A stretch of 64,000 nucleotides of DNA, taken from Gemmatimonas sp. (GTDB lineage: Bacteria > Gemmatimonadota > Gemmatimonadetes > Gemmatimonadales > Gemmatimonadaceae). Positions 1-64,000 of this stretch are shown one piece after another; the stretch's first letter is position 1, and each line of letters begins with the position of its first letter. The position numbers were made by a program, and so were the translations under genes. The stretch is from the NCBI RefSeq assembly GCF_021298855.1, contig NZ_JAJTHI010000007.1:1-64000 (forward strand). The letters run 5' to 3'. The notes beneath the pieces are model-generated. The model saw only the letters and a list, made by a program, of their open reading frames with translations. It ran no database searches and was not told the origin of the DNA.

Positions 1-651
1 CCCGCTGTTCAAGTTCGACGGGATGCCATCGATGAGCAGCTTGGTACTGGCGATCTCGCTTTCGGTATTGAAGCCGCGAATGCCGATGTCACCCGACACA
101 ATGCCCTGGTTGAACTCGGCGCGATACACGCCGGGAACCTTGCGCAGCAGTTCCTGCGCAAAAGCCACGTTTTCGCGGGCAATCTGATCACCGCCCAGCA
201 CCGAGACCGCTCCCAGCAGCGCATCGGCGCCCGGATGCAGGTCACGCGAACCGGTGGTGCCACCAATGACCTGCACCGTGCTCAGCTGCTGCTGCCGCAC
301 CAGTCGCAGCCGGACCGGCGCGTCGCCCGTCGGCACCGTCACGTCGAGGACGGCGGCAACGAATCCGATGGCGCGCGCCTGCAGCGTGAACCGCCCCAGC
401 CCGGGTGCCTCGATCGCAAAGCGCCCCTCCGAGGCCGTGCGCCCCAGCACCAGGCGTCCGTTCGGATCGGTCAGGCGCAGTTCGGCCCCGGCAATCGGCT
501 TCCCGTCCGGATCGACCACCTGTCCGCGAATCGTCAGAGCCGAGATGCCCGCGGCCGGGGACGGAGCGGTTTGGGCGTACGCGGGGGCAGCAGCGGCGGC
601 GGCGAAGGCGGCCGCGCACAGGGCACGGAGAAGTCGCGATTGCGGATACAC
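1..651 (-). CDS. TonB-dependent receptor, N-terminal part (partial)
   Basis: The gene starts on the minus strand and runs off the left edge, so only about 217 residues are visible. From the N-terminus: a signal peptide (basic start, alanine-rich core, cleavage near AYAQ), then a carboxypeptidase-regulatory-like beta domain (TIRGQVVDPDGKPIAGAEL), then a TonB plug domain (AQELLRKVPGVYRAEFNQG, IGIRGF, LLIDGIPSN). In this family the plug closes an outer-membrane barrel that imports siderophores, glycans or peptides using TonB energy; the substrate cannot be told here because the barrel is missing. The GTG at 651 is chosen because the signal peptide follows directly, but there is no clear Shine-Dalgarno sequence and no in-frame ATG nearby. 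It is divergent from the kinase gene. Confidence 0.85.
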   Translation of the reverse strand, partial: MYPQSRLLRALCAAAFAAAAAAPAYAQTAPSPAAGISALTIRGQVVDPDGKPIAGAELRLTDPNGRLVLGRTASEGRFAIEAPGLGRFTLQARAIGFVAAVLDVTVPTGDAPVRLRLVRQQQLSTVQVIGGTTGSRDLHPGADALLGAVSVLGGDQIARENVAFAQELLRKVPGVYRAEFNQGIVSGDIGIRGFNTESEIASTKLLIDGIPSNLNSG

Positions 652-689
652 GGGGGGGGATAAATAGGGTGACAGATGATAACGCGGGG

Positions 690-718
690 AGCGTATCAGT
701 AACCGGACGCCTTGTCCA
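690..718 (-). promoter_or_regulatory. Possible sigma-70-like promoter of the TonB receptor gene
   Basis: On the minus strand a TGGACA box (713-718) is followed after 17 bases by TACGCT (690-695). The -35 matches five of six consensus bases and the -10 only three. It lies about 40 bases upstream of the chosen GTG start. The rest of the 226-base divergent spacer up to the kinase gene shows nothing else distinctive. Confidence 0.3.
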
Positions 719-877
719 CTCCAATATCTGGAAGCCCTTTCATCCCCTCGTGAGGCGGTCAGGCACCGTGCAGGACGTTGCCTCCTCGCTGCAGGCCCCC
801 GCGCCCGTGCCGGCGAGCGAGGGCCGCTGCCGCCCACCCCTGCAACTCACCTGCCCCTCCTGCGTAGGTTGTCGCAA

Positions 878-2767
878 ATGAGTCTGCCCGAATCCAGCGC
901 CCCCGACGACCTGGCCACCTTCCGCGCGGCCTTGCGTGGCCAGTATGCCATTCAGCGTGAACTCGGGCGGGGCGGCATGGGGATCGTGCTCCTGGGCCGG
1001 GACGAGCGGCTTGACCGCTCGGTCGCCATCAAGGTGCTGCCGCCGCACCTCGCGGCCGACGGCGATACCCGGGAGCGGTTCCTGCGCGAGGCGCGCATGG
1101 CCGCGCAGCTGTCGCACCCCAACATCGTGCCCGTCTACCGCGCTGATGAAGTGGGCGACTTTGCCTTCTTCGCCATGGGCTATGTGGACGGGGAAACGCT
1201 GGGGGATCGCATCCGCGACCGCGGCACACTGCCCCCGTCCGAAACCGTGCGCATTCTCCGCGAGGTCGCCTGGGCGCTCGCCTACGCCCACGCCCGCGGC
1301 ATCGTGCACCGTGACGTCAAGCCGGAGAACATCCTGCTCGAGCGCGCGTCGGGACGCGCCGTGGTGACCGATTTCGGCATCGCGCGCGCGGATTTCAACC
1401 CGGCGCTCACGCAGGATGGGCTCGTGCTGGGTACGGTGCATTACATGAGCCCCGAACAGGCGAGCGGGGAAGCCATCGATCGGCGCAGCGACCTGTACGC
1501 GCTGGGGTGCATCGGGTTTCTGGCGCTGAGCGGGCGACTGCCCTTCGAGGGCAACACGCCGCAGAGCGTGCTCGTGGCCCATGCCACGAAGGAGCCGCCG
1601 CCGCTGCGCAGTGTGGCGCCCGGCGCTTCGCCGGCGCTGGCGGCGGTGATCGACCGCTGCCTGCGCAAGCGCCCGGCCGACCGCTACGACAGCGGCGAGG
1701 CGCTGGCCGAGGCGCTGGGCAAGGCGCTGCAGGCCATGGAGATCGAGGGGCGCGACGCGCCCGGGACGGCCGTGCTGTCGAGCGACGAGGCGGCGGCCGT
1801 GTGGCGGCGTGCCGCCGAGTTGCAGGCCGAGGCCGCCGCGCGGCTCGAGCAGCGCATGCGCACCGGCACCGAGGCGCGGGCCCTGATGCCAGGGGCAACC
1901 GTGGCGTCCGGCGACAGCGCCGAGCCCGCAGCCGGCACCGAGGTGGCGACGGTGCCAACCGACGCGTACCGGCTGCGCGACGTCGAGGCCGCGGCCATCG
2001 AGGCCGGCATCTCGCAGCGCTACGTCGCGCTCGCTCTCGATGAGCTCCGGGCCCAGCCCGGCGCCGTGGCCGTGGCCCCGGGCCTTTCGGACTTCAAGGA
2101 GCGCTTCGCGACCCGCCTGCTCGGCACGGCGCAGCGCACGCTGTCGGTCACCCGCCGCTTCGCCCTGCCGCCGCGGGCGGCGCTGCAGGCCCTGGGCCGT
2201 ACCTGGCAGAGCTACCCGTGGGCGCTCACCCTCCGCGACACCCTTGGCGGGCACCCCCTGGACGGGGGGGTGATGGTGTTCGACCTCCCCGGCATGACCA
2301 CCTCCACCGAGTACAAGTGGACGTGGACCCGCTTCGGCGTCTACGTGCCGCAGCTACGGGTGTCGCTGGCCGCGGCAGCCGGCGATTCGCGCGCCTGCGA
2401 GGTCACCATTACCATCGACCTGCGCGCCGGCCTTGGGGTGAACCTGTGGGGCTACGGCCTGACGGCCGGTGGAGGAGCTGGCCTGGCGGGGCTCTTCGGC
2501 GCCGTGGCCGGCAAGGCTGCCCTTGGCATGGCCGGCCTCGCCCTCCTGGCCCCGGCTGCCGCCGCGGCGATCGTCGGCGGCGTGGCCCTCGCCGCCCTCA
2601 GCGGTCCGCTCTACCGGTGGGAAATCGGGAAGGCCGAGGCCGAACTGAACGCTGCCCTCGACGCCATCAATGCCGGCCTCCGCGCGCTCGACGTCTTTGG
2701 TGACCTGCCCAACACCAAGCCCCCGCTCACCACGAGAGGGGACGACTTCTTCATGATGAGCATGTAG
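878..2767 (+). CDS. Serine/threonine protein kinase with orphan C-terminal module
   Basis: Hanks-type kinase of 629 residues. The kinase domain covers about residues 23-285 with glycine loop GRGGMGIVLLG, VAIKVL (lysine 52), HRDVKPEN (144-151), DFG (165-167) and GTVHYMSPEQAS, so it should be catalytically competent. After it comes an alanine-rich linker, a helical motif (YRLRDVEAAAIEAGISQRYV), an unrecognised folded region with several Trp residues, and near the C-terminus a Gly/Ala-rich hydrophobic stretch of about 50 residues that could be one or two membrane segments. PASTA repeats and the usual single transmembrane anchor are absent. The ATG at 878 is preferred over a TTG nine bases upstream. 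Substrate unknown; the output module is not a family I can name. Confidence 0.9.
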   Translation: MSLPESSAPDDLATFRAALRGQYAIQRELGRGGMGIVLLGRDERLDRSVAIKVLPPHLAADGDTRERFLREARMAAQLSHPNIVPVYRADEVGDFAFFAMGYVDGETLGDRIRDRGTLPPSETVRILREVAWALAYAHARGIVHRDVKPENILLERASGRAVVTDFGIARADFNPALTQDGLVLGTVHYMSPEQASGEAIDRRSDLYALGCIGFLALSGRLPFEGNTPQSVLVAHATKEPPPLRSVAPGASPALAAVIDRCLRKRPADRYDSGEALAEALGKALQAMEIEGRDAPGTAVLSSDEAAAVWRRAAELQAEAAARLEQRMRTGTEARALMPGATVASGDSAEPAAGTEVATVPTDAYRLRDVEAAAIEAGISQRYVALALDELRAQPGAVAVAPGLSDFKERFATRLLGTAQRTLSVTRRFALPPRAALQALGRTWQSYPWALTLRDTLGGHPLDGGVMVFDLPGMTTSTEYKWTWTRFGVYVPQLRVSLAAAAGDSRACEVTITIDLRAGLGVNLWGYGLTAGGGAGLAGLFGAVAGKAALGMAGLALLAPAAAAAIVGGVALAALSGPLYRWEIGKAEAELNAALDAINAGLRALDVFGDLPNTKPPLTTRGDDFFMMSM

Positions 2768-2947
2768 CCAACGAGCTGCCCTACCGGCGACGGCCGTCAG
2801 CGTCCCGAGCACCGCGGCCAGGTCGCCCACCGTTTCGACCGCCAGGCTGGCGCCCGCGCGCTCGGTGTAGCCCCCGCTGGCGAAGACGTCGGACGCCGCC
2901 TGCAGCACGCCTTGCACTAACTCACTACTGAGATAGATTTCAGGCAT
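2768..2947 (-). other. Candidate short or broken minus-strand reading frame
   Basis: An ATG at 2947 on the minus strand opens a frame (MPEIYLSSELVQGVLQAASD...) whose codons end almost always in G or C for about 50 codons. This bias stops near 2785, just before the frame would run antisense into the kinase gene, where it continues to a stop at 2354. The pattern suggests a real protein of roughly 50-60 residues whose end was lost by a frameshift (a TAG is present in the neighbouring frame near 2780), or the remains of a longer gene cut off when the kinase gene arrived. No family is recognised. It lies tail-to-tail with the kinase and divergent from pirin. Confidence 0.3.
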
Positions 2948-2964
2948 CCTCTCTCTGAGCCGCC

Positions 2965-3870
2965 ATGTCCATTCGTCCCGTCAAGCGTATCGTCACCGCC
3001 CAGCCCACCATGGAAGGGGCCGGGGTGCACCTGCATCGCGGGTTCGGGTTCGGAGAAACCAGCGAAACCGATCCGTTCCTGCTGTTCGATGATTTCCGCG
3101 GCGACGACCCGCGGCAGTATCAGGCGGGATTCCCCTGGCACCCGCATCGCGGCATCGAGACCATCACCTACGTCCTCGCCGGCAACGTCGAACACGCCGA
3201 CTCTCTGGGCAATCGCGGCATGCTCGGCGCAGGCGACGTGCAGTGGATGACCGCCGGCAGCGGCATCATTCACCACGAAATGCCGCAGGGTGACGCACAG
3301 GGGCGCATGCACGGCTTCCAGCTGTGGGCGAACCTGCCCTCGGCGCAGAAGATGGTGGCGCCGCGCTATCAGGATGTGCAGGCCAAGGAGATCGCGGACA
3401 TCATCGACGATGACGGCACCACGGTGCGCGTGATCTGCGGAGAATTCTGGGGGAAGCGCGGTCCGGTGGATGGCATTGCCGCCGACCCCTGCTACCTCGA
3501 TGTGTACGTCCCGGCCGGCGTGAAGAAGTCGCTGCCGGTGGACGCCTATCGCAGCACCTTCGCCTACATTTTCCAGGGCAGCGGCACGTTCCGGCACGCC
3601 TCCGATCCCACGGGTGTGCTCACCGAGCGCACCGCGGGCAACGACGACGACCTGGTGCGCGACCGCAGCGGCAACCGATCGCTCATCTTCTTCGACTCGG
3701 GCGATGAGGTGGTCGTGCGCGCCGGCGAAGAGGGGATCCGCTTTCTGCTGGTCAGCGGCACGCCCATCAGGGAACCCGTCGCGTGGTATGGTCCGATCGT
3801 GATGAACACCCAGGCCGAGTTGCAGGAGGCGGTGCGCGAACTGCGCGCGGGCACGTTCATCAAGCACTAG
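2965..3870 (+). CDS. Pirin family protein
   Basis: Bicupin of 301 residues matching pirin over its whole length. The N-terminal cupin carries FPWHPHRGIETITYV and GSGIIHHEMPQG; His59, His61, His103 and Glu105 correspond to the iron ligands of pirins, so a metal-bound, possibly quercetinase-like or redox-sensing cytoplasmic protein is expected. The C-terminal cupin (about 180-290) lacks these ligands, as usual. It stands alone on the plus strand; the 94-base gap before it holds the start of a possible minus-strand frame. Biological substrate or partner cannot be inferred from position. Confidence 0.9.
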   Translation: MSIRPVKRIVTAQPTMEGAGVHLHRGFGFGETSETDPFLLFDDFRGDDPRQYQAGFPWHPHRGIETITYVLAGNVEHADSLGNRGMLGAGDVQWMTAGSGIIHHEMPQGDAQGRMHGFQLWANLPSAQKMVAPRYQDVQAKEIADIIDDDGTTVRVICGEFWGKRGPVDGIAADPCYLDVYVPAGVKKSLPVDAYRSTFAYIFQGSGTFRHASDPTGVLTERTAGNDDDLVRDRSGNRSLIFFDSGDEVVVRAGEEGIRFLLVSGTPIREPVAWYGPIVMNTQAELQEAVRELRAGTFIKH

Positions 3871-3890
3871 TCCCGTTTTTCCGTGGTCCC

Positions 3891-4064
3891 GTGCGGCATA
3901 CTCCCCCCGTAGCAGACACTCTGGTCGTTCCGCGAGGCACGTGGTCACTCCCGACCACGTGCCTCGCGCTCGTCGCGCTCCTGGCCGCCACGGCACCCCA
4001 CGGTGGTGCGCAGTCCGGCCCGGCACCGGTGACGCCCGCCCGCAAGATCGACTTCACCACCTGA
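3891..4064 (+). CDS. Possible small secreted or membrane peptide
   Basis: A GTG-started frame of 57 codons ends 19 bases before the DUF481 gene. Nearly every codon ends in G or C, as in the real genes around it, and the product has a hydrophobic run (TTCLALVALLAATAP) followed by Ala-Gln, as in signal peptides here, and ends in ARKIDFTT. No family is recognised and no Shine-Dalgarno sequence precedes the GTG. A perfect 16-base inverted repeat lies inside it. It may be a short exported peptide or the remains of a gene of which only the 5' end survives. Confidence 0.35.
   Translation: MRHTPPVADTLVVPRGTWSLPTTCLALVALLAATAPHGGAQSGPAPVTPARKIDFTT
3931..3968. repeat. Perfect 16-bp inverted repeat, 6-base loop
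   Basis: The arms cgcgaggcacgtggtc (3931-3946) and its exact reverse complement (3953-3968) flank the loop actccc. There is no T-run on either side. It may terminate pirin transcription in a Rho-independent-like way, act as an attenuator before the DUF481 gene, or bind a regulator (the core contains CACGTG). Confidence 0.7.
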
Positions 4065-4083
4065 CTGACCCGAACCCCTCCCC

Positions 4084-4827
4084 ATGCGCCGTCTTGCCCT
4101 GCCGCTCGGATTCCTGCTCTCTGCCAACACGCTGGTGGCGCAGGATGCACCCAAGAAGAACCTCGAGTTCTCCGGCACCGCCGGCTTCGCCCAAACGAGC
4201 GGCAACGCCAGTGCCATCAGCACCAACTTCGGCAACAAGATCAAGTACACGGCCAAGGGGTGGACGCTCAACGAGGATCTCGCGTTCTTCTACGGCGAGG
4301 CCAATGATGACGTGAACGCGAACTTCTGGAACGGCGGCCTGCGCGCCGAACGGGCGCTGCATCCGCGCCTTGGGGTGTTCGTGGCCACGCGCTTCGACCG
4401 CAACGTGTTGCAGGGCATCGCCAGCCGCTTCGAGGAAGGCTTCGGTCTCGACGCCAAGGTCATTGCCACCAAGCGCGATCAGCTCAACATGCAGTTCGGT
4501 GGCTCGCTCTTTCAGCAGCGCCTCACCCCTGGGTCCACCGCGAGCGCCGGGCGCAACTTCCCGGCGGCGCGCCTGGGGCTCGACTACAAGCACCTGTTCA
4601 CCGACCTCGCCTACCTGCAGCAGACGGGGGAGTATCTCCCCAATCTCGCCGAAGGCGGCACGTACCTGGTCAACACGGAAACGTCGCTGGTGGCGCCGCT
4701 CTCCAAGCGCCTGGCCGTGAAGCTGGGCTACGTCATCCGCTACAACAGCGCACCACCGGTGCGCAACAACGTGCCCCTCAAGACCACGGACACGTTCTTC
4801 TCCAGCGGCATCACGTTTTCCTATTGA
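4084..4827 (+). CDS. DUF481 family outer-membrane beta-barrel protein
   Basis: Exported protein of 247 residues: signal peptide ending near TLVAQ, then a barrel-like sequence of alternating residues (LEFSGTAGFAQTSGNAS, LGLDYKHLFTDLAYLQQTGE) ending in a C-terminal aromatic (ITFSY), the signature of barrel assembly. The SGN motif after the first strand, the KRDQ region and the overall length fit DUF481 (YdiY-like, salt-stress-induced outer-membrane proteins). Its exact role is unknown. It follows the possible small peptide by 19 bases, and a hairpin follows the stop. Confidence 0.85.
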   Translation: MRRLALPLGFLLSANTLVAQDAPKKNLEFSGTAGFAQTSGNASAISTNFGNKIKYTAKGWTLNEDLAFFYGEANDDVNANFWNGGLRAERALHPRLGVFVATRFDRNVLQGIASRFEEGFGLDAKVIATKRDQLNMQFGGSLFQQRLTPGSTASAGRNFPAARLGLDYKHLFTDLAYLQQTGEYLPNLAEGGTYLVNTETSLVAPLSKRLAVKLGYVIRYNSAPPVRNNVPLKTTDTFFSSGITFSY

Positions 4828-4839
4828 CACGCCGTCCTC

Positions 4840-4868
4840 GGCCCGGCGTTCGCACACGACGCCGGGCC
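4840..4868 (+). terminator. Hairpin after the DUF481 gene
   Basis: Ten-base perfect arms (4840-4849 and 4859-4868, ggcccggcgt and its complement) with a 9-base loop, 12 bases after the stop codon. No T-tract follows, so it may be a Rho-assisted or weak intrinsic terminator. Confidence 0.5.
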
Positions 4869-4922
4869 TGAGCGTACATTAGGCGCGCTGGCAGCTTCCC
4901 TGCCCCAACTTCGGAGTTTCCC

Positions 4923-6224
4923 GTGGACGCGCCGCCGACCCCTTTCGATTCTTCGCCGCCAAGCGAATCGCACCCGCGTGAGTCGCGCTCCCGCGATTCG
5001 CTTTCGCGACGCTCCCTCCTGCGCACCGGTGGTCTGCTCGCCGGTGCGGCGCTGACCCCGTCGTTGCTCGGTGCCGTGGCGCAGGACACCGTGCCCTCGG
5101 CGGCGCCGCTGCCCGATCCGACGCGCACACCGGGCGCGCCCAGCGATTCCCTCGGCACCCGCTCCCCCTTCGAGACCCCACGGCTCACGCCGGTGGGAGT
5201 CACCGGCGGGTCGTCGTGGACGCCGCATCATCTGCTGCACGGCACCATCACGCCGGCCGACCTGCACTTCCAGCGGCATCACAACGGCATCCCGGCCATC
5301 GACCCGGCGCGGCATACCGTCACCATTCACGGTCTTGTCGATCGCCCACTCGAGTTCACACTCGAGGAGTTGAAGCGGTTTCCCTCCGTGACGCGCACCC
5401 GCTTCATCGAGTGCTCCGGCAACGGCGGACGGGCGTGGAACAACCCCAAGCCGGAGATGTCCCCGCAGGTAGTGGACGGACTCACCAGCAACAGCGAGTG
5501 GACCGGGGTGGCCGTCTCCACGCTGCTGCGTGCCGTTGGGGCCAAGGCGAGCGGAACGTGGGTCCTGGCGGAAGGCGGTGATGCCGCGGTGATGACGCGC
5601 AGCGTCCCCACCACGAAGATGCTGGACGATGCGCTGCTGGTGTACGCGCAGAACGGGGAGGCGCTGCGTCCCGCCAACGGCTATCCGGTGCGACTGCTGC
5701 TCCCCGGGTGGGAAGGGAACATGTGCGTGAAGTGGCTGCGGCGGCTCGAGGTCATGGACCAGCCGGCCATGACGCGCGAGGAAACCTCCAAGTACACCGA
5801 CCCGCTGCCCGGCGGGCAGGCCCGGCAGTTCAGCTTCGTCATGGACGTGAAGTCGCTCATCACGTCGCCGTCGTACCCGGGCACGCTCGCCGGTCGCGGG
5901 TGGCACGCCGTTCGCGGCCTCGCGTGGAGCGGTCGCGGCCCCATTACGCGCGTGGATGTGTCCACGGATGGGGGGCGCACGTGGCACCCGGCCACGCTGC
6001 CCAACGGCGCGCCACCGCTGGCGCACACGCGCTTCGAGTATCTGTGGCAATGGGACGGCAAACCGGCGCGCCTGCTGAGTCGCGCCGTGGACCAGACCGG
6101 GGCCGTGCAGCCGACCGCCGACGAATTCCGTCGCGTGCGCGGCGACGCACCGGGGTACCACTACACCGCCATTCGCGCGTGGGACGTGGCCGCCGATGGG
6201 ACCGTCACCTTTGGAGGGGGCTGA
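4923..6224 (+). CDS. Tat-exported molybdopterin sulfite dehydrogenase (SoxC/SorA-like)
   Basis: Molybdenum-cofactor oxidoreductase of 433 residues from the sulfite oxidase family. It has a twin-arginine signal (SRRSLLRT, residues 28-35) and the cofactor-ligating Cys164 in FIECSGNGG, followed by the oxidoreductase dimerisation domain (about 300-425, with STDGGRTWHPATL). It should oxidise sulfite or a SoxY-bound sulfane in the periplasm and pass electrons to the cytochrome encoded next. Start at GTG 4923: cggag lies eight bases upstream. Its stop overlaps the cytochrome start by one base (TGATG). No other sox genes are visible in the window, so a stand-alone sulfite dehydrogenase is more likely than a full Sox pathway. 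Confidence 0.88.
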   Translation: MDAPPTPFDSSPPSESHPRESRSRDSLSRRSLLRTGGLLAGAALTPSLLGAVAQDTVPSAAPLPDPTRTPGAPSDSLGTRSPFETPRLTPVGVTGGSSWTPHHLLHGTITPADLHFQRHHNGIPAIDPARHTVTIHGLVDRPLEFTLEELKRFPSVTRTRFIECSGNGGRAWNNPKPEMSPQVVDGLTSNSEWTGVAVSTLLRAVGAKASGTWVLAEGGDAAVMTRSVPTTKMLDDALLVYAQNGEALRPANGYPVRLLLPGWEGNMCVKWLRRLEVMDQPAMTREETSKYTDPLPGGQARQFSFVMDVKSLITSPSYPGTLAGRGWHAVRGLAWSGRGPITRVDVSTDGGRTWHPATLPNGAPPLAHTRFEYLWQWDGKPARLLSRAVDQTGAVQPTADEFRRVRGDAPGYHYTAIRAWDVAADGTVTFGGG

Positions 6225-6823
6225 TGCGCCACGCGTCTGCTACCGCTCGTACCGTCGCCGTGGCTGGCCTGCTTTTCGGCTCGGCCATGACCGCCTGCAC
6301 CGACTCCGCCCCAGAGGCGGCACCCGCCGACCCCACCTACGGCCTGGGACACGCACCGGCGCCGGCGGCGCTCGCGACCATCGACATCGATGTCGACCCC
6401 ACGGGACGTGGACTACCTGTGGGCTCAGGGAGCGTGACCAGCGGGGCCGTGGTGTACGCGGCGCAGTGCGCCTCGTGCCATGGCGCACGCGGCGAGGGCA
6501 TTGCCCCGTCGCCGGCCCTCGTGGGACGCACCCCCGATGTGGGCTACGACTTCTCCAAGGGGGAGCGCGCGCCGCGCACCATCGGCAACTACTGGCCGTA
6601 CGCCACGACGGTGTTCGACTATGTGCGCCGGGCCATGCCGCTGTCGTCACCGGGTTCGCTGACCGCCAACGAGACGTACGGCGTGGTTGCCTGGCTCTTG
6701 CACCAGAACGGCATCATCGACTCGACCGCCGTGATGGACGCGAAGAGCCTGCCGGCCGTGGCCATGCCGGCGCGTCGCATCTTCGTGCCTGACGATCGCA
6801 CCGGGGGCCCGGCGTTCCGCTGA
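6224..6823 (+). CDS. c-type cytochrome, electron acceptor of the sulfite dehydrogenase
   Basis: Monohaem cytochrome c of 199 residues with a signal peptide whose end resembles a lipobox (AMTAC), haem site CASCH at about residue 85, and the distal methionine region RAMPLSSPGSLTANETYGVV that is characteristic of SoxD/SorB-like partners. Translationally coupled to the dehydrogenase by TGATG. It should take electrons from the molybdenum enzyme in the periplasm and deliver them to the respiratory chain. Only one CxxCH is present, so it is shorter than dihaem SoxD. Confidence 0.88.
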   Translation: MRHASATARTVAVAGLLFGSAMTACTDSAPEAAPADPTYGLGHAPAPAALATIDIDVDPTGRGLPVGSGSVTSGAVVYAAQCASCHGARGEGIAPSPALVGRTPDVGYDFSKGERAPRTIGNYWPYATTVFDYVRRAMPLSSPGSLTANETYGVVAWLLHQNGIIDSTAVMDAKSLPAVAMPARRIFVPDDRTGGPAFR

Positions 6824-6890
6824 CGGTTTGGCGTCAACGCCGGCGTGACGCCGGAAACCTCGCGGACGCGGGGCGCCTTACCCCTGTGCC

Positions 6891-7961
6891 ATGCTGCGCA
6901 CCACCGACCGCGGCCTCTACTGTGAGGCCGGTGACTTCTTCATCGACCCGTGGGCCCCTGTGCCACGGGCGGTGGTCACGCACGCGCATGGTGACCACCT
7001 CACGTGGGGGTGCGACGCGTACCTCGTGAGCCACGACGGCGAAGGGGTGACGCGGGAACGGCTCGGCCGTTGGGGGAGCGGCGTGGAGTCGGTGGCCTAC
7101 GGCGAAACGCGCCTCGTGAACGGCGTCACCGTCTCGCTGCACCCCGCCGGCCACATCCTCGGCTCCGCGCAGGTGCGCCTCGAACATCGCGGCGAAGTGT
7201 GGGTGGTGAGCGGCGACTACAAGACCGATCCCGATCCCACCTGTGCACCCTGGGAGCCGGTGCGCTGCCATACGTTCATCACCGAAAGCACCTTCGGCCT
7301 GCCGATCTACCGCTGGCCGTCGCAGCGCCAGGTCTTCGACGAGCTCAATCGGTGGTGGGCCGCCAACGCCGCCGAGGGGCGGGTGTCGCTGCTCTGCGCC
7401 TACGCGCTGGGCAAGGCGCAGCGACTCCTCGCCGGACTCGACCCCGCCATTGGCCCCATGCTCACGCACGGTGCCGTGGAACGCATGACGGCGCTGTATC
7501 GCCACGGCGGGGTGGCGCTGCCCCTCACCGTGCACGCCACGGACGCGTTGCGCACCAGGGCCACCGCCGGCGCCATCGTCATCGCGCCACCCAGTGTGAC
7601 CGGCTCGACGTGGCTGCGCCGCTTCGGCGAAGTGCGTACGGCCTTTGCAAGCGGCTGGATGCGCGTGCGTGGGGAGCGCCGCCGTCGCGCCGTGGATGCT
7701 GGCTTCACCCTCAGTGATCACGTGGACTGGCCGCAGCTGCTCGCGGCGATCGACGCCACGGGGGCAGAGCGCGTATGGGTAACGCACGGCTTCACCGGGC
7801 CGGTGGTCCAGTGGCTCACCGAACGCGGCCTCGAGGCGCGCGTCATGGCGACGCGGTGGGAAGGCGAACGTGACGACGCGGCGGTCGATGCCGCCGCCGA
7901 CGACAACGATGGGGCGACCACCGTGACCGAGGTGCCGGTGGTCGGTGAGTCCACGTCATGA
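6891..7961 (+). CDS. Ligase-associated MBL-fold DNA exonuclease
   Basis: Metallo-beta-lactamase-fold protein of 356 residues with HAHGDH (31-36), HPAGHILGSAQV and SGDYKTDPDPT. These match the ligase-associated exonuclease subfamily related to CPSF/SNM1 nucleases. First gene of a four-gene DNA repair cluster: its stop overlaps the ligase start by four bases (ATGA). It is expected to process DNA ends before ligation; this rests on family knowledge and context. An acidic, Asp/Ala-rich tail (DAAVDAAADDND) follows the catalytic fold. Confidence 0.88.
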   Translation: MLRTTDRGLYCEAGDFFIDPWAPVPRAVVTHAHGDHLTWGCDAYLVSHDGEGVTRERLGRWGSGVESVAYGETRLVNGVTVSLHPAGHILGSAQVRLEHRGEVWVVSGDYKTDPDPTCAPWEPVRCHTFITESTFGLPIYRWPSQRQVFDELNRWWAANAAEGRVSLLCAYALGKAQRLLAGLDPAIGPMLTHGAVERMTALYRHGGVALPLTVHATDALRTRATAGAIVIAPPSVTGSTWLRRFGEVRTAFASGWMRVRGERRRRAVDAGFTLSDHVDWPQLLAAIDATGAERVWVTHGFTGPVVQWLTERGLEARVMATRWEGERDDAAVDAAADDNDGATTVTEVPVVGESTS

Positions 7962-9547
7962 AGCAGTTCGCCGCGCTCTACGACGCGATCGATGCCAGCA
8001 CGGCCACGTCGTCGAAGGTGGCGGCGCTCGTGACGTTCTTCCGCGATGCGCCGCCCGCCGATGCCGCCTGGGCGGTGGCGTTCCTCACCGGACGCCGACC
8101 GAAGCGGCTCGTGAAGGCGCCCGACCTGCGGGCCTGGGCCGGCGAGGCGGCCGGCGTTCCCCCCTGGCTCTTCGAGGAGTGTTATGCCCAGGCGGGCGAT
8201 CTCGCCGAAACCATGTCGCTGCTCGTTCCCGAGGGCGAGCCCCGGGAGAGCGAGGGGCTGGCGTGGTGGGTGGAGCATCGCCTGCTGCCCCTCGCCACTC
8301 GCGATGCCGAGGAGCAGAAGGCCGACCTGCTCGACGCATGGTCCACGCTGGGTGGGTCGGCGCGCTTCGTGTTCAACAAGCTGCTGACCGGTGCGTTCCG
8401 CGTAGGCGTGAGCGATGGGCTCGTGGTGCGCGCCCTCGCCCAGGTGAGTGGTGTGAACGCGGAGACCATCGCCCACCGCCTCATGGGGCAGTGGGAGCCG
8501 AGTGCCACCTGGTACGCGCAGCTGGTGGGCACCGAGACCACCGATGCCGACTGGAGCCGGCCGTATCCCTTCTTTCTGGCCTATCCGCTCGAAGCCGATG
8601 TGAGCACGCTGGGGGACGTGCGCGACTGGCAGGTGGAGTGGAAGTGGGATGGCATTCGCTGCCAGCTCGTGCGCCGTCGCGGTCGCACGTTCCTGTGGAG
8701 CCGTGGCGAGGAACTGCTCGCCGGCCGCTTTCCCGAAGTGGAGTCGTGCGCGGAATGGCTCCCCGATGGCACGGTGCTCGACGGCGAACTGCTGGCGTGG
8801 CGTGAGGGCCGCCCCCTCCCCTTCAGCGAGCTGCAGAAGCGCATCAATCGCAAGGCGGTGGGCAAGAAGCTGCTGGCCGATGTGCCGTGCGCGCTGCTGG
8901 TGTACGATTGCCTCGAGCAGGGCGGCATCGATGTGCGTGCGCACAGCATGACCGATCGGCGTGCCATGGCTGCGTCGTCTGTTGGTGCGTTACCGAGCGG
9001 GGCGAGCATTGCCCTATCGCCGGTACTCGACGTGCCGTCGTGGGAGGAGGTGCACGCAGCACGCGCCAATGCACGCGGCGCGATGGCCGAGGGGCTCATG
9101 CTCAAGCGCCGCGTGTCACCCTACGGCGTGGGGCGGCGTGTGGGCGACTGGTACAAGTGGAAGGTGAATCCGCTCACGGTGGACGCGGTGCTCGTGTACG
9201 CGCAGGCCGGGCACGGCCGCCGCGCGGGGCTCTACACCGACTACACCTTCGCCATCTGGGACGGTGATACGCTCGTGCCCTTCGCCAAGGCCTACAGTGG
9301 TCTCACCGATGCGGAGATCCGCCAGGTGGACCGCTTCGTGCGCGCCAATACCGTGGAGAAGTTCGGACCCGTGCGCACCGTGAAGCCGGAGCTGGTGTTC
9401 GAACTGGCGTTCGAGGGCATCCAGAAGAGTACGCGCCACAAGAGCGGCATTGCCGTGCGCTTTCCGCGCATCGCGCACTGGCGGCAAGACAAGCCCGCGC
9501 ACGAGGCCGACACGCTGGACTCGGTGCGAGCGCTGCTGGGTGAGTAG
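7958..9547 (+). CDS. ATP-dependent DNA ligase (cluster-associated type)
   Basis: DNA ligase of 529 residues. The adenylation motif is WKWDGIRC with Lys229 as the nucleotide-accepting residue; further nucleotidyltransferase motifs follow (DGELLAW, EGLMLKRR, WYKWK). Residues 1-200 form the helical DNA-binding domain and 420-529 the OB fold. This is the bacterial ATP-dependent ligase subfamily found with the exonuclease, helicase and PdeM genes present here. It would act in DNA damage repair, separately from the essential NAD-dependent LigA. Coupled to the upstream gene; a 271-base gap with repeats separates it from the helicase. Confidence 0.93.
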   Translation: MKQFAALYDAIDASTATSSKVAALVTFFRDAPPADAAWAVAFLTGRRPKRLVKAPDLRAWAGEAAGVPPWLFEECYAQAGDLAETMSLLVPEGEPRESEGLAWWVEHRLLPLATRDAEEQKADLLDAWSTLGGSARFVFNKLLTGAFRVGVSDGLVVRALAQVSGVNAETIAHRLMGQWEPSATWYAQLVGTETTDADWSRPYPFFLAYPLEADVSTLGDVRDWQVEWKWDGIRCQLVRRRGRTFLWSRGEELLAGRFPEVESCAEWLPDGTVLDGELLAWREGRPLPFSELQKRINRKAVGKKLLADVPCALLVYDCLEQGGIDVRAHSMTDRRAMAASSVGALPSGASIALSPVLDVPSWEEVHAARANARGAMAEGLMLKRRVSPYGVGRRVGDWYKWKVNPLTVDAVLVYAQAGHGRRAGLYTDYTFAIWDGDTLVPFAKAYSGLTDAEIRQVDRFVRANTVEKFGPVRTVKPELVFELAFEGIQKSTRHKSGIAVRFPRIAHWRQDKPAHEADTLDSVRALLGE

Positions 9548-9601
9548 ATGACAGGTTTGCTGATTCCGTGCCGACGGAACGCGGCACTGGCCACCGCAAC
9601 C

Positions 9602-9762
9602 CTTTGGGCTTCGGACTTCCGAGGACTTCGGGCCTCCGATTTCGGACGTGCATCGGACCTCCGAGCTCGGATATCGGACTTCCGAGGTCGGATAGATGTC
9701 CGAGGTCCGAAACCGGAGGGAGCGGTCGGAAGTCGGAGGCCGGATGCTGCGGCGCCTCCCTT
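9602..9762. repeat. Array of short palindromic TCGGA/TCCGA repeats
   Basis: About 160 bases made of degenerate palindromes with the core TCGGA-CY-TCCGA, for example tcggacttccga (twice), tcggacctccga and gtccgaggtccga, spaced by 5-15 bases. It lies between the ligase and helicase genes, so it interrupts an otherwise tightly packed cluster. The same words recur at 48361-48605. It encodes no convincing protein: frames through it consist of Arg/Gly/Ser/Pro repeats. It could form hairpins that stop or process the transcript, or be a mobile or recombination-prone intergenic repeat. Confidence 0.8.
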
Positions 9763-9818
9763 TCTCCGATTCTCCTGTTGGCAGTTCCCCCCGCGACGCT
9801 GCCTGGTATGCTGATCTA

Positions 9819-12395
9819 ATGGTCGGAGAACCCGAGAAGCCGAGCAGTGGTGAACTGCATACGACGCGCCTCGATGCGTGGTTCACGTCACGCGGCTGGG
9901 AACCGTTTGCCTTCCAGCGTGACGTGTGGGCCGCATACGCCAATGGTGAATCGGGGCTCATCCACGCCGCCACCGGCACCGGCAAGACGTACGCGGCGTG
10001 GATGGGACCCGTGCTCGAGGCACTGGCCGAGCAGCCGCAGGCAAAGAAGGCGCGGCGGCGCGCCGACACCATGCCGCTGCGCGTGCTCTGGATCACGCCG
10101 TTGCGCGCCCTCGCGGCGGACACCGAGCAGGCGCTCCGACTGCCCGTCGAGGAACTCGGCCTGCCATGGTCCGTGGAGTCGCGCACCGGCGATACCTCGC
10201 CATCGCGTCGCGCGCGCCAGCGCGAGCAGTTGCCCACCGCGCTCGTCACCACCCCCGAGTCGCTCTCGCTGCTGCTCTGCCGCAAGGACAGTGCGGAGCT
10301 CTTTCGCGATCTGCGCTGTGTGGTGGTGGACGAATGGCATGAGCTGCTGTCCACCAAGCGCGGGGTGCAGGTGGAGCTGGCCCTGGCCCGCCTGCGGCGC
10401 CTCTGCCCGGCCCTGCGCACCTGGGGCGTGTCGGCCACCCTGGGCAACCTGCAGGAGGCAGCCGACACCCTGCTGGGTTTCGATGCCACGGGCGCGCCGC
10501 GCCCGTGCCGGCTCGTGCGCGGCGTGGTGCCCAAGACGGTGGAAGTGGAAGCGCTCGTGCCGGAGACGATGGACCGCTTTCCGTGGGCCGGGCATCTCAA
10601 CACCAAATTGCTCCCCGAGGTCATGCGCCGCCTGGAGGCGGCAGACAGTGCCATCGTCTTCACCAACACGCGCTCGCAGTGCGAGATCTGGTTCCAGAGC
10701 ATCATCGCGGCCAATCCGTCGTGGTTCGAGTTCACCGCCATTCACCACGGCTCCCTCTCGCGCACCCAGCGCGAGGACGTGGAAGACGGACTGCGCTCCG
10801 GTCGGTATCGCGTGGTGGTGGCCACCAGCTCACTCGACCTCGGCGTGGACTTTGCCCCGGTAGATCTGGTGATGCAGGTAGGCAGCCCCAAGGGGGTGGC
10901 GCGCCTGCTGCAGCGCGCGGGCCGCTCCGGGCACAACCCCGGGCGCGTGTCGCGCATCGTGTGCGTGCCCACGCATGCCTTCGAGCTGGTGGAAGTCGCC
11001 GCCGCGCGCGCAGCCATCGAGGCGGGCGCCATCGAAAGCCGCGATCCACTTGACCGCCCGCTCGATCTGCTGGCGCAACATCTCGTCACGCTGGCACTGG
11101 GCGGCGGGTTCACCCGCCACGACGTGCTCGCCGAGCTGCGCACCACACGCGCCTATCGCCTGCTCACCGGGCAGGAGCTGGACTGGGTCATCGATTTCGT
11201 CACGCGCGGTGGCGAGGCACTGCGGGCGTACCCCGAGTACGCGCGCGTGGTGGACGACAACGGGGTCTTCCGTGTGACCGACCGCCGGGTGGCACTGCGG
11301 CATGTGCTCAACATCGGCACCATCGTGAGCGACGCAGCCATTGCGGTGCGCTATCTCAAGGGCGGACGCCTGGGCACCGTTGAGGAGTCGTTCGTGTCGC
11401 GCCTCGCGCCGGGGGACAAGTTCATCTTCGCCGGCACGCCCCTCGAGTTCGTGCGGCTGCGTGACCTCACCGCGTGGGTGAAGCGCGCCAAGGGCATGAG
11501 TGGGGCCATCCCGCGCTGGATGGGAGCACGCATGCCGCTGTCCACCGAGCTCGCGGCCGCCGTGCGCGACCGTCTCGAGGAGGCGCGCCGTGGCGAGTAT
11601 CGCTCACCCGAAATGCAGGCCGTGCGGCCGGTGCTCACCATGCAGGCCGAGCGCAGTGTGATTCCGCGCCCCGACGAACTGCTCGTCGAACGCACCGAGA
11701 CGCGCGACGGGCACCATCTGTTCGTCTATCCCTTTGAAGGGCGGCTCGTGCACGAAGGGCTGGCAGCGCTCTGTGCCTATCGCATGGCGCAGCTGCAGCC
11801 GTTCTCCTTCTCCTTCAGCTGCAACGACTATGGCTTCGAGCTCTTGAGCCCCGAGCCGGCACCGCTGGAGGAGGCCCTCGAAGCCGGGCTTCTGGCCACC
11901 GCGCACCTGCTGCACGACGTGACGCAGAGCCTCAATGCCGCCGAGTTGGCACGTCGGCAGTTCCGGGAGATTGCGCGTGTGGCGGGGCTCATCTTCCAGG
12001 GCTATCCGGGGCAGTCGAAGAGCGTGAAGCAGTTGCAGGCCAGCAGCAGCCTGCTGTACGATGTCTTCGTGAACCACGATCCCGGCAATCTCCTGGTGGC
12101 CCAGGCGCGGCGCGAAGTGCTGGAGCGGCAGCTGGAGGCGAGCCGGTTGGGGCGTGTCCTCGAGCGCCTGTCGCGCAGTGCCGTGCGCGTGGTGGATGTG
12201 GAACGCCCCACTCCGCTCGCCTTTCCGCTCATGGTGGACATGACGCGCGCCAAGCTGAGCACCGAAAAGCTCGCCGACCGGGTGAAGCGCATGACGGTGG
12301 CCGCCGAGAAGCCGGCGAAGCACGGGGTGGCGAGTGTGTTCCGCATTGGCGCCACCGTGTCGCGGCTCATGAGCCACGACGAGCCGCGCCGTTGA
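9819..12395 (+). CDS. Ligase-associated DEXH-box DNA helicase (Lhr-like)
   Basis: Superfamily 2 helicase of 858 residues: HAATGTGKTYAAW (Walker A), TPLRALA, TTPESLSLLL, VVDEWHELL (DEXH box as DEWH), SATLGN, then the second RecA domain with FTNTRSQCE, SLDLGVDFAPVDLV and QRAGRSGHNPG. The winged-helix and Lhr-type C-terminal domain follows (about 430-850). It should unwind or remodel damaged DNA for the nuclease and ligase encoded upstream. The frame is open further upstream but that part is the repeat array; the ATG at 9819 (MVGEPEKPSSGELH) is the first start beyond it. Its stop overlaps the pdeM start by four bases. Confidence 0.92.
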   Translation: MVGEPEKPSSGELHTTRLDAWFTSRGWEPFAFQRDVWAAYANGESGLIHAATGTGKTYAAWMGPVLEALAEQPQAKKARRRADTMPLRVLWITPLRALAADTEQALRLPVEELGLPWSVESRTGDTSPSRRARQREQLPTALVTTPESLSLLLCRKDSAELFRDLRCVVVDEWHELLSTKRGVQVELALARLRRLCPALRTWGVSATLGNLQEAADTLLGFDATGAPRPCRLVRGVVPKTVEVEALVPETMDRFPWAGHLNTKLLPEVMRRLEAADSAIVFTNTRSQCEIWFQSIIAANPSWFEFTAIHHGSLSRTQREDVEDGLRSGRYRVVVATSSLDLGVDFAPVDLVMQVGSPKGVARLLQRAGRSGHNPGRVSRIVCVPTHAFELVEVAAARAAIEAGAIESRDPLDRPLDLLAQHLVTLALGGGFTRHDVLAELRTTRAYRLLTGQELDWVIDFVTRGGEALRAYPEYARVVDDNGVFRVTDRRVALRHVLNIGTIVSDAAIAVRYLKGGRLGTVEESFVSRLAPGDKFIFAGTPLEFVRLRDLTAWVKRAKGMSGAIPRWMGARMPLSTELAAAVRDRLEEARRGEYRSPEMQAVRPVLTMQAERSVIPRPDELLVERTETRDGHHLFVYPFEGRLVHEGLAALCAYRMAQLQPFSFSFSCNDYGFELLSPEPAPLEEALEAGLLATAHLLHDVTQSLNAAELARRQFREIARVAGLIFQGYPGQSKSVKQLQASSSLLYDVFVNHDPGNLLVAQARREVLERQLEASRLGRVLERLSRSAVRVVDVERPTPLAFPLMVDMTRAKLSTEKLADRVKRMTVAAEKPAKHGVASVFRIGATVSRLMSHDEPRR

Positions 12396-13081
12396 CTGCC
12401 GCAGAGGGCGAACTGGAGGGGCAGCTGGAGGGGGCGCTCGAGCTGTCCGTCGCCAACGAACGGGTGCTTCTGCTCCCGGAACGCGCGCTCTGGCTGCCGG
12501 CGCACGACACACTGCTGGTGGCCGACCTGCATTGGGGAAAGGCCGCCGCCTTCCGCGCCGCACACGTGCCGGTGCCGATGGGCACCACGAGCAGCGATCT
12601 CGCTCGACTGTCGAGCGCCCTCCAGTCAACCGGGGCGAGGCAGTTGCTCATTCTGGGCGACCTGCTGCATGCCCGCAGCGGCCGGCACGACGAAACGATT
12701 CGTACCATCGGCGAATGGCGGGAGCGGCACGAGCAGGTGACCATGTCCCTGGTGCGCGGCAATCATGACCAGCATGCCGGCGATCCACCGGCAACGCTGC
12801 GCATCCGGTGCACCGACGAACCGGCGCGGCTGGGGCCGTTCGTGGGCGTGCACGAGCCGGCGCACCACGCGCACGGCTACGTGCTCTGCGGGCACCTCCA
12901 CCCCTGTGTCACGGTACGCGGTCGCGGCCGGCAGTCGCTTCGCCTGCCGGCGTTCGTGTTCGGAGACACCCGCGGCGTGCTGCCCGCCTTCTCGAGTTTT
13001 ACCGGTGGCGGCATGTACGAAATGCAGACCGGCGATCGCCAGTACGCGATCGCCGGAACCGAGGTGGTGCCGCTCGCCTGA
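12392..13081 (+). CDS. pdeM: Ligase-associated endonuclease PdeM (metallophosphoesterase)
   Basis: Calcineurin-like phosphoesterase of 229 residues with the metal-binding motifs in order: VADLHWGK, LGDLLHARSG, RGNHDQHAG and GHLHPCV. The phrase DLHWGKAAAFRAAHVPVP is typical of the ligase-associated PdeM subfamily. Last gene of the repair cluster; the TTG start at 12392 overlaps the helicase stop (TTGA). Expected to cut DNA structures with divalent metals. A start further inside cannot be excluded because the first 20 residues (EGELEGQLEGALEL) are low-complexity. Confidence 0.88.
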   Translation: MTAAEGELEGQLEGALELSVANERVLLLPERALWLPAHDTLLVADLHWGKAAAFRAAHVPVPMGTTSSDLARLSSALQSTGARQLLILGDLLHARSGRHDETIRTIGEWRERHEQVTMSLVRGNHDQHAGDPPATLRIRCTDEPARLGPFVGVHEPAHHAHGYVLCGHLHPCVTVRGRGRQSLRLPAFVFGDTRGVLPAFSSFTGGGMYEMQTGDRQYAIAGTEVVPLA

Positions 13082-13090
13082 AGGTGCCGC

Positions 13091-13984
13091 TCAGGGCGTG
13101 CCCTTGCCGCGCACCTTCTGCACCAGCGAGTAGAGCACCACCAGCACACCGCCGCTCACCACGCCCAGCAGCGCGTCCAGCACCGTCTTGGTCACCGGTG
13201 CCACCGGCCCGGTGCTCGCGGCCCACGCCTGCAGCACCACGTCGGCGGCATGCCAGCCGTGCGCAATGATGCCGCCGCCCACGGTGAACATGGCGGCCGT
13301 GCCCAGCACGGAGAGCGTCTTCATGAGCAGCGGCGCCGCCTTGAGCAGCACGGCGCCCAGGGCGCTGCCTCGCCGGTGCAGCGCCAAGCCGGCGTCGTCG
13401 ATCTTCACGATCCCCGCCACGAGTCCGTACACGAACACCACAGCGGCCAGACTGATGAGGGAGAGCGAGACGACCTGCTGGGACAACGGTGCCGCACTCA
13501 TGGTGCCCAGCGCGATCACGATGATTTCCGCCGACAGCACGAAGTCGGTACGGATGGCACCCTTGATCTTCCCCTGCTCGATGGCCACCAGCTGCGCCTC
13601 GGTGAGCTCCGGCTGCGTGAGGACCGGGGAATGGACCGTCGGTTCATCGGCGTGCAGGAACTTGTGCGCCAGCTTCTCCACCCCTTCGAAGCAGAGGAAG
13701 AGGCCACCGATCATCATGAGCGGCATCACCGCCCACGGCGCAAACGCACTGATGAGCAGTGCCACCGGCACCAGAATGACCTTGTTCCAGAAGGAGCCCT
13801 TCGCCACGGCCCACACCACCGGCAACTCGCGCTCGACGCGCACGCCGCTGGCCTGCTCGGCATTGAGCGCCAGGTCGTCGCCCATGACCCCGCTGGTCTT
13901 GCGCGCGGCCACCTTGGACAGCACGGCCACGTCGTCCATCATGGACGAGATGTCATCGAGCAGGGCGAGGAGACTGGAGGGCAT
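13091..13984 (-). CDS. DUF808 family inner-membrane protein
   Basis: Membrane protein of 297 residues matching DUF808 (YedI) over its length. The N-terminus is typical (SLLALLDDISSMMDDVAVLS, KKTSGVMGDDLALNAEQ-like with ARKTSGVMGDDLALNAEQ), followed by about six or seven transmembrane segments and the conserved FEGVEKLAHKFLH. Function unknown in all members. It is tail-to-tail with pdeM, nine bases apart, so the two stop signals almost touch and no separate terminator fits between them. Confidence 0.9.
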   Translation of the reverse strand: MPSSLLALLDDISSMMDDVAVLSKVAARKTSGVMGDDLALNAEQASGVRVERELPVVWAVAKGSFWNKVILVPVALLISAFAPWAVMPLMMIGGLFLCFEGVEKLAHKFLHADEPTVHSPVLTQPELTEAQLVAIEQGKIKGAIRTDFVLSAEIIVIALGTMSAAPLSQQVVSLSLISLAAVVFVYGLVAGIVKIDDAGLALHRRGSALGAVLLKAAPLLMKTLSVLGTAAMFTVGGGIIAHGWHAADVVLQAWAASTGPVAPVTKTVLDALLGVVSGGVLVVLYSLVQKVRGKGTP

Positions 13985-14014
13985 GAGGTGAAGGCAGTGG
14001 GGATGAGGAGGTGG

Positions 14015-15286
14015 TCAGCGCAACGACCCGAGCAACTTCTCGACGAACGTGTTCAGGCTGGCATTCGTGTCCATCCAGCGGATCACCGCCACGACATCGT
14101 TGACCGGATCGACATAGATGAAATTGTTGCCGGCGCCCACATGCACGAAGGCCTGCTCCGGTGCCGCCTTGAGATACGCGCCTTCCGGATTCACGAACCA
14201 GTTCATGTAGCCGTACGTGCGCTGGGCCGGGGTGGGCGTGAGCGCCTGCGTGACCCACGACTCGCTCAACAGCTGCTTCCCGCCCCAGTTGCCGCGCCGC
14301 AGCGTGAGCAGGCCGAAGCGGGCCATGTCCCAGGCATTGAGCACCATGCCGCCACCCCAGTGCCCACCACCGCTCACACTCTGCACTTCACGGCCGTCGA
14401 GCACGATCCAGGAGTTGTCGTAACCGTACCAGCGCCACGTGTGCGAGGCGCCGATGGGGTCCATGATGCGCTCCTTCAGCACCTCCGGCAGCGGCCGCCG
14501 CCACAGCTGCAACACCGCCAGCGCGAGCACGTTCACGCGCGTGTCGTTGTATTCATAGCTGCTCCCCGGTGCCTTGCGGGCCCGCGCGGTCCAGGTGCTC
14601 GCGTCCTGCGCCGGACGGTCGGCCCACTCGGGTTTGCCCCACAGGGTGCCCTCCCAGTCGCTCGTCTGACGCAGCAGGTCGTCCCACGTGATGGTCCGGT
14701 TGTGCGGCGTTTCGAAGGGCATGAGCAGCCGGTCGGTACCCGGCCAGTCGCGCCCGTACGCCGTGCCGTTCGGCCGTGCCCGCACGATGGGCGGCATGTA
14801 CGGGGCCACCGTGTCGCGGACGCTCCGAATGCGGCCGTCGTCCACGGCCAGCCCCACCACCGTGCTCAGAAAGCTCTTGGTCACGCTGTTGGTGGTCTCG
14901 TTGGCCGTGGGGTCACCCCACGTGGCCACCACGTAGCCCTGGCGCACGATCACGCCGGTCGCGCCACCACGCGGCGGCAACGGCCCAATCGCCTCACCCA
15001 GCGGCTCGCGCCCGAACGATTGCAGGTGGTTGAGTTCGAGATCACGCGGCGTGCGGCTTTCCTTGCTGATCGCAAACGCCACCGCATCGGCCAGCTTCAG
15101 CGAGTCCATCCCCACCGCCGCGGGCGCCCGCCGCTCCCACGAGCCCGCCGGCGGGACGTAGGGCGTGGCCGCCGCACGCGCCTTCTGCGCCTGCGCCGCG
15201 GGAGCGAGGAGCAGCAGCGCGACCGCCGCGAGCCCCGCACCTCCGCGCCGCCCTCCCCGCCGCGCCTCCTCTGCGCCGCCGATCAT
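14015..15286 (-). CDS. Exported serine hydrolase, class C beta-lactamase family
   Basis: Protein of 423 residues with a signal peptide (GAGLAAVALLLLAPAAQAQ) and a beta-lactamase/DD-peptidase fold. The catalytic Ser-x-x-Lys is SVTK (Ser134, Lys137), and the second motif is YEYND. It lies downstream of the BNR propeller gene on the same strand, and its ATG overlaps that stop by four bases (ATGA), which fixes the start at 15286. Members act as esterases, D-aminopeptidases or peptidases; the tight coupling to a propeller protein suggests joint export and related function. Real beta-lactam hydrolysis is not implied. Confidence 0.88.
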   Translation of the reverse strand: MIGGAEEARRGGRRGGAGLAAVALLLLAPAAQAQKARAAATPYVPPAGSWERRAPAAVGMDSLKLADAVAFAISKESRTPRDLELNHLQSFGREPLGEAIGPLPPRGGATGVIVRQGYVVATWGDPTANETTNSVTKSFLSTVVGLAVDDGRIRSVRDTVAPYMPPIVRARPNGTAYGRDWPGTDRLLMPFETPHNRTITWDDLLRQTSDWEGTLWGKPEWADRPAQDASTWTARARKAPGSSYEYNDTRVNVLALAVLQLWRRPLPEVLKERIMDPIGASHTWRWYGYDNSWIVLDGREVQSVSGGGHWGGGMVLNAWDMARFGLLTLRRGNWGGKQLLSESWVTQALTPTPAQRTYGYMNWFVNPEGAYLKAAPEQAFVHVGAGNNFIYVDPVNDVVAVIRWMDTNASLNTFVEKLLGSLR

Positions 15287-18200
15287 GCGATCGGCCCCTT
15301 GCCCTTCGCCTTGCTGATCACCCCGGGCACGTTGTTGGCCTTGAGCAGGGCGTTGAACGCGGGCACGTCCACCGTTTCGATCGCCTCGACTTCGGCGCGA
15401 ATGCCGGCCCACACCTTCTCCAGTTCGGCCAGCCGCTCCTTCACCGGCTGCGTGAGGCGCGTGTTCCCCTCCACCTGACCCAGCAGGAAGCCGTACTGGC
15501 CGTTGATGCCGTTGGCGTAGTTGATGATGTCCTGCCCGTTGGCCGCCTTGGTAGTGAGACGCGGATCCATCTTGTCCAGCTTCCCCGTGAGCGCGCGTCC
15601 TGCCTTGCCGATCGTGTCGGCGGCCGTCGTTTCGCGCGCGCGCGTCACGTACCCCTGCACCTGCGTCTTCACATCGCGCAGTCGCAGCACCGACTCGTGA
15701 ATCTCGTTGATGCGCATGGCCAGCAGGTTGGCCACGCTGTCCCGCTCGGCGATCACCGCCGTTGGGGCGTCAATGCGGGGGTCCTGCTTCACCACGAGCG
15801 GCTGCGACAGCACCGTCGTGCCCACCGTGAGGCGCACGGTGTAGTTCCCCGGCGAGACGCGCGCGCCGCCGTCACCCGGTGCGCCGAACAGCATGACGTT
15901 GCCGATGCGGGCCGGCATCGCGCGCCGCAGGTTCCACGTGAGGGTGTTGAGCCCCGGCTTCACCGCCAGACGGCTCGTCGAGTCGCGCGTGGCGAAGCTG
16001 CGCACCACGGCGCCCTTGGCGTCGAGGAACTCGAGGGAAACGGCGGTGGCGCTGTCGGGCGCCGTGGCCAGGCGGAAGTACACCGTGGCCCCGTTGGGCG
16101 GATTCTTCCCCGCATTGGCCGGGGTACCAAAGCCTCCGCCGCCGGCGAAGAGCACCGCCTCGCGCGGCGCGTACAGGTGCGCCTTGGCCTGTTCGAGACT
16201 GTCGGCGTGCTGCCGAATGACCGACAGGTCGTCGAGAATCCAGAAGGCCCGTCCCTCGGTGGCCGCAATGAGGTCCCCGTGCTTCACCTGCAGGTCGGTA
16301 ACGGGCACCACCGGGAAGTTGCTGCGCAGCGGCAGCCACTGGGCACCGGCATTGTACGACAGGTACACCCCCGTTTCCGTGCCCGCATACAGCAGCCCCT
16401 TGCGCACCGGGTCCTCACGCACGACACGCACCGGCTCCCCGTCACGCAGCCCGTTCACGATGCGCGTGAACGTGGCGCCGTAATCACGTGACACGAACAT
16501 GTGCGGCGTGGGATCGCCCAGACGGTCCTTGCGGAACGACACGTAGAGGGTGCCCGCGTCGTGCGGCGAGATGGCGATTTCGTTCACGAGTCCGTCGCCC
16601 CACGCGGCGGGCGTGATGTTCGTCCAGCTCTTGCCCCCGTCACGGGTGCGCTGGATGAGCCCGTCATCGGTGCCCACATACATCGTGCCCACCTCGTGCG
16701 GCGACTCCTCGATCACCACGATCGTGGCGTACACTTCGCCGCCGGCGCCTTCGTTGGTGATCGGCCCGCCACCCCACCCCTGACGGCTCTTGTCATTGCG
16801 CGTGAGGTCACCCGAGATCGGCGTCCAGCTCTGGCCGCGATCGGTGGTCCTGAACAGCACGTTGCCACCGTGGTACACCACCTTGTCGTCGTGCTGCGAC
16901 ACCTCGATGGGCGCCGTCCAGTTGAAACGGTACCTGGTCTTGTCGGTGGGCTCCGTGAGGTTCATTTCCGGCCACGGCATGATCGTGCGCGTGAGCCCCG
17001 TCTGCGCATCCTGCTCGTCGATCAGCCCCTGGTAGCAGCCGCCGTACACATAGCGCGGATTCTTCGCGCTCACTCCCATGTTGGCGCTTTCGCAGCCGGG
17101 GCCCTCGTTCCAGTCGCGGATGCCGATCGCGCCGCCATCACTGCGCGACTTGATGATCACGCTCGTATTGTCCTGCTGGCCGCCGTACAGCTTGTAGGGG
17201 AACGCGTCGTCCACCGCCACGTGATAGAATTGCGACGTGGGCTGGTTGTCCTGTGTGCTCCAGCTCTTGCCACCGTTCAGTGAGATCGATGCGCCGCCGT
17301 CGTTGGCATTGATCACGTAGCGCGAATCGCGCGGGTTCACCCAGATGCCGTGATTGTCACCGTGCGTGGCGGGAACGACGGCAAAGGTGCGCCCACCGTC
17401 GGTGCTGCGCAGCAACGGGGCGTTGCTCACCCACACGGCGTCGGCGTTCTGCGGATCGGCGGTGATGTGCATGTAGTACCACGAGCGGGTCTGGATGAGC
17501 CGGTCGCCGTTCACCAGGCGCCAGCTCTTGCCGGCATCATCGCTCCGGTAGAGGCCCCCGTTCTCCGCCTCCACGATGGCGTACACGCGGTCGGGATTCG
17601 CCGGGGACACCGACACGCCGATCTTGCCCATCAGCTTCGGCAGCCCGTCGCTGAGGCGGGTCCACGTGTCGCCGCCATCGGTGCTCTTCCAGAGGCCGCT
17701 CCCTGCGCCGCCCGAGCGCACCATCCACGGCGTGCGCTGATGATCCCAGAAGGCCGCGTAGAGAATGCGCGGATTGGTGGCGTCCATGCTGAGGTCACTC
17801 GCGCCGCTCGTCGCGTTGGTGCCCTTGAGCACCTGCGTCCAGGTGCGTCCGCCGTCGGTGCTGCGATAGATGCCGCGCTCCGCGCTCCCCTGCCAGCGAT
17901 CGCCCTGTGCCGCGACATAGACCACGTCGGGGTTCCCCGGATGCACACGCACCGCCGAGATCTGGCGCGACGCTGCCAGCCCGATCCTGGACCACGTCCG
18001 CCCCTGATCGGTGCTGCGGTACATCCCGTCTCCGTACGTGCTCGACTGCCCGCGAATCGCGTGCTCGCCGGTGCCCACGTAAATGACGTTCTCATCGCTC
18101 GGCGCCACGGCAATCGCCCCGATGCTGCTCGACGTGAAGAAGCCGTCGGAGATGTTGCGCCAGTTGGTGCCGGCATCATCGGTGCGCCACAGGCCGCCCC

Positions 18201-18474
18201 CGGTGTAGCCGGCGAAGTACGTCATGGGGTTCGACGGCAGGCCGGCCACGGCCACCGAGCGCCCACCGCGCCACGGCCCCACGTTGCGCCAGGGCAACGC
18301 CGCGAAGGTTGCCGAGTCGAAGGCGGACGGCCCGCTGCGGACGCTGGCCACCGGGCGTGCCGCGCGCGACTGCGCGGCAAGAGTGACGGGGAGCGCCAAG
18401 GAGAGCGCGAGGGGAAACGTCAGCACCAGCGTGGCGACACCGGGTCGCCGGGCGAGGGGGGAACGACGAGCCAT
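15283..18474 (-). CDS. Large exported BNR/sortilin-type beta-propeller protein
   Basis: Secreted protein of 1063 residues: signal peptide ending near LAAQ, then a long propeller region with many Asp-box motifs (RSTDQGRTW, RSTDGGRTW, KSTDGGDTW, RSDDAGKSW, TTDRGQSW, TRDGGKSW), then a C-terminal region with a carbohydrate- or Ig-like fold (TVRLTVGTTVLSQPLVVKQD) and a helical tail. Such proteins are annotated as glycosyl hydrolases or VPS10/sortilin-domain proteins, but catalytic activity has not been shown for most. The ATG at 18474 is preceded by aggag nine bases upstream, which favours it over an earlier in-frame start. First gene of a two-gene operon with the serine hydrolase. Confidence 0.88.
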   Translation of the reverse strand: MARRSPLARRPGVATLVLTFPLALSLALPVTLAAQSRAARPVASVRSGPSAFDSATFAALPWRNVGPWRGGRSVAVAGLPSNPMTYFAGYTGGGLWRTDDAGTNWRNISDGFFTSSSIGAIAVAPSDENVIYVGTGEHAIRGQSSTYGDGMYRSTDQGRTWSRIGLAASRQISAVRVHPGNPDVVYVAAQGDRWQGSAERGIYRSTDGGRTWTQVLKGTNATSGASDLSMDATNPRILYAAFWDHQRTPWMVRSGGAGSGLWKSTDGGDTWTRLSDGLPKLMGKIGVSVSPANPDRVYAIVEAENGGLYRSDDAGKSWRLVNGDRLIQTRSWYYMHITADPQNADAVWVSNAPLLRSTDGGRTFAVVPATHGDNHGIWVNPRDSRYVINANDGGASISLNGGKSWSTQDNQPTSQFYHVAVDDAFPYKLYGGQQDNTSVIIKSRSDGGAIGIRDWNEGPGCESANMGVSAKNPRYVYGGCYQGLIDEQDAQTGLTRTIMPWPEMNLTEPTDKTRYRFNWTAPIEVSQHDDKVVYHGGNVLFRTTDRGQSWTPISGDLTRNDKSRQGWGGGPITNEGAGGEVYATIVVIEESPHEVGTMYVGTDDGLIQRTRDGGKSWTNITPAAWGDGLVNEIAISPHDAGTLYVSFRKDRLGDPTPHMFVSRDYGATFTRIVNGLRDGEPVRVVREDPVRKGLLYAGTETGVYLSYNAGAQWLPLRSNFPVVPVTDLQVKHGDLIAATEGRAFWILDDLSVIRQHADSLEQAKAHLYAPREAVLFAGGGGFGTPANAGKNPPNGATVYFRLATAPDSATAVSLEFLDAKGAVVRSFATRDSTSRLAVKPGLNTLTWNLRRAMPARIGNVMLFGAPGDGGARVSPGNYTVRLTVGTTVLSQPLVVKQDPRIDAPTAVIAERDSVANLLAMRINEIHESVLRLRDVKTQVQGYVTRARETTAADTIGKAGRALTGKLDKMDPRLTTKAANGQDIINYANGINGQYGFLLGQVEGNTRLTQPVKERLAELEKVWAGIRAEVEAIETVDVPAFNALLKANNVPGVISKAKGKGPIA

Positions 18475-18625
18475 CGGGTCGAGCTCCTGTGGAGGGGGGT
18501 CGGACGATGCCCAAAGATAGCGGGACTTCAAGCCGCCGTTCCGGCCGGCCGATACCCCAGCAGGGCGGAGGGGGACGTCCGGTCCTGCTTGCCGGCATTG
18601 GTCAGTGGCGCTTCATCCAGGGGAC

Positions 18626-19939
18626 ATGCAGGCAGGCAACACGGCGGGAATTGGCTCGAGCGGGGGGATGGCGCGTGACGACATGGCTCCCGTCACCGCA
18701 CCCATCGCGACCCCACCGGCCGCGACGTCACCGACACGTCGGCTGTTCCGCCGCGTCGCCGATCGCACGGCACTACGCCTCGGCCGCGCCGTGCTGGCCT
18801 ACCTGGGGATCATGGTGGGCATCATCACGCTCGCGCCGTTCCGCTTTGCGAGCGCGCCGGTTCACGGCCTGTCGTTCGTGTGGACCTGGTCCGATCTCGT
18901 GCTCAACCTGGTGATGTTCGCGCCCGTGGGCTTCGTGTACCAGCTCACCCGACCGCGCGGCGTCGCTCCCGATCTGGGGCGGGTTTTCCTGCTGGGGCTG
19001 GCCGCGAGCAGCGCCATCGAAGTGGCGCAGCTCTTTTCGCCACTGCGCTATCCGTCGCTCTTCGATCTGGCCACCAACTCCAGTGGGGCCGTGCTGGGCG
19101 CCCTGGCCTACACCCGGCTGTCGCAGCGCGTCCCGGGACACGCGGCCGTGCAGCGGCTGGCGCTCGAACTGCCGCTCATGGGGCTGGTCTATCTGCTCGT
19201 CCCCCTCTGTTGGCTCATCGGTTTCGGGAGCGAAGAGGAAAGTCGCCGGGTGCTGGTGCTTGGTCCGGCGCTCATGGCCGGGGGCATTCTGGGCACGGTG
19301 CACGGCGCGGTGGTGAGTCGCACCGGTCCGGGCTGGTGGCTGGCGGCCACCTCGCTCGGCTGGTCGCTCGTGGCCCTCGTGCCCGGGGGGCGCGGCGATC
19401 TGCCCCTGGTCGCTGCGACCTCGGCACTGGTCGTCGCGGTGGCCGTGTCCTGTCATCTCGCCACGCGGCGCGTGCTCCAGGGGGCGCCCGCCGGCGGCAG
19501 CCGCCGCTTCGAAGTCCCCACCTTGCGGCGCGTCCTGCCCGTGTTCGCCGCCTATCTCACCCTGTCGGCGCTCTGGCCGTTGGGTGATGCGGACGGCCAG
19601 TGGCGGGGCACCCTGGCACTCACCCTCGCCGACGCGACCCTCACGCAAGGCACCGTGTTTCGCGCCCTCGAACAGGTCGCGGCCTTCACCCTGGTGGGGT
19701 ACATGGCCGCCGAATTCCGCGGTCGCGACCGACGCCGGCAAGGTGCGGTGATGCTGCAGGTGGTGGCGTGGTGCGCCGTCGTGTCGGCGCTGCTGCAGGC
19801 GGCACGCGGCTTTCAGCCGGCGACCGGTGCCAGCCTGCTGCTGTTCCTGCTCACCCAGGTGGCGTCCATGACCGGCCACCAGCTGTATGTGCTCCAGCGT
19901 GACCACGTGCGGGCCCTGCTGCAGCGGCAGCGCGCCTAG
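18626..19939 (+). CDS. VanZ-like membrane protein
   Basis: Integral membrane protein of about 437 residues. The N-terminal half matches VanZ: first membrane helix with ITLAPFRF, then WSDLVLNLVMFAPVGFVYQL, SSAIEVAQLFSPLRYPSLFDLATNSSGAVLGAL. The second half adds further hydrophobic helices not part of VanZ proper, ending in a Gln/Arg-rich cytoplasmic tail. VanZ domains are linked to envelope and teicoplanin phenotypes but their biochemical role is unclear. The start is uncertain: ATG at 18626 or 18668 are both possible. Divergent from the propeller gene, convergent with the AKR-RidA gene four bases after its stop. Confidence 0.82.
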   Translation: MQAGNTAGIGSSGGMARDDMAPVTAPIATPPAATSPTRRLFRRVADRTALRLGRAVLAYLGIMVGIITLAPFRFASAPVHGLSFVWTWSDLVLNLVMFAPVGFVYQLTRPRGVAPDLGRVFLLGLAASSAIEVAQLFSPLRYPSLFDLATNSSGAVLGALAYTRLSQRVPGHAAVQRLALELPLMGLVYLLVPLCWLIGFGSEEESRRVLVLGPALMAGGILGTVHGAVVSRTGPGWWLAATSLGWSLVALVPGGRGDLPLVAATSALVVAVAVSCHLATRRVLQGAPAGGSRRFEVPTLRRVLPVFAAYLTLSALWPLGDADGQWRGTLALTLADATLTQGTVFRALEQVAAFTLVGYMAAEFRGRDRRRQGAVMLQVVAWCAVVSALLQAARGFQPATGASLLLFLLTQVASMTGHQLYVLQRDHVRALLQRQRA

Positions 19940-19943
19940 GGCG

Positions 19944-21404
19944 CTACGCGGCCCCCAGGTCGGCCTCGGCCTCGATTTCCACGAGGTACTCGTCGCCGAT
20001 GAGCGGCGCCTGCACCATGGTGTTGGCCGGCAGGATGTGACCGAAGCGTTCGCCGTGGGCGCGCGCCACGGCTTCCCAGTCGCGCTCCACGTTGGCCACG
20101 AACACGCGGGTGCGGACCACGTCCTCGAGCGTCCCGCCCAGCGACTGCAGCGCCCCGGCGATCTTGTCGATGCAGAAGTGCGTCTGCGCCGCCGCATCGT
20201 TGCCGCCAATGGCGCGGCTGCCGTGCGTCGCGGTTGTGCCCGAGACATGAATGCGCTGACCCTTGCGCACCGCGCGGCTGTAGCCGGCCAAGGGTTCCCA
20301 CACCGTGCCACTCAGGGCCAGCGTGCTGCCATTGCGTCCCGGTTGCGTGGTAAAGGGCGCCGGGAAACTCGCGAGATGATGTGACAGGTCACCGCTGGCG
20401 GTGAGGTACGGCGGCGTGCGGTACTCGTCACCACAGTCGCCCGGGATGGGAGACAGCGCTGCCTGTGCCGCCGCCAACGTGGCCCGGTCGGTGTCGTCGA
20501 GCGCAAAGGCGAACAGTCGCGCCGTGTCGGCGACGTGCTGCGAATGGCTCAAGCGTGCGCCCACGATCACCCCGGCCACCCCCGGCTGCTCGAGTACCCA
20601 GCGACTGGCGACCGTGGCAATGGACACGCCGTGCCTGGTGGCCACCTGCTGGGCAGCACGCAGTACCTGCTGGAACGGCGCCCAGCCTCCTGCGGCACGA
20701 ATGAACCGTCCGTACTTCATTTGCGACCACGTCTCGAGGTTGGCCCAGTCCGGCTCCGGCGCATCCAGCCAGCGTTCACTCAGGAACCCGCCCAGCACCG
20801 TCCCGTAGCACAGCAGCCCCACGCCGTGCTGCTGCGCGAACGCCGACAGCGTGCCGGTGAACCGCGTGTCAATGAGACTGCCGCTCACCTGGTTGCTCAC
20901 CAGGCGAATGCCCGAGGCGATGGCCACGCGCAGGTGAGCCGTGTCGAAGTTGGTCACTCCCACGGCTCGCAGCCGGCCCGCATCGCGCGCGTCCTCCAGC
21001 AGCCACAGCGCATCCAGCCACCGCGGATCGGCGAAGGTCCACGCGTGAAACTGCAGCAGGTCCAGGCACTCGGTTTGCAGCCGCTGACAGGCGCGGTCGA
21101 TGGCCGCACGCACGTCGGCCGCCGTGACGGGGCCGGGTTCGGGCACCCACTTGGTGAGGCATTGCACCGTCGTGGCATCACCCACCACATCCCGTCGGAA
21201 CCGCCCCGCCACGATCTCCGCCGATCCGTAGTGATCGGCCATATCGAACGTGGTGAGCCCCGCCTCGTGATAGGGCGCCATGGCCCGCGCCGCCGCATCC
21301 AGATCGAGCGTGCGACCATCACGTTCCATGTCGGCGATCTGCCACAGACCGGTGAGCGCACGGGAGATGGTGAGGCCGGGGGCCAGGGTGAAGCGATCGA
21401 TCAT
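19944..21404 (-). CDS. Aldo/keto reductase fused to a RidA-like domain
   Basis: Two-domain protein of 486 residues. Residues 1-330 are an aldo/keto reductase TIM barrel with the expected tetrad: Asp54 and Tyr59 (FDMADHYGS), Lys85 (CLTKW), His120 (FHAW), then VGVTNFD and the NAD(P)-binding end (GVIVGARLSHSQHV). Residues 355-486 form a RidA/YjgF domain (IHVSGTTATHG, VVRTRVFVANVERDW, EYLVEIEAEAD). The arginine of the active-site phrase P-A-R of true enamine deaminases is Asn here (PANTMVQ), so deaminase activity is doubtful. The permease gene lies upstream on the same strand, 40 bases away, and may share its transcript. The start at 21404 follows from the AKR alignment. Confidence 0.88.
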   Translation of the reverse strand: MIDRFTLAPGLTISRALTGLWQIADMERDGRTLDLDAAARAMAPYHEAGLTTFDMADHYGSAEIVAGRFRRDVVGDATTVQCLTKWVPEPGPVTAADVRAAIDRACQRLQTECLDLLQFHAWTFADPRWLDALWLLEDARDAGRLRAVGVTNFDTAHLRVAIASGIRLVSNQVSGSLIDTRFTGTLSAFAQQHGVGLLCYGTVLGGFLSERWLDAPEPDWANLETWSQMKYGRFIRAAGGWAPFQQVLRAAQQVATRHGVSIATVASRWVLEQPGVAGVIVGARLSHSQHVADTARLFAFALDDTDRATLAAAQAALSPIPGDCGDEYRTPPYLTASGDLSHHLASFPAPFTTQPGRNGSTLALSGTVWEPLAGYSRAVRKGQRIHVSGTTATHGSRAIGGNDAAAQTHFCIDKIAGALQSLGGTLEDVVRTRVFVANVERDWEAVARAHGERFGHILPANTMVQAPLIGDEYLVEIEAEADLGAA

Positions 21405-21444
21405 GAGCGGGGGGATGTGGGAGACGAAGGACGGAGCACGGCGT

Positions 21445-22941
21445 TCATTCCGCCGGGAGCACGTACGTGATGGCACGGAGATCCCCACCACGCGCCGCCA
21501 GGGCGCGGGTTTCGCGCCAGTAGACCAGCGTACCGATCGCCATGACCGCCAGCCAGACGAGTGTGCTGCGCGCGTACCACCCCGGCACATCGGCCGTGAG
21601 ATCGCGGTAGCTGTGCACCCACAGGAGGGCGCTCAACGTGACCAGCGCCACGATGGCAACCAGTACCTGCGCCCAGCGCGCCCGCAACACGCGCACCTCG
21701 CGCGCCAGCGCCGGATTGTGCCCCGGCAGGCGCAGCACCGAGCAGGCCATGATGATGAAATTCACCAGCATCGCCGTCACCAGAATGTCGACACCCAGAA
21801 AGAAATCGCCGGCAAAGTGCCCGCCCAGGATCCCCAGGGTGGACAGGATCGCCGAGACGAAGAGGGCGGTGCGAGGTGTACCGTTGGCGGCGTCGACCGA
21901 GGCCATCGCGCGCGGAAACACGCCATCTTCGGCCCAGGCGAAACAGAGCCGTGACACCCCGAGCAGCATGCCCGGGAGATCCTTGATGAGCGCCAGCGCG
22001 GCTCCGGACATCATGAGCACGCCAACGGCCGGAGACACGAGCGGTGTGAGGAGCCCGGGGGCGGTGACGTCCCCCGTGGCACTCGCCGCCGCCACGTACT
22101 GCCAGGGCACGGCGCGGTAGACGGCCCCGGTGAAGGCGAAGTAGAAGATGCCCACGGTGCCGATGGCGAGGCCGATGGCCAACGGCAGCGTACGCGAGGG
22201 ATTGCGGGCTTCGCCGCCGGCCTGCGCGATGACGTCGAAACCAATGAAGCTGGAAAAGAGCACGGCGGCGGCGGGCGGCACCACGGTCCAGAAGTCACCC
22301 GACTGACCAGCCAACATGGCCCCCTCGCCGCGTGCCGCGACCAGTGCCCGGTACTCGTCGGGGCCGTGGCTGAACCCCGTGACGATGACCAGGCCACTGC
22401 ACACGAACACCAATCCCACCAGCGGGACGAGGGTGCGGGTCACCGCCCGCACGCCACGCAGGTTGACCAGGACGAACAGCCAGAGAAAGCCCAGCGCCAG
22501 GGCGAGGCGTACGCCCCGCTGATCGAGCGCGGCCGCCAGGTCCGTCCATTGGGCCGCGCGCGCCGTATCCCGGAGAAAGGGCGGAATGACATACGACACC
22601 ACACCAATGGCGATGCACAGCCCGAACCACTGCGAAAACGACGCCAGAAAGCCCGTGTACGGCCCGATCGCGCGGCTCGCATACACGTACGACCCACCGG
22701 CGCGCGGCATCGCGCTGCCCAGCATCGCGTAGCAGAGGGCGGCCAGAACGGCCGGGACGGCCGCGATGAAGTACGCCGGCAGCACATACTCGCCGATCCC
22801 CGGGACCGAGCGCTGGAGCGCGAAGGGCACGATGTTGATGCCGGCGCCGACCATGGACCCGATGCCGGCAGCCGCGAGCCCCACCAGCCCCAGATCACGT
22901 CGCAGCCGGCCGCCGGATGGTCCGTCGTGCAGGTCACTCAC
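21445..22941 (-). CDS. APC family amino acid permease
   Basis: Inner-membrane transporter of about 498 residues with 12 or more predicted helices. The first helix has the APC signature GLAAAGIGSMVGAGINIVP; later phrases GSYVYASRAIG, FIGFDVIAQAGGEARNPSR and GVSRLCFAWAEDGVFP are typical of cationic or general amino acid permeases with extra C-terminal helices. It likely imports amino acids or polyamines by cation symport. Start taken at GTG 22941, preceded by ggcggga; an in-frame start further upstream would add a proline/arginine-rich stretch. Upstream of the AKR-RidA gene. Confidence 0.88.
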   Translation of the reverse strand: MSDLHDGPSGGRLRRDLGLVGLAAAGIGSMVGAGINIVPFALQRSVPGIGEYVLPAYFIAAVPAVLAALCYAMLGSAMPRAGGSYVYASRAIGPYTGFLASFSQWFGLCIAIGVVSYVIPPFLRDTARAAQWTDLAAALDQRGVRLALALGFLWLFVLVNLRGVRAVTRTLVPLVGLVFVCSGLVIVTGFSHGPDEYRALVAARGEGAMLAGQSGDFWTVVPPAAAVLFSSFIGFDVIAQAGGEARNPSRTLPLAIGLAIGTVGIFYFAFTGAVYRAVPWQYVAAASATGDVTAPGLLTPLVSPAVGVLMMSGAALALIKDLPGMLLGVSRLCFAWAEDGVFPRAMASVDAANGTPRTALFVSAILSTLGILGGHFAGDFFLGVDILVTAMLVNFIIMACSVLRLPGHNPALAREVRVLRARWAQVLVAIVALVTLSALLWVHSYRDLTADVPGWYARSTLVWLAVMAIGTLVYWRETRALAARGGDLRAITYVLPAE

Positions 22942-23190
22942 GATCCCGCCGTGGTGACGAACGGGGGCACGGGCACGGGGGCGTCTCGTCACTCATCGTT
23001 TCCAAACTCCGGATAAGCGGGGGCGGTCAGCGCGGTGATGACCACCGGGGCGCGAGGTCGGAAAGCTGCAGTGCGGCACACGCCAGCGAAACACCCTGGC
23101 CCGGAGATCCGCCGCCCGTGACGGCTGGGCCGGCGCCCCGGTGCCGGGAGGCAACTGGCGCCGCGGCGCATTGCTCCGCAGCTTCGTCAC

Positions 23191-24867
23191 ATGCCTCTCC
23201 TTCGACCCCTGCTCATCGCGGCCATGCCGCTCCTGGTCGCGCAGCCACCTGCCGATCGCTATGCCGAACTGCAGCAGCTCTTCCAGCGGTGGCGAACCTT
23301 CGAGGAAGCGCCACAGGTGAACGGCGCCCCTGATTACACACCGGCGACGAACGCCAGGCGCCTGGGCGAGCTCCGCGCCATGCAGCAGCAGTTGACGGCG
23401 ATCGACACCACCGGCTGGAGCGTGCCGCAACAGGTCGACTGGCATCTGGTCCGCGCGGAGATGAACGGCATGCTGTATCACCTCACGGTGCTGCAGCCGT
23501 TCGCGCGCGACCCGGCCTACTACGCCTCCGTGCGTACCGACGAAAGCGATACCCCTGCCGAGGAAGGGCCCACGATCCACGGCGCGATTCGTCTGTGGCA
23601 GTATGGCATCTGGCCGCGTACGGTCCTCGATACGGTGCGTGCACTCACCCCCGACGAACGCGCGCGCCTCACGGCCGCCCTGCGTGGCGTACCGCCACTG
23701 CTCGAGCAGGCCCGCAACAATCTCGCCGATGCCACTGCCAAGGATATCTGGGTGGGCGGCGTGCGCGCGTTCGAGGAGCAGCATGAGGCCCTCGGGCTGC
23801 TCGCCATGCGTGCCCGTGAGCGTCATCCGCAGGATGGGGCGCTGGCCAAGGCCATTGCGGACGCCCGTACGGCCACCGACCGCTTTGCAACGTGGCTGCG
23901 CGCCGAAGCCCCCAAGCGCACCGGGCCGTCGGGGATCGGCAAGGCGCAGTACACGTGGTATCTGCGCAACGTGCTGCTGATGCCCCTCACCTGGGAGGAG
24001 GAGGTCACGATTACCCGGCGGGAACTCGCCCGTGCCCACGCCTCGCTGCGCCTCGAGGAAGCGCGCAACGCGGCGCTCCCCCCCATGCCGGTGGCGGCGA
24101 ACCCGGCGGAGTTCGCGGCGCTGCAGGACACCATGCTGCCGCGCTACCTCGGATTCTGGCGCGACAAGCAGCTCATCACCATGGAGCCGTGGATGGAGCG
24201 GGCGCTGCGCGAGCGCTTCATGGGCTTCTCCCCCGAGCCCACGCGCAACTTCTTCGCGCAGGCCACGCATCGCGATCCGCGCACGCTCTGGACGCATCTG
24301 TGGCACTGGTGGGACAACATGCGCATCCGCGTGGCGCCCCACGCCAACCCCATTCGCCGTGAGCCGCTCCGCTACAACGTGTGGATGAGCCGCGCCGAGG
24401 GGATGGCCACGGTCATGGAAGAGTGGGCCATGCACGCCGGTCTCTACGACGACAGCCCGCGCTCGCGGGAGATCGTGTGGACGATGCTGGCCGCCCGCGC
24501 CGCCCGTGGCTTGGGCAATCTGTACGCCCACGCCAACGATCTCGACATGGCGGGCGCCGGGGACCTGCACGTGTCGTGGACACCGCGGGGGTGGATGCGG
24601 CGCGATCCGCTCCTTGGCTTCGAACAGCACCTGTACCTGCGCCAGCCGGGCTACGGTGCGTCGTACGTCACGGGAGGGCGCCTGATGGAAGAAACCATTG
24701 CCGAACGCGCCCGGCAGCTCGGTCCCGCCTTCACCATGAAGCGGTTGTTCGACGAAGTGAACGCGGCCGGCATGATTCCCGTCTCGCTGATCTACTGGGA
24801 GCTCACGGGAGACGACCGCATGATCCGCGAACTCAAGGACGGACAGGGACCGCTGCCGTTCCGCTGA
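23191..24867 (+). CDS. DUF885 family exported protein
   Basis: Protein of 558 residues with a hydrophobic N-terminus (LLRPLLIAAMPLLVAQ) and then an alpha-helical fold. DUF885-like features are the paired phrases RAEGMATVMEEWAMHAGLYDD and LRQPGYGASYVTGGRLMEE near the C-terminus, and DWHLVRAEMNGMLYHL in the N-terminal part. Members are distantly related to metallopeptidases, but the HExxH zinc motif is not seen here, so a peptidase activity is not supported. Its divergent partner is the amino acid permease; the 249-base spacer between them shows only G+C-rich sequence with short palindromes. Confidence 0.75.
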   Translation: MPLLRPLLIAAMPLLVAQPPADRYAELQQLFQRWRTFEEAPQVNGAPDYTPATNARRLGELRAMQQQLTAIDTTGWSVPQQVDWHLVRAEMNGMLYHLTVLQPFARDPAYYASVRTDESDTPAEEGPTIHGAIRLWQYGIWPRTVLDTVRALTPDERARLTAALRGVPPLLEQARNNLADATAKDIWVGGVRAFEEQHEALGLLAMRARERHPQDGALAKAIADARTATDRFATWLRAEAPKRTGPSGIGKAQYTWYLRNVLLMPLTWEEEVTITRRELARAHASLRLEEARNAALPPMPVAANPAEFAALQDTMLPRYLGFWRDKQLITMEPWMERALRERFMGFSPEPTRNFFAQATHRDPRTLWTHLWHWWDNMRIRVAPHANPIRREPLRYNVWMSRAEGMATVMEEWAMHAGLYDDSPRSREIVWTMLAARAARGLGNLYAHANDLDMAGAGDLHVSWTPRGWMRRDPLLGFEQHLYLRQPGYGASYVTGGRLMEETIAERARQLGPAFTMKRLFDEVNAAGMIPVSLIYWELTGDDRMIRELKDGQGPLPFR

Positions 24868-25024
24868 CCCGGTACCGGGGTCGGCGGCGTGGCGTTCCCA
24901 ATCGGTTCAAGCGCACCAGCGGCATGAACACCCGCGTCAGCTGGGGACGGAACGCACAGCGCGGGGACGAGCATGCGGCGCAGGAACGCCTGCGCCGCAC
25001 GGGGAGCGGCGGCTCGACGGTGGG

Positions 25025-25090
25025 GAATGACGAACAGGACTGCATCTCCGCAGTGCACCAGCCGATATTTGCGTGTACCGCTCGTCATTC
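25025..25090. repeat. Nested inverted repeats upstream of the small membrane peptide
   Basis: Perfect outer arms gaatgacga (25025-25033) and tcgtcattc (25082-25090) enclose a smaller hairpin actgc/gcagt (25039-25043 and 25050-25054). The whole ends 29 bases before the ATG of the 66-residue peptide, so it could be a folded 5' leader or a binding site. The rest of the 252-base spacer since the DUF885 gene holds no convincing gene. Confidence 0.45.
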
Positions 25091-25119
25091 ACCGACCTTC
25101 TCGTTCGGGTACCGCTGAC

Positions 25120-25320
25120 ATGTTCAACGATCTCTGCGACGATGCGCACGAAGCGCATTCGCTGAAGCTTATCAATCGTGCCGTGATGGTGATCGCCGTG
25201 GTGTTCGTCGCCTTTGGCGGTGTGGCCATCAGCACGCGTCTTGGGGCCACCGAGCCGCCGGCCTCTGCTGCCTATGGCACGAAGGACGCCACCCCAGACG
25301 CTGCCGTGTTCGGCGACTGA
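25120..25320 (+). CDS. Small single-pass membrane protein, unknown
   Basis: Peptide of 66 residues: a charged N-terminus with several Asp and His (MFNDLCDDAHEAHSLKL), one clear transmembrane helix (AVMVIAVVFVAFGGVAIST), then a polar tail. The sequence is unlike any family I recognise. It is supported as a gene by a strong hairpin terminator 15 bases after its stop, by codons typical of the region, and by a structured leader before it. It is monocistronic. Confidence 0.6.
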   Translation: MFNDLCDDAHEAHSLKLINRAVMVIAVVFVAFGGVAISTRLGATEPPASAAYGTKDATPDAAVFGD

Positions 25321-25335
25321 GCCAACGCCACGACG

Positions 25336-25373
25336 CACGAGGGCGCGATACCAACGGGTATCGCGCCCTCGTG
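25336..25373 (+). terminator. Intrinsic terminator of the small peptide gene
   Basis: Perfect 16-base arms (25336-25351 and 25358-25373, cacgagggcgcgatac and its complement) around the loop caacgg, followed by tcgttt. The downstream phosphatase gene starts 70 bases later. Confidence 0.8.
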
Positions 25374-25443
25374 TCGTTTGCTCCCACGACGTCGCGGCGA
25401 CGTGCAGATTTGGGGGATTCCCCACAGCCCTGGAGCACGGCGC

Positions 25444-27054
25444 ATGTCCGACTGTTCGCTGCCCCGTCGCGCGTTTCTCGCCCGTGCCATCGTGGCCGGC
25501 ACGACCGCGGCGCTCGCTCCCCGTGACCTCTGGGCCGCCGTCGGCAGCCGGTTGCCGGCAGCCCCCGCCATCATCACCAGCGAACGGCTTCGGCCCCAGT
25601 GGCCCAGCGGGGTGCAGACGGGTGATCCGTGGCCCACACGGGCCATCCTCTGGGGCCGTACCGATCGCGCGGCGCAGCTGCAGGTGGAGTGGTCCACCAC
25701 CGAGGGGTTTCGCGACGTGCGCCGGGTGCGTGGTCCCGTGGCGCGGGCGGCCCATGCCTTCACCACCCACCTCGACCTGCACGACCTCCCCCCGGGGCAG
25801 ACCATTTTCTACCGCGCGCGCTACGAAAGCCTCGCGTCACCGGGCGCGTTCAGCGAACCGGTCGTTGGACAGCTGCGGACACCGATCCGCGCGACCGCGC
25901 GCGCCACACGCCCGGTGCGCATCGCCTGGTCGGGCGACATGGTCGGCCAGGGATGGGGCATCGATGAGGCACGCGGCGGCATCCGCATGTACGACGCCCT
26001 GCGGCGTGCCGAGCCGGACGTCTTCGTGCATTCGGGTGACAACATCTACGCCGACGGGCCATTGCAGGCCGAAGTTCCGCTCGACGACGGCACCGTGTGG
26101 CGCAACCTCGTCACGGAGGCCAAGAGCAGAGTCTGCGAAGCGCTCGACGACTTCCGCGGCGCGTTTGCCTACAATCTCCTCGATGCCAACGCGCAGCGGT
26201 TCGGTGCCAGTGTCCCCGTCATCGCCCAGTGGGACGATCACGAAGTGGTCAACAACTGGTTTCCTGATCTCATGCTGACCGACGACGTGCGCTACACGGA
26301 GAAGCGCGTGCGGGTGCTGGCCACCCGTGCTCGGCAGGCGCTGTTCGAGTTTCTCCCCATCCGGCGGCACGCCGTCGATCGCGAGCGGGTCTATCGGGCG
26401 TTCAGTCTGGGCCCCCTGGCCGACCTCTTCGTGGTCGACCTGCGCAGCTATCGCGGCGCCAACTCCCCGAACCTGCAGGCGGAGCCGTCTCCGGCCACGG
26501 CCATCCTGGGCGAGTCGCAGCTCGCGTGGCTGGAGCGTTCGCTCACGGTCAGTCGCGCCACGTGGAAAGTGGTGGCCTGTGACATGCCCATTGGCCTCGT
26601 GGTGAACGATCCCGTGCGCGACGGCGTACGGAACTACGAGGCCATTGCCAACGCCAACGACGGCGCGCCGCGTGGGCGAGAGCACGAGATCGCCCGCCTG
26701 CTGCAGCGATTGCAGCAAGCAGGGGTGCGCAACGTGGTCTGGGTCACGGCCGACGTCCACTACTGCGCGGCCCATCACTATGCCCCCGAGCGGGCCGCGT
26801 TCACCCGCTTCGATCCCTTCTGGGAGTTCGTGGCGGGGCCCATGCACGCCGGCACCTTCGGCCCCAACGCGCTCGACGGCACCTTCGGTCCGGCAGTGCG
26901 CTTCTCCAGTGCGGCGCCGTCGCCCAACCGGCCGCCCAGCGACAACCTGCAGTTCTATGGCACCTTGGATATCGACCCCGGAACGCGGGCGCTCACGGCC
27001 GCACTGTGGGATGTGACGGGCAGGAAGCTGTGGTCGACGGAGCTCGCGCCGTAG
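25444..27054 (+). CDS. phoD: PhoD-like alkaline phosphatase/phosphodiesterase, Tat-exported
   Basis: Protein of 536 residues with a twin-arginine-like signal (PRRAFLARAIVAG). A Fn3-like N-terminal domain (VQTGDPWPTRAILWGRT) is followed by the PhoD metallophosphatase fold: HSGDNIYADGP, AQWDDHEVVNNW, VVDLRSYRG, WVTADVHYCAAHHY and FWEFVAGPMHAGTFGP. The family uses calcium and iron to release phosphate from esters outside the cell. The ATG at 25444 is chosen because the signal peptide begins there. Not visibly part of a phosphate regulon cluster. Confidence 0.9.
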   Translation: MSDCSLPRRAFLARAIVAGTTAALAPRDLWAAVGSRLPAAPAIITSERLRPQWPSGVQTGDPWPTRAILWGRTDRAAQLQVEWSTTEGFRDVRRVRGPVARAAHAFTTHLDLHDLPPGQTIFYRARYESLASPGAFSEPVVGQLRTPIRATARATRPVRIAWSGDMVGQGWGIDEARGGIRMYDALRRAEPDVFVHSGDNIYADGPLQAEVPLDDGTVWRNLVTEAKSRVCEALDDFRGAFAYNLLDANAQRFGASVPVIAQWDDHEVVNNWFPDLMLTDDVRYTEKRVRVLATRARQALFEFLPIRRHAVDRERVYRAFSLGPLADLFVVDLRSYRGANSPNLQAEPSPATAILGESQLAWLERSLTVSRATWKVVACDMPIGLVVNDPVRDGVRNYEAIANANDGAPRGREHEIARLLQRLQQAGVRNVVWVTADVHYCAAHHYAPERAAFTRFDPFWEFVAGPMHAGTFGPNALDGTFGPAVRFSSAAPSPNRPPSDNLQFYGTLDIDPGTRALTAALWDVTGRKLWSTELAP

Positions 27055-27090
27055 CCGAAGCCACGGAGTTCACGTCAGACGCCCGTACCA

Positions 27091-28257
27091 ATGCCGACTT
27101 CATCCGCCCGACCCATGGCTTCCGATCCCGACCACGAACTGCCCGCGCTCTCGGCCTTCGAGCGCGACCGCTATCGGCGACATCTCATTCTTCCGGGCGT
27201 GGGGTCCGAGGGGCAGCAACGCCTCAAGGCTGCCCGCGTCCTGGTCGTGGGGGCCGGCGGCCTGGGCTCGCCGGTGGCCCTGTACCTCGCCGCCGCCGGG
27301 GTGGGCACGCTGGGGCTCGTCGACCATGATGTGGTGGACCTCACCAACCTGCAGCGCCAGCTGCTGCACGGCACGCGGGATGTGGGACGCAGCAAGCTCG
27401 CATCGGCCGGCGACCGCCTGCATGACGTGAATCCGCACGTGCAGGTCGTCTCCCACGACTGCTGGCTCACGTCGGCCAACGCGCTGGAGATCATGCGCGG
27501 CTACGACGTGGTGGTGGACGGCACCGACAACTTCGCCACCCGCTACCTGGTGAACGATGCGTGCGTGCTGTTGGGCATTCCCAATGTGTACGGCTCGGTG
27601 TTCCGCTTCGATGGCCAGGCGTCGGTGTTCGCTACGCCCGACGGGCCGTGCTACCGCTGCCTCCATCCCGAACCCCCGCCCCCCGACATGGTGCCCAACT
27701 GCGCCGAAGGCGGCGTGCTGGGGGTGCTGCCGGGGCTCGTTGGCACCATTCAGGCCACCGAGACCCTCAAGCTGCTGCTGGGATTGGGCGACACGCTGGC
27801 CGGCCGACTCCTCATGATCGACGCCGTCGGCATGGAGTTTCGCACCGTGCGTCTCACCAGGGATTCCTCGTGCCCCGCGTGCGGCACGCGGACGCTCACG
27901 CAGCTCATCGACTACGACCAGTTCTGCGGGACACCGGGGCTGCACGCCCATGCCGACGCACGTGTAGACGAGGTGGCTCCCGCGATACTGCGCGCCTGGC
28001 TCGCCACCGGCGAACCGCTGCAGCTCATCGACGTGCGGGAGCCAACCGAAACGGCGGCCGGGATCATCGCCGGAGCCCACTGCCTTCCGCTTGGCACGCT
28101 GGCCCAGGCGCTCCACACCCTGCCGCGCGACGTGCGCACGGTACTCGTGTGCCAGAGCGGCGTGCGCAGTGCGCGGGCCGCGCGTCAGCTCATGGCCGCC
28201 GGCTTTCCGGCGGTGCACTCACTCGCCGGCGGCATGCTGCGCTGGCGCGAAGGCTGA
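27091..28257 (+). CDS. moeB: MoeB-type adenylyltransferase with C-terminal rhodanese domain
   Basis: E1-like enzyme of 388 residues. Residues 20-270 hold the ThiF/MoeB fold: RYRRHLILPGVGSEGQQRL, VLVVGAGGLGSPVALYLA (nucleotide site), DGTDNFATRYLVND, and two zinc CxxC pairs (CYRC, CPAC). Residues 290-388 are a rhodanese domain (LQLIDVREPTE) with the active-site cysteine in LVCQSGVRS. It activates the C-terminal Gly of a MoaD- or ThiS-like carrier and supplies sulfur, so it feeds molybdopterin or a related sulfur-transfer route; two molybdopterin enzymes are encoded in this window. The ATG at 27115 is an alternative start. Its 3' end overlaps the convergent RuBisCO-like gene by 39 bases. Confidence 0.9.
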   Translation: MPTSSARPMASDPDHELPALSAFERDRYRRHLILPGVGSEGQQRLKAARVLVVGAGGLGSPVALYLAAAGVGTLGLVDHDVVDLTNLQRQLLHGTRDVGRSKLASAGDRLHDVNPHVQVVSHDCWLTSANALEIMRGYDVVVDGTDNFATRYLVNDACVLLGIPNVYGSVFRFDGQASVFATPDGPCYRCLHPEPPPPDMVPNCAEGGVLGVLPGLVGTIQATETLKLLLGLGDTLAGRLLMIDAVGMEFRTVRLTRDSSCPACGTRTLTQLIDYDQFCGTPGLHAHADARVDEVAPAILRAWLATGEPLQLIDVREPTETAAGIIAGAHCLPLGTLAQALHTLPRDVRTVLVCQSGVRSARAARQLMAAGFPAVHSLAGGMLRWREG

Positions 28258-29532
28258 GAGCGCGGCACGGAGCTCGGGGTGCTGCCGGGCATGCCCATCC
28301 ACCGGCACCCCCGCAGCAATGGCCGCCCACGCCTGCTGCAGGCTGGCCGCCCCCGCCCGCGGGCCCATGGGGTGGGCAAACACCCCCCGCCCGGGCACGA
28401 ACCCGAAGTCCACGGTCCCCACGCGGCGATACACCGCCTCCAGCGTGGCCGCCGAATCGCTGCCCCCCGGCACCGGGAGACTGGGCTTGAGTGGCCCCAT
28501 GGGTTCCAGGCAGGCCCGCACATTCTCCAGCACCTCGTCGGGTGGCGTCATCATGCGATCGCCGAACCCCGGCATGATGACGATGTCCGCGCCGGCCAGC
28601 CGCTGCAGCCGCGTGAACACCCGCGAGTGCGCACCGTGCGCGGGGAGCCGGCCGAAGGCGGCGATGAACGGGAAGTGCGTCACGATGGGCACGCGCGCCA
28701 CCCGGCGCAGCGCCCGCACGCCGCTGACGCCCACCGGCATGGCGTTCACCATCACGAGGTTGGCTCCGGCGGCCACCGCGGTATCGTGCAGGGCAGCCAG
28801 TCGGTCCACCTCGTCGGTGATGTTGCAGAGGAACCCTTTGGGTACCCCCGTCTCCTGCTCGGCACGTGCCCGCAGGGCACCCAGCAGCGCCGCGCGCTCG
28901 GCCAGTGGCGAGTAGGGGGCGTCGGCCAGCATTTCATCGTCCTTCGCGATGTCGAGCCCCCCCATCCACCCCTCGTACCCGAGGGGGGCGAAGTCGCCAG
29001 GGGCCAGCCCGATGTTGGGCTTGATCACCCCGAAGAAGAGCGGCCGACCGTGTACCTGCAGCCGCTCACGCACCCCCGCCACCCCGAACTGCGGGCCATC
29101 GAAGTGCGCGAGATACGACGCGGGAAATCCGATGTCCTCGAGGCGGATGAGCGGGATCCCCGGGGCGAAATAGACGCCCTCTCCCAGCACCGCGGAGATG
29201 AGGTTGGGCAGGCGTGCGCCGAAGTTGCCGTGCGGGTGGGCGATGACCGCACGGCATCGATGTACCGGGCCCGGGGGAATCACGCCCAGCGGGACGGAGA
29301 ACGCCGGCAGTGGCGTCGCGTCGAGTTCGAGCACCTTCGCCGCGTGCCGCGGGCGGAAGTCCTCGTGCACGCCGATGCGACGCCACTGCGCGGTGGACTG
29401 CTCGCTGGCCAGATGCGCCGCCGCCACGCGCGGATCGCCGGCGCACTCGAACGTGAAGGTCAGCGTGAGATAGGCCTCCATGTCGAGCGAAGCCCGGGGA
29501 GCGAAGAACGCGTCGATGTCGTGTGGCTGCAT
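28219..29532 (-). CDS. Form IV RuBisCO-like protein
   Basis: Protein of 437 residues with the RuBisCO large-subunit layout: N-terminal domain, then a TIM barrel. Conserved parts include FFGVIKPNIGLAP (Lys171 at the position of catalytic Lys175), GGLDIAKDDEMLAD (Lys197, Asp199 and Glu200, the carbamate and magnesium ligands), HFPF (His286), AHSRVF (His302) and PVPGGSDSA. RuBisCO residues that are changed include Lys177 (Asn173 here), the Arg after His294 (Phe here) and the loop-6 GK motif, replaced by PGFGDRM (321-327). It therefore cannot be a CO2-fixing RuBisCO and belongs to form IV, whose members act as enolases, isomerases or decarboxylases on sugar-acid or sulfur compounds. GGAG lies five bases before the ATG. 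Confidence 0.9.
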   Translation of the reverse strand: MQPHDIDAFFAPRASLDMEAYLTLTFTFECAGDPRVAAAHLASEQSTAQWRRIGVHEDFRPRHAAKVLELDATPLPAFSVPLGVIPPGPVHRCRAVIAHPHGNFGARLPNLISAVLGEGVYFAPGIPLIRLEDIGFPASYLAHFDGPQFGVAGVRERLQVHGRPLFFGVIKPNIGLAPGDFAPLGYEGWMGGLDIAKDDEMLADAPYSPLAERAALLGALRARAEQETGVPKGFLCNITDEVDRLAALHDTAVAAGANLVMVNAMPVGVSGVRALRRVARVPIVTHFPFIAAFGRLPAHGAHSRVFTRLQRLAGADIVIMPGFGDRMMTPPDEVLENVRACLEPMGPLKPSLPVPGGSDSAATLEAVYRRVGTVDFGFVPGRGVFAHPMGPRAGAASLQQAWAAIAAGVPVDGHARQHPELRAALSAFAPAQHAAGE

Positions 29533-29543
29533 GGGATCTCCGG

Positions 29544-29978
29544 TCAGTCCAGCGCCAGCAGGTGCAGCTGCACCTCACGCAGCGGGCGCGGGCCGTCGAG
29601 TTCAATGAGGAAGAGCGACTGCCAGCTGCCGAGGACCAGTTCACCCGACACCACCGGCACGCTCTCCGAGGCGTTCAGAAAGAGCCCCAGCAGATGCGCG
29701 TGCGCATTGGCCCGGTCATCCACCGGCGCGCGATTGTGACCATACGGCCGGTCCGCCGGCGCCAACTGCTCGAGCCACGCCACCATGTCCTGCTGCAGCG
29801 CCACCTCGCGTTCGTTGATGGTGATGCGCGCGGTGGTGTGCGGCGACATGACGGTGAGCAGCCCCTGGCGGACGCCCGTTTCCCGCACCCAGTGGCGCAC
29901 TGTCTCGGTGAGGTCGAGGATCTCGATGGCTCGTGTCGTCCCGAGCGTGAGCCGGTGCGTCAGCAGGCGCGCAGTCAT
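29544..29978 (-). CDS. YjbQ (UPF0047) family protein
   Basis: Protein of 144 residues with the family signature: TRAIEILDLTETVRHWV, GLLTVMSPHTTARITINE, then HNRAPVDDRANAHAHLLGLF and GELVLGSWQSLFLIELDGPR. The conserved histidines and Asp/Asn residues form the likely active or metal site. Some members have thiamine phosphate synthase-like activity, but function is mostly open. It lies 11 bases upstream of the RuBisCO-like gene on the same strand, so the two are very likely co-transcribed. Start at ATG 29978 with gaggatgg upstream. Confidence 0.9.
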   Translation of the reverse strand: MTARLLTHRLTLGTTRAIEILDLTETVRHWVRETGVRQGLLTVMSPHTTARITINEREVALQQDMVAWLEQLAPADRPYGHNRAPVDDRANAHAHLLGLFLNASESVPVVSGELVLGSWQSLFLIELDGPRPLREVQLHLLALD

Positions 29979-30101
29979 GGGGCCATCCTCTCGCACCGGC
30001 CGGGGCGCCGCAAGGGGTGGCGCTCCGATTTCCCGCGCCCCATGCTCCGGGAGCCGGACCACCGGCCCTGCCTCTCACGCTCCCTTCCGCCTGCTCCGAT
30101 C

Positions 30102-31133
30102 ATGCGCGCCTTTCCCTTCCTGCGCCTAGCGTCCGTCGCCGGCGTGCTGCTGCTGGCGTGTGTTCCCTCCCTGCGCGCGCAGTCACCGGCCGCGCCGGCG
30201 GCACCGCCGGTGGCCCCGGCCGACAGCGCGCTCCAGAGCGAAATGCTGCGGCTGCTCGACGCCTTGCCCGCCCAGAGCAGCATGCACGCGCTGCACGTGC
30301 CGAGCGGCCGCACGGTGGCCGTGCGCGCCGATCAGCCCATGAGCACCATGAGCGTGATCAAGATTCCGATCATGGTGCAGGCCTACCGCGATGCCGAGGC
30401 GGGACGGTTGCGACTGGACGAGCGGCACACCATTCGCGAAGAGGATCTGCGCGGCGGCTCCGGCCTGCTGCAGCGGTTCGCGGTGGGGCTCGCGCCCACC
30501 ATGCGGGATCTCATCGACCAGATGATCATCACCAGCGACAACACGGCCACCGACATGATCCTCGCGCGCGTGGGCAAGGATCGGGTGAACGCCTCGCTCC
30601 AGGCCCTGGGCTTCCGCGACACCCGCGTCATCCACACCATCGGGGATTTCTTCCGCCTGCTGCAGGCGGCGTACGACCCGCAGCGGGCCCGCTGGTCGGA
30701 TGTACAGGTGTTCCGGGCGCGACCGCCCGCCGACATGTCGGCGGCGACAATGGCAGAGACCCGCTACCGCTTCACCGCCGATGCGGCCATGTGGCTGGGC
30801 AGCACGACGGCGCGCGAGATGAATACCATGCTGCGCGGCATCATGACGGCCAGCTATGCCAACCGCGAGCACAGCGACGCGATGCTGCGCCATCTGCGTG
30901 GGCAGTTCTACAACTCACGGCTGCCCGCCACCCTGCGCTATGCCAGCGGCGTGACCGTGTCGCACAAGACCGGCGACTTCCCGCCCATCAGCGGCAGCGA
31001 TGTGGGCATCATCGACTATCCCGGCGGCCCGATCGTGATCAGCGTCTTCACCAACAGCAACCGTGGCGACTTTGCGGTGCTCGAGGCCACGATCGGCAAG
31101 ATCGCCTCGCGCCTGGTGGAGGTGTGGAAGTAG
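30102..31133 (+). CDS. Exported class A beta-lactamase-like serine hydrolase
   Basis: Protein of 343 residues with a signal peptide ending near SLRAQ. The three penicillin-recognising motifs are present: Ser84-Val-Ile-Lys87 (STMSVIKIP), Ser-Asp-Asn 145-147 (ITSDNTATD) and Lys-Thr-Gly 289-291 (VSHKTGDFPP). The Glu-x-x-Leu-Asn omega-loop motif of true class A enzymes is not evident, so beta-lactam hydrolysis is uncertain and a peptidase or esterase role is possible. Start at ATG 30102, where the signal peptide begins. Convergent with the AAC(2')-like gene. Confidence 0.85.
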   Translation: MRAFPFLRLASVAGVLLLACVPSLRAQSPAAPAAPPVAPADSALQSEMLRLLDALPAQSSMHALHVPSGRTVAVRADQPMSTMSVIKIPIMVQAYRDAEAGRLRLDERHTIREEDLRGGSGLLQRFAVGLAPTMRDLIDQMIITSDNTATDMILARVGKDRVNASLQALGFRDTRVIHTIGDFFRLLQAAYDPQRARWSDVQVFRARPPADMSAATMAETRYRFTADAAMWLGSTTAREMNTMLRGIMTASYANREHSDAMLRHLRGQFYNSRLPATLRYASGVTVSHKTGDFPPISGSDVGIIDYPGGPIVISVFTNSNRGDFAVLEATIGKIASRLVEVWK

Positions 31134-31157
31134 CGGTATCTGCCGCGCGCGCGTTCG

Positions 31158-31204
31158 TGCCGACCCGGAAGTCGGCAACGTGTGGCGGCGCTCCGCGCAG
31201 CGCC
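31158..31204. terminator. Two short hairpins between convergent genes
   Basis: A 7-base stem tgccgac/gtcggca (31158-31177, 6-base loop) is followed by a 6-base stem ggcgct/agcgcc (31187-31204). They lie between the convergent beta-lactamase-like and acetyltransferase genes. No T-tracts are seen, so termination is only a suggestion. Confidence 0.3.
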
Positions 31205-31265
31205 TTCTGCGTGCGGCAGGCGAGCGCAGCCAGCAAGGGCGGCAGCAGGCGACAGGAGCCGGATG

Positions 31266-31805
31266 TTACCACACCTCGCCCGGGCGCCACTCCACCGACA
31301 GCGGCAAGGACAGCGTCAACGGCGACGGCGTGCGCACCGTACGCCGAATCATGACCTCCTCGTCGGGGGTGGGCTCCATGCCCGCGGCGGTACGCACCCA
31401 CAGCGCACCGCGCCACGACTCCCACCCCAGCCGTTCGTAGAAGGCCGCATCCGACGGCGATAGCGCCCCCAAGTCGAACGCCTCCAGATCATCGGTCACG
31501 GCCCGCAGCAACGCCGAGGCGAACCCCTGCCCCTGCCGCGCCGGTCGCGTGGCCACGAGTTCCACGTAACCGGTGCGCAGCAACGGGTACCCCTCGGGCT
31601 GCAGTTGCCGCTCCACCAGCATGAGGTGGCTGACCAAGGTGTCCCCTTCGTGCAGAAGCAGGTGCAGGCCGGGGCCGATCCAGTCGAGGTAGGGGGAAAG
31701 GTCTTCTTCGTAGGCCTCCGCACAGAGCGCCAGCACGTCGTCGCGCTGGACCGGACTGAGCTCGTGTGTAGGCAAGCGACGAAGGCGCGTTGGTCCAGCA
31801 GGCAT
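31266..31805 (-). CDS. Aminoglycoside 2'-N-acetyltransferase-like GNAT protein
   Basis: GNAT acetyltransferase of 179 residues, the length of AAC(2')-I enzymes. It shares their order of landmarks: acidic substrate region with DWIGPGLHLL, then LLRTGYVELVATRPARQGQG (acetyl-CoA loop), LGALSPSDAAFYERLGWESW, and the very C-terminal WRPGEVW, close to the WRAGDVW end I recall from the mycobacterial enzyme. It would transfer acetyl to the 2'-amino group of aminoglycosides, or to a natural amine; the physiological substrate in such chromosomal genes is unknown. The start at ATG 31805 has gggggag just upstream. Confidence 0.8.
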   Translation of the reverse strand: MPAGPTRLRRLPTHELSPVQRDDVLALCAEAYEEDLSPYLDWIGPGLHLLLHEGDTLVSHLMLVERQLQPEGYPLLRTGYVELVATRPARQGQGFASALLRAVTDDLEAFDLGALSPSDAAFYERLGWESWRGALWVRTAAGMEPTPDEEVMIRRTVRTPSPLTLSLPLSVEWRPGEVW

Positions 31806-31954
31806 GAACTCCCCCGTTTCTCCGATTCCCCGTTTCTCCCGTATGCTGTTCACGATCACCCCCCCGCACGGCGTTCGGGAGTGTCACGTGGGCGGACGGG
31901 ATGTGAATCGGGGAACAGGAGCAACGGAGCGCATACGCTACCCGGAGTGGCGCG

Positions 31955-32785
31955 TCAGGCGAACGCCGCCCGGTAATCGTGCGCGTAGGCCGCGAAGCGG
32001 CGTGGGGCGACCCCGGTGATGTCCTGCACGGCCGTCGTGATGCGCTCGGAATACCCGAGCTTGAAGAAGTGCAGGATGGTCAGCAGGAAGTCGGCGTAAT
32101 CCGCCGGCAGTCCGGCGGCGAGCAGTCCCGGCCGCATGGTCTCCGGTGTGATGTCCTCGTACCGGATGGTGCGACCCAGCGCCTGCGACAGCAGCACCGC
32201 GACCTGGTCGTGATCGAGCGCTTCGTCGCCCGTGAGATCGAACGCGCGGTTGGCATGGGTATCACCCTGCAGCAGCACGGCGGCCACGGCGGCTACGTCA
32301 CGCGCATCAATGAAGCTGCCCTTCGCCGTGCCGGTCGGCAGCTGAATGACCCCGGCCGTCTTGATGCCATGCAGCCAGAACGTATGGAAGTTCTGCATGA
32401 ACCAGTTGGGGCGAATCACGTTCCACGTGAGCCCCGACTGCTCGAGATGCCGCTCGGCCTTCCACATGGCGCCGTTGGGGTCGGCATCGGCCCCCATGGC
32501 GCTTAGGAGGACGACTTTGTGCACACCCAGTGCCTTGGCGGCATCCACGACCGGGCCGAGCAGCTGGTCCTGATTGGTGTGGCCCGGCGGTGACAGCAGG
32601 AACACGCCGTCCGCCCCGGCCACAGCGTCGCGCAGCCCTTCGCCCGTCACCAGGTTGACGGGCACCTGGCCAGGACCGGGCTGGCGGCTGGTGGCGCGGC
32701 GTACGGTGTGACCAGCGGCTTCGAGAAGGCGGGACACTTCACTGCCGACATTACCGCCGGCTCCGATGACGAGAAACGTGGACAT
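31955..32785 (-). CDS. NmrA-like NAD(P)-binding protein
   Basis: Atypical short-chain reductase of 276 residues. FLVIGAGGNVGSEVSRLL is the nucleotide-binding glycine loop, followed by GVFLLSPPGH, KVVLLSAMGAD, LTWNVIRPNWFMQNF and a C-terminal NmrA domain (ALDHDQVAVLLSQALGR). This family includes redox sensors such as QorB- and NmrA-like proteins and quinone oxidoreductases. Start at ATG 32785 with aggag eight bases upstream. It is divergent from an AraC-type regulator gene 124 bases away, which probably controls it. Confidence 0.9.
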   Translation of the reverse strand: MSTFLVIGAGGNVGSEVSRLLEAAGHTVRRATSRQPGPGQVPVNLVTGEGLRDAVAGADGVFLLSPPGHTNQDQLLGPVVDAAKALGVHKVVLLSAMGADADPNGAMWKAERHLEQSGLTWNVIRPNWFMQNFHTFWLHGIKTAGVIQLPTGTAKGSFIDARDVAAVAAVLLQGDTHANRAFDLTGDEALDHDQVAVLLSQALGRTIRYEDITPETMRPGLLAAGLPADYADFLLTILHFFKLGYSERITTAVQDITGVAPRRFAAYAHDYRAAFA

Positions 32786-32848
32786 GCAGCCTGCTCCTGT
32801 ATGGTGAGGGGAGTTGTTGGACGTACAATGCCGCGTATTCACCATACC

Positions 32849-32874
32849 AAGAATGGCAGAAAATCCTGATTCTT
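32849..32874. promoter_or_regulatory. Candidate operator in the AT-rich NmrA/AraC divergent spacer
   Basis: Inverted half-sites aagaat (32849-32854) and attctt (32869-32874) are 14 bases apart. The surrounding stretch (about 32840-32905) is notably rich in A and T for this window, as expected for back-to-back promoters. A palindrome would suit a dimer binding site, but AraC proteins often bind direct repeats. Confidence 0.35.
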
Positions 32875-32908
32875 TGTTTTTCCGTCCTGTCAGTCTAGTA
32901 TTCAAGAT

Positions 32909-33877
32909 ATGGACATCCTGAGCAATCTGCTGCGCGAGGCTGGGCTGCGGCGCCGGCTGCTCGATCTGCGAGAGGTGCCCGAGCACACGGCGCTGCGCTT
33001 CCCCTGTGAGCGCAGCGTGGGCTTTCATGTGGTGCTCGAAGGCACGCTGTACGTGCACACCGACAGCGATCCACATCCCCTTCGCCTCGAGGCGGGCGAT
33101 GTGGCCGTCATGGCTCGCGGGTGCACCCACCTGCTGACCACCAGCGAGCACGCCGTCGGACTCCCGGTGTACACGCTCACCGCCCATGCCGCGAAGAGGC
33201 CCGGCACCGGCGGCACGACCGGCACCGCCGGCACGCGCGTCGTGAGTGGCGCCTACCAACTCTGGAACGCGCCGCTGCATCCATTCTTCGCCGAGTGGCC
33301 GGCATGGCACCTGGTACGCGCCAGCCGCACGGCGACGCTCGAACCGCTGCAGCTGTGCGTGGCGATGCTCGCGGCAGAGATGCACGGCGAGCAGTTGGGA
33401 CGCGACACGGTGGTGTACAGCCTGCTCGACGTGATGTTCACGCACCTGTTGCGCGACATCGCCGCCGCGCGCGCCGCGCAGGGCGCCTCGTTCAGTCTCG
33501 CCGTGCGCGACCCGCTCGTGCGTCGTGCCGTCGCGCTCATGCACGAGGATTGTGCTCACGACTGGACCCTCGACACACTCGCCCGGGCCGTGGGGATGTC
33601 GCGGAGCGTGCTGGCCGAGCGGTTCCGCGACGCGATGAACGACACACCGTTGTCGTATCTGCGCACCGTGCGGTTGCAGCGAGCCATGCGCCTGCTCGCC
33701 GAAAGCGACGACACCCTCGAGCGCATCGCCATGCAGGTGGGCTACACCGACGCGTTCAGCTTCTCGAAGGCGTTCAAGCGCGCCGTGGGACGCTCACCGG
33801 GCGAGTACCGGCGCGAACGCGCGGAAGACCAGTGGGCCAGCATGCGCTTCCCCCCCGCCGCGGCCATCGGCGGCTGA
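32909..33877 (+). CDS. AraC family regulator with N-terminal cupin
   Basis: Transcription factor of 322 residues. The N-terminal part (about 20-200) is a cupin sensing domain (FHVVLEGTLYVHTDSDP, LEAGDVAVMARGCTHLL). The C-terminal 100 residues hold two helix-turn-helix motifs: WTLDTLARAVGMSRSVLAERF and ERIAMQVGYTDAFSFSKAFK, then RAVGRSPGEYR. It likely binds a small molecule and activates or represses the divergent NmrA-like gene. A Gly/Thr-rich segment (PGTGGTTGTAGTRV) links to the rest of the sensor. Confidence 0.92.
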   Translation: MDILSNLLREAGLRRRLLDLREVPEHTALRFPCERSVGFHVVLEGTLYVHTDSDPHPLRLEAGDVAVMARGCTHLLTTSEHAVGLPVYTLTAHAAKRPGTGGTTGTAGTRVVSGAYQLWNAPLHPFFAEWPAWHLVRASRTATLEPLQLCVAMLAAEMHGEQLGRDTVVYSLLDVMFTHLLRDIAAARAAQGASFSLAVRDPLVRRAVALMHEDCAHDWTLDTLARAVGMSRSVLAERFRDAMNDTPLSYLRTVRLQRAMRLLAESDDTLERIAMQVGYTDAFSFSKAFKRAVGRSPGEYRRERAEDQWASMRFPPAAAIGG

Positions 33878-33878
33878 G

Positions 33879-33955
33879 ACGTGAGACGGAAGCGGTGAGG
33901 GAATGGAGAGGCTGAACGCTGAGCCTCTGCCCGCTTCCCCTCGCGCCTCACATCG
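33879..33955. terminator. Long imperfect hairpin between convergent genes
   Basis: The centre is a perfect stem agaggct/agcctct (33907-33913 and 33922-33928) with an 8-base loop. Outer arms (about 33879-33906 and 33929-33955) pair imperfectly. It fills the space between the AraC gene and the convergent spermidine synthase-like gene, so a bidirectional terminator is likely. Confidence 0.5.
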
Positions 33956-33961
33956 CCATGC

Positions 33962-34624
33962 TCAACGGGCGATGTAGAGGGTGTGCCAGGGCCCCGAGGT
34001 CACGTGCGCCCGCACTTTCATCGCCTTCACATCGAGCCCGGCGTGCTTGAGGGAATGCTCGAAGTCGGGATCGTCGCCCACCGACCAGTAGGCGATCGTG
34101 CCCCCGGGTTTGAGTGCCGCCATGGTGTTGGCAATGCCGCGGGTGGCGTACAGCCGCGAGTTCTCCTGCATGATCATCCCTTCCGGCCCGTTGTCGGTGT
34201 CCAGCATGATCGCGTGGAACCCGCCGCGGTTCTTGCGCAGCACATTGCTCACGTCATCATGCACGACGCGCACCCGGGGATCGGCCATGGCCACGGCGGA
34301 CAGCGCAAACTCGGGGGTGGCGTTCCACTGGATCACCTCGGCCACCAGTTCGGCCACCACCACTTCGGCGTCGGGGCCGAGGTGCCGCAGCGCCTCGCGC
34401 AGGGTGAACCCCAGCCCCAGACCACCAATCAGCACCCGGGCGCCACGTGTGGCGGCGAGTGGGGCACACGCCACCTCGGCCAGCTTGTCCTCGGAATGAT
34501 GCCGCCGCGTGGACATGAGCTCCACGCCGTCGGCCCGAATGAGATAGGCCCCATCGTGACGGAAGAGCTGCAGCAGCGTGCCGTCGGGGGTGTGCGCCTC
34601 GCCAAGGCGTTCGAGGGGTTTCAT
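33962..34624 (-). CDS. Spermidine synthase-like methyltransferase-fold protein
   Basis: Protein of 220 residues with the Rossmann-like fold of polyamine synthases: ARVLIGGLGLGFTLREAL (nucleotide loop), VVVAELVAEVIQWN, VRVVHDDVSNVL and FHAIMLDTDNGPEGMI. The N-terminal tetramerisation domain and the catalytic Asp of SpeE are reduced or missing, so it is a short relative and not a clear spermidine synthase. Its natural substrate is unknown. Stands alone on the minus strand. Confidence 0.75.
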   Translation of the reverse strand: MKPLERLGEAHTPDGTLLQLFRHDGAYLIRADGVELMSTRRHHSEDKLAEVACAPLAATRGARVLIGGLGLGFTLREALRHLGPDAEVVVAELVAEVIQWNATPEFALSAVAMADPRVRVVHDDVSNVLRKNRGGFHAIMLDTDNGPEGMIMQENSRLYATRGIANTMAALKPGGTIAYWSVGDDPDFEHSLKHAGLDVKAMKVRAHVTSGPWHTLYIAR

Positions 34625-34821
34625 CCCCGCAAGCTAGCCCCGTCCATTGCGGGCACACCACCGGCGGCCAGACGCCATGGATGGGGAGCCCCCCGTACCC
34701 TCACCGGTGTGCCCGAATGCCCAGAAACACCGGAACCGCCATGAGCTCCGCGTAGTGCCGCGGGTCTGCCGCGCGCATGGCCTCGGTGGGCCGGGGCATG
34801 GCTCGCTGGCTGCGGGAAACA

Positions 34822-34908
34822 GCTCGTCGGAGCATACGGAGCCGCGGAGGCACGGAGCACCGCGGGATGTACTCTCCGTGTCTCCGCCGCTCCGTGCCGC
34901 CGACGAGC
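34822..34908. repeat. Long imperfect inverted repeat (about 36-bp arms)
   Basis: The left arm (34822-34857) and right arm (34874-34908) pair almost throughout: perfect outer 9 bases (gctcgtcgg and its complement), a central 14-base stem with one mismatch (34844-34857 with 34874-34887), and a 16-base loop. It occupies part of the 294-base spacer downstream of the Dabb gene; no gene is seen in the rest. Confidence 0.75.
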
Positions 34909-34918
34909 AGTCACGACA

Positions 34919-35218
34919 TCACTCGGAATCGTAGATCTGGACGCGACTCCACCGCGAATTGTTCTGTGCCACGAATTGCTGGTGCGCGGGGTGCACCTGA
35001 TAGGCATCATGCTCGGCCATGTCGCGGAACAGCAGCACCAGCGCCCACGTGTACGTGCGGTCGATCACCGGCCGGTCGGTGGACGCCGGCGTGCCGATGT
35101 AGCACCCCTGCGAGGGGATGGCGGACAGCGCCTTGAGGTTGCTCTCGAAGCTGGCGCGCTCGTCATCGGACAGGTCCGGGCGCAACCAGAAGTACACGGC
35201 GTGAACGAGCATGGGCAT
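34919..35218 (-). CDS. Dabb (stress-responsive A/B barrel) family protein
   Basis: Small protein of 99 residues with the dimeric alpha/beta-barrel pattern: MLVHAVYFWLRPDLSDDERASF at the start, then TYTWALVLLFRDMAEHDAYQVHPAHQQFV and a final strand VQIYD. These ferredoxin-like dimers bind small hydrophobic molecules or act as polyketide cyclases; the role here is unknown. It lies 68 bases downstream of oxyR on the same strand and could share its transcript. The start could be 35218 or 35212. Confidence 0.85.
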   Translation of the reverse strand: MPMLVHAVYFWLRPDLSDDERASFESNLKALSAIPSQGCYIGTPASTDRPVIDRTYTWALVLLFRDMAEHDAYQVHPAHQQFVAQNNSRWSRVQIYDSE

Positions 35219-35286
35219 GGGGCTGGAGGGAGTGACGGCGGACTCCCCAAGCTCACCGTCACGCCCCTCCCCCCGCAACCGCCACC

Positions 35287-36174
35287 CTACCAGCCGCGCA
35301 CCACATCCCGCACCGCGTCCACGAACGCGCGCGCCTCGGTCGACGGGACCGCGCCGCGTCGCCACACGGCGACGATGTCGCGCTGCAGATCATGATCGAC
35401 GAGCGGGACATACACGCACTGCGGCGTGTTGTAGCGGCTGGCGGCCATGGCCGGCACGATGGAGACCCCCACGTCGGCGCCCACGAGCTCGAGCACCGTG
35501 GCCAACTGCGCGCTGCGGCACACCACCGACGGCCTGACCTGCCGGCTCGAACAGAAGCCGGCCACCTGTTCGCCCAGGCAGTGCGCCGGGTCGAGCGTCA
35601 CCGCCGGTGCATCGTGCAGCTGGGCCAGGGTGATTCGGCCGGCGCGTGCTGCCGGATGCGAGGCCGGCACGGCCACCACCAGGGCGTCGGTGCCCAGTGA
35701 CTCGGTATCGAGATGGTCGAACGCGTATGGGAGCGCCGCGATAACCAGATCCAGCGTTCCCTCGAGCAGCAGGCGCGCCAAAACCGCGCTGTAGTCCTCA
35801 CGCAGCTCCACGGTGGTGGTGGCGTGATGGGCGTGGAAGCGGCGCAGGGCGCCCGGCAGCACGTACGGCGCGACCGTGGGAATGGCCCCCACGTACAGCA
35901 CCCCGCCCCCGCTGGCCCCATCCCGCCGCACCGCTTCGGCGGTGGCCCGCATTTCGTCCAGCAGCCGCCGGGCGCGGGGATACAACGTGCGGCCAGCGTC
36001 CGTCATGGTCACCCCTCGGCCGTGGCGGGCAAACAGGACCGCGCCGAGCTCCGCTTCCAGCCGCTGGATCTGCCCCGACAGCGACGGCTGAGAAATCCCC
36101 AGCCCCCCGGCCGCCCGACTGAGGCTCCCGGCATCGGCCGTCTCCACGAACGCCCGCAAGAGATCGATGTCCAT
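35287..36174 (-). CDS. oxyR: OxyR, hydrogen peroxide-sensing LysR regulator
   Basis: LysR-type regulator of 295 residues: winged helix-turn-helix at 1-60 (LLRAFVETADAGSLSRAAGG, ISQPSLSGQIQRLE), effector domain after about 90. The two redox cysteines of OxyR are present at residues 199 and 208 in HCLGEQVAGFC, the same numbering as in Escherichia coli OxyR, where they form a disulfide with peroxide. The gene is divergent from katG with 164 bases between them, the classical arrangement for OxyR controlling catalase-peroxidase. A candidate operator lies just upstream of its start. This makes OxyR a firm call rather than a generic LysR. Confidence 0.93.
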   Translation of the reverse strand: MDIDLLRAFVETADAGSLSRAAGGLGISQPSLSGQIQRLEAELGAVLFARHGRGVTMTDAGRTLYPRARRLLDEMRATAEAVRRDGASGGGVLYVGAIPTVAPYVLPGALRRFHAHHATTTVELREDYSAVLARLLLEGTLDLVIAALPYAFDHLDTESLGTDALVVAVPASHPAARAGRITLAQLHDAPAVTLDPAHCLGEQVAGFCSSRQVRPSVVCRSAQLATVLELVGADVGVSIVPAMAASRYNTPQCVYVPLVDHDLQRDIVAVWRRGAVPSTEARAFVDAVRDVVRGW

Positions 36175-36180
36175 GACGCG

Positions 36181-36232
36181 CTATCATACTTGGCTATGGG
36201 ACTTATAGGAATGCCCCCATTGCTGCCTATAG
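36181..36232. promoter_or_regulatory. Candidate OxyR operator between oxyR and katG
   Basis: OxyR sites consist of ATAG/CTAT elements; the inner pair is CTAT-N7-ATAG. Exactly this is present: CTAT at 36194-36197, seven bases, ATAG at 36205-36208. Additional CTAT words occur at 36181-36184 and 36227-36230 (as CTATAG), though not at the ideal 11-base spacing. The site begins seven bases upstream of the oxyR start codon, so it could control oxyR itself as well as katG. Confidence 0.55.
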
Positions 36233-36245
36233 CTGGACGCTCTAG

Positions 36246-38573
<2,328 letters not shown>

Positions 38574-38593
38574 GGGGCCGGATACGGGCACAA

Positions 38594-38630
38594 CGCCACG
38601 GGGCACGCCGGATCGGCGTGCCCCGTGGCG
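38594..38630. terminator. Bidirectional hairpin between katG and the creatininase-like genes
   Basis: Perfect 17-base arms (38594-38610 and 38614-38630, cgccacggggcacgccg and complement) with a 3-base loop, 20 bases after the katG stop and 30 bases beyond the stop of the convergent gene. No long T-run, but the stem is very stable. Confidence 0.75.
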
Positions 38631-38660
38631 CATCCGCCCTTTGGCGACGTGCGACCGGCA

Positions 38661-39497
38661 CTACGGTTGCCCACCGCGGAACTGCTTCACCGCCGCATTC
38701 ACCTTGAAGTCGATGGCGATCTTGCCGATCGCCGCGCTGGCCTTGGTGGGGTCACCCTGCACACCCGCGTCGGGGCTGCCACCATTCACCGCGAGCTTGT
38801 CCATGCGAATGCCCTGGGCATGCACGTACAGCAGCTGCGACGTGTCGCTCGTGCCGGCGTGCGAGCCCACCACCTGCTCGCTCCAGCCGTAGGTCTTGTT
38901 GAGATAGTCGCGAATGAGCAGGCGCCCCTGCTCGTAGTAATCGGTGAGGGCGTGCACCCGCACCCCGCCACCGCCCCATTCGGCATTGAGCGCCTTCGCG
39001 ACATTCACCATGCCGCGCTGGTTGCCGCCACTGTCGCCAATGAGAATGATGTCGGTGAAGCCGTGCACCTTGAGGGAGCGCACCGCCGCGTCGAGCACCT
39101 GCTCGTACGCCGGCTGCAGCAGCGAGATCACGCCGGGCTTGTCCCCGAAACCCGGGCGCGTGTAGTCGCCCTCGGGCACGTACTGCAGCGTGGGCGCCAC
39201 CAGCGCATTGCCGAGGCGCTGGGCCAGCAGCCCGGCCGCGAAGGTCACGATGTAGTTGTGCTTCCCCATCACCATGTGCGGTCCGTTCTGCTCCGTGCCG
39301 CCGGTGGGGATGATGGCGATCTTGCGGCCACCGGCGATCGCATCGCGGATCTCGGTCCATGTCATCGCTTCCATGTACGGCGCCGCGTCAGGGTCCGGAC
39401 GTTCCTGCGCCCACGCCGGCGAGGCGGCGAGCAGCGACGCGGCGAGCAGCGAGAGCGCGGTGGTCATGACACCACGGCGAATGACAGCAGCGCGCAT
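38661..39497 (-). CDS. Exported creatininase-like protein (downstream copy)
   Basis: Protein of 278 residues with a signal peptide (LLAASLLAASPAWAQ) and the creatininase fold: MTWTEIRDAIAGGRKIAIIP, GGTEQNGPHMVMGKHNY, VPEGDYTRPGFGDKPGVISL, ILIGDSGGNQRGM and GSHAGTSDTSQLLYV. Compared with the family's usual E-x-H-G-x-H-L-P-x-G-x-D and N-G-H-G-G-N, here the metal-binding His of the first motif is Asn, the Asp is His, and the His of the second motif is Ser. A different metal site, or none, is likely, and creatinine amidohydrolysis should not be assumed. Its ATG overlaps the stop of a close paralogue by one base. Confidence 0.85.
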   Translation of the reverse strand: MRAAVIRRGVMTTALSLLAASLLAASPAWAQERPDPDAAPYMEAMTWTEIRDAIAGGRKIAIIPTGGTEQNGPHMVMGKHNYIVTFAAGLLAQRLGNALVAPTLQYVPEGDYTRPGFGDKPGVISLLQPAYEQVLDAAVRSLKVHGFTDIILIGDSGGNQRGMVNVAKALNAEWGGGGVRVHALTDYYEQGRLLIRDYLNKTYGWSEQVVGSHAGTSDTSQLLYVHAQGIRMDKLAVNGGSPDAGVQGDPTKASAAIGKIAIDFKVNAAVKQFRGGQP

Positions 39498-40336
39498 CAC
39501 TGGCTCCCTCCGGCGCGCAGCGCACGGATCTGGTCGAGGGCGTGGTTGATCTTGATCGTGAGGAGTTCGGCGCCCAGCTCGGCGCTGGCCTTCGTGGGAT
39601 CACCGTTCACGCCGCTGTCCGGTGCCCCGCCGTTGCGCGCGAGCCGCTCCTTGCGCACCAGCTTCGGGTTCACGTACAGCAGCTCCGAGGTGTCGAGCAT
39701 CCCGGCGTGGCTGCCAATGTCCTCATCGGTGAAGCCCCGGCCGCGCAGCATGACGCGCATGGCTTCGGCCGCCTTGGTGTAGTAGTCGCCAATGAACAAC
39801 GCGCGGGCACTGCCCGCCCATTCGGTGTTCAGCTGCTCGGCGGCCTTCTGCATGCCGCGTTGGTTGCCACCGCTGTCGCCAATGTAGATGATCTGCGTGA
39901 AGCCGCCCGCCTTGAGCGAGCGCCCGGCGTGCAGCAGCAGCTCCACGAAGCGATCTTCGGGAAGCGTGATGGTGCCGGGCTTGGTCATGTGCCCGCGCGG
40001 CGGATCCCAGCTGCCTTCGGGCACGTAGGTGATGATGGGCGCCACCAGCGCGTCCCCCAACGCCTGGGCAATGCGCGCGGTGGTGTGCGTGAGCACGTAC
40101 TTGTGCTCGCCATCTACCATATGGGGCCCCTTCTGTTCCTGCCCCGCCGTGCCAATGAGCACCGTGCGCGTGCCCGCCTGCTGGCGGTCGCGAATCTCGG
40201 TCCAGGTGAGTTCGTCGATGAAGACGGGGGGCGCCGGCTTCATGGAGGCGGCCTGCGCCACGAGGGCATCGGGCGTTGCCACGAATAGCGCAGTGGCGGC
40301 CGCCAGCAGCAGCGGAGAGTATCGAACGGGGCGCAT
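39497..40336 (-). CDS. Exported creatininase-like protein (upstream copy)
   Basis: Protein of 279 residues, about half identical to its neighbour by eye: signal peptide (LLLAAATALFVATPDALVAQ), LTWTEIRDRQQAGTRTVLIG, AGQEQKGPHMVDGEHKYVL, ITYVPEGSWDPP, IYIGDSGGNQRGM and GSHAGMLDTSELLYV, with a shared C-terminal NGGAPDSGVNGDPTKASAE. Where the family has a metal-binding His it has Lys, and SGGN replaces HGGN, so it shares the altered metal site. The pair looks like a local duplication kept as an operon. Both products are probably periplasmic. Confidence 0.85.
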   Translation of the reverse strand: MRPVRYSPLLLAAATALFVATPDALVAQAASMKPAPPVFIDELTWTEIRDRQQAGTRTVLIGTAGQEQKGPHMVDGEHKYVLTHTTARIAQALGDALVAPIITYVPEGSWDPPRGHMTKPGTITLPEDRFVELLLHAGRSLKAGGFTQIIYIGDSGGNQRGMQKAAEQLNTEWAGSARALFIGDYYTKAAEAMRVMLRGRGFTDEDIGSHAGMLDTSELLYVNPKLVRKERLARNGGAPDSGVNGDPTKASAELGAELLTIKINHALDQIRALRAGGSQ

Positions 40337-40469
40337 TAGGCTCGGGAGGGAGGAGCGTGGCGGCAGCTTCGACGAACGATCGCCGACGAACTTCGCGTGC
40401 GGGCGCGCCGTCGGCAACCCAGCGCCATGGCGCGTGTCGCCACGGCCGAACTGACCATGGGAGAACACG

Positions 40470-40511
40470 AGAAAGGGAGAAGGGGAGGATGTGCTCCCGT
40501 TCTCCCTTTCT
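40470..40511 (-). terminator. Hairpin downstream of the uppS operon
   Basis: Arms of 17 bases with one mismatch (40470-40486 agaaagggagaagggga; 40495-40511) around an 8-base loop, 47 bases after the uppS stop on the minus strand. No T-tract. The rest of the 221-base spacer to the creatininase-like genes holds no further clear signal. Confidence 0.6.
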
Positions 40512-40557
40512 GCTGTTGTCAGTGCAACCCGGACCCCGACGCAACCCGACCCGACGC

Positions 40558-41244
40558 CTACGCGCTGCCTACGGGAACCGGGACCGCGTTGAGGCCGCCA
40601 AAGCGCCGGTCGCGCTTCACGAAATCGGCAAAGACCGCATCGAGATCCGACGTGGTGAGGTCGGGGAACAGCGCATCGACGAACGCGAGCTCGGCATACG
40701 CACACTCCCAGAGCAGGAAGTCCGACAGGCGCCGCTCCCCACCCGTTCGCAGCAGCAGGTCCACATTGGGCAGCAACGGGTCACCTGGCCACTCGCCTTC
40801 CCCGGCACTCACGCGGGCGAACGCTTCCTGCAAGGCCGCCTTGCTGGAGTAGTCGATGGCAACACGCAGGTGCATGCGCGTGCACTGGGCAGTGCGCGCC
40901 TCCACCTCCTCCATCTTGGCCACCAGCGCCGGCGGCAGCCGGTCACGACGACCAATGATGGAGAGACGAATGCCGTTCGCCCGCAGCTCGGCGAGCTGCC
41001 GGTCGAGGTGCGAGGCGAACAAGTCCATGAGGAAGCCCACCTCTTCGCGCGGACGCTTCCAGTTGTCACTCGAGAAGGCGTACAGCGTGAGGTGCTGCAC
41101 TCCCAGTCGCGCACAGTGCGCGACGACCTCGCGGGCTGTCTGCGCACCGCGCGCGTGCCCCATCCACCGCGGGCGCGCCCGCTTGGCCGCCCAGCGGCCG
41201 TTGCCGTCCATGATGACGGCGAGGTGCCCCGGCACGCCGGTCAT
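40558..41244 (-). CDS. uppS: Isoprenyl diphosphate synthase (UppS, cis-prenyltransferase)
   Basis: Enzyme of 228 residues with the cis-prenyltransferase motifs: HLAVIMDGNGRWA (Asp13 binds magnesium-diphosphate), TLYAFSSDNWKRPREEV, and the C-terminal LLLRTGGERRLSDFLLWECAYAEL. It condenses isopentenyl units to undecaprenyl diphosphate, the lipid carrier for peptidoglycan and other envelope polymers. The usual LNYGGR segment is replaced by VAIDYSSKAAL, a noticeable variation. Last gene of a three-gene minus-strand operon: its ATG overlaps the regulator stop by four bases. Confidence 0.92.
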   Translation of the reverse strand: MTGVPGHLAVIMDGNGRWAAKRARPRWMGHARGAQTAREVVAHCARLGVQHLTLYAFSSDNWKRPREEVGFLMDLFASHLDRQLAELRANGIRLSIIGRRDRLPPALVAKMEEVEARTAQCTRMHLRVAIDYSSKAALQEAFARVSAGEGEWPGDPLLPNVDLLLRTGGERRLSDFLLWECAYAELAFVDALFPDLTTSDLDAVFADFVKRDRRFGGLNAVPVPVGSA

Positions 41245-41642
41245 GCGCCACCTACCCGTTTGATGAGAGCTTCCATGTGCGCGAGATAGCGTTCGAGGGC
41301 CTGTCGCCCCTCGGCGGTGAGTTGATACTCGGTGCGCGGCACGCGCCCGTCGAAGCGCTTCGTGCAGGTCACGTAGCCGGCGTCCTCGAGTTTGCGCGCA
41401 TGCACGGACACGTTGCCATCCGACGTGTCGAGCAGCGTCTTGAGATCGGTGAATGAGAGCCCGTCATGCACCGCCAACGCACTGACGATGGCCAGACGCA
41501 CGCGCTCGTGAATGAGCCGGTCGAGCGCGATCGGCAGCGCGGCGTCCCCGGTGACAGCTGTCAGCGGGGGCCGTGCCTTCTGAGGACGACCCGCGTCCGG
41601 ACTCGTTTCGTCCCGTCGGGCCCGCCCCGGGGACTCAGCCAC
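41241..41642 (-). CDS. Winged-helix transcriptional regulator (MarR/ArsR-like, PF13601 type)
   Basis: Protein of 133 residues with a single winged helix: LDRLIHERVRLAIVSALAVHDGLSFTDL, TSDGNVSVHARKLEDAGYV, then TEYQLTAEGRQALERYLAHM. The first 40 residues are disordered. The GTG start at 41642 overlaps the upstream membrane gene by eight bases and has no obvious Shine-Dalgarno sequence. Such proteins are often encoded beside membrane proteins and regulate the same operon. It sits between the membrane protein gene and uppS. Confidence 0.85.
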   Translation of the reverse strand: MAESPGRARRDETSPDAGRPQKARPPLTAVTGDAALPIALDRLIHERVRLAIVSALAVHDGLSFTDLKTLLDTSDGNVSVHARKLEDAGYVTCTKRFDGRVPRTEYQLTAEGRQALERYLAHMEALIKRVGGA

Positions 41643-42267
41643 CGTACCGCCTGGCGATGTACACACCGAACCCGATCTGCAGCACCCCGAACCCGAGGGC
41701 CATGAGGACATCACCGTGAGCGAAAGGGAGGAAGAGCGCGCAGGTGCCGAGGCCGAGGAATCCCCCCCCCATGAGCGGCACAGCGCGGATGGAGTGTGCG
41801 CCCGCGGTCGTGACCCCCACCCCGTAGAGCAGCAGCCAGAGACCAGGCAGCGTGCGGTGCAGCAGCCGGGCGTCGACGCCCGGGGTGAACGGATCGAGCA
41901 GGGCCGCCGTGAGCACGGCCCCGGCGAGCATGGACGGCCAGAATCCGAGCAGGAACTTCCGGGCCGGCACGCTGAGGGTGAACTCCGCCTGGTCGCGCAC
42001 GCGCCGGCGCATCTTGCGCCACATGGTCCAGCTGCCGGCGATCGCGGCCAAGACCGCCGTGCAGACCCACACCGCCACCCAGCGCTCGGCGCTGGACTGC
42101 GAGGCCGCCACCGGCGCGGCCAGCAGCGCCAGTGCCCCGACCCCTACGAGCCCCCAGCCCGGGACGTCGGTGAACGAGGCCGCGCCCTCCATGGTGCGCC
42201 GGATGAACGACAGGTCCTGCAATGCCCGGTCGTGCAACGCCGGAGGAGACGAGGTGGGGGCCGCCAT
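41635..42267 (-). CDS. Multi-pass membrane protein, unknown
   Basis: Protein of 210 residues with a cytoplasmic N-terminus (ALQDLSFIRRTMEGAASFTDV) and about five or six transmembrane helices (GWGLVGVGALALLAAPVAA, WVCTAVLAAIAGSW, ALGFGVLQIGFGVYIARRY). The N-terminal phrase with SFIRRTMEGA recurs in small gemmatimonad membrane proteins encoded next to PF13601 regulators, as I recall. Function unknown. First gene of the operon with the regulator and uppS. It is preceded by a good promoter so close to the ATG that the mRNA would be leaderless. Confidence 0.75.
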   Translation of the reverse strand: MAAPTSSPPALHDRALQDLSFIRRTMEGAASFTDVPGWGLVGVGALALLAAPVAASQSSAERWVAVWVCTAVLAAIAGSWTMWRKMRRRVRDQAEFTLSVPARKFLLGFWPSMLAGAVLTAALLDPFTPGVDARLLHRTLPGLWLLLYGVGVTTAGAHSIRAVPLMGGGFLGLGTCALFLPFAHGDVLMALGFGVLQIGFGVYIARRYGG

Positions 42268-42274
42268 AGGGCGG

Positions 42275-42303
42275 AGTATTCCTTGGGGAAACGCTTGTGT
42301 CAA
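42275..42303 (-). promoter_or_regulatory. Sigma-70-like promoter driving a probably leaderless operon mRNA
   Basis: On the minus strand a perfect TTGACA (42298-42303) is followed after exactly 17 bases by AATACT (42275-42280, four of six consensus). The start codon begins seven bases after the -10 box, so transcription would start at or very near the ATG at 42267. Confidence 0.65.
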
Positions 42304-42367
42304 GTACTTTGTGCAATGAAGTTAATCGAAACCCTGACGCCGTCTCCCGCCTCATCCGGACCTGCTG

Positions 42368-42847
42368 GTGCCCGCTTGGCTCCGTCGTACCCGTGCCGCC
42401 CTGACCATCGGCCTCACCTGGGCCCTCGGCTGGGCGCCCGTTGGAGTGCTGGTTGGCCTGGCCGTCGACCCTCACGGTCGCCTGGACGAACCCTGGCCCC
42501 TCATCTTCGCGTACCCGGGATTCGCCGGCGGCGTGCTCTTCTCCATCCTCCTCGCCCGGCGCGCGCACCATCGCCGCGTGGCGGATCTTTCCGTTCCACG
42601 CGTGGCGCGTTGGGGCGGGTTGGCCGGGCTGGCCGTCGGCAGTCTCCCGTTCCTCATTGGCAGCCCGACCGGGCGGATTCCGCTGGCCCTGCTGTACGCG
42701 GTGGTCGCCGGGGCCACCACCACCCTGTGTGCCGCCTCGGCGGCGGCCACCGTGGCCGTGGCGCAGCGCGGTCGCTCCACCGACCTCCCGGGCGCGTCAC
42801 ACGAGTCCGACCGCGTGGACGCCGCCGCCCTGTTGGCAGACCCCTGA
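42368..42847 (+). CDS. Small membrane protein, unknown
   Basis: Protein of 159 residues from a GTG start, with about four transmembrane helices (ALTIGLTWALGWAPVGVLVGLAV, PGFAGGVLFSILLARR, LAGLAVGSLPFLIG, LLYAVVAGATTTLCAASAAATVAV) and a short hydrophilic tail. The composition resembles small gemmatimonad membrane proteins of unknown role. Divergent from the uppS operon, convergent with the next small membrane gene, with two hairpins between. Confidence 0.65.
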   Translation: MPAWLRRTRAALTIGLTWALGWAPVGVLVGLAVDPHGRLDEPWPLIFAYPGFAGGVLFSILLARRAHHRRVADLSVPRVARWGGLAGLAVGSLPFLIGSPTGRIPLALLYAVVAGATTTLCAASAAATVAVAQRGRSTDLPGASHESDRVDAAALLADP

Positions 42848-42871
42848 CGGCGTACCGCTTCACCTCGAGCA

Positions 42872-42925
42872 GCCGCGCCGTCGGTGCCACACGGCGCGGC
42901 CATCACGCCGTGGCCAGCCACGGCG
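42872..42925. terminator. Two strong hairpins between convergent membrane-protein genes
   Basis: First stem gccgcgccgt/acggcgcggc (42872-42881 and 42891-42900, 9-base loop), second stem cgccgtgg/ccacggcg (42906-42913 and 42918-42925, 4-base loop). Together they probably terminate transcription from both sides. Confidence 0.6.
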
Positions 42926-42957
42926 CCGCGCGCGCCGGACTTCCGCGAGCCGTTCGC

Positions 42958-43344
42958 TCACGACGAGGACGAACGATGCCTGGCGATGAGGGTCTGCTCG
43001 CAGCCCAACGCCAGCAACGCACCGCCGGCGTACGCCGCGATGTCCAGCAGGTCAGCCGTGCGACCGAACAGTGGTACACCACGGAACTGCATCCATTCGA
43101 CCACGAGCCCCACCAATGCCACGGCCCCGGCGCGCGCCAGGGCCGGTACCCGCACGGGGAGATCCTCGGTCGCCACGCCCAGCAGCAGCACCATGGCGAA
43201 CGGCAAGAGCAGGTCCATCAGGTACCCGGTGACGAACCCCCGGAACGGGCCACGATACTGGGGACCAGTCACGAGGTGCAGGGTGGCGACCCCAACGCAG
43301 ATCGCCACCACAACAGCCTTGTGCACCGCCCGGGACGGCGGCAT
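42958..43344 (-). CDS. Small VanZ/DUF2809-like membrane protein
   Basis: Protein of 128 residues with four helices. GYLMDLLLPFAMVLLLG and VVEWMQFRGVPLFGRTADLLDIAAY resemble VanZ-like or DUF2809 proteins (Glu before a helix, Asp-Leu-x-Asp near the end). A Ser/Arg tail ends the chain. Function unknown. It lies eight bases downstream of the DEAD-box helicase gene on the same strand and is probably co-transcribed with it. Confidence 0.65.
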   Translation of the reverse strand: MPPSRAVHKAVVVAICVGVATLHLVTGPQYRGPFRGFVTGYLMDLLLPFAMVLLLGVATEDLPVRVPALARAGAVALVGLVVEWMQFRGVPLFGRTADLLDIAAYAGGALLALGCEQTLIARHRSSSS

Positions 43345-43351
43345 CGCGGGC

Positions 43352-45106
43352 TCAGCGCATCCGGTCGCGCCGCACCTGCACGCGCAGTCCCTTGATCTTG
43401 GTGTTCTTGAGCGCGGAGATCACCTCGTCGGCCATGGCTTCGGGCACTTCGACGGTGCTGAAGTTGTCGGCAATCTGGATCGACCCGATGTGCGCCGAGT
43501 CGAGGCCGGCCTCGTTGGCGATGGCACCCACGAGATCACCCGGACGCATCTTGAGCTTGCGTCCGGCACCAATCCAGAGGGTGGCTGCCGTCCACGCGGT
43601 TTCGCGCTTGGCCTTCTTCCCCTTCGCGCCGCCTTCCGGGCGACGCTCGCGCACGTCACCACGCGACGACGCGTCCCGTTCCCGACCGAAGGGACGATCA
43701 CCGCGTGGCTCACTGCGTTCGCGGGGTTCGCGCGGCGTGACGGCGGGAATCTCCGCTTCCTCGCCGCCATCGCGCGCGGCCACGAGCTTCACCGCCGCCG
43801 CCGCCAGATCCATGAGATCGAGTTCGCCGGCGAGCGACTCCACGATGCCGCGGAACGCGTCCAGATTCCCCTCGAGCACGGCTTCCCGCAGCGTGGCCTT
43901 CACCAGCTCCTGACGGTGGGCGCGCAGGTCGGCCACCGTGGGCACCTGCGCCACGTCGATCTTCTGGTTGGTCTGCCGTTCGATGTTGCGCAGCAGCCGG
44001 TGCTCACGCGGCTCGGCGAGCGTGATGGCCACCCCTTCGCGTCCGGCGCGACCGGTGCGTCCGATGCGATGCACATAGGTCTCGGCATCGGCCGGCACAT
44101 CGAAATTCACCACGTGACTCACGTGCTTCACGTCCAGCCCGCGCGCGGCCACGTCGGTGGCAATGAGCAGGTCCACCTTCTTGGCGCGGAACTTCTGCAT
44201 GACCCGATCGCGCTGATCCTGCGAGAGCCCACCGTGCAGCGATTCGGCACGCAGCCCGCGCGCGGTGAGGGTTTCGCTCAGTTCGTCCACCTCGGTGCGC
44301 GTGCGGCAGAAGACGATCGCACTGGTGGGCTGCTCGATGTCGAGGACCCGCGCGAGCGCGGGCATCTTGTGCGCCCGCGAGACGATGTAGGCCATCTGCC
44401 GCACCCGCGCCGATTCCCCTTCGGGCACGACTTCGCGCTCCACTGTCACGTGCTCGGGGTCACGCAGATACTTGCGCGTGATACCGGCGATGCGCGGCGG
44501 CAGCGTGGCGCTGAACAGCGCAGTCTGCTTCTCGGCCGGTGTGGCCTCGAGAATGGCCTCGAGTTCGTCGGCGAACCCCATGTCGAGCATCTCGTCGGCC
44601 TCGTCGAGCACCACCGCCCGCAACGTACTCAGCTTGAGCGTGTTGCGCTTGATGTGGTCGAGCGCACGGCCCGGCGTGGCGATCACCACATCCACGCCGC
44701 GCTTGAGGGCACGGATCTGCAGCTCCATGCTGGCGCCGCCGTACACCGCCAGCGCGTGCAGCCCCAGCGGCTTGCCGTAGCGGTGCACCGCTTCGGCCAC
44801 CTGCATGGCCAATTCGCGCGTGGGCACGAGGATGAGCACCGAGGGGCCACCCACAGCCGCCTTGTGACCGGCCCCGATGCGCGTCAGCAGCGGGAGTGAA
44901 AAGGCAGCCGTCTTGCCGGTGCCGGTGGCTGCCTGCGCCAGCACATCGCGACCGGCGAGCAACGCCGGGATGGCCGCACGCTGCACCGGCGTGGGCTCTT
45001 CGTAGCCGAGGGCAGACAGCGCGTCGGCGATGCGCGGGTCGACGCCGAGGGTAGCGAAGCCGTTGTTGGCGCCGCCCACGGGCATGTCCGCGTCAGTATT
45101 CGTCAT
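43352..45106 (-). CDS. deaD: DEAD-box RNA helicase with C-terminal RNA-binding domain (DeaD/CsdA type)
   Basis: Helicase of 584 residues. Core motifs: Q motif PTPVQRAAIP, AATGTGKTAAF (Walker A), PTRELAMQV, VLDEADEML, SATLP, then ARGLDV and HRIGRTGRAGREG. A charged linker rich in Arg and Glu leads to a C-terminal DbpA-type domain (about 505-580: AATLWIGAGRKLKMRPGDLVGAI, GSIQIADNFSTVEVPEAMADEVI). It remodels RNA in ribosome assembly or mRNA decay, often in the cold. Divergent from the SET gene 60 bases away. Confidence 0.93.
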   Translation of the reverse strand: MTNTDADMPVGGANNGFATLGVDPRIADALSALGYEEPTPVQRAAIPALLAGRDVLAQAATGTGKTAAFSLPLLTRIGAGHKAAVGGPSVLILVPTRELAMQVAEAVHRYGKPLGLHALAVYGGASMELQIRALKRGVDVVIATPGRALDHIKRNTLKLSTLRAVVLDEADEMLDMGFADELEAILEATPAEKQTALFSATLPPRIAGITRKYLRDPEHVTVEREVVPEGESARVRQMAYIVSRAHKMPALARVLDIEQPTSAIVFCRTRTEVDELSETLTARGLRAESLHGGLSQDQRDRVMQKFRAKKVDLLIATDVAARGLDVKHVSHVVNFDVPADAETYVHRIGRTGRAGREGVAITLAEPREHRLLRNIERQTNQKIDVAQVPTVADLRAHRQELVKATLREAVLEGNLDAFRGIVESLAGELDLMDLAAAAVKLVAARDGGEEAEIPAVTPREPRERSEPRGDRPFGRERDASSRGDVRERRPEGGAKGKKAKRETAWTAATLWIGAGRKLKMRPGDLVGAIANEAGLDSAHIGSIQIADNFSTVEVPEAMADEVISALKNTKIKGLRVQVRRDRMR

Positions 45107-45166
45107 GATTTTCTCCTGTAGCCCTCAAAGGTAGCACATCCGGGGCGCCGATGGTGAAATTCCATC

Positions 45167-45628
45167 ATGAACGTGATCAGCGGCCTGCCCTTCGAGGTCC
45201 GACCGAGCCCCATCCAGGGCCTCGGAGCCTTCGCCACGCGCCCCATCGCGGTCGGGACGCGCATCATCGAGTACGCCGGCGAGCGTCTCACCCCCGCCGA
45301 GGCCGAGGCGCGGTACCCCGACGAGCCGGGCTCGCGCCATCACACGTTCCTGTTCGCCATTGACGACGACGTGGTGGTGGACGCCTCCGTGAACGGGAAC
45401 GAGGCGCGATTCCTCAACCACTCGTGTGCCCCCAATTGCGATGTCGTCGTGGACGAGAAGCGGCTCTGGATCGAGGCGCTGCACGACATCGAGGTGGGGG
45501 AAGAGCTCGTGTACGACTATGCCTTCGTGCTCGAGGAGCGTCACACGCCGACCGCCAAGCGACGCTATCCCTGTGCGTGCGGCGCCATCACCTGTCGCGG
45601 TACCATTCTCGCCCGCAAGCGCGGCTGA
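45167..45628 (+). CDS. SET-domain protein lysine methyltransferase
   Basis: Small protein of 153 residues that is almost only a SET domain. GLGAFATRPIAVGTRIIEYAG is the cofactor-binding start, RFLNHSCAPNC (81-91) and VGEELVYDYAF (110-120) are the core motifs, and a post-SET zinc motif CACGAITC (Cys136, 138, 143, together with Cys87 of the core) ends it. The layout is that of eukaryote-like SET proteins; bacterial members methylate lysines on ribosomal, histone-like or other proteins. The target is unknown. ATG at 45167. Confidence 0.92.
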   Translation: MNVISGLPFEVRPSPIQGLGAFATRPIAVGTRIIEYAGERLTPAEAEARYPDEPGSRHHTFLFAIDDDVVVDASVNGNEARFLNHSCAPNCDVVVDEKRLWIEALHDIEVGEELVYDYAFVLEERHTPTAKRRYPCACGAITCRGTILARKRG

Positions 45629-45648
45629 GCCAACGGCGCACGGCGTGC

Positions 45649-46182
45649 CTACAGCGCCCGCCGCATCACTGCGTCACGCTGGGGGTCGGCGCCAAGCATG
45701 AAGGTCTGCGTGCCCACGGCCGCGAAGCCCCATCGGGCGTAAAAGCGAATGGCGCGCGCGTTGCGCTCCCAGACGCCGAGCCACAGCACATCGCCACCGC
45801 CTTCACGGCTGGCGCACAGCACCGCCTCCATGAGCGCGGTGGCCACGCCGCGACCGTGCCAGGCGTGGTCCACGTAGAATCGTTCCAGCTGTACAGGATG
45901 CGCGGCGACCACGGCCTCGTGCGGCGTGCCGCTCATGAGGTACGCATACCCCACCAGCGCGCCGTCCAGCTCGGCCAGGAGACCGGTGCGCCGGGGCTCC
46001 GCCAGTTCGCCCCGTTGCCGTTCGGGACTGAACGCCAAGGCCAGATACGCCGCCATGTCGGCGGGATCGTTGTCGGCAGCGAAGGTGTGGGAAAATGTGC
46101 GCCGCGCAAAGCGACTCAGCACGTCGGCATCGTCGATCTCGGCCCGGCGCATGCGTAGCGTCGCCGAGTCCGTGTGCGTCAC
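45649..46182 (-). CDS. GNAT family N-acetyltransferase
   Basis: Protein of 177 residues with the GNAT fold: LRMRRAEIDDADVLSRFARRTF, LAELDGALVGYAYL, LERFYVDHAWHGRGVATALMEAV (acetyl-CoA loop R/H-G-x-G-V/A) and WLGVWERNARAIRFYARWGF. Substrate unknown; it resembles general ribosomal-protein or small-molecule acetylases. GTG start at 46182 overlaps the upstream oxidoreductase stop by four bases (GTGA), so it is the last gene of a compact three-gene unit with the oxidoreductase and TfoX genes. Confidence 0.88.
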   Translation of the reverse strand: MTHTDSATLRMRRAEIDDADVLSRFARRTFSHTFAADNDPADMAAYLALAFSPERQRGELAEPRRTGLLAELDGALVGYAYLMSGTPHEAVVAAHPVQLERFYVDHAWHGRGVATALMEAVLCASREGGGDVLWLGVWERNARAIRFYARWGFAAVGTQTFMLGADPQRDAVMRRAL

Positions 46183-47216
46183 GACCGCACCAGCACCGGA
46201 ATGGCGCGCACGGCGTTGTTGCCATAGCCAAGCCGGTTCCACACGATCGCCTCGGGCTGGGTCTCCCCTGTGGCGTCCGTGGCGCGACTGCGCAGCATCA
46301 CGTTGCCCGTGGGGAGCGCGACCTCCAGGGAGAACGGCGTCCAGGCATACGGTGACGCCGGGGCCGACAGCGTGGCGCGATGCCATCGCGAGTTCACGGC
46401 GACATCCACGTGCGTGATGGCGCCCGACCCCGACCAGGCCCAGCCGCGTACGGTGCACTGGGGCGTCGTGGTCTGCTGCGGCATGGGCGAGACGATCATG
46501 CTCTTCACCAGCGCGCGCGAAACGGGGCGCACGTCGCCGTCCACGTCATACACGTAGCGCTTCTGCTGGAAGTACCCCGTGTAGGGCGCGCTCAGCAGCT
46601 GCACCCCGGCAAGCCACTTCACACTCGCCATGCCGTACCAGTTGGGGACCACGAGACGCACGGGCGCGCCATGATCGGCGGTGAGTGGATCACCATCCAT
46701 GTGCGTGGCCACCAGCGTGTCGGGGTGCATGGCCACATCGAGAGGCAGCGCCCGCTCGAAGCGCACGATGCCGGTGGCGTCGTCGCGCGGTCCCGCATCG
46801 GCACCACACGCCAGCACTTCCACCGCCGTGCGGGCCGGGACCGCCTGAGCGAGCAGCGTCGCCAGCGACACGCCGCGCCACCGCGTCGTACTGACCGCCC
46901 CGTACTGCCACGGTTCACCCTCGGGCACCGGGTCCATCCCCAGCCGCCCATTCCCGGCGCACTCCATGGTCATCAGCAGCTCGTGCTGCGGCATGGCGGC
47001 CAACGCGTCGAGCGTAACGCGGGTGACGTGCTCGACGTCGCCCGAAATGACAATGGACCAATTGGCGTGGGCGGCAGGCGTCTCGAAGTTGCTGCGCACG
47101 TACACGCCGGGCGCCGGTGTGACCGGCTGCTGCAGCAGGGCCAGGGGGGTTTCGGCGCACAGCGGGTGGGCCCGCACCACGTCGAGCACCGAGGCGCGAT
47201 CAGGCACGTCGCGCAC
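46179..47216 (-). CDS. Molybdopterin sulfite oxidase-family oxidoreductase without export signal
   Basis: Protein of 345 residues with the sulfite oxidase fold: cofactor Cys86 in MTMECAGNGR, then RGVSLATLLAQAV, DHGAPVRLVVPNWYGMASVKWL and the dimerisation domain (RGWAWSGSGAITHVDVAVN). Unlike the enzyme at 4923-6224 it has no Tat or Sec signal and no cytochrome gene beside it, so it may be cytoplasmic with another electron partner. The GTG start at 47216 overlaps the TfoX stop (TAGTG). Substrate could be sulfite or another oxidised compound. Confidence 0.85.
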   Translation of the reverse strand: MRDVPDRASVLDVVRAHPLCAETPLALLQQPVTPAPGVYVRSNFETPAAHANWSIVISGDVEHVTRVTLDALAAMPQHELLMTMECAGNGRLGMDPVPEGEPWQYGAVSTTRWRGVSLATLLAQAVPARTAVEVLACGADAGPRDDATGIVRFERALPLDVAMHPDTLVATHMDGDPLTADHGAPVRLVVPNWYGMASVKWLAGVQLLSAPYTGYFQQKRYVYDVDGDVRPVSRALVKSMIVSPMPQQTTTPQCTVRGWAWSGSGAITHVDVAVNSRWHRATLSAPASPYAWTPFSLEVALPTGNVMLRSRATDATGETQPEAIVWNRLGYGNNAVRAIPVLVRS

Positions 47217-47569
47217 TACGCGGACCGCTTGGCCTTTCGCTGCTTCGACTTGCGCCCCACCGACACCGCCACCGCCGCCCACTCGCGCAGCGCGTCGGTA
47301 TCCTCGATCACGTCCACCGGCACCTCGTAGTACTGCATCACCTCGCCGCCTTCGCCGAAGGGACGAAAGGCGCGCATGCCACGCGCTTCGAACTCGCCGC
47401 GAGTGTGCTCATCCACCTTGAAGTACAGCACATCGTTGCCGATGAGGGCAAAGAAGGTGGCCCCGGCGTAGATGCCCACCCCGCCGAACATGTCACGGGC
47501 GCGCACGTCCGGCAGGGCGCGCTGAAGCCGTTCGAGCACGAAGGCACGGTAGGTGGCGGTGACCGGCAT
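47216..47569 (-). CDS. TfoX N-terminal domain protein
   Basis: Protein of 117 residues consisting of a TfoX/Sxy N-terminal domain: RALPDVRARDMFGGVGIYAGATFFALIGNDVLYFKVDE and then FRPFGEGGEVMQYYEVP. It ends with a Lys/Arg-rich tail (KSKQRKAKRSA). The C-terminal TfoX domain of competence regulators is missing, so a role in competence is not supported. Its stop shares two bases with the start of the oxidoreductase gene downstream. Confidence 0.85.
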   Translation of the reverse strand: MPVTATYRAFVLERLQRALPDVRARDMFGGVGIYAGATFFALIGNDVLYFKVDEHTRGEFEARGMRAFRPFGEGGEVMQYYEVPVDVIEDTDALREWAAVAVSVGRKSKQRKAKRSA

Positions 47570-47679
47570 GCCTGAACCTCAGCCCGCAGCCGCCATCCGT
47601 CAATCCGTACCCGTCGGCATCGGGCACCCGGCCATGAGCACGACCACCGCGGGGGGCCACCGTCCGGTGCCCACATGGT

Positions 47680-48222
47680 TCACACGCTCAGCGGTACCCG
47701 CTCCACCGTGCCCGTCAGCGTGGCGTTGCCCACATTCACGAAGAGCGTCCCGTCGGTGACCGACAGGTCGAGCGACAGGCGGCGATCGAGCCGCTCGACG
47801 AGGGCATCCACCAGGGCGCGATCGAGCACATGGCAGACAATCTGCTCGACCTTGTGAATGCGCGCCCCCTGCAGTTGTCGGAGCCACACGGTGGGATCCT
47901 TGTGGGTGTAGACGATCACGTGCGGCGCCGCCTTGCTGGCCTTGTGCAGCCGTGCCGCGTCGGGAAGCCCGATCTCGATCCAGTGGGTGATCGTACCCGT
48001 CAGGTCGCGTACGCTCACGGTGGGATCATCGGGATCGGACACCCCCTTGGAGAAGGCCATCCCTTCGCGATACTCGAGGCAGTAGGCGAGGAGGCGCGCA
48101 ACGAAGTACTCCGGCGCCTCCGACGGATGCATGGCCATGCGGAACGCGAGCGACTCGTACACGCCGCGGTCCACGTGGGCGAGTTCCACCTGCAGGGTGT
48201 ACATGGTGCTCGTCAGGGCCAC
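47680..48222 (-). CDS. YaeQ family protein
   Basis: Protein of 180 residues matching YaeQ: MYTLQVELAHVDRGVYESLAFRMAMHPSE, LLAYCLEYREGMAFSKGVSDPDDP, WIEIGLPDAARLHKASKAA, HVIVYTHKD. The fold resembles restriction-endonuclease-like proteins, with Glu/Asp/Lys arranged as in PD-(D/E)XK nucleases, but its role is not settled. GTG start at 48222 has ggagg seven bases upstream. It lies 111 bases upstream of the TfoX gene on the same strand. Confidence 0.92.
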   Translation of the reverse strand: MALTSTMYTLQVELAHVDRGVYESLAFRMAMHPSEAPEYFVARLLAYCLEYREGMAFSKGVSDPDDPTVSVRDLTGTITHWIEIGLPDAARLHKASKAAPHVIVYTHKDPTVWLRQLQGARIHKVEQIVCHVLDRALVDALVERLDRRLSLDLSVTDGTLFVNVGNATLTGTVERVPLSV

Positions 48223-48360
48223 GACGTTCCTCCGCACGGCCTACCGGCACCGCTGGCGTGACCGCGGTGCGCATGAGAGGGGCACGCACTCCCGGGGACA
48301 ACAGTGAACATGCTGAGGGGGCTGATCGTGGGAGAGGAAGGGCGCGAACGTCGGCAGTGC

Positions 48361-48411
48361 CGGACGTCGGAGTAGCCCGGACGTCGGAGTAGCCCGGACG
48401 TCGGAGTAGCC
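48361..48411. repeat. Three tandem copies of a 17-bp unit
   Basis: The unit cggacgtcggagtagcc is repeated exactly three times (48361-48377, 48378-48394, 48395-48411); a fourth, diverged copy begins at 48412. It belongs to the same TCGGA/TCCGA word family as the array at 9602-9762. Confidence 0.9.
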
Positions 48412-48413
48412 CG

Positions 48414-48605
48414 AACGTCCGAGGCCGGATGGATGCCGGAGGTCGGAGGCCGGAGACCGCAGTCGGAGGTCCGAGGCCGGATGCCCTGCGCGTACAGCAC
48501 GGGCCGCGTATTCATCCGGCCTCCGACTTCGGACCGCCGTCTCCGGCCTCCGACCTCCGGCATCCATCGGACCTCCGACGTCCGAAATCCGACGTCGGAA
48601 ATCCG
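48414..48605. repeat. Large imperfect inverted repeat built from TCGGA/TCCGA words
   Basis: Arms of about 68 bases (48414-48483 and 48513-48580) flank a 29-base loop. Part of each arm, 28 bases long (48429-48456 and 48540-48567), is a perfect match; the remainder matches with few differences. Beyond the right arm the same words continue to 48605. It fills the 404-base spacer between the yaeQ and ilvE genes (both minus strand) and shows no believable reading frame. A transcript would fold into a very long hairpin. Confidence 0.88.
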
Positions 48606-48626
48606 GCTTCCCCAATTCCGTTCAGC

Positions 48627-49553
48627 TCACCGGCAGTACGTCAGCCATCCGTGCCGGTCTTCGATCTGGCCCTTGACGATGCCCAGATACTCCTGCTGCA
48701 GCCGCTTGGTGATGGGCCCCACCTTGCCGGCGCCGATCGTGATCTTGTCGATGCTGCGCACGGGGGTGAGCTCGGCAGCCGTGCCGGTAAAGAACACCTC
48801 GTCGGACATGTACAGCATTTCGCGGGGAATGTGCAGCTCACGCACCGGGATGCCCGCGTCCTGCGCCAGCTGCATGATGGTGGCGCGGGTAATGCCGCCC
48901 AGGATGCTGCCGTCGAGGGGCGTGGTGATGAGCGTTCCCTTGGACACGACGAACACATTCTGCCCCGACCCTTCGCTCACCACCCCACTCGGGGAGAGCG
49001 CGATGCCCTCGGCGTACCCGTTGGCGAGCGCCTCCATCTTGATGAGCTGCCCGCTGAGGTAGTTGCCGGCGATCTTGGCCATGGCCGGAATGGTGTTGGG
49101 CTGCACGCGATGCCAGCTCGAGATGCAGGCATCCACCCCGGCATCGAGCGCCTCGTCGCCCAGATAGGCTCCCCACGGCCAGCAGGGGAGGTAGGTCTCC
49201 ACCGGCGCGCCAATGGGCACCATCCCGGCCGTGCCGTAGCCGCGCACGACCATGGGGCGCAGGTAACAGGCGTCGAGCCCGTTGCGCACCACGAGTTCGC
49301 GCGAGGCCTCCACCAGCTGCTCCATCGTGTACGGCACTTCCATGCGGTAGATCTTGCACGAATGAAAGAGCCGCTCGAGATGCTCGCGCAGCCGGAAGAT
49401 CGCCGGACCGCGGGGCGTGCTGTAGGCACGAATGCCCTCGAAGGCGGACGATCCGAACTGCACGGAGTGACTGAGCACGTGAATCGTGGCGTCGGCCCAC
49501 GGAATGAAATGGCCATCGCGCCAGATCCACTGCGTCTCGGTGATGCGGCTCAT
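48627..49553 (-). CDS. ilvE: Branched-chain amino acid aminotransferase
   Basis: Fold-type IV PLP aminotransferase of 308 residues. Landmarks: WIWRDGHFIPWADATIHVLSH, GSSAFEGIRAYSTPRGPAIFRL, YLRPMVVRGYG, the PLP lysine in AMAKIAGNYLSG, EGSGQNVFVV, DGSILGGITRATIMQLA and DEVFFTGTAAELTPVR. It interconverts branched-chain amino acids and their 2-oxo acids using glutamate. Start at ATG 49553; no strong Shine-Dalgarno is seen. It lies 40 bases downstream of the SDR gene and may be part of that operon. Confidence 0.94.
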   Translation of the reverse strand: MSRITETQWIWRDGHFIPWADATIHVLSHSVQFGSSAFEGIRAYSTPRGPAIFRLREHLERLFHSCKIYRMEVPYTMEQLVEASRELVVRNGLDACYLRPMVVRGYGTAGMVPIGAPVETYLPCWPWGAYLGDEALDAGVDACISSWHRVQPNTIPAMAKIAGNYLSGQLIKMEALANGYAEGIALSPSGVVSEGSGQNVFVVSKGTLITTPLDGSILGGITRATIMQLAQDAGIPVRELHIPREMLYMSDEVFFTGTAAELTPVRSIDKITIGAGKVGPITKRLQQEYLGIVKGQIEDRHGWLTYCR

Positions 49554-49593
49554 GTGTGGTGGTGCTGAGGGAGCGGAGGTGACGGAGCGGTGA

Positions 49594-50385
49594 TCAGACG
49601 AGCGACTTGACGGCACCACCGTCCACCAGGACGGCCTGCCCCGTCATGAAACCGGACCGCGCAGAACAGAGGAAAGCTATCACCGACGCCAGCTCCTCGG
49701 GGCGCCCCACCCGCCCCAACGGGGACTCGCTCGCCCAGCCGGCGAAAATCGCCTCCTGCGACTGCCCCGTGCGGCGCGAGGTGGCGAGCGCCAGATCATC
49801 CAGGCGCTCCGTGGCCGTGAACCCCGGCAACACCGTATTCACCGTCACGCCGTCCTTGCCCACGTCATCGGCCAGCGTGCGCAGGAAGCCGGTGACCGCC
49901 GCGCGCAGGGCATTGCTCAACACGAGGGATCCCTGCGGGCGCCGGACGGCCAACGACGTGATGGCGATGACGCGCCCCCACTTCTTCTCCTGCATGGCCG
50001 GCACGAAGGCGCGCGTGAGCTCCACCACGCTGCGCAGCAGCAGGTCGCTGGCCGCGCTCCAGGCCGTCCAGTCGTGCGACAGGGGCGCACCCGTTGGCGG
50101 GCCACCCGTGTTGCACACGAGAATGTCCACCCCTTTGGGATACGCGGCGCGCGTGCGCTGCACCACGTGCTCGATGCCGGCCATGGTGGACAGGTCGGCC
50201 TCGAGCGCAATGACGGTCACCCCGAGGGCGCTCAACCGGCTGCGTGCCTCGCGAATGGCGGCGCCATCGCGCGAGCAGATGACGAGATCCACCCCCTCGC
50301 GCGCCAACTCCTCGGCCGTGGCGTAGGCAATGCCCCGACTGGCACCGCAGACGAGCGCCACCTTCCCCTGGATGCCGAGATCCAT
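49594..50385 (-). CDS. SDR family oxidoreductase with atypical active site
   Basis: Short-chain dehydrogenase of 263 residues. The nucleotide loop is CGASRGIAYATA, NxGG is CNTGGPP, and the end has GQAVLVDGG. In the position of the catalytic Tyr-x-x-x-Lys it has LVLSNALRAAV, so Tyr and Lys are missing, while the preceding Ser (ITSLAV) remains. This LSN-type variant occurs in a recognisable SDR subgroup whose reaction is not well defined. Overlaps the cupin gene by one base (TGATG). No clear pathway from neighbours. Confidence 0.9.
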   Translation of the reverse strand: MDLGIQGKVALVCGASRGIAYATAEELAREGVDLVICSRDGAAIREARSRLSALGVTVIALEADLSTMAGIEHVVQRTRAAYPKGVDILVCNTGGPPTGAPLSHDWTAWSAASDLLLRSVVELTRAFVPAMQEKKWGRVIAITSLAVRRPQGSLVLSNALRAAVTGFLRTLADDVGKDGVTVNTVLPGFTATERLDDLALATSRRTGQSQEAIFAGWASESPLGRVGRPEELASVIAFLCSARSGFMTGQAVLVDGGAVKSLV

Positions 50386-51056
50386 CAGCCCTGTCCTCCG
50401 TTGCTCATGGGCACACCCGTGCGCAGGTAATCGTCGCTCTTGTCGATCCAGTCCTGCCGCGGCGGGTTGAAGATGTCCACGTCGAGCGTGTCCTCGAGCG
50501 CCTCGGCGCGATGCCGCACCATGCTGGGAAGCACCAGCACCTCACCCGCTCGCACATCCGTGAACGTGTCGCCCGGGTTGTCGGCGTGCTCACCGATCCA
50601 GAAGCGCAGGGCGCCGCTCAGCACGTACGTGATCTGCTCGTTCACGTGGTCGTGCGCGGGCACGATGGCGCCCTGCTTGAGATACACGTGGGCGAGCATC
50701 TGCCGATCGGTGTAGATGAGGCGCCGGCCAATCAGTGGCGTGAGCTCCTCGACGGCCATGTCGTCCCACGACAGCTTGCGAACGTCGGTCATATGCAGGG
50801 AGGAAGGCAGGGTGGGCATGCGGGGCGCGCCGCCCGATGGGCGACGCGGACGAACAACAGCGGGGGCGGCCGACGGTGGCCGTGGCGGCGCGGCCACCCG
50901 GAGGGGCGGCGCAGGCGGGCCAAAGCGCGCAGCGGCGGCGAGTGCCGCCTGTTTGCGCGCTTCCGCCTTCTTGTTCTCTTTGCGGAGGTCCCAGAGCATC
51001 CACCCGCAGAAGAGCATCCCGGCGCCGAAAGTCAGCAGCGTATCGTACGGCAGCAT
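50385..51056 (-). CDS. Membrane-anchored cupin protein
   Basis: Protein of 223 residues. Residues 1-25 form one hydrophobic helix (LLTFGAGMLFCGWMLWDLRK), followed by a charged and then Pro/Ala-rich linker to about 85, then a cupin domain with LAHVYLKQGAIVPAHDHVNEQITYVL (two His and a Glu that bind metal) and GEVLVLPSMVRHRAEALEDT. The cupin alone could start at an internal ATG near 50790, but the upstream part has the same codon bias, so an anchored form is likely. It is upstream of the SDR gene with a one-base overlap, so the two are coupled. Confidence 0.8.
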   Translation of the reverse strand: MLPYDTLLTFGAGMLFCGWMLWDLRKENKKAEARKQAALAAAARFGPPAPPLRVAAPPRPPSAAPAVVRPRRPSGGAPRMPTLPSSLHMTDVRKLSWDDMAVEELTPLIGRRLIYTDRQMLAHVYLKQGAIVPAHDHVNEQITYVLSGALRFWIGEHADNPGDTFTDVRAGEVLVLPSMVRHRAEALEDTLDVDIFNPPRQDWIDKSDDYLRTGVPMSNGGQG

Positions 51057-51075
51057 CAGGAACGGAACCCGGCCC

Positions 51076-51714
51076 TCAGCGCTCGGCCACGTAGACCGCC
51101 TGCTGCATGAATCGCGGCTGCTCGATTTCCTGCAGGAGCACGCGCGCCAGCGTTGCGCGCGACACCTGGCTGCCGACGCCCATGGACAGGGTGCGGTCGA
51201 CCTGCACGTGGTCGGTCGCCGGGGTATCGGTCAGCGTGCCCGGCTTCACCACCGTCCAGCCTTCCAGCTGGCTGGCGCGTATCAGGCGCTCCTGTTCGTC
51301 CCGGTCTTCCATCATGCCGTCGTGCGCCGACCGGCGGGCGAACAGGTTCTTGAGCTTCATCGTGAGCCCCATGTTGCCGGCACTCTCCCCCACCATCGCC
51401 CCGGTCACCACCAGCAGGCGTGACTGGTCGAGTGTCTTCATGGTGCTCACCACCAGCTTCGTGGCGGCGGCAATGTACGGCACGCGGGCGTCCTGCTTGT
51501 GCCCCAGCAGCATCAGGGCCGCATCAGCGCCGCGCAACACTTCGCGCACGGCGGTGGGGTCAGCCAGCGAGCCGACAATGACCGTGGCGTTCTCCGGCAC
51601 CTGTTCGGCCGGTTTGGCCCGGTAGTGCAGGCGCAGGGCATGCCCGCCTGCCGCCGCGACGCCAATGAACTGGTGCCCCAGCCGACTCGAGGCGCCGTAC
51701 ACCGCGATGATCAT
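51076..51714 (-). CDS. NAD(P)-binding atypical SDR (NmrA-like)
   Basis: Protein of 212 residues with a Rossmann fold: IIAVYGASSRLGHQFIGVA (glycine loop GASSRLG), VIVGSLADPTAVREVLRGADAALMLLG, RLLVVTGAMVGESAGNMG, and EGWTVVKPGTLTD. It resembles NAD(P)H-binding epimerase-like proteins that act as redox sensors or reductases of unknown substrate. Upstream of the cupin-SDR pair on the same strand, 19 bases before, and may belong to it. Divergent from the formate-THF ligase gene. Confidence 0.85.
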   Translation of the reverse strand: MIIAVYGASSRLGHQFIGVAAAGGHALRLHYRAKPAEQVPENATVIVGSLADPTAVREVLRGADAALMLLGHKQDARVPYIAAATKLVVSTMKTLDQSRLLVVTGAMVGESAGNMGLTMKLKNLFARRSAHDGMMEDRDEQERLIRASQLEGWTVVKPGTLTDTPATDHVQVDRTLSMGVGSQVSRATLARVLLQEIEQPRFMQQAVYVAER

Positions 51715-51837
51715 CGCGATGCCCCGCTGGAACGGGCAGGCGGTGGGGCGCAGGGCGCGCGGCGAGTCCCGGCGTTCTGTGCTAGTATGAAAAAAAGCGC
51801 CATCCCACAACATGCACCCGCAACCCGCCGGACCGCC

Positions 51838-53523
51838 ATGACAGTGCTGCCTGCCGCCGTCCCCACCGACATCGAGATCGCCCAACAGGCGGTCATGCGC
51901 CCGATTCGCGAGGTTGCCGCCGATCTGGGGCTGGGCGAGGACGACATCGACCTGTACGGGAAGTACAAGGCCAAGCTGCCGCTCTCCCTGGCGGCCGCCC
52001 CGGCCAAGGGACGACTGGTGCTCGTCACCGCCATCAACCCCACGCCGGCGGGCGAGGGCAAGAGCACGGTCAGCGTCGGGCTCTCGCAGGCGTTCCGGCG
52101 CCTCGGGCACAACGCCATCCTCTGCATGCGCGAGCCAAGCCTCGGCCCGGTCTTCGGCGTGAAGGGAGGCGCAGCGGGGGGCGGGTATTCGCAGGTGCTG
52201 CCCATGGACGATATCAACCTGCACTTCACCGGCGACTTCCACGCCATTGCCAGTGCCCATGCGCTGCTGTCGGCGATGATCGACAATCACCTCTACCACG
52301 GCAACGCGTTGGGGATCAACCCCAAGGGCATCACGTGGCCACGCACGATCGACATGAACGACCGCGCCCTGCGTAGCGCCATCATCGGCGTGGGCACCGG
52401 CAACGGGACCATGCGCGAGGAGCGGTGGGTGATCATTCCCGCCAGCGAAATCATGGCCATTGTGGCCCTGGCTGCCGACGCGGACGATCTCGAGCAGCGG
52501 CTTGGCAACATCATCGTCGGCACCACCCTGGGCAAGGACAAGAAGCCGGTGTACGCGCGGGAGCTCGGCGCCACCGGCGCCATGACGCTGCTGCTCAAGG
52601 ATGCGCTGCGCCCCAATCTCGTGCAGACGCTCGAAGGCGGGCCCGCCATCCTGCACGCCGGCCCCTTCGGCAACATTGCGCACGGGTGCAACTCCCTCGC
52701 GGCCACCCGCGCGGGGCTGGCGCTGGGCGACATCGTCGTGACCGAGGCAGGCTTCGGCAGCGATCTGGGCGCCGAGAAGTTCTTCGACATCAAGTGCCGG
52801 GCCGGGGGACTCACCCCCGAAGCCGCAGTGCTGGTGGCGACGGTGCGCTCACTCAAGATGCAGGGCGGCGTCCCGAGGAGCGAACTCGATCGTGAGGATG
52901 TGGGCGCTCTCGAGCGCGGGCTGCCGCACGTGGCGCACCACGTGCGCAATGTGCAGCAGTTCGGCGTGCCGGTGGTGGTGGCCATCAATCGTCGCACCAG
53001 CGACAGTACGGCGGAGCTCGAGATGGTGCGCACCTTCGTGGAGCAGCTCGGAGTGCCGGTGGCGCTGTGCAACGTGTGGGCCGAGGGCGGGGCAGGCGGC
53101 GAAGCGCTCGCACGCGAGGTGCTCACGCTGCTGGACAGCGGGCGCGCGCAGTTCCGGCCGCTGTACGACACCGACCGCCCCATTCGCGAGAAGATCCGCA
53201 CGGTGGCCCAGCAGGTCTACGGCGCCGACGGGGTGGACTTCTCCAGTGCCGCCGAGAAGAGCATCGACTGGCTCGAGGCCAATGGACTGGGCCACACGCC
53301 GGTGTGCATGGCCAAGACGCAGTACTCGCTCACCGACGACGCGACGAAACTGAACGTCCCCTCGGGGTTCCGCATCACGGTGAACGAAGTGTACGGCAGC
53401 GCCGGCGCCGGCTTCGTGGTGGCCAAGTGTGGCGACATCATGACCATGCCCGGCCTGGCCAAGAAGCCCGCCGCCGAGGGGATGCGGCTGCGTCCCGACG
53501 GGACGATCGAGGGGCTCAGCTGA
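51838..53523 (+). CDS. fhs: Formate--tetrahydrofolate ligase
   Basis: Enzyme of 561 residues, normal length. Landmarks: YGKYKAKLPLS, TAINPTPAGEGKSTVSVGL (ATP P-loop), MREPSLGPVFGVKGGAAGGGY, DFHAIASAHALLSAMIDNH, GPFGNIAHGCNS, TEAGFGSDLGAEKF and NVPSGFRITVNEVYGSAGAGF. It makes 10-formyl-THF from formate, THF and ATP, supplying one-carbon units. The ATG at 51838 fits the family's start; an in-frame ATG at 51787 overlaps a -10-like TAGTAT (51783-51788) and is less likely. Its stop lies 15 bases from the convergent yigZ gene. Confidence 0.95.
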   Translation: MTVLPAAVPTDIEIAQQAVMRPIREVAADLGLGEDDIDLYGKYKAKLPLSLAAAPAKGRLVLVTAINPTPAGEGKSTVSVGLSQAFRRLGHNAILCMREPSLGPVFGVKGGAAGGGYSQVLPMDDINLHFTGDFHAIASAHALLSAMIDNHLYHGNALGINPKGITWPRTIDMNDRALRSAIIGVGTGNGTMREERWVIIPASEIMAIVALAADADDLEQRLGNIIVGTTLGKDKKPVYARELGATGAMTLLLKDALRPNLVQTLEGGPAILHAGPFGNIAHGCNSLAATRAGLALGDIVVTEAGFGSDLGAEKFFDIKCRAGGLTPEAAVLVATVRSLKMQGGVPRSELDREDVGALERGLPHVAHHVRNVQQFGVPVVVAINRRTSDSTAELEMVRTFVEQLGVPVALCNVWAEGGAGGEALAREVLTLLDSGRAQFRPLYDTDRPIREKIRTVAQQVYGADGVDFSSAAEKSIDWLEANGLGHTPVCMAKTQYSLTDDATKLNVPSGFRITVNEVYGSAGAGFVVAKCGDIMTMPGLAKKPAAEGMRLRPDGTIEGLS

Positions 53524-53538
53524 GCGAAGCCGCCGACC

Positions 53539-54156
53539 TCAGCCCAGCAGCTGCACGGCGCCGCTGCCGCGGGTGAGGTTGGCGATGGCCGTCTCGAATG
53601 CGGCCACCTCGGCGCGCGGCAGCTTCACGGTGAAAGCGGCCTGTTCGTGGAATTCCTGCGTCACCACCTCGGCGTTCACCGTGGGGAGCAGCTGCTGCAC
53701 GGCACCAATGTGCGCGTATCCCACGGCGACGCGTGCCAGCACGGTATCCACCCGCGTTACGGTAGGCAGGGACGCGAGCGCCTCCTGTACCGCACCGCCG
53801 TAGGCCTTCACCAGACCGCCGGTGCCCAGCTTCGTTCCGCCATAGTAGCGCGTCACGACGGCGACGATGTCGCCAACGCCACCGTGCTGCAGCACCGTGA
53901 GCATCGGGCGACCGGCGGTGCCGTGCGGCTCGCCGTCGTCACTGAGGCCGATGCGATCGGTGCGGCCGGGCGCACCAATCACGTACGCCCAGCAGTTGTG
54001 GGTGGCGTCCGCGAACTCGGCCCCCACAGCCTTGATGAACGCCTGCGCCGCGTCGGTGCGCGTAGCCGGCGCGATGGAGCAGATGAAGCGACTGCGCTCG
54101 ATCACCTGCTCCACACGGTGGGGACCGCGGGGAATCGGATACCGCACGTCATCCAT
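53539..54156 (-). CDS. yigZ: IMPACT/YigZ family protein
   Basis: Protein of 205 residues. The N-terminal UPF0029/Impact domain shows RSRFICSIAPA, ATHNCWAYVIG, SDDGEPHGTAGRPML and VVTRYYGGTKLGTGGLVKAY; the C-terminal domain (about 135-205) has a ferredoxin-like fold resembling EF-G domain IV. Members may act on nucleic acids or translation control; function is unsettled. It lies 14 bases downstream of the helicase gene on the same strand, probably in the same transcript. Confidence 0.93.
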   Translation of the reverse strand: MDDVRYPIPRGPHRVEQVIERSRFICSIAPATRTDAAQAFIKAVGAEFADATHNCWAYVIGAPGRTDRIGLSDDGEPHGTAGRPMLTVLQHGGVGDIVAVVTRYYGGTKLGTGGLVKAYGGAVQEALASLPTVTRVDTVLARVAVGYAHIGAVQQLLPTVNAEVVTQEFHEQAAFTVKLPRAEVAAFETAIANLTRGSGAVQLLG

Positions 54157-54170
54157 GCGGCAGCCGTGGT

Positions 54171-55640
54171 TTACTTGTAGGGGCTGTCGTTCCGGGCCCC
54201 ACCGGCACCCCCACCAGCGCCACCGCCACCGCCGCCGGGACGGCGCGGACCACGACGACGACGGGCGCCGCCCTTGGGCGCCTCGCCAGCCACGGACGTC
54301 GAGCGACTGCCGCCAGCCGGCGCAGAACGCGCCCCCCGCTCGGTCTTCGCCGGCTTGGCCGTGCGTCGCGCCGCCTCGGCATCCTGCGCGGCGGTTCGGC
54401 GTGCCGCCTTTTCCGCCGCGCGCGCCCGATCCTCCGCCTTCTTCTTGCGGATTTCGGCGATACGCTCGGCGATGGGCACCTCGAGCTTCGCCTGCGGCTT
54501 GGCCGTGTAATCGAAGTCCGGCACGGTGACCCGCGGCAGCTGCTTCTTGATGGCGCGCTCGATGAGCTTGAGTTCGCCTTCTTCTTCCGGGCTCACGAAG
54601 GTGAAGGCCTCACCGGTCGCTTCGGCGCGCGCGGTGCGCCCCACCCGGTGGATGTAATCCTCCGCCGCCACCGGCACATCGAAGTTCACCACATGGCCCA
54701 GGGCCTCCACATCAATGCCGCGCGCGGCAATGTCGGTGGCGACGAGCACCTGATACGTGCCGTCCTTGAAGCCGGCGAGCGCCTGTGTGCGCTGGCTCTG
54801 CGACCGGTTGCCGTGAATGCGCTCGGCCTTGATGCCGGCCGTGACGAGCTGGCTGGCCAGCCGGTTCGCGCGGTGCTTGGTGCGGGTGAACACCAGGGCC
54901 TGCGGCATGTCGCCACGCGTGAGCAACGCCACCAGCAGGGCGCTCTTGAGGTCCTGCGACACCGGGTACACCGCCTGCGTGATCCCCTTGGCCGGGGCGG
55001 CCTGGCGCTGGAGGTTGAGGGTGGCCGGCTTGTTGAGCATCTCCTGCGCAAGCGCCGCAATCGGCGGCGGCATGGTCGCGCTGAAGAACAGCGTCTGCCG
55101 CTTGGTCGTGGGCAGGTGCCGCAAGATCCTCTTGATCTCGGGGAGGAAGCCCATGTCGAGCATGCGATCGGCCTCGTCGAGCACGAGGAACTCGAGCGCG
55201 TCCAGCTTGGCATACGGCTGACGGAAGTGATCGAGCAGACGCCCCGGCGTGGCCACCATGACATCCACGCCACTGCGGAAGGCGTGCTCCTGCGGCCCCA
55301 TGCCCACGCCGCCGAACACGGCGGCACCGGTGAGCGGCGTATGCGTGGCCACATCGTTGAAGCTCTGCACGATCTGGGCGGCCAGTTCACGCGTGGGCGT
55401 GAGCACCAGGGCGCGTGTCTTGCCACGCGGCCGCGTCATGAGATGATGCAGGATGGGAAGCAGGAAGGCATACGTCTTGCCGCTGCCGGTCATGGCGCAG
55501 GCCAGCAGGTCGCGCCCCTCGAGTGCCGGCGGGATACTCTCGCCCTGAATGGGCGTGGGCCGGGCGAAGCCGAGGTCCTTGAGGCCTTGCAGAAGGCTCG
55601 GGTGCAGCTGAAGCGAAGTAAACGTGTGTGAAGCAGTCAC
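54171..55640 (-). CDS. rhlE: DEAD-box RNA helicase (RhlE-like)
   Basis: Helicase of 489 residues: Q motif FARPTPIQGESIP, AMTGSGKTYAF (Walker A), TPTRELAAQI, VLDEADRMLDMGFLP, FSATMP, ATDIAARGIDV and HRVGRTARAEATGE. The final 110 residues are basic and low-complexity, with Lys/Arg/Ala repeats and then a Gly-rich end (RRPGGGGGGAGGGAGG), typical of RhlE tails that bind RNA. It differs from the DeaD-type helicase at 43352-45106 by lacking the DbpA domain. Start taken at GTG 55640. Divergent from the sulfatase gene. Confidence 0.9.
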   Translation of the reverse strand: MTASHTFTSLQLHPSLLQGLKDLGFARPTPIQGESIPPALEGRDLLACAMTGSGKTYAFLLPILHHLMTRPRGKTRALVLTPTRELAAQIVQSFNDVATHTPLTGAAVFGGVGMGPQEHAFRSGVDVMVATPGRLLDHFRQPYAKLDALEFLVLDEADRMLDMGFLPEIKRILRHLPTTKRQTLFFSATMPPPIAALAQEMLNKPATLNLQRQAAPAKGITQAVYPVSQDLKSALLVALLTRGDMPQALVFTRTKHRANRLASQLVTAGIKAERIHGNRSQSQRTQALAGFKDGTYQVLVATDIAARGIDVEALGHVVNFDVPVAAEDYIHRVGRTARAEATGEAFTFVSPEEEGELKLIERAIKKQLPRVTVPDFDYTAKPQAKLEVPIAERIAEIRKKKAEDRARAAEKAARRTAAQDAEAARRTAKPAKTERGARSAPAGGSRSTSVAGEAPKGGARRRRGPRRPGGGGGGAGGGAGGARNDSPYK

Positions 55641-55723
55641 GAAGTCTGGTCTGGATAGTTTGTGTTCTTCAAAGCTCGCCGATTGCTCTAGCCGACGCCA
55701 TGCCCGCGGTCGGATATTGGCAC

Positions 55724-57145
55724 ATGGCCCGTTTCGCTGTCCTTGCTTCGCGGTCTCACCGGTGGCGCGTAATCGCGTGCGGCATACTCGCTTGCGGCGT
55801 GTTGACCGCCGTGCCGCCGGCGGCGCCGGCGCACTCGGCACCGCCGCCCGCTCCTGCGGCGCGGCCCAATGTGGTCCTCATCATCACCGATGATCTGGGC
55901 TACGCCGACATCGGGCCGTACGGCGCCACCGACGTGCGCACGCCGCATCTCGACCGTCTCGCACGCGAGGGGACACGCTTCACGCAGTTCTACGCCAACG
56001 GCGTGCTGTGCACTCCCACGCGCGCCGGCCTCATCACCGGACGCTATCAGCAGCGGTACGGCCTCGAGGTGCCGCTGGGCGGGCCGGCATCCGGTGAACG
56101 TGGCGGTCTCGTGCCGACGGGCACCTCGCTGCCGCAGCTGCTGCGGGCCAACGGCTACACCACTGCCCTCGTGGGCAAGTGGCACCTGGGCTATGCCCCG
56201 ACGATGTCCCCGGGCGCGCATGGGTTCGACTGGTTCTGGGGGCTCAAGAGCGGCTATCACGACTATTACCGGCACACGGACGGTGCCGGGCGCCCCGACC
56301 TGTTCGAAAACGACACCCCCATTCGGGCGGAGGGGTACAGCACCGATCTCATTGCGCAGCAGGCCGTGGCCTTCATCGAGCGGGAGCGCGACCGTCCCTT
56401 CTTCATCGACGTGGCCTTCAACGCGCCGCACTGGCCCTTCCAGCCCCCCGATCGCCCCACCGTGGCTCGTGACAATGGCCGACTCCTGAGCCCCAGCGAT
56501 TCGGCGGCGGGGACGCGTGCCGATTATGTGGCCATGGTGGAGCGCCTGGACCGCGGGGTGGGCACGATTCTGCGCGCGCTGGACCGGCTGGCGCTGCGCG
56601 AACGCACCATCGTGATCTTCACCAACGACAACGGCGGCGAGTGGCTCTCGAACAACGGGCCCTTCTTCAACCGCAAGTACACGGTATGGGAAGGTGGTAT
56701 TCGCGTTCCCACCATCGTGCGGTGGCCGGGGCGGGTTCCGGCGAATGCGCGCACGGCGCAGGTCGGCATCACGATGGACCTCACGGCATCGGTGCTGGCG
56801 GCGACCGCCACGCCCGTGCCCGATTCCGCTCGTCTCGAGGGCATCGATCTCTTCCCGGTGCTGCGCGGCGCACGACCGATCATGCCACGCACGCTCTTCT
56901 GGCGGTCGACGTTCGAGGGCCGTACGCAACGCGCGGTGCGCGACGGCCGCTGGAAGTACGTGCGCGATGCCAATCATGATTTCGTGTTCGACCTGAGTAC
57001 CGACACCGGGGAGCGCCGCGATCTCACGCGCCTGCACCCCGCAATCGCCCGCCGGCTTCGGCAGCGCCTGCTCGCGTGGGAGCAGGAGGTCGATACCGAA
57101 GCCCATTCCCGCCGAGCCACGCCCGGCGGCCCGACGGAGCCCTGA
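55724..57145 (+). CDS. Exported sulfatase (arylsulfatase family)
   Basis: Sulfatase of 473 residues with an N-terminal export signal (about 13-40). Metal-binding Asp56-Asp57 is in LIITDDLGYADIG; the catalytic Cys96 is in LCTPTRAGLITGR, the C-x-P-x-R motif that must be converted to formylglycine; later motifs include GKWHLG, FFIDVAFNAPHWPF and FTNDNGGEW. It hydrolyses sulfate esters in the periplasm or outside. No formylglycine-generating enzyme is seen in the window. A start 24 bases upstream is possible. Its stop overlaps the S9 peptidase start (TGATG). Confidence 0.93.
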   Translation: MARFAVLASRSHRWRVIACGILACGVLTAVPPAAPAHSAPPPAPAARPNVVLIITDDLGYADIGPYGATDVRTPHLDRLAREGTRFTQFYANGVLCTPTRAGLITGRYQQRYGLEVPLGGPASGERGGLVPTGTSLPQLLRANGYTTALVGKWHLGYAPTMSPGAHGFDWFWGLKSGYHDYYRHTDGAGRPDLFENDTPIRAEGYSTDLIAQQAVAFIERERDRPFFIDVAFNAPHWPFQPPDRPTVARDNGRLLSPSDSAAGTRADYVAMVERLDRGVGTILRALDRLALRERTIVIFTNDNGGEWLSNNGPFFNRKYTVWEGGIRVPTIVRWPGRVPANARTAQVGITMDLTASVLAATATPVPDSARLEGIDLFPVLRGARPIMPRTLFWRSTFEGRTQRAVRDGRWKYVRDANHDFVFDLSTDTGERRDLTRLHPAIARRLRQRLLAWEQEVDTEAHSRRATPGGPTEP

Positions 57146-59274
57146 TGCACTGGCCGCTCTCTCTCCGTGCGCCGATGGCGCGGCTTGCCGCCCTGATGGT
57201 GGTGGCTGCCGCACCCGCCACGGCGCAAACACCGCCCTCGATTCGCGCCATCGAGGCCGCCCCGTTTCCATCAGCCATGGTGGCCTCGCCACAGGGTGAC
57301 CTGGTGGCCTGGGTGCACAACACGGAAGGGGCGCGCAGCATCGTCGTGGCCGCGGCGCCCGCGTACGCCGCACGGCGCGTCGTGCATTTCGGCGCCGATG
57401 ACGGACAGGAGGTGGCCCAGCTCGCCTTCTCGGCCGATGGACGGACGCTCTGGTTCGTTCGCGGCAGTGGTCCCAACCGTGCAGGGGAGCACCCCAACCC
57501 CACCAGCGACCCGGCCGGCGCCGAGCAGGCGATCTGGCGGGTGCGGCTCGACACGAACGCGGCCGTGGCCGAACGCATCACCGAGGGCAGCACCCCGACT
57601 CCCGCCCCATCGGGAGACGGGCTGCTCTTCGCGCGCCGCGGCCAGGTCATGACGCTCACCACCACGGGGAGCAGGGCGGAGGCCGCGCCGCTCTTCCGCA
57701 TGCGTGGCAGCGCGAGTGAGTTCCGCTGGTCGCCCAACGGCGACATGGTGGCCGTGGTGTCGAGTCGCGGGACGCACGCCTATGTCGGCGTGTACGACCT
57801 GCGGGCGAAGCGCCTGCGGTGGATGTCGCCCAGTACCGACACCGATGGCTCGCCGGTATGGTCGCCCGACGGTACGCGGCTGGCCTTCCTGCGGCAGCCC
57901 TACGAACGGCGCCGCATGATCTTCCTGGCGGTGCGCACGGCCCAGCCGTGGAGCATTCAGGTGGCCAATGTCGCTACCGGCGTGGCCTCGCCGGTGTTTC
58001 GTGCCACCCCCGGCACCGGCTCCGCCTTCTGGCCCATGCAGGCGGAGACGCAGCTGCTCTGGAGCGCCGACGACCGCCTCGTGTTTCCGTGGGAGCGCGA
58101 CGGGTTCCTGCATCTGTACAGTGTGCCGGCATCGGGCGGCGCGTATACCCAGCTCGATCGCGGCCCGCACGAGGTCGAGTACGTCACGCTGGACCGCACG
58201 CGCAGCCAGCTGATCTTCAACTCGAACCAGGGGGATCGTGATCGCCGGCATCTGTGGCGGGTGAGTGCCGCCGGCGGCAGTGCGCCCACGCCGCTCACCG
58301 GCGGAGCCAGCATCGAGTGGATGCCCACGCCCCTCGCCGACGGCAGTGTGGCCTTCCTGCGGAGCGATGCCCGGGTGCCGGCGCATGCGTCCATCATCAC
58401 GGCCACGGGCACCACCCTCGCCGCCGCACGGTATCTCGCCCCCGAAACGATGCCGGCCGACTTCCCCAGCCAGGAGCTCGTGGTGCCGAGCGCGGTGGAC
58501 ATCCGGGCAGCCGACGGCATCACGAGTCATGCGCAGCTGTTCCTGCCACCGGCCGGTCGGTTCAACGGCAAGCGGCCCGCCATCATCTTCCTGCACGGCG
58601 GCTCACGGCGGCAGATGCTGCTGGGATGGAACTACGGGGCGTACTACCACCACGCGTATGCCTTCAACCAGGCCCTCGCCCTGCGCGGATGGGTGGTGCT
58701 CTCGCTCAACTTCCGCAGCGGCATCGGCTACGGACGCGACTTCCGCGAAGCGCTCGACTACGGCGCCGGCGGGGCCAGTGAGTACCGCGACGTGGTGGCC
58801 GCCGCGCGGTGGCTGCGTGCGCGCGCCGACGTGGACACCGGCAAGGTTGCGCTGTGGGGAGGCAGCTACGGCGGCTATCTCACTGCCCAGGGGCTGTCGC
58901 GCAACCCCGAACTCTTTGCGGCCGGCGTGGACGTGCATGGCGTGCACGACTGGAACGTGGGAATCCAGACCTTCCTCACCGACTACAACGCACTCGAGGA
59001 TCCGGCCGCATCCCGCCTGGCCTTCCTGTCGTCACCGCTCTCGCAAGTGCGCCAGTGGAAGGATCCGGTCCTGCTCATTCATGGTGACGACGATCGCAAC
59101 GTGCGCTTCATCGAGACGCTCACGCTCATGCAGCGGCTGCGCGCGCAGGACGTGCCCGTGGAACAGCTGGTGCTGCCCGATGAGATCCACGGCTTCCTGC
59201 GGCACGAGTCGTGGATGCGCGTGTTCGAATCGGCCCTCGACTTCCTCGACCGGCGGGTGCTGCGGAAGCCGTAA
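57145..59274 (+). CDS. Exported S9 family (prolyl oligopeptidase/DPP-like) peptidase
   Basis: Peptidase of 709 residues with a signal peptide (LAALMVVAAAPATAQ). An N-terminal propeller (about 30-430; repeated WSPDG- and FSADG-type blades) is followed by the alpha/beta hydrolase domain: LHGGSRRQMLLGWNYG, then the nucleophile Ser574 in GGSYGGY, Asp in LIHGDDDRNV and His in PDEIHGF. It cleaves short peptides, probably in the periplasm. It is translationally coupled to the sulfatase by a one-base overlap, an unusual partnership that suggests use of a sulfated glycopeptide or related material. Confidence 0.93.
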   Translation: MHWPLSLRAPMARLAALMVVAAAPATAQTPPSIRAIEAAPFPSAMVASPQGDLVAWVHNTEGARSIVVAAAPAYAARRVVHFGADDGQEVAQLAFSADGRTLWFVRGSGPNRAGEHPNPTSDPAGAEQAIWRVRLDTNAAVAERITEGSTPTPAPSGDGLLFARRGQVMTLTTTGSRAEAAPLFRMRGSASEFRWSPNGDMVAVVSSRGTHAYVGVYDLRAKRLRWMSPSTDTDGSPVWSPDGTRLAFLRQPYERRRMIFLAVRTAQPWSIQVANVATGVASPVFRATPGTGSAFWPMQAETQLLWSADDRLVFPWERDGFLHLYSVPASGGAYTQLDRGPHEVEYVTLDRTRSQLIFNSNQGDRDRRHLWRVSAAGGSAPTPLTGGASIEWMPTPLADGSVAFLRSDARVPAHASIITATGTTLAAARYLAPETMPADFPSQELVVPSAVDIRAADGITSHAQLFLPPAGRFNGKRPAIIFLHGGSRRQMLLGWNYGAYYHHAYAFNQALALRGWVVLSLNFRSGIGYGRDFREALDYGAGGASEYRDVVAAARWLRARADVDTGKVALWGGSYGGYLTAQGLSRNPELFAAGVDVHGVHDWNVGIQTFLTDYNALEDPAASRLAFLSSPLSQVRQWKDPVLLIHGDDDRNVRFIETLTLMQRLRAQDVPVEQLVLPDEIHGFLRHESWMRVFESALDFLDRRVLRKP

Positions 59275-59334
59275 CAGAGGGCCGCAAGACTCGAGTCTGG
59301 AGACTCACGCCGGAGAGTTGAGAGTACCGCGTGA

Positions 59335-59445
59335 AGTTGAGCCCGGATTGCGGTGAGCGTTGCGCGGGCTCGCAGTGAGAATCGAGGACCCACGCTCAAC
59401 TCTCGCCGCTAGGCCCCTCGTGCTCACTGCGATCCGGGCTCAACT
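59335..59445. repeat. Imperfect inverted repeat with 24-bp arms
   Basis: Arms at 59335-59358 and 59422-59445 match at 22 of 24 bases as reverse complements (agttgagcccgg... with ...ccgggctcaact), separated by 63 bases that contain further related ctcaactctc words. It lies in the 221-base spacer between the S9 peptidase and the convergent ABC exporter genes; an agactcgagtct palindrome is at about 59287. A termination structure or repeat element is likely. Confidence 0.75.
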
Positions 59446-59495
59446 CTCCGCCTCAGCCTCTCGACTCTGCCCTCAGACCGCTCGGATCTGAGAGG

Positions 59496-61310
59496 TCAGC
59501 CGGTAGCGGCGATCTCTTCGCCCGGATTGATGAACTGGTCCTGCTCGAGCTGGTACTGCCGGTTGTAGAGATCGCGATAGCGTCCGCCCAGCGCGAGCAG
59601 CTGGGCGTGGGTGCCGCGCTCCACGATGCGCCCCTTCTCCAGCACGAGAATCTGGTCGGCACTGGTGATCGTGCTGAGGCGGTGGGCGATCACGAAGGTC
59701 GTGCGCCCGGCACGAAGCCGGCGCAGCCCCTCCTGGATGAGGTGCTCGCTCTCCGAATCGAGACTCGAGGTGGCTTCGTCGAGGATGAGGACCCGCGGGT
59801 CGGCCAGGATCGCGCGGGCGATCGCCACGCGCTGCCGCTGTCCGCCCGACAGCTTCACGCCGCGTTCGCCCACGATCGTGTCGTACTGCTGCGGGAAGCC
59901 CATGATGAAGTCGTGGGCATTGGCGATCCTGGCCACGGCCATGATTTCCTCGTCGGTGGCACCCGGCTTGGTGAAGCCGATGTTGTCGCGCACGGTGCCG
60001 TCGAAGAGGAAGTTGTCCTGCATGACCACGCCCAGATGGCGGCGATAGTCCCGCAGCTTGAGGTCACTGACCGGCGTCCCGTCCACGCGGATACGCCCCT
60101 GTTGCGGCTGCGCAAAGGCCATGATGAGCGAGATCATGGTACTCTTGCCGCTGCCACTCGAGCCCACCAGCGCCGTCGTCGTGCCCGCCGGCGCGTCGAA
60201 GCTGACCTGCTGCAGCACCGGCACCCCGGGTTCGTACTCGAAGGTGACGTCCTCGAACTGCACATGCCCCACCACGGCGGGGACCGCCTGCTTGGCCGCG
60301 TCCTCCTGGTCCTCGGTGGCCATGTCGCGCAGTTCGCGAATGCGATCGAGTCCCGCGAACGCTTCGGTGATCTGCGTGCCGATGCTGGCAATCGAAATGA
60401 GCGGTGCCGTGACCATGCCGATGAACACCACGAACGTGATGAGGCTGCCCAGCGTCATGCGGCCGCGAATGACGTCCCCACCGCCCACGTACATCACGAT
60501 CACCCCGATGACGCCAACCACCCCGAGCCCCAGCGTACCGGTGAGCGACGTGCCGGTGATCGTCTTCGCGATGTTCTGGAAGAGCCGCTGCACGCCCTCA
60601 CCGAACACCTTCTTCTCACGCTCTTCGGCGGTGTACACCTTGATGAGGCGGATGCCGCCCAGGGTTTCCGTGAGCCGGCCGGTCACGTCGGCCTGAATGA
60701 CACTGCGCTCGCGAAAGATGGGACGGAGGCGCTTGAAGGCGATGCTCATCCCGGCGCCGAAGAGCGCCAGCGGGAGCACCGTGGCGAGGGTGAGCGTCCA
60801 GTTGAGATAGAGCAGCACGCCCATGGCACCGATGGCGCTGAGGAGGCCGCCGGTGAGCTGGATGAGCCCCGTGCCGATGAGGTTGCGAATCCCCTCGGGG
60901 TCGCTCATGACCCGGCTCACCAGGACTCCACTCTTGGTGCTGTCGAAGTACCGCACCGGCAGGCGGATGAGGTGCCCCTGCACCTCCTCGCGCAGCTGGG
61001 CGATGGCCTGCTGGGCCGCCACGCTCACCACCTGGGACAGGGCGTACCCGGTGATCGACTGCGCGATGGTGGCGCCAAGGCCGGCGAGGGCGATGTAGCC
61101 GAGCAGCCGGAGGTCGCCCTGTGGCAACGCCTCGTCGAGCACCTTCTTCGTGCTGTACGGGAGGACGAAACTCGAGGCGCGACTGACGAGCATGAGCGCG
61201 AGGCCGATCCCCACCGAGCGGCGGTGCTGCACGATGAGGGCGCGCGCTTCACCCCACGCGCGCCGGCTGTCGTACATGGGCTTCTTCGAGGCGGCAGTTG
61301 GAGGAACCAT
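59496..61310 (-). CDS. ABC transporter, fused membrane and ATPase domains (MsbA-like)
   Basis: Half-transporter of 604 residues. Residues 1-330 form the six-helix exporter membrane domain (FVLPYSTKKVLDEAL, LPVRYFDSTKSGVLVSRVMSD, ERSVIQADVTGRLTETLGG). Residues 355-590 are the ATPase: GSSGSGKST (Walker A), VMQDNFLFDGTVRDNIG, LSGGQRQRVAIARAIL, VLILDEATSSLD and the His switch AHRLST. It exports a lipid or drug-like molecule as a homodimer; the substrate is not deducible. Start ATG 61310 follows a promoter-like AT-rich region. Confidence 0.93.
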   Translation of the reverse strand: MVPPTAASKKPMYDSRRAWGEARALIVQHRRSVGIGLALMLVSRASSFVLPYSTKKVLDEALPQGDLRLLGYIALAGLGATIAQSITGYALSQVVSVAAQQAIAQLREEVQGHLIRLPVRYFDSTKSGVLVSRVMSDPEGIRNLIGTGLIQLTGGLLSAIGAMGVLLYLNWTLTLATVLPLALFGAGMSIAFKRLRPIFRERSVIQADVTGRLTETLGGIRLIKVYTAEEREKKVFGEGVQRLFQNIAKTITGTSLTGTLGLGVVGVIGVIVMYVGGGDVIRGRMTLGSLITFVVFIGMVTAPLISIASIGTQITEAFAGLDRIRELRDMATEDQEDAAKQAVPAVVGHVQFEDVTFEYEPGVPVLQQVSFDAPAGTTTALVGSSGSGKSTMISLIMAFAQPQQGRIRVDGTPVSDLKLRDYRRHLGVVMQDNFLFDGTVRDNIGFTKPGATDEEIMAVARIANAHDFIMGFPQQYDTIVGERGVKLSGGQRQRVAIARAILADPRVLILDEATSSLDSESEHLIQEGLRRLRAGRTTFVIAHRLSTITSADQILVLEKGRIVERGTHAQLLALGGRYRDLYNRQYQLEQDQFINPGEEIAATG

Positions 61311-61721
61311 GTCCCTAACTTAGCCGCGTCGGCGACCCGGCGGGTCGCGCCGCCGGCGCGTGTGTCGCTGCCCGCCCGGATGAGCGCGCTCACGGCGCGG
61401 AAGCGGAGTGCGGTCGTGGGATGGCGATCGGCGGAGACGTCGAGGACCCGTCCGGTTCGGCGCCCCGCTTGTGGAACACCGGAATCGCAAAGGATATTAC
61501 ACCATCAGAACAGCAAGACATCACTAGAAGAGCAAACAGCCGCTCTTGTTCATTCGTATTCGGAAGTGAAGAGCCCACGCGCTGGCACGACGCGTGCGAA
61601 CGGTTCCCCGCCCCGATGCGTTCGCCACCGGTACGAAGTACGGCGCAACGCAGCCGTCTGGTTGGTCCCCCGCGGCGACATCCAGTAGTTTGCGGATCGA
61701 CCCGCTCCCCATCGGAACTGC
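61311..61721. other. Divergent intergenic region, no gene seen
   Basis: The 411 bases between the ABC transporter and the acyl-ACP desaturase genes contain an AT-rich stretch (about 61490-61565) that stands out from the surroundings and probably holds one or both promoters, and a small inverted repeat aagagc/gctctt (61528-61533 and 61542-61547). Reading frames in it show no coding bias. Confidence 0.55.
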
Positions 61722-62690
61722 ATGTTCATACCAAGTAAAGAAACGCTGGCCAAGGTCGAGGTGCTCGCCGACCTCGAGAACGACGTGGACGAGCTGATGA
61801 CCGCGCACGAAGCCAAGCGTGTGCTGTGGTTTCCGTCCGAGCTGCTCGCCCCCGAGCCGGACACGGACCCCGACCTCCACGTGCGGCAGCTGCGCGAGCG
61901 GGCCCGAGGCATCAGCATGCCCGCCCGGGTAGCCCTGGCGCTCAACACGCTCACCGAAGAGGGGTTGCCGCATTTTCATCGCCTGCTCGCCACCTACCTG
62001 GGGGGCGACACCTTCTGGGCCAAGTGGAACAACCTCTGGACCGCCGAGGAGGACCGGCACGGGGCGGTGCTGCACGACTACGCGCACGACAGCCGCATCC
62101 TCGACAATCCGGTGCTCGAGCGCATGCAGTTCGAGTACCTCAAGGCGGGCTTCGAGCCGGAATGGGACAAGGACCCGTATCGGGTGTTCGTCTACACGTC
62201 GCTGCAGGAGCGCGCCACGCAGGTGAGCCACGCCAACACCGGCAAGCTTGCCGGTGAGTACGAGCCGCTCATCGGTGAAGTCCTGGCCAACGTGGCCAAG
62301 GAAGAGGCGCGGCACTACGTGTTCTACCGCGAGATCTTCAAGCGCGTGCTCGAGCGTGACCCCAGCAACGCCATGGTCTCGGCGTCGCTCATCATGCCCA
62401 GCATCGAGATGCCGGGGGTGAGCATGCCGCACTTCCGCGAGATGGCCGACGTGATCCGCCGCGCGGGCATCTACGGGCCGCGCGACTACATCAGGATCGT
62501 CGAGGATCTCATCAAGTTCTGGGCGCTCGACAAGGTCGAAGGGCTCAACGAGGCGGGCAAGAAGGCGCAGGAAAAGATCATGGCCATCACGGCGCGCCTC
62601 GAACGCGTGGCCGACATGATGGAGACGCGCAGCAAGGCCAAGACCTTCTCGTTCAACGTCGCCTTCGCGCGCGAATTCGCGATGGACTGA
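61722..62690 (+). CDS. Acyl-ACP desaturase (soluble diiron, plant stearoyl-ACP type)
   Basis: Soluble desaturase of 322 residues. The diiron ligand motifs are EEDRH (Glu110, His113) and EEARH (Glu195, His198), with further ligands in LTEEGLPH and SLQERATQVSH. The family adds a cis double bond to an acyl chain on ACP using oxygen and reduced ferredoxin. It would adjust membrane fluidity. ATG at 61722. A terminator follows. Confidence 0.93.
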   Translation: MFIPSKETLAKVEVLADLENDVDELMTAHEAKRVLWFPSELLAPEPDTDPDLHVRQLRERARGISMPARVALALNTLTEEGLPHFHRLLATYLGGDTFWAKWNNLWTAEEDRHGAVLHDYAHDSRILDNPVLERMQFEYLKAGFEPEWDKDPYRVFVYTSLQERATQVSHANTGKLAGEYEPLIGEVLANVAKEEARHYVFYREIFKRVLERDPSNAMVSASLIMPSIEMPGVSMPHFREMADVIRRAGIYGPRDYIRIVEDLIKFWALDKVEGLNEAGKKAQEKIMAITARLERVADMMETRSKAKTFSFNVAFAREFAMD

Positions 62691-62718
62691 CCCGCACGGC
62701 GCGAGCCCCGGCCGTGAG

Positions 62719-62766
62719 ACGGGGGACGGTGTTCGCCGCAGCAGGGCGAGCGCCGTCCCCCGTTTT
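62719..62766 (+). terminator. Intrinsic terminator after the desaturase gene
   Basis: Perfect 11-base arms (62719-62729 acgggggacgg and 62753-62763) followed directly by tttt (62763-62766). The loop is long (23 bases) and may itself fold. It reads in the plus direction, away from the desaturase. Confidence 0.8.
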
Positions 62767-62771
62767 CGCCT

Positions 62772-64000
62772 TCAGCCGGAATTCCTGAGCCCCGCGGCAA
62801 TGCCGTTGATGGTGATGTGGATGCCACGTCGCACGAACGCGTCGGCCGCCCCTCCCGCCTCGGCGGTTTCCCGATGCCGCTGCAGCAGCGCGATCTGCAG
62901 GTGATTGAGCGGGTCCATGTAGGGAAAGCGGTTCGCGATCGAGCGGGCCAGCAGGGGATTGTCCGCGAGCAGCTGGTCGGTGCCCGTGATCAGGCGCAAC
63001 GCGTCCCGGGTGCGCCGCCACTCGGCCTCGATGGCGCCGAAGATGCCGCGCCGCAGCGCCTCATCACGGACCAGCTCGGCGTAGCGCGACGCCACGCGCA
63101 GGTCACTCTTGGCCAGCACCATGTCCACGTTGCTGAGCAGGGTGCGGAAAAACGGCCAGTGGCGCGCCATGCGCTGCAGCACGGCCAGGCCGTCGGCCTG
63201 CTCCTCCAGCCATTCGGTGACCGCCGTGCCCACCCCGTACCACCCCGGCAGCATGCACCGGCACTGCGCCCACGAGAACACCCACGGAATGGCGCGCAGG
63301 TCCTCGATGCGATCGCCCGGCTTCCGGCTCGCCGGCCGGCTGCCAATGTTGAGCGTCGCGATCTCGGCCAGCGGGGTACTCTCGCGGAAGTACTGCGAGA
63401 AGCCCGGTGTGTCGTACACGAGCGCGCGATAGGCGCGATAGGCCTTGGCCGACAACTGCTCCATGACCGGATGAAAGGTGGCCGCGCGATGGGCCTGGTT
63501 CTCGTGGTCGGTGAGCGTAGCCTCGATCGTGGCCGCCACCAGCAACTCGAGGTTGCGGCGCCCCACGTCGGGAGCGGCATACTTGCTCGCGATCACCTCC
63601 CCCTGCTCGGTGAGCCGGATCTGCCCGGTCACGGCCCCCGCGGGCTGCGCGAGAATGGCCTCGTAGCTGGGGCCTCCGCCACGCCCGACGCTGCCGCCGC
63701 GCCCGTGGAAGAAGCGCAGGCGGACCCCCGCGTCGGTCGCCACGCGCATGAGCTCGAGTTCGGCGCGGTACAGCTCCCAGCCGCTCGTGAGAAAACCGCC
63801 GTCCTTGTTGCTGTCGCTGTAGCCCAGCATCACTTCCTGCCGGTCCGCGCATGAGCGCACGAGCGCACGATAGGCCGGCAGCGCGAAGGCGGCCGCCATC
63901 GTGGCGCCGGCGCGCTGCAAGTCGCTGATCGTCTCGAAGAGCGGAATGATGTGCAAGCCGAGGGTGGGCACCTCACCGCCCGTGACCAATCCCGCCTCCT
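62772..64000 (-). CDS. ppc: Phosphoenolpyruvate carboxylase, C-terminal part (partial)
   Basis: About 409 C-terminal residues; the 5' part lies beyond the right edge. Landmarks: [34 protein letters not shown] (the glycine-rich active-site loop), [35 protein letters not shown]-like ([12 protein letters not shown]), [22 protein letters not shown] and the C-terminal [10 protein letters not shown], close to the usual Asn-Thr-Gly end. It carboxylates PEP to oxaloacetate with bicarbonate, replenishing the citric acid cycle. It converges with the desaturase gene across the terminator. Confidence 0.95.

Follow-up and report, generated by a model that had tools for sequence, protein, structure and literature searches.

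The closest described systems to the hairpin studied here are the REP, BIME and REPIN sequences, which are likewise dispersed and extragenic, occur as inverted doublets that fold into hairpins, and have species-specific sequences (PMC3116915, PMC8266576). In REPINs, compensatory changes on both sides of the hairpin have been described (PMC3116915, PMC8266576). However a REP or REPIN is a palindrome of 20-50 nt with a GTAG tag, whereas the hairpin that we found in the window (the whole 64,000-nucleotide stretch of Gemmatimonas DNA analysed) belongs to a family whose arms measure 70-100 nt and consist of degenerate heptads. REPs and REPINs number hundreds to thousands of copies, compared to at least ~20-30 in the hairpin families described here, and their RAYT gene is bordered by the same repeat, whereas the window's family has no link to the local RAYT. 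The family alignment contains no GTAG-type tag common to the cores, and the window copy has GTAG solely in its outer 17-mers, not at the core foot. Because the tag, copy-number and RAYT tests all failed, we do not file the family as REP.

Intrinsic terminators offer a second comparison. Like them, the hairpins lie ~10-50 bp behind stop codons, in related families often between convergent genes, and are GC-rich with a purine-rich 5' side and a pyrimidine-rich 3' side. The window family differs in having a stem several times longer, and both a consensus scan and the sequence of the window copy itself revealed no U-tract terminator and no T-run directly after the stem. A third comparison is with heptanucleotide tandem repeats, of which the STRRs of cyanobacteria are an instance. 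These share with the window's family a 7-bp unit, an intergenic position, restriction to certain lineages and the gain and loss of units, but they are identical direct repeats, whereas the units of the window's family are degenerate and form a pair of inverted arms that have a conserved core. Heptameric repeats are described in Xanthomonas and Nostoc (PMC4692102), and TAACTGA heptamer repeats in Beggiatoaceae (PMC4679880). Finally, PMC8794818 and PMC7202029 concern quasipalindromes homogenised by template switching, which the window copy resembles in having arms identical over 30 nt and a mosaic of two arm types. What these papers describe is a mutational process, whereas here it would act inside a dispersed repeat family.

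The hairpin behind ilvE and its family

The hairpin occupies much of the spacer between ilvE and yaeQ and lies near the ilvE stop codon. The features of the locus, together with a second copy elsewhere in the window, are:

9628-9747, no strand assigned: second family copy in the window, more degenerate; unrelated spacers at this place in G015 and other species
47680-48237, minus strand: yaeQ (PF07152), which follows ilvE in the same orientation
48345-48411, no strand assigned: outer array at the hairpin foot, three exact copies of CGGACGTCGGAGTAGCC with a degenerate copy ahead; a lineage-specific expansion, missing in the sister species
48412-48483, plus strand: left arm, purine-rich, degenerate heptads (YCSGANN)
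48428-48457, plus strand: left half of the perfect 30-nt block, partner 48539-48568
48484-48512, no strand assigned: loop, 29 nt, varying from copy to copy
48513-48584, plus strand: right arm, pyrimidine-rich, pairs with the left arm
48539-48568, plus strand: right half of the perfect 30-nt block
48585-48606, no strand assigned: outer heptads toward ilvE (TCCGACG TCGGAAA TCCGGCT)
48627-49619, minus strand: ilvE-like branched-chain aminotransferase (Aminotran_4), stop codon ~20 bp from the hairpin

The three exact 17-bp copies noticed in the sequence-only reading were confirmed, with starts at 48361, 48378 and 48395 (span 48361-48411). The large hairpin which that reading placed next to them is also real, although its arms measure 72 nt rather than 68 bp; they are 88% complementary and are separated by the 29-nt loop. 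Likewise, the perfect block within the arms is present but extends over 30 nt (GATGGATGCCGGAGGTCGGAGGCCGGAGAC) rather than 28 bp. The RNA fold of the hairpin has an energy of -210 kcal/mol compared to -143 +/- 5.4 in dinucleotide shuffles (z = -12.4), and a hairpin scan of the 64-kb window detected a single other hairpin, which was far weaker (55 vs 166 bits). The window has no Rfam match and no tRNA, and we rejected a known RNA family and a tRNA-linked element on these grounds.

The window hairpin is a member of a dispersed intergenic family, found with a covariance model at at least ~20 places in G000, the genome of the window, and at least ~17 places in its sister species G015. The model was made from eleven cores and the copies were collected by searches and from sequence stretches, so that these copy numbers are lower bounds. 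The core pattern had 27 matches in G000 and 25 in G015. Among 393 other genomes of the phylum this pattern revealed no such family, three of them having one single mismatch-hit each, and a GTDB scan of 85,000 species genomes, in which records near the window's own are possibly hidden, gave only 11 scattered single matches. As the pattern scans produced no convincing match beyond G000 and G015, we rejected a wide distribution. A search of open-access literature turned up no description of such repeats in Gemmatimonas, a bacterium of soil and water.

Two further observations concern the family's surroundings. Four contigs of G000, C14, C54, C12 and C49 (L153, L142, L151 and L154), terminate within family copies, and because several contigs end inside copies the hairpin repeats appear to break the G000 assembly. 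G034, which belongs to another genus of the same taxonomic family, has short CCTCCGA tandems, a word in common with the hairpin family, but the element itself is absent; in L032 and L038 of this genome the tandem CCTCCGA heptads adjoin a GGGGTCTGACCCCATTG-type motif.

Heptad arms and the age of the family

Degenerate YCSGANN heptads follow one another along each arm, with a core that recurs (GGATGNATGCC ... GGAAACGGCGTTCGGA) and its mirror-image partner, and the loops are unconserved among copies. Mean lag-7 identity is 0.49 in the copies compared to 0.26 in flanking controls; at this level (~0.5) the units are degenerate and, set in inverted arms, they are not head-to-tail near-identical repeats. 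Among indels of at least 3 bp between orthologous copies, 7 bp is the commonest size, and in one ortholog pair units of 7 and 14 bp have plainly been gained or lost. The 17-mer array is an outer expansion in the window copy, and the sister's copy is without it.

The two arms of the window copy are identical at 49 of 55 positions (6 differences) with a 30-nt identical run, compared to 39-45 of 55 (10-16 differences) and runs of just 9-18 nt in ten other copies. Three arm-diagnostic positions are equalised in the window copy, which is a mosaic of both arm types; many other copies keep their arm-specific differences. Gene conversion between the arms, as proposed from the sequence alone, fits the long run, the 49/55 identity and this loss of arm-specific differences, and we infer that the arms were homogenised through hairpin-templated repair or template switching. 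Together, the heptad-sized indels and the unusually identical arms of the window copy suggest that slippage was combined with arm-templated repair.

Between orthologous copies we observed 9 double complementary changes, compared to 1.4 expected by independence. Because the ilvE copy alone supplies five of the nine, this excess only weakly suggests selection for arm pairing.

Comparison of flanks placed nearly all G000 copies at orthologous places in G015, with the placement of four copies at contig ends only partly judged. The flanks are mostly 88-94% identical, and the hairpin elements diverge about as much as the surrounding intergenic spacers. At 78% identity over the element, the ilvE copy belongs to the more diverged orthologs. 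For two G000 copies (9628-9747 of the window and C6:32534) the corresponding spacer of G015 is hairpin-free, and because the spacers there are wholly different, insertion, deletion and replacement are indistinguishable at these sites. Since nearly all copies are orthologous in G000 and G015, the family is old relative to the split of the two species. A recent origin, which had been suggested by the perfect matching of the arms, does not fit, because the same spacer of the sister species holds a related hairpin and nearly all other copies are orthologous.

Unrelated hairpins at gene ends in other clades

In the ilvE-yaeQ spacer, G015 has a related hairpin without the 17-mer expansion, and G021 and G020 have unrelated ones, so that three unrelated hairpin families occupy this spacer (G000/G015, G021 and G020). 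In G021 the spacer holds an inverted array with words around TCAGGGG, and in G020 another hairpin, CTCTCCAACTCTCC. Among the 30 genomes of the genus searched, the G021 hairpin is confined to G021, with at least 29 copies that have sharp ends, and the G020 hairpin is confined to G020, at at least ~15 places. Scanning 400 kb of G001 for hairpins yielded a fourth family, GAGGATCGGAGGATC, common to G001, G022 and G004 only. We looked for further slots shared between families and rejected all except ilvE-yaeQ; four other loci overlap in neighbourhood but their spacers differ. Because other clades carry their own unrelated families in similar places, the comparison suggests that gene-end hairpins have repeatedly been made anew in this genus.

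On the 3' side of ilvE in several other species, an ordinary compact hairpin, in some with a T-run, occupies the position that the long one has here, as judged by eye. Some species of the genus have an ilvE-yaeQ spacer of just 7-43 nt without a hairpin, and because of this any function of the hairpin would not be essential in those species. By eye, some G020 copies adjoin or surround terminator-like hairpins. In L053-L056 (G008, G017, G005 and G028) the ilvE-yaeQ spacer has a small reverse-strand gene, by eye for a GlsB/YeaQ-type membrane protein, which is missing from this spacer in G000 and G015. A smaller hairpin with a AACCCGGAACTGATCAGTTTCGGGTT core occurs in G001 and G028 (L250:18193-18270; L279:15388-15455 and 17414-17505), with stems that differ complementarily, and is possibly a further family shared across species.

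To score placement we used a home-made gene caller based on codon hexamers, with only approximate gene starts, and took spacers of 100-600 bp drawn from 864 kb as the background. Three families lie between convergent genes more often than this background predicts: that of G021 (odds 13.6, p=3e-8), that of G020 (p=1e-4) and that of the G001 clade (p=0.02). The window's family, with few copies scored for orientation, has no significant convergent bias (2 of 11, p=0.25). With the four families pooled, the median distance is 25 bp for 3' ends (n=92) and 104 bp for 5' ends (n=44). All four share a polarity, being rich in purines in the 5' half and in pyrimidines in the 3' half. The window hairpin, ~20 bp behind the ilvE stop codon, is positioned as a terminator would be. 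Placement at 3' ends is also expected from mere insertion tolerance.

Competing explanations and the preferred reading

The window hairpin is a copy of a dispersed, non-coding extragenic hairpin family that is private to two sister Gemmatimonas species. With moderate confidence, we interpret the family as REP/BIME-like, with members that, if transcribed, would form transcript ends in both directions. A copy transcribed from either side would fold into a snapback with purines on its 5' side and pyrimidines on its 3' side, marking where the mRNA of the adjacent gene ends, and this snapback might pause or terminate the polymerase or block 3' exonucleases. In the window, the copy would serve the 3' end of ilvE and oppose read-through into yaeQ. 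The arms may grow and shrink by heptad slippage, and their complementarity could be upheld by hairpin-templated replication or repair together with weak selection for pairing.

The strongest rival is that the copies are tolerated neutral debris, in which a microsatellite-like heptad array became a quasi-palindrome by template switching, was copied by chance recombination and persisted where it did least harm, without function. The 7-bp indels between orthologs, the strong lag-7 signal, the homogenised arms of the window copy and a divergence about equal to that of the intergenic flanks all agree with such a history. However, the copies of one family have a common core with fixed words, unlike chance microsatellites, four unrelated families have the same polarity and 3' placement, and complementary double changes are in excess. 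We consider this explanation doubtful.

It seems unlikely to us that the family is a non-autonomous mobile element, either a REPIN or a palindromic MITE, that relies on a RAYT or another transposase acting in trans. The sequence-only reading had raised a mobile element, and the dispersed family bears out that part of the idea; no target duplications and, by PF01797, no transposition machinery were seen with it, and the RAYT is bordered by a different repeat. For the other suggestions of that reading, a recombination site and a processed RNA, the analysis produced no evidence. In favour of mobility are the dispersed copies with a defined core, the sharp ends in the G021 family, the inverted doublets as in REPINs, the two G000 copies without a hairpin counterpart in G015 and the presence of RAYT genes in both species. 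Each of these genomes has a single Y1_Tnp (RAYT-like) gene (L085:1140-2080 on contig C30 of G000; L084:1200-2100 on C6 of G015), with inverted tandem 12-mer arrays around GGGGTCAGAGCT on both sides. These arrays differ from the hairpin repeat. Moreover, by a test that uses one Pfam model, PF01797, the hairpin-bearing G020, G021, G001, G022 and G004 have no match, whereas a matching gene is found in G005, G008, G017, G013, G023 and G024. We rejected a RAYT-driven REPIN because the RAYT is bordered by the GGGGTCAGAGCT 12-mer and is undetected in the other hairpin-bearing species. Because nearly all copies are orthologous, there is no clear recent transposition, and target duplications or a clean empty site are unreadable since the spacers of copy-less species are too diverged. 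Genes between close copies also look ordinary; a transposase between neighbouring copies was rejected, as the ORFs there appear by eye to encode an ordinary isomerase-type protein (G021, L227) and ribosomal protein S4 (G020, L239).

That each copy acts as a structured regulatory RNA or as an attenuator for its own downstream gene, here yaeQ, is in our view very improbable. The fold is very stable and, read from ilvE, the hairpin falls in the 5' region of yaeQ, but it lacks an Rfam match, is palindromic and folds on both strands, its copies adjoin unrelated genes, and related families often lie between convergent genes, without a downstream gene to regulate. An attC-like or dif-like recombination or attachment site is the most improbable explanation, as attC sites resemble the element only in outline, as long imperfect hairpins behind stop codons, whereas the copies here stand singly at conserved chromosomal gene pairs, in the same places in two species, and not in cassette arrays.

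The preferred reading of an extragenic hairpin family at transcript ends can be extended to the genus, in a form that we hold only tentatively and regard as rather unlikely: its clades would repeatedly swap their 3'-end hairpins for unrelated, clade-private families of long hairpins composed of short degenerate words and amplified by a non-RAYT mechanism, and these families would assume the task of ending transcripts at the same borders between genes. If this is right, extragenic hairpin families turn over among close relatives in a little-studied phylum, where one could trace step by step how they arise, spread and come to be used as transcript ends. The ilvE-yaeQ slot, common to three unrelated families, would be a direct test case for distinguishing tolerated junk from recruited 3'-end signals.
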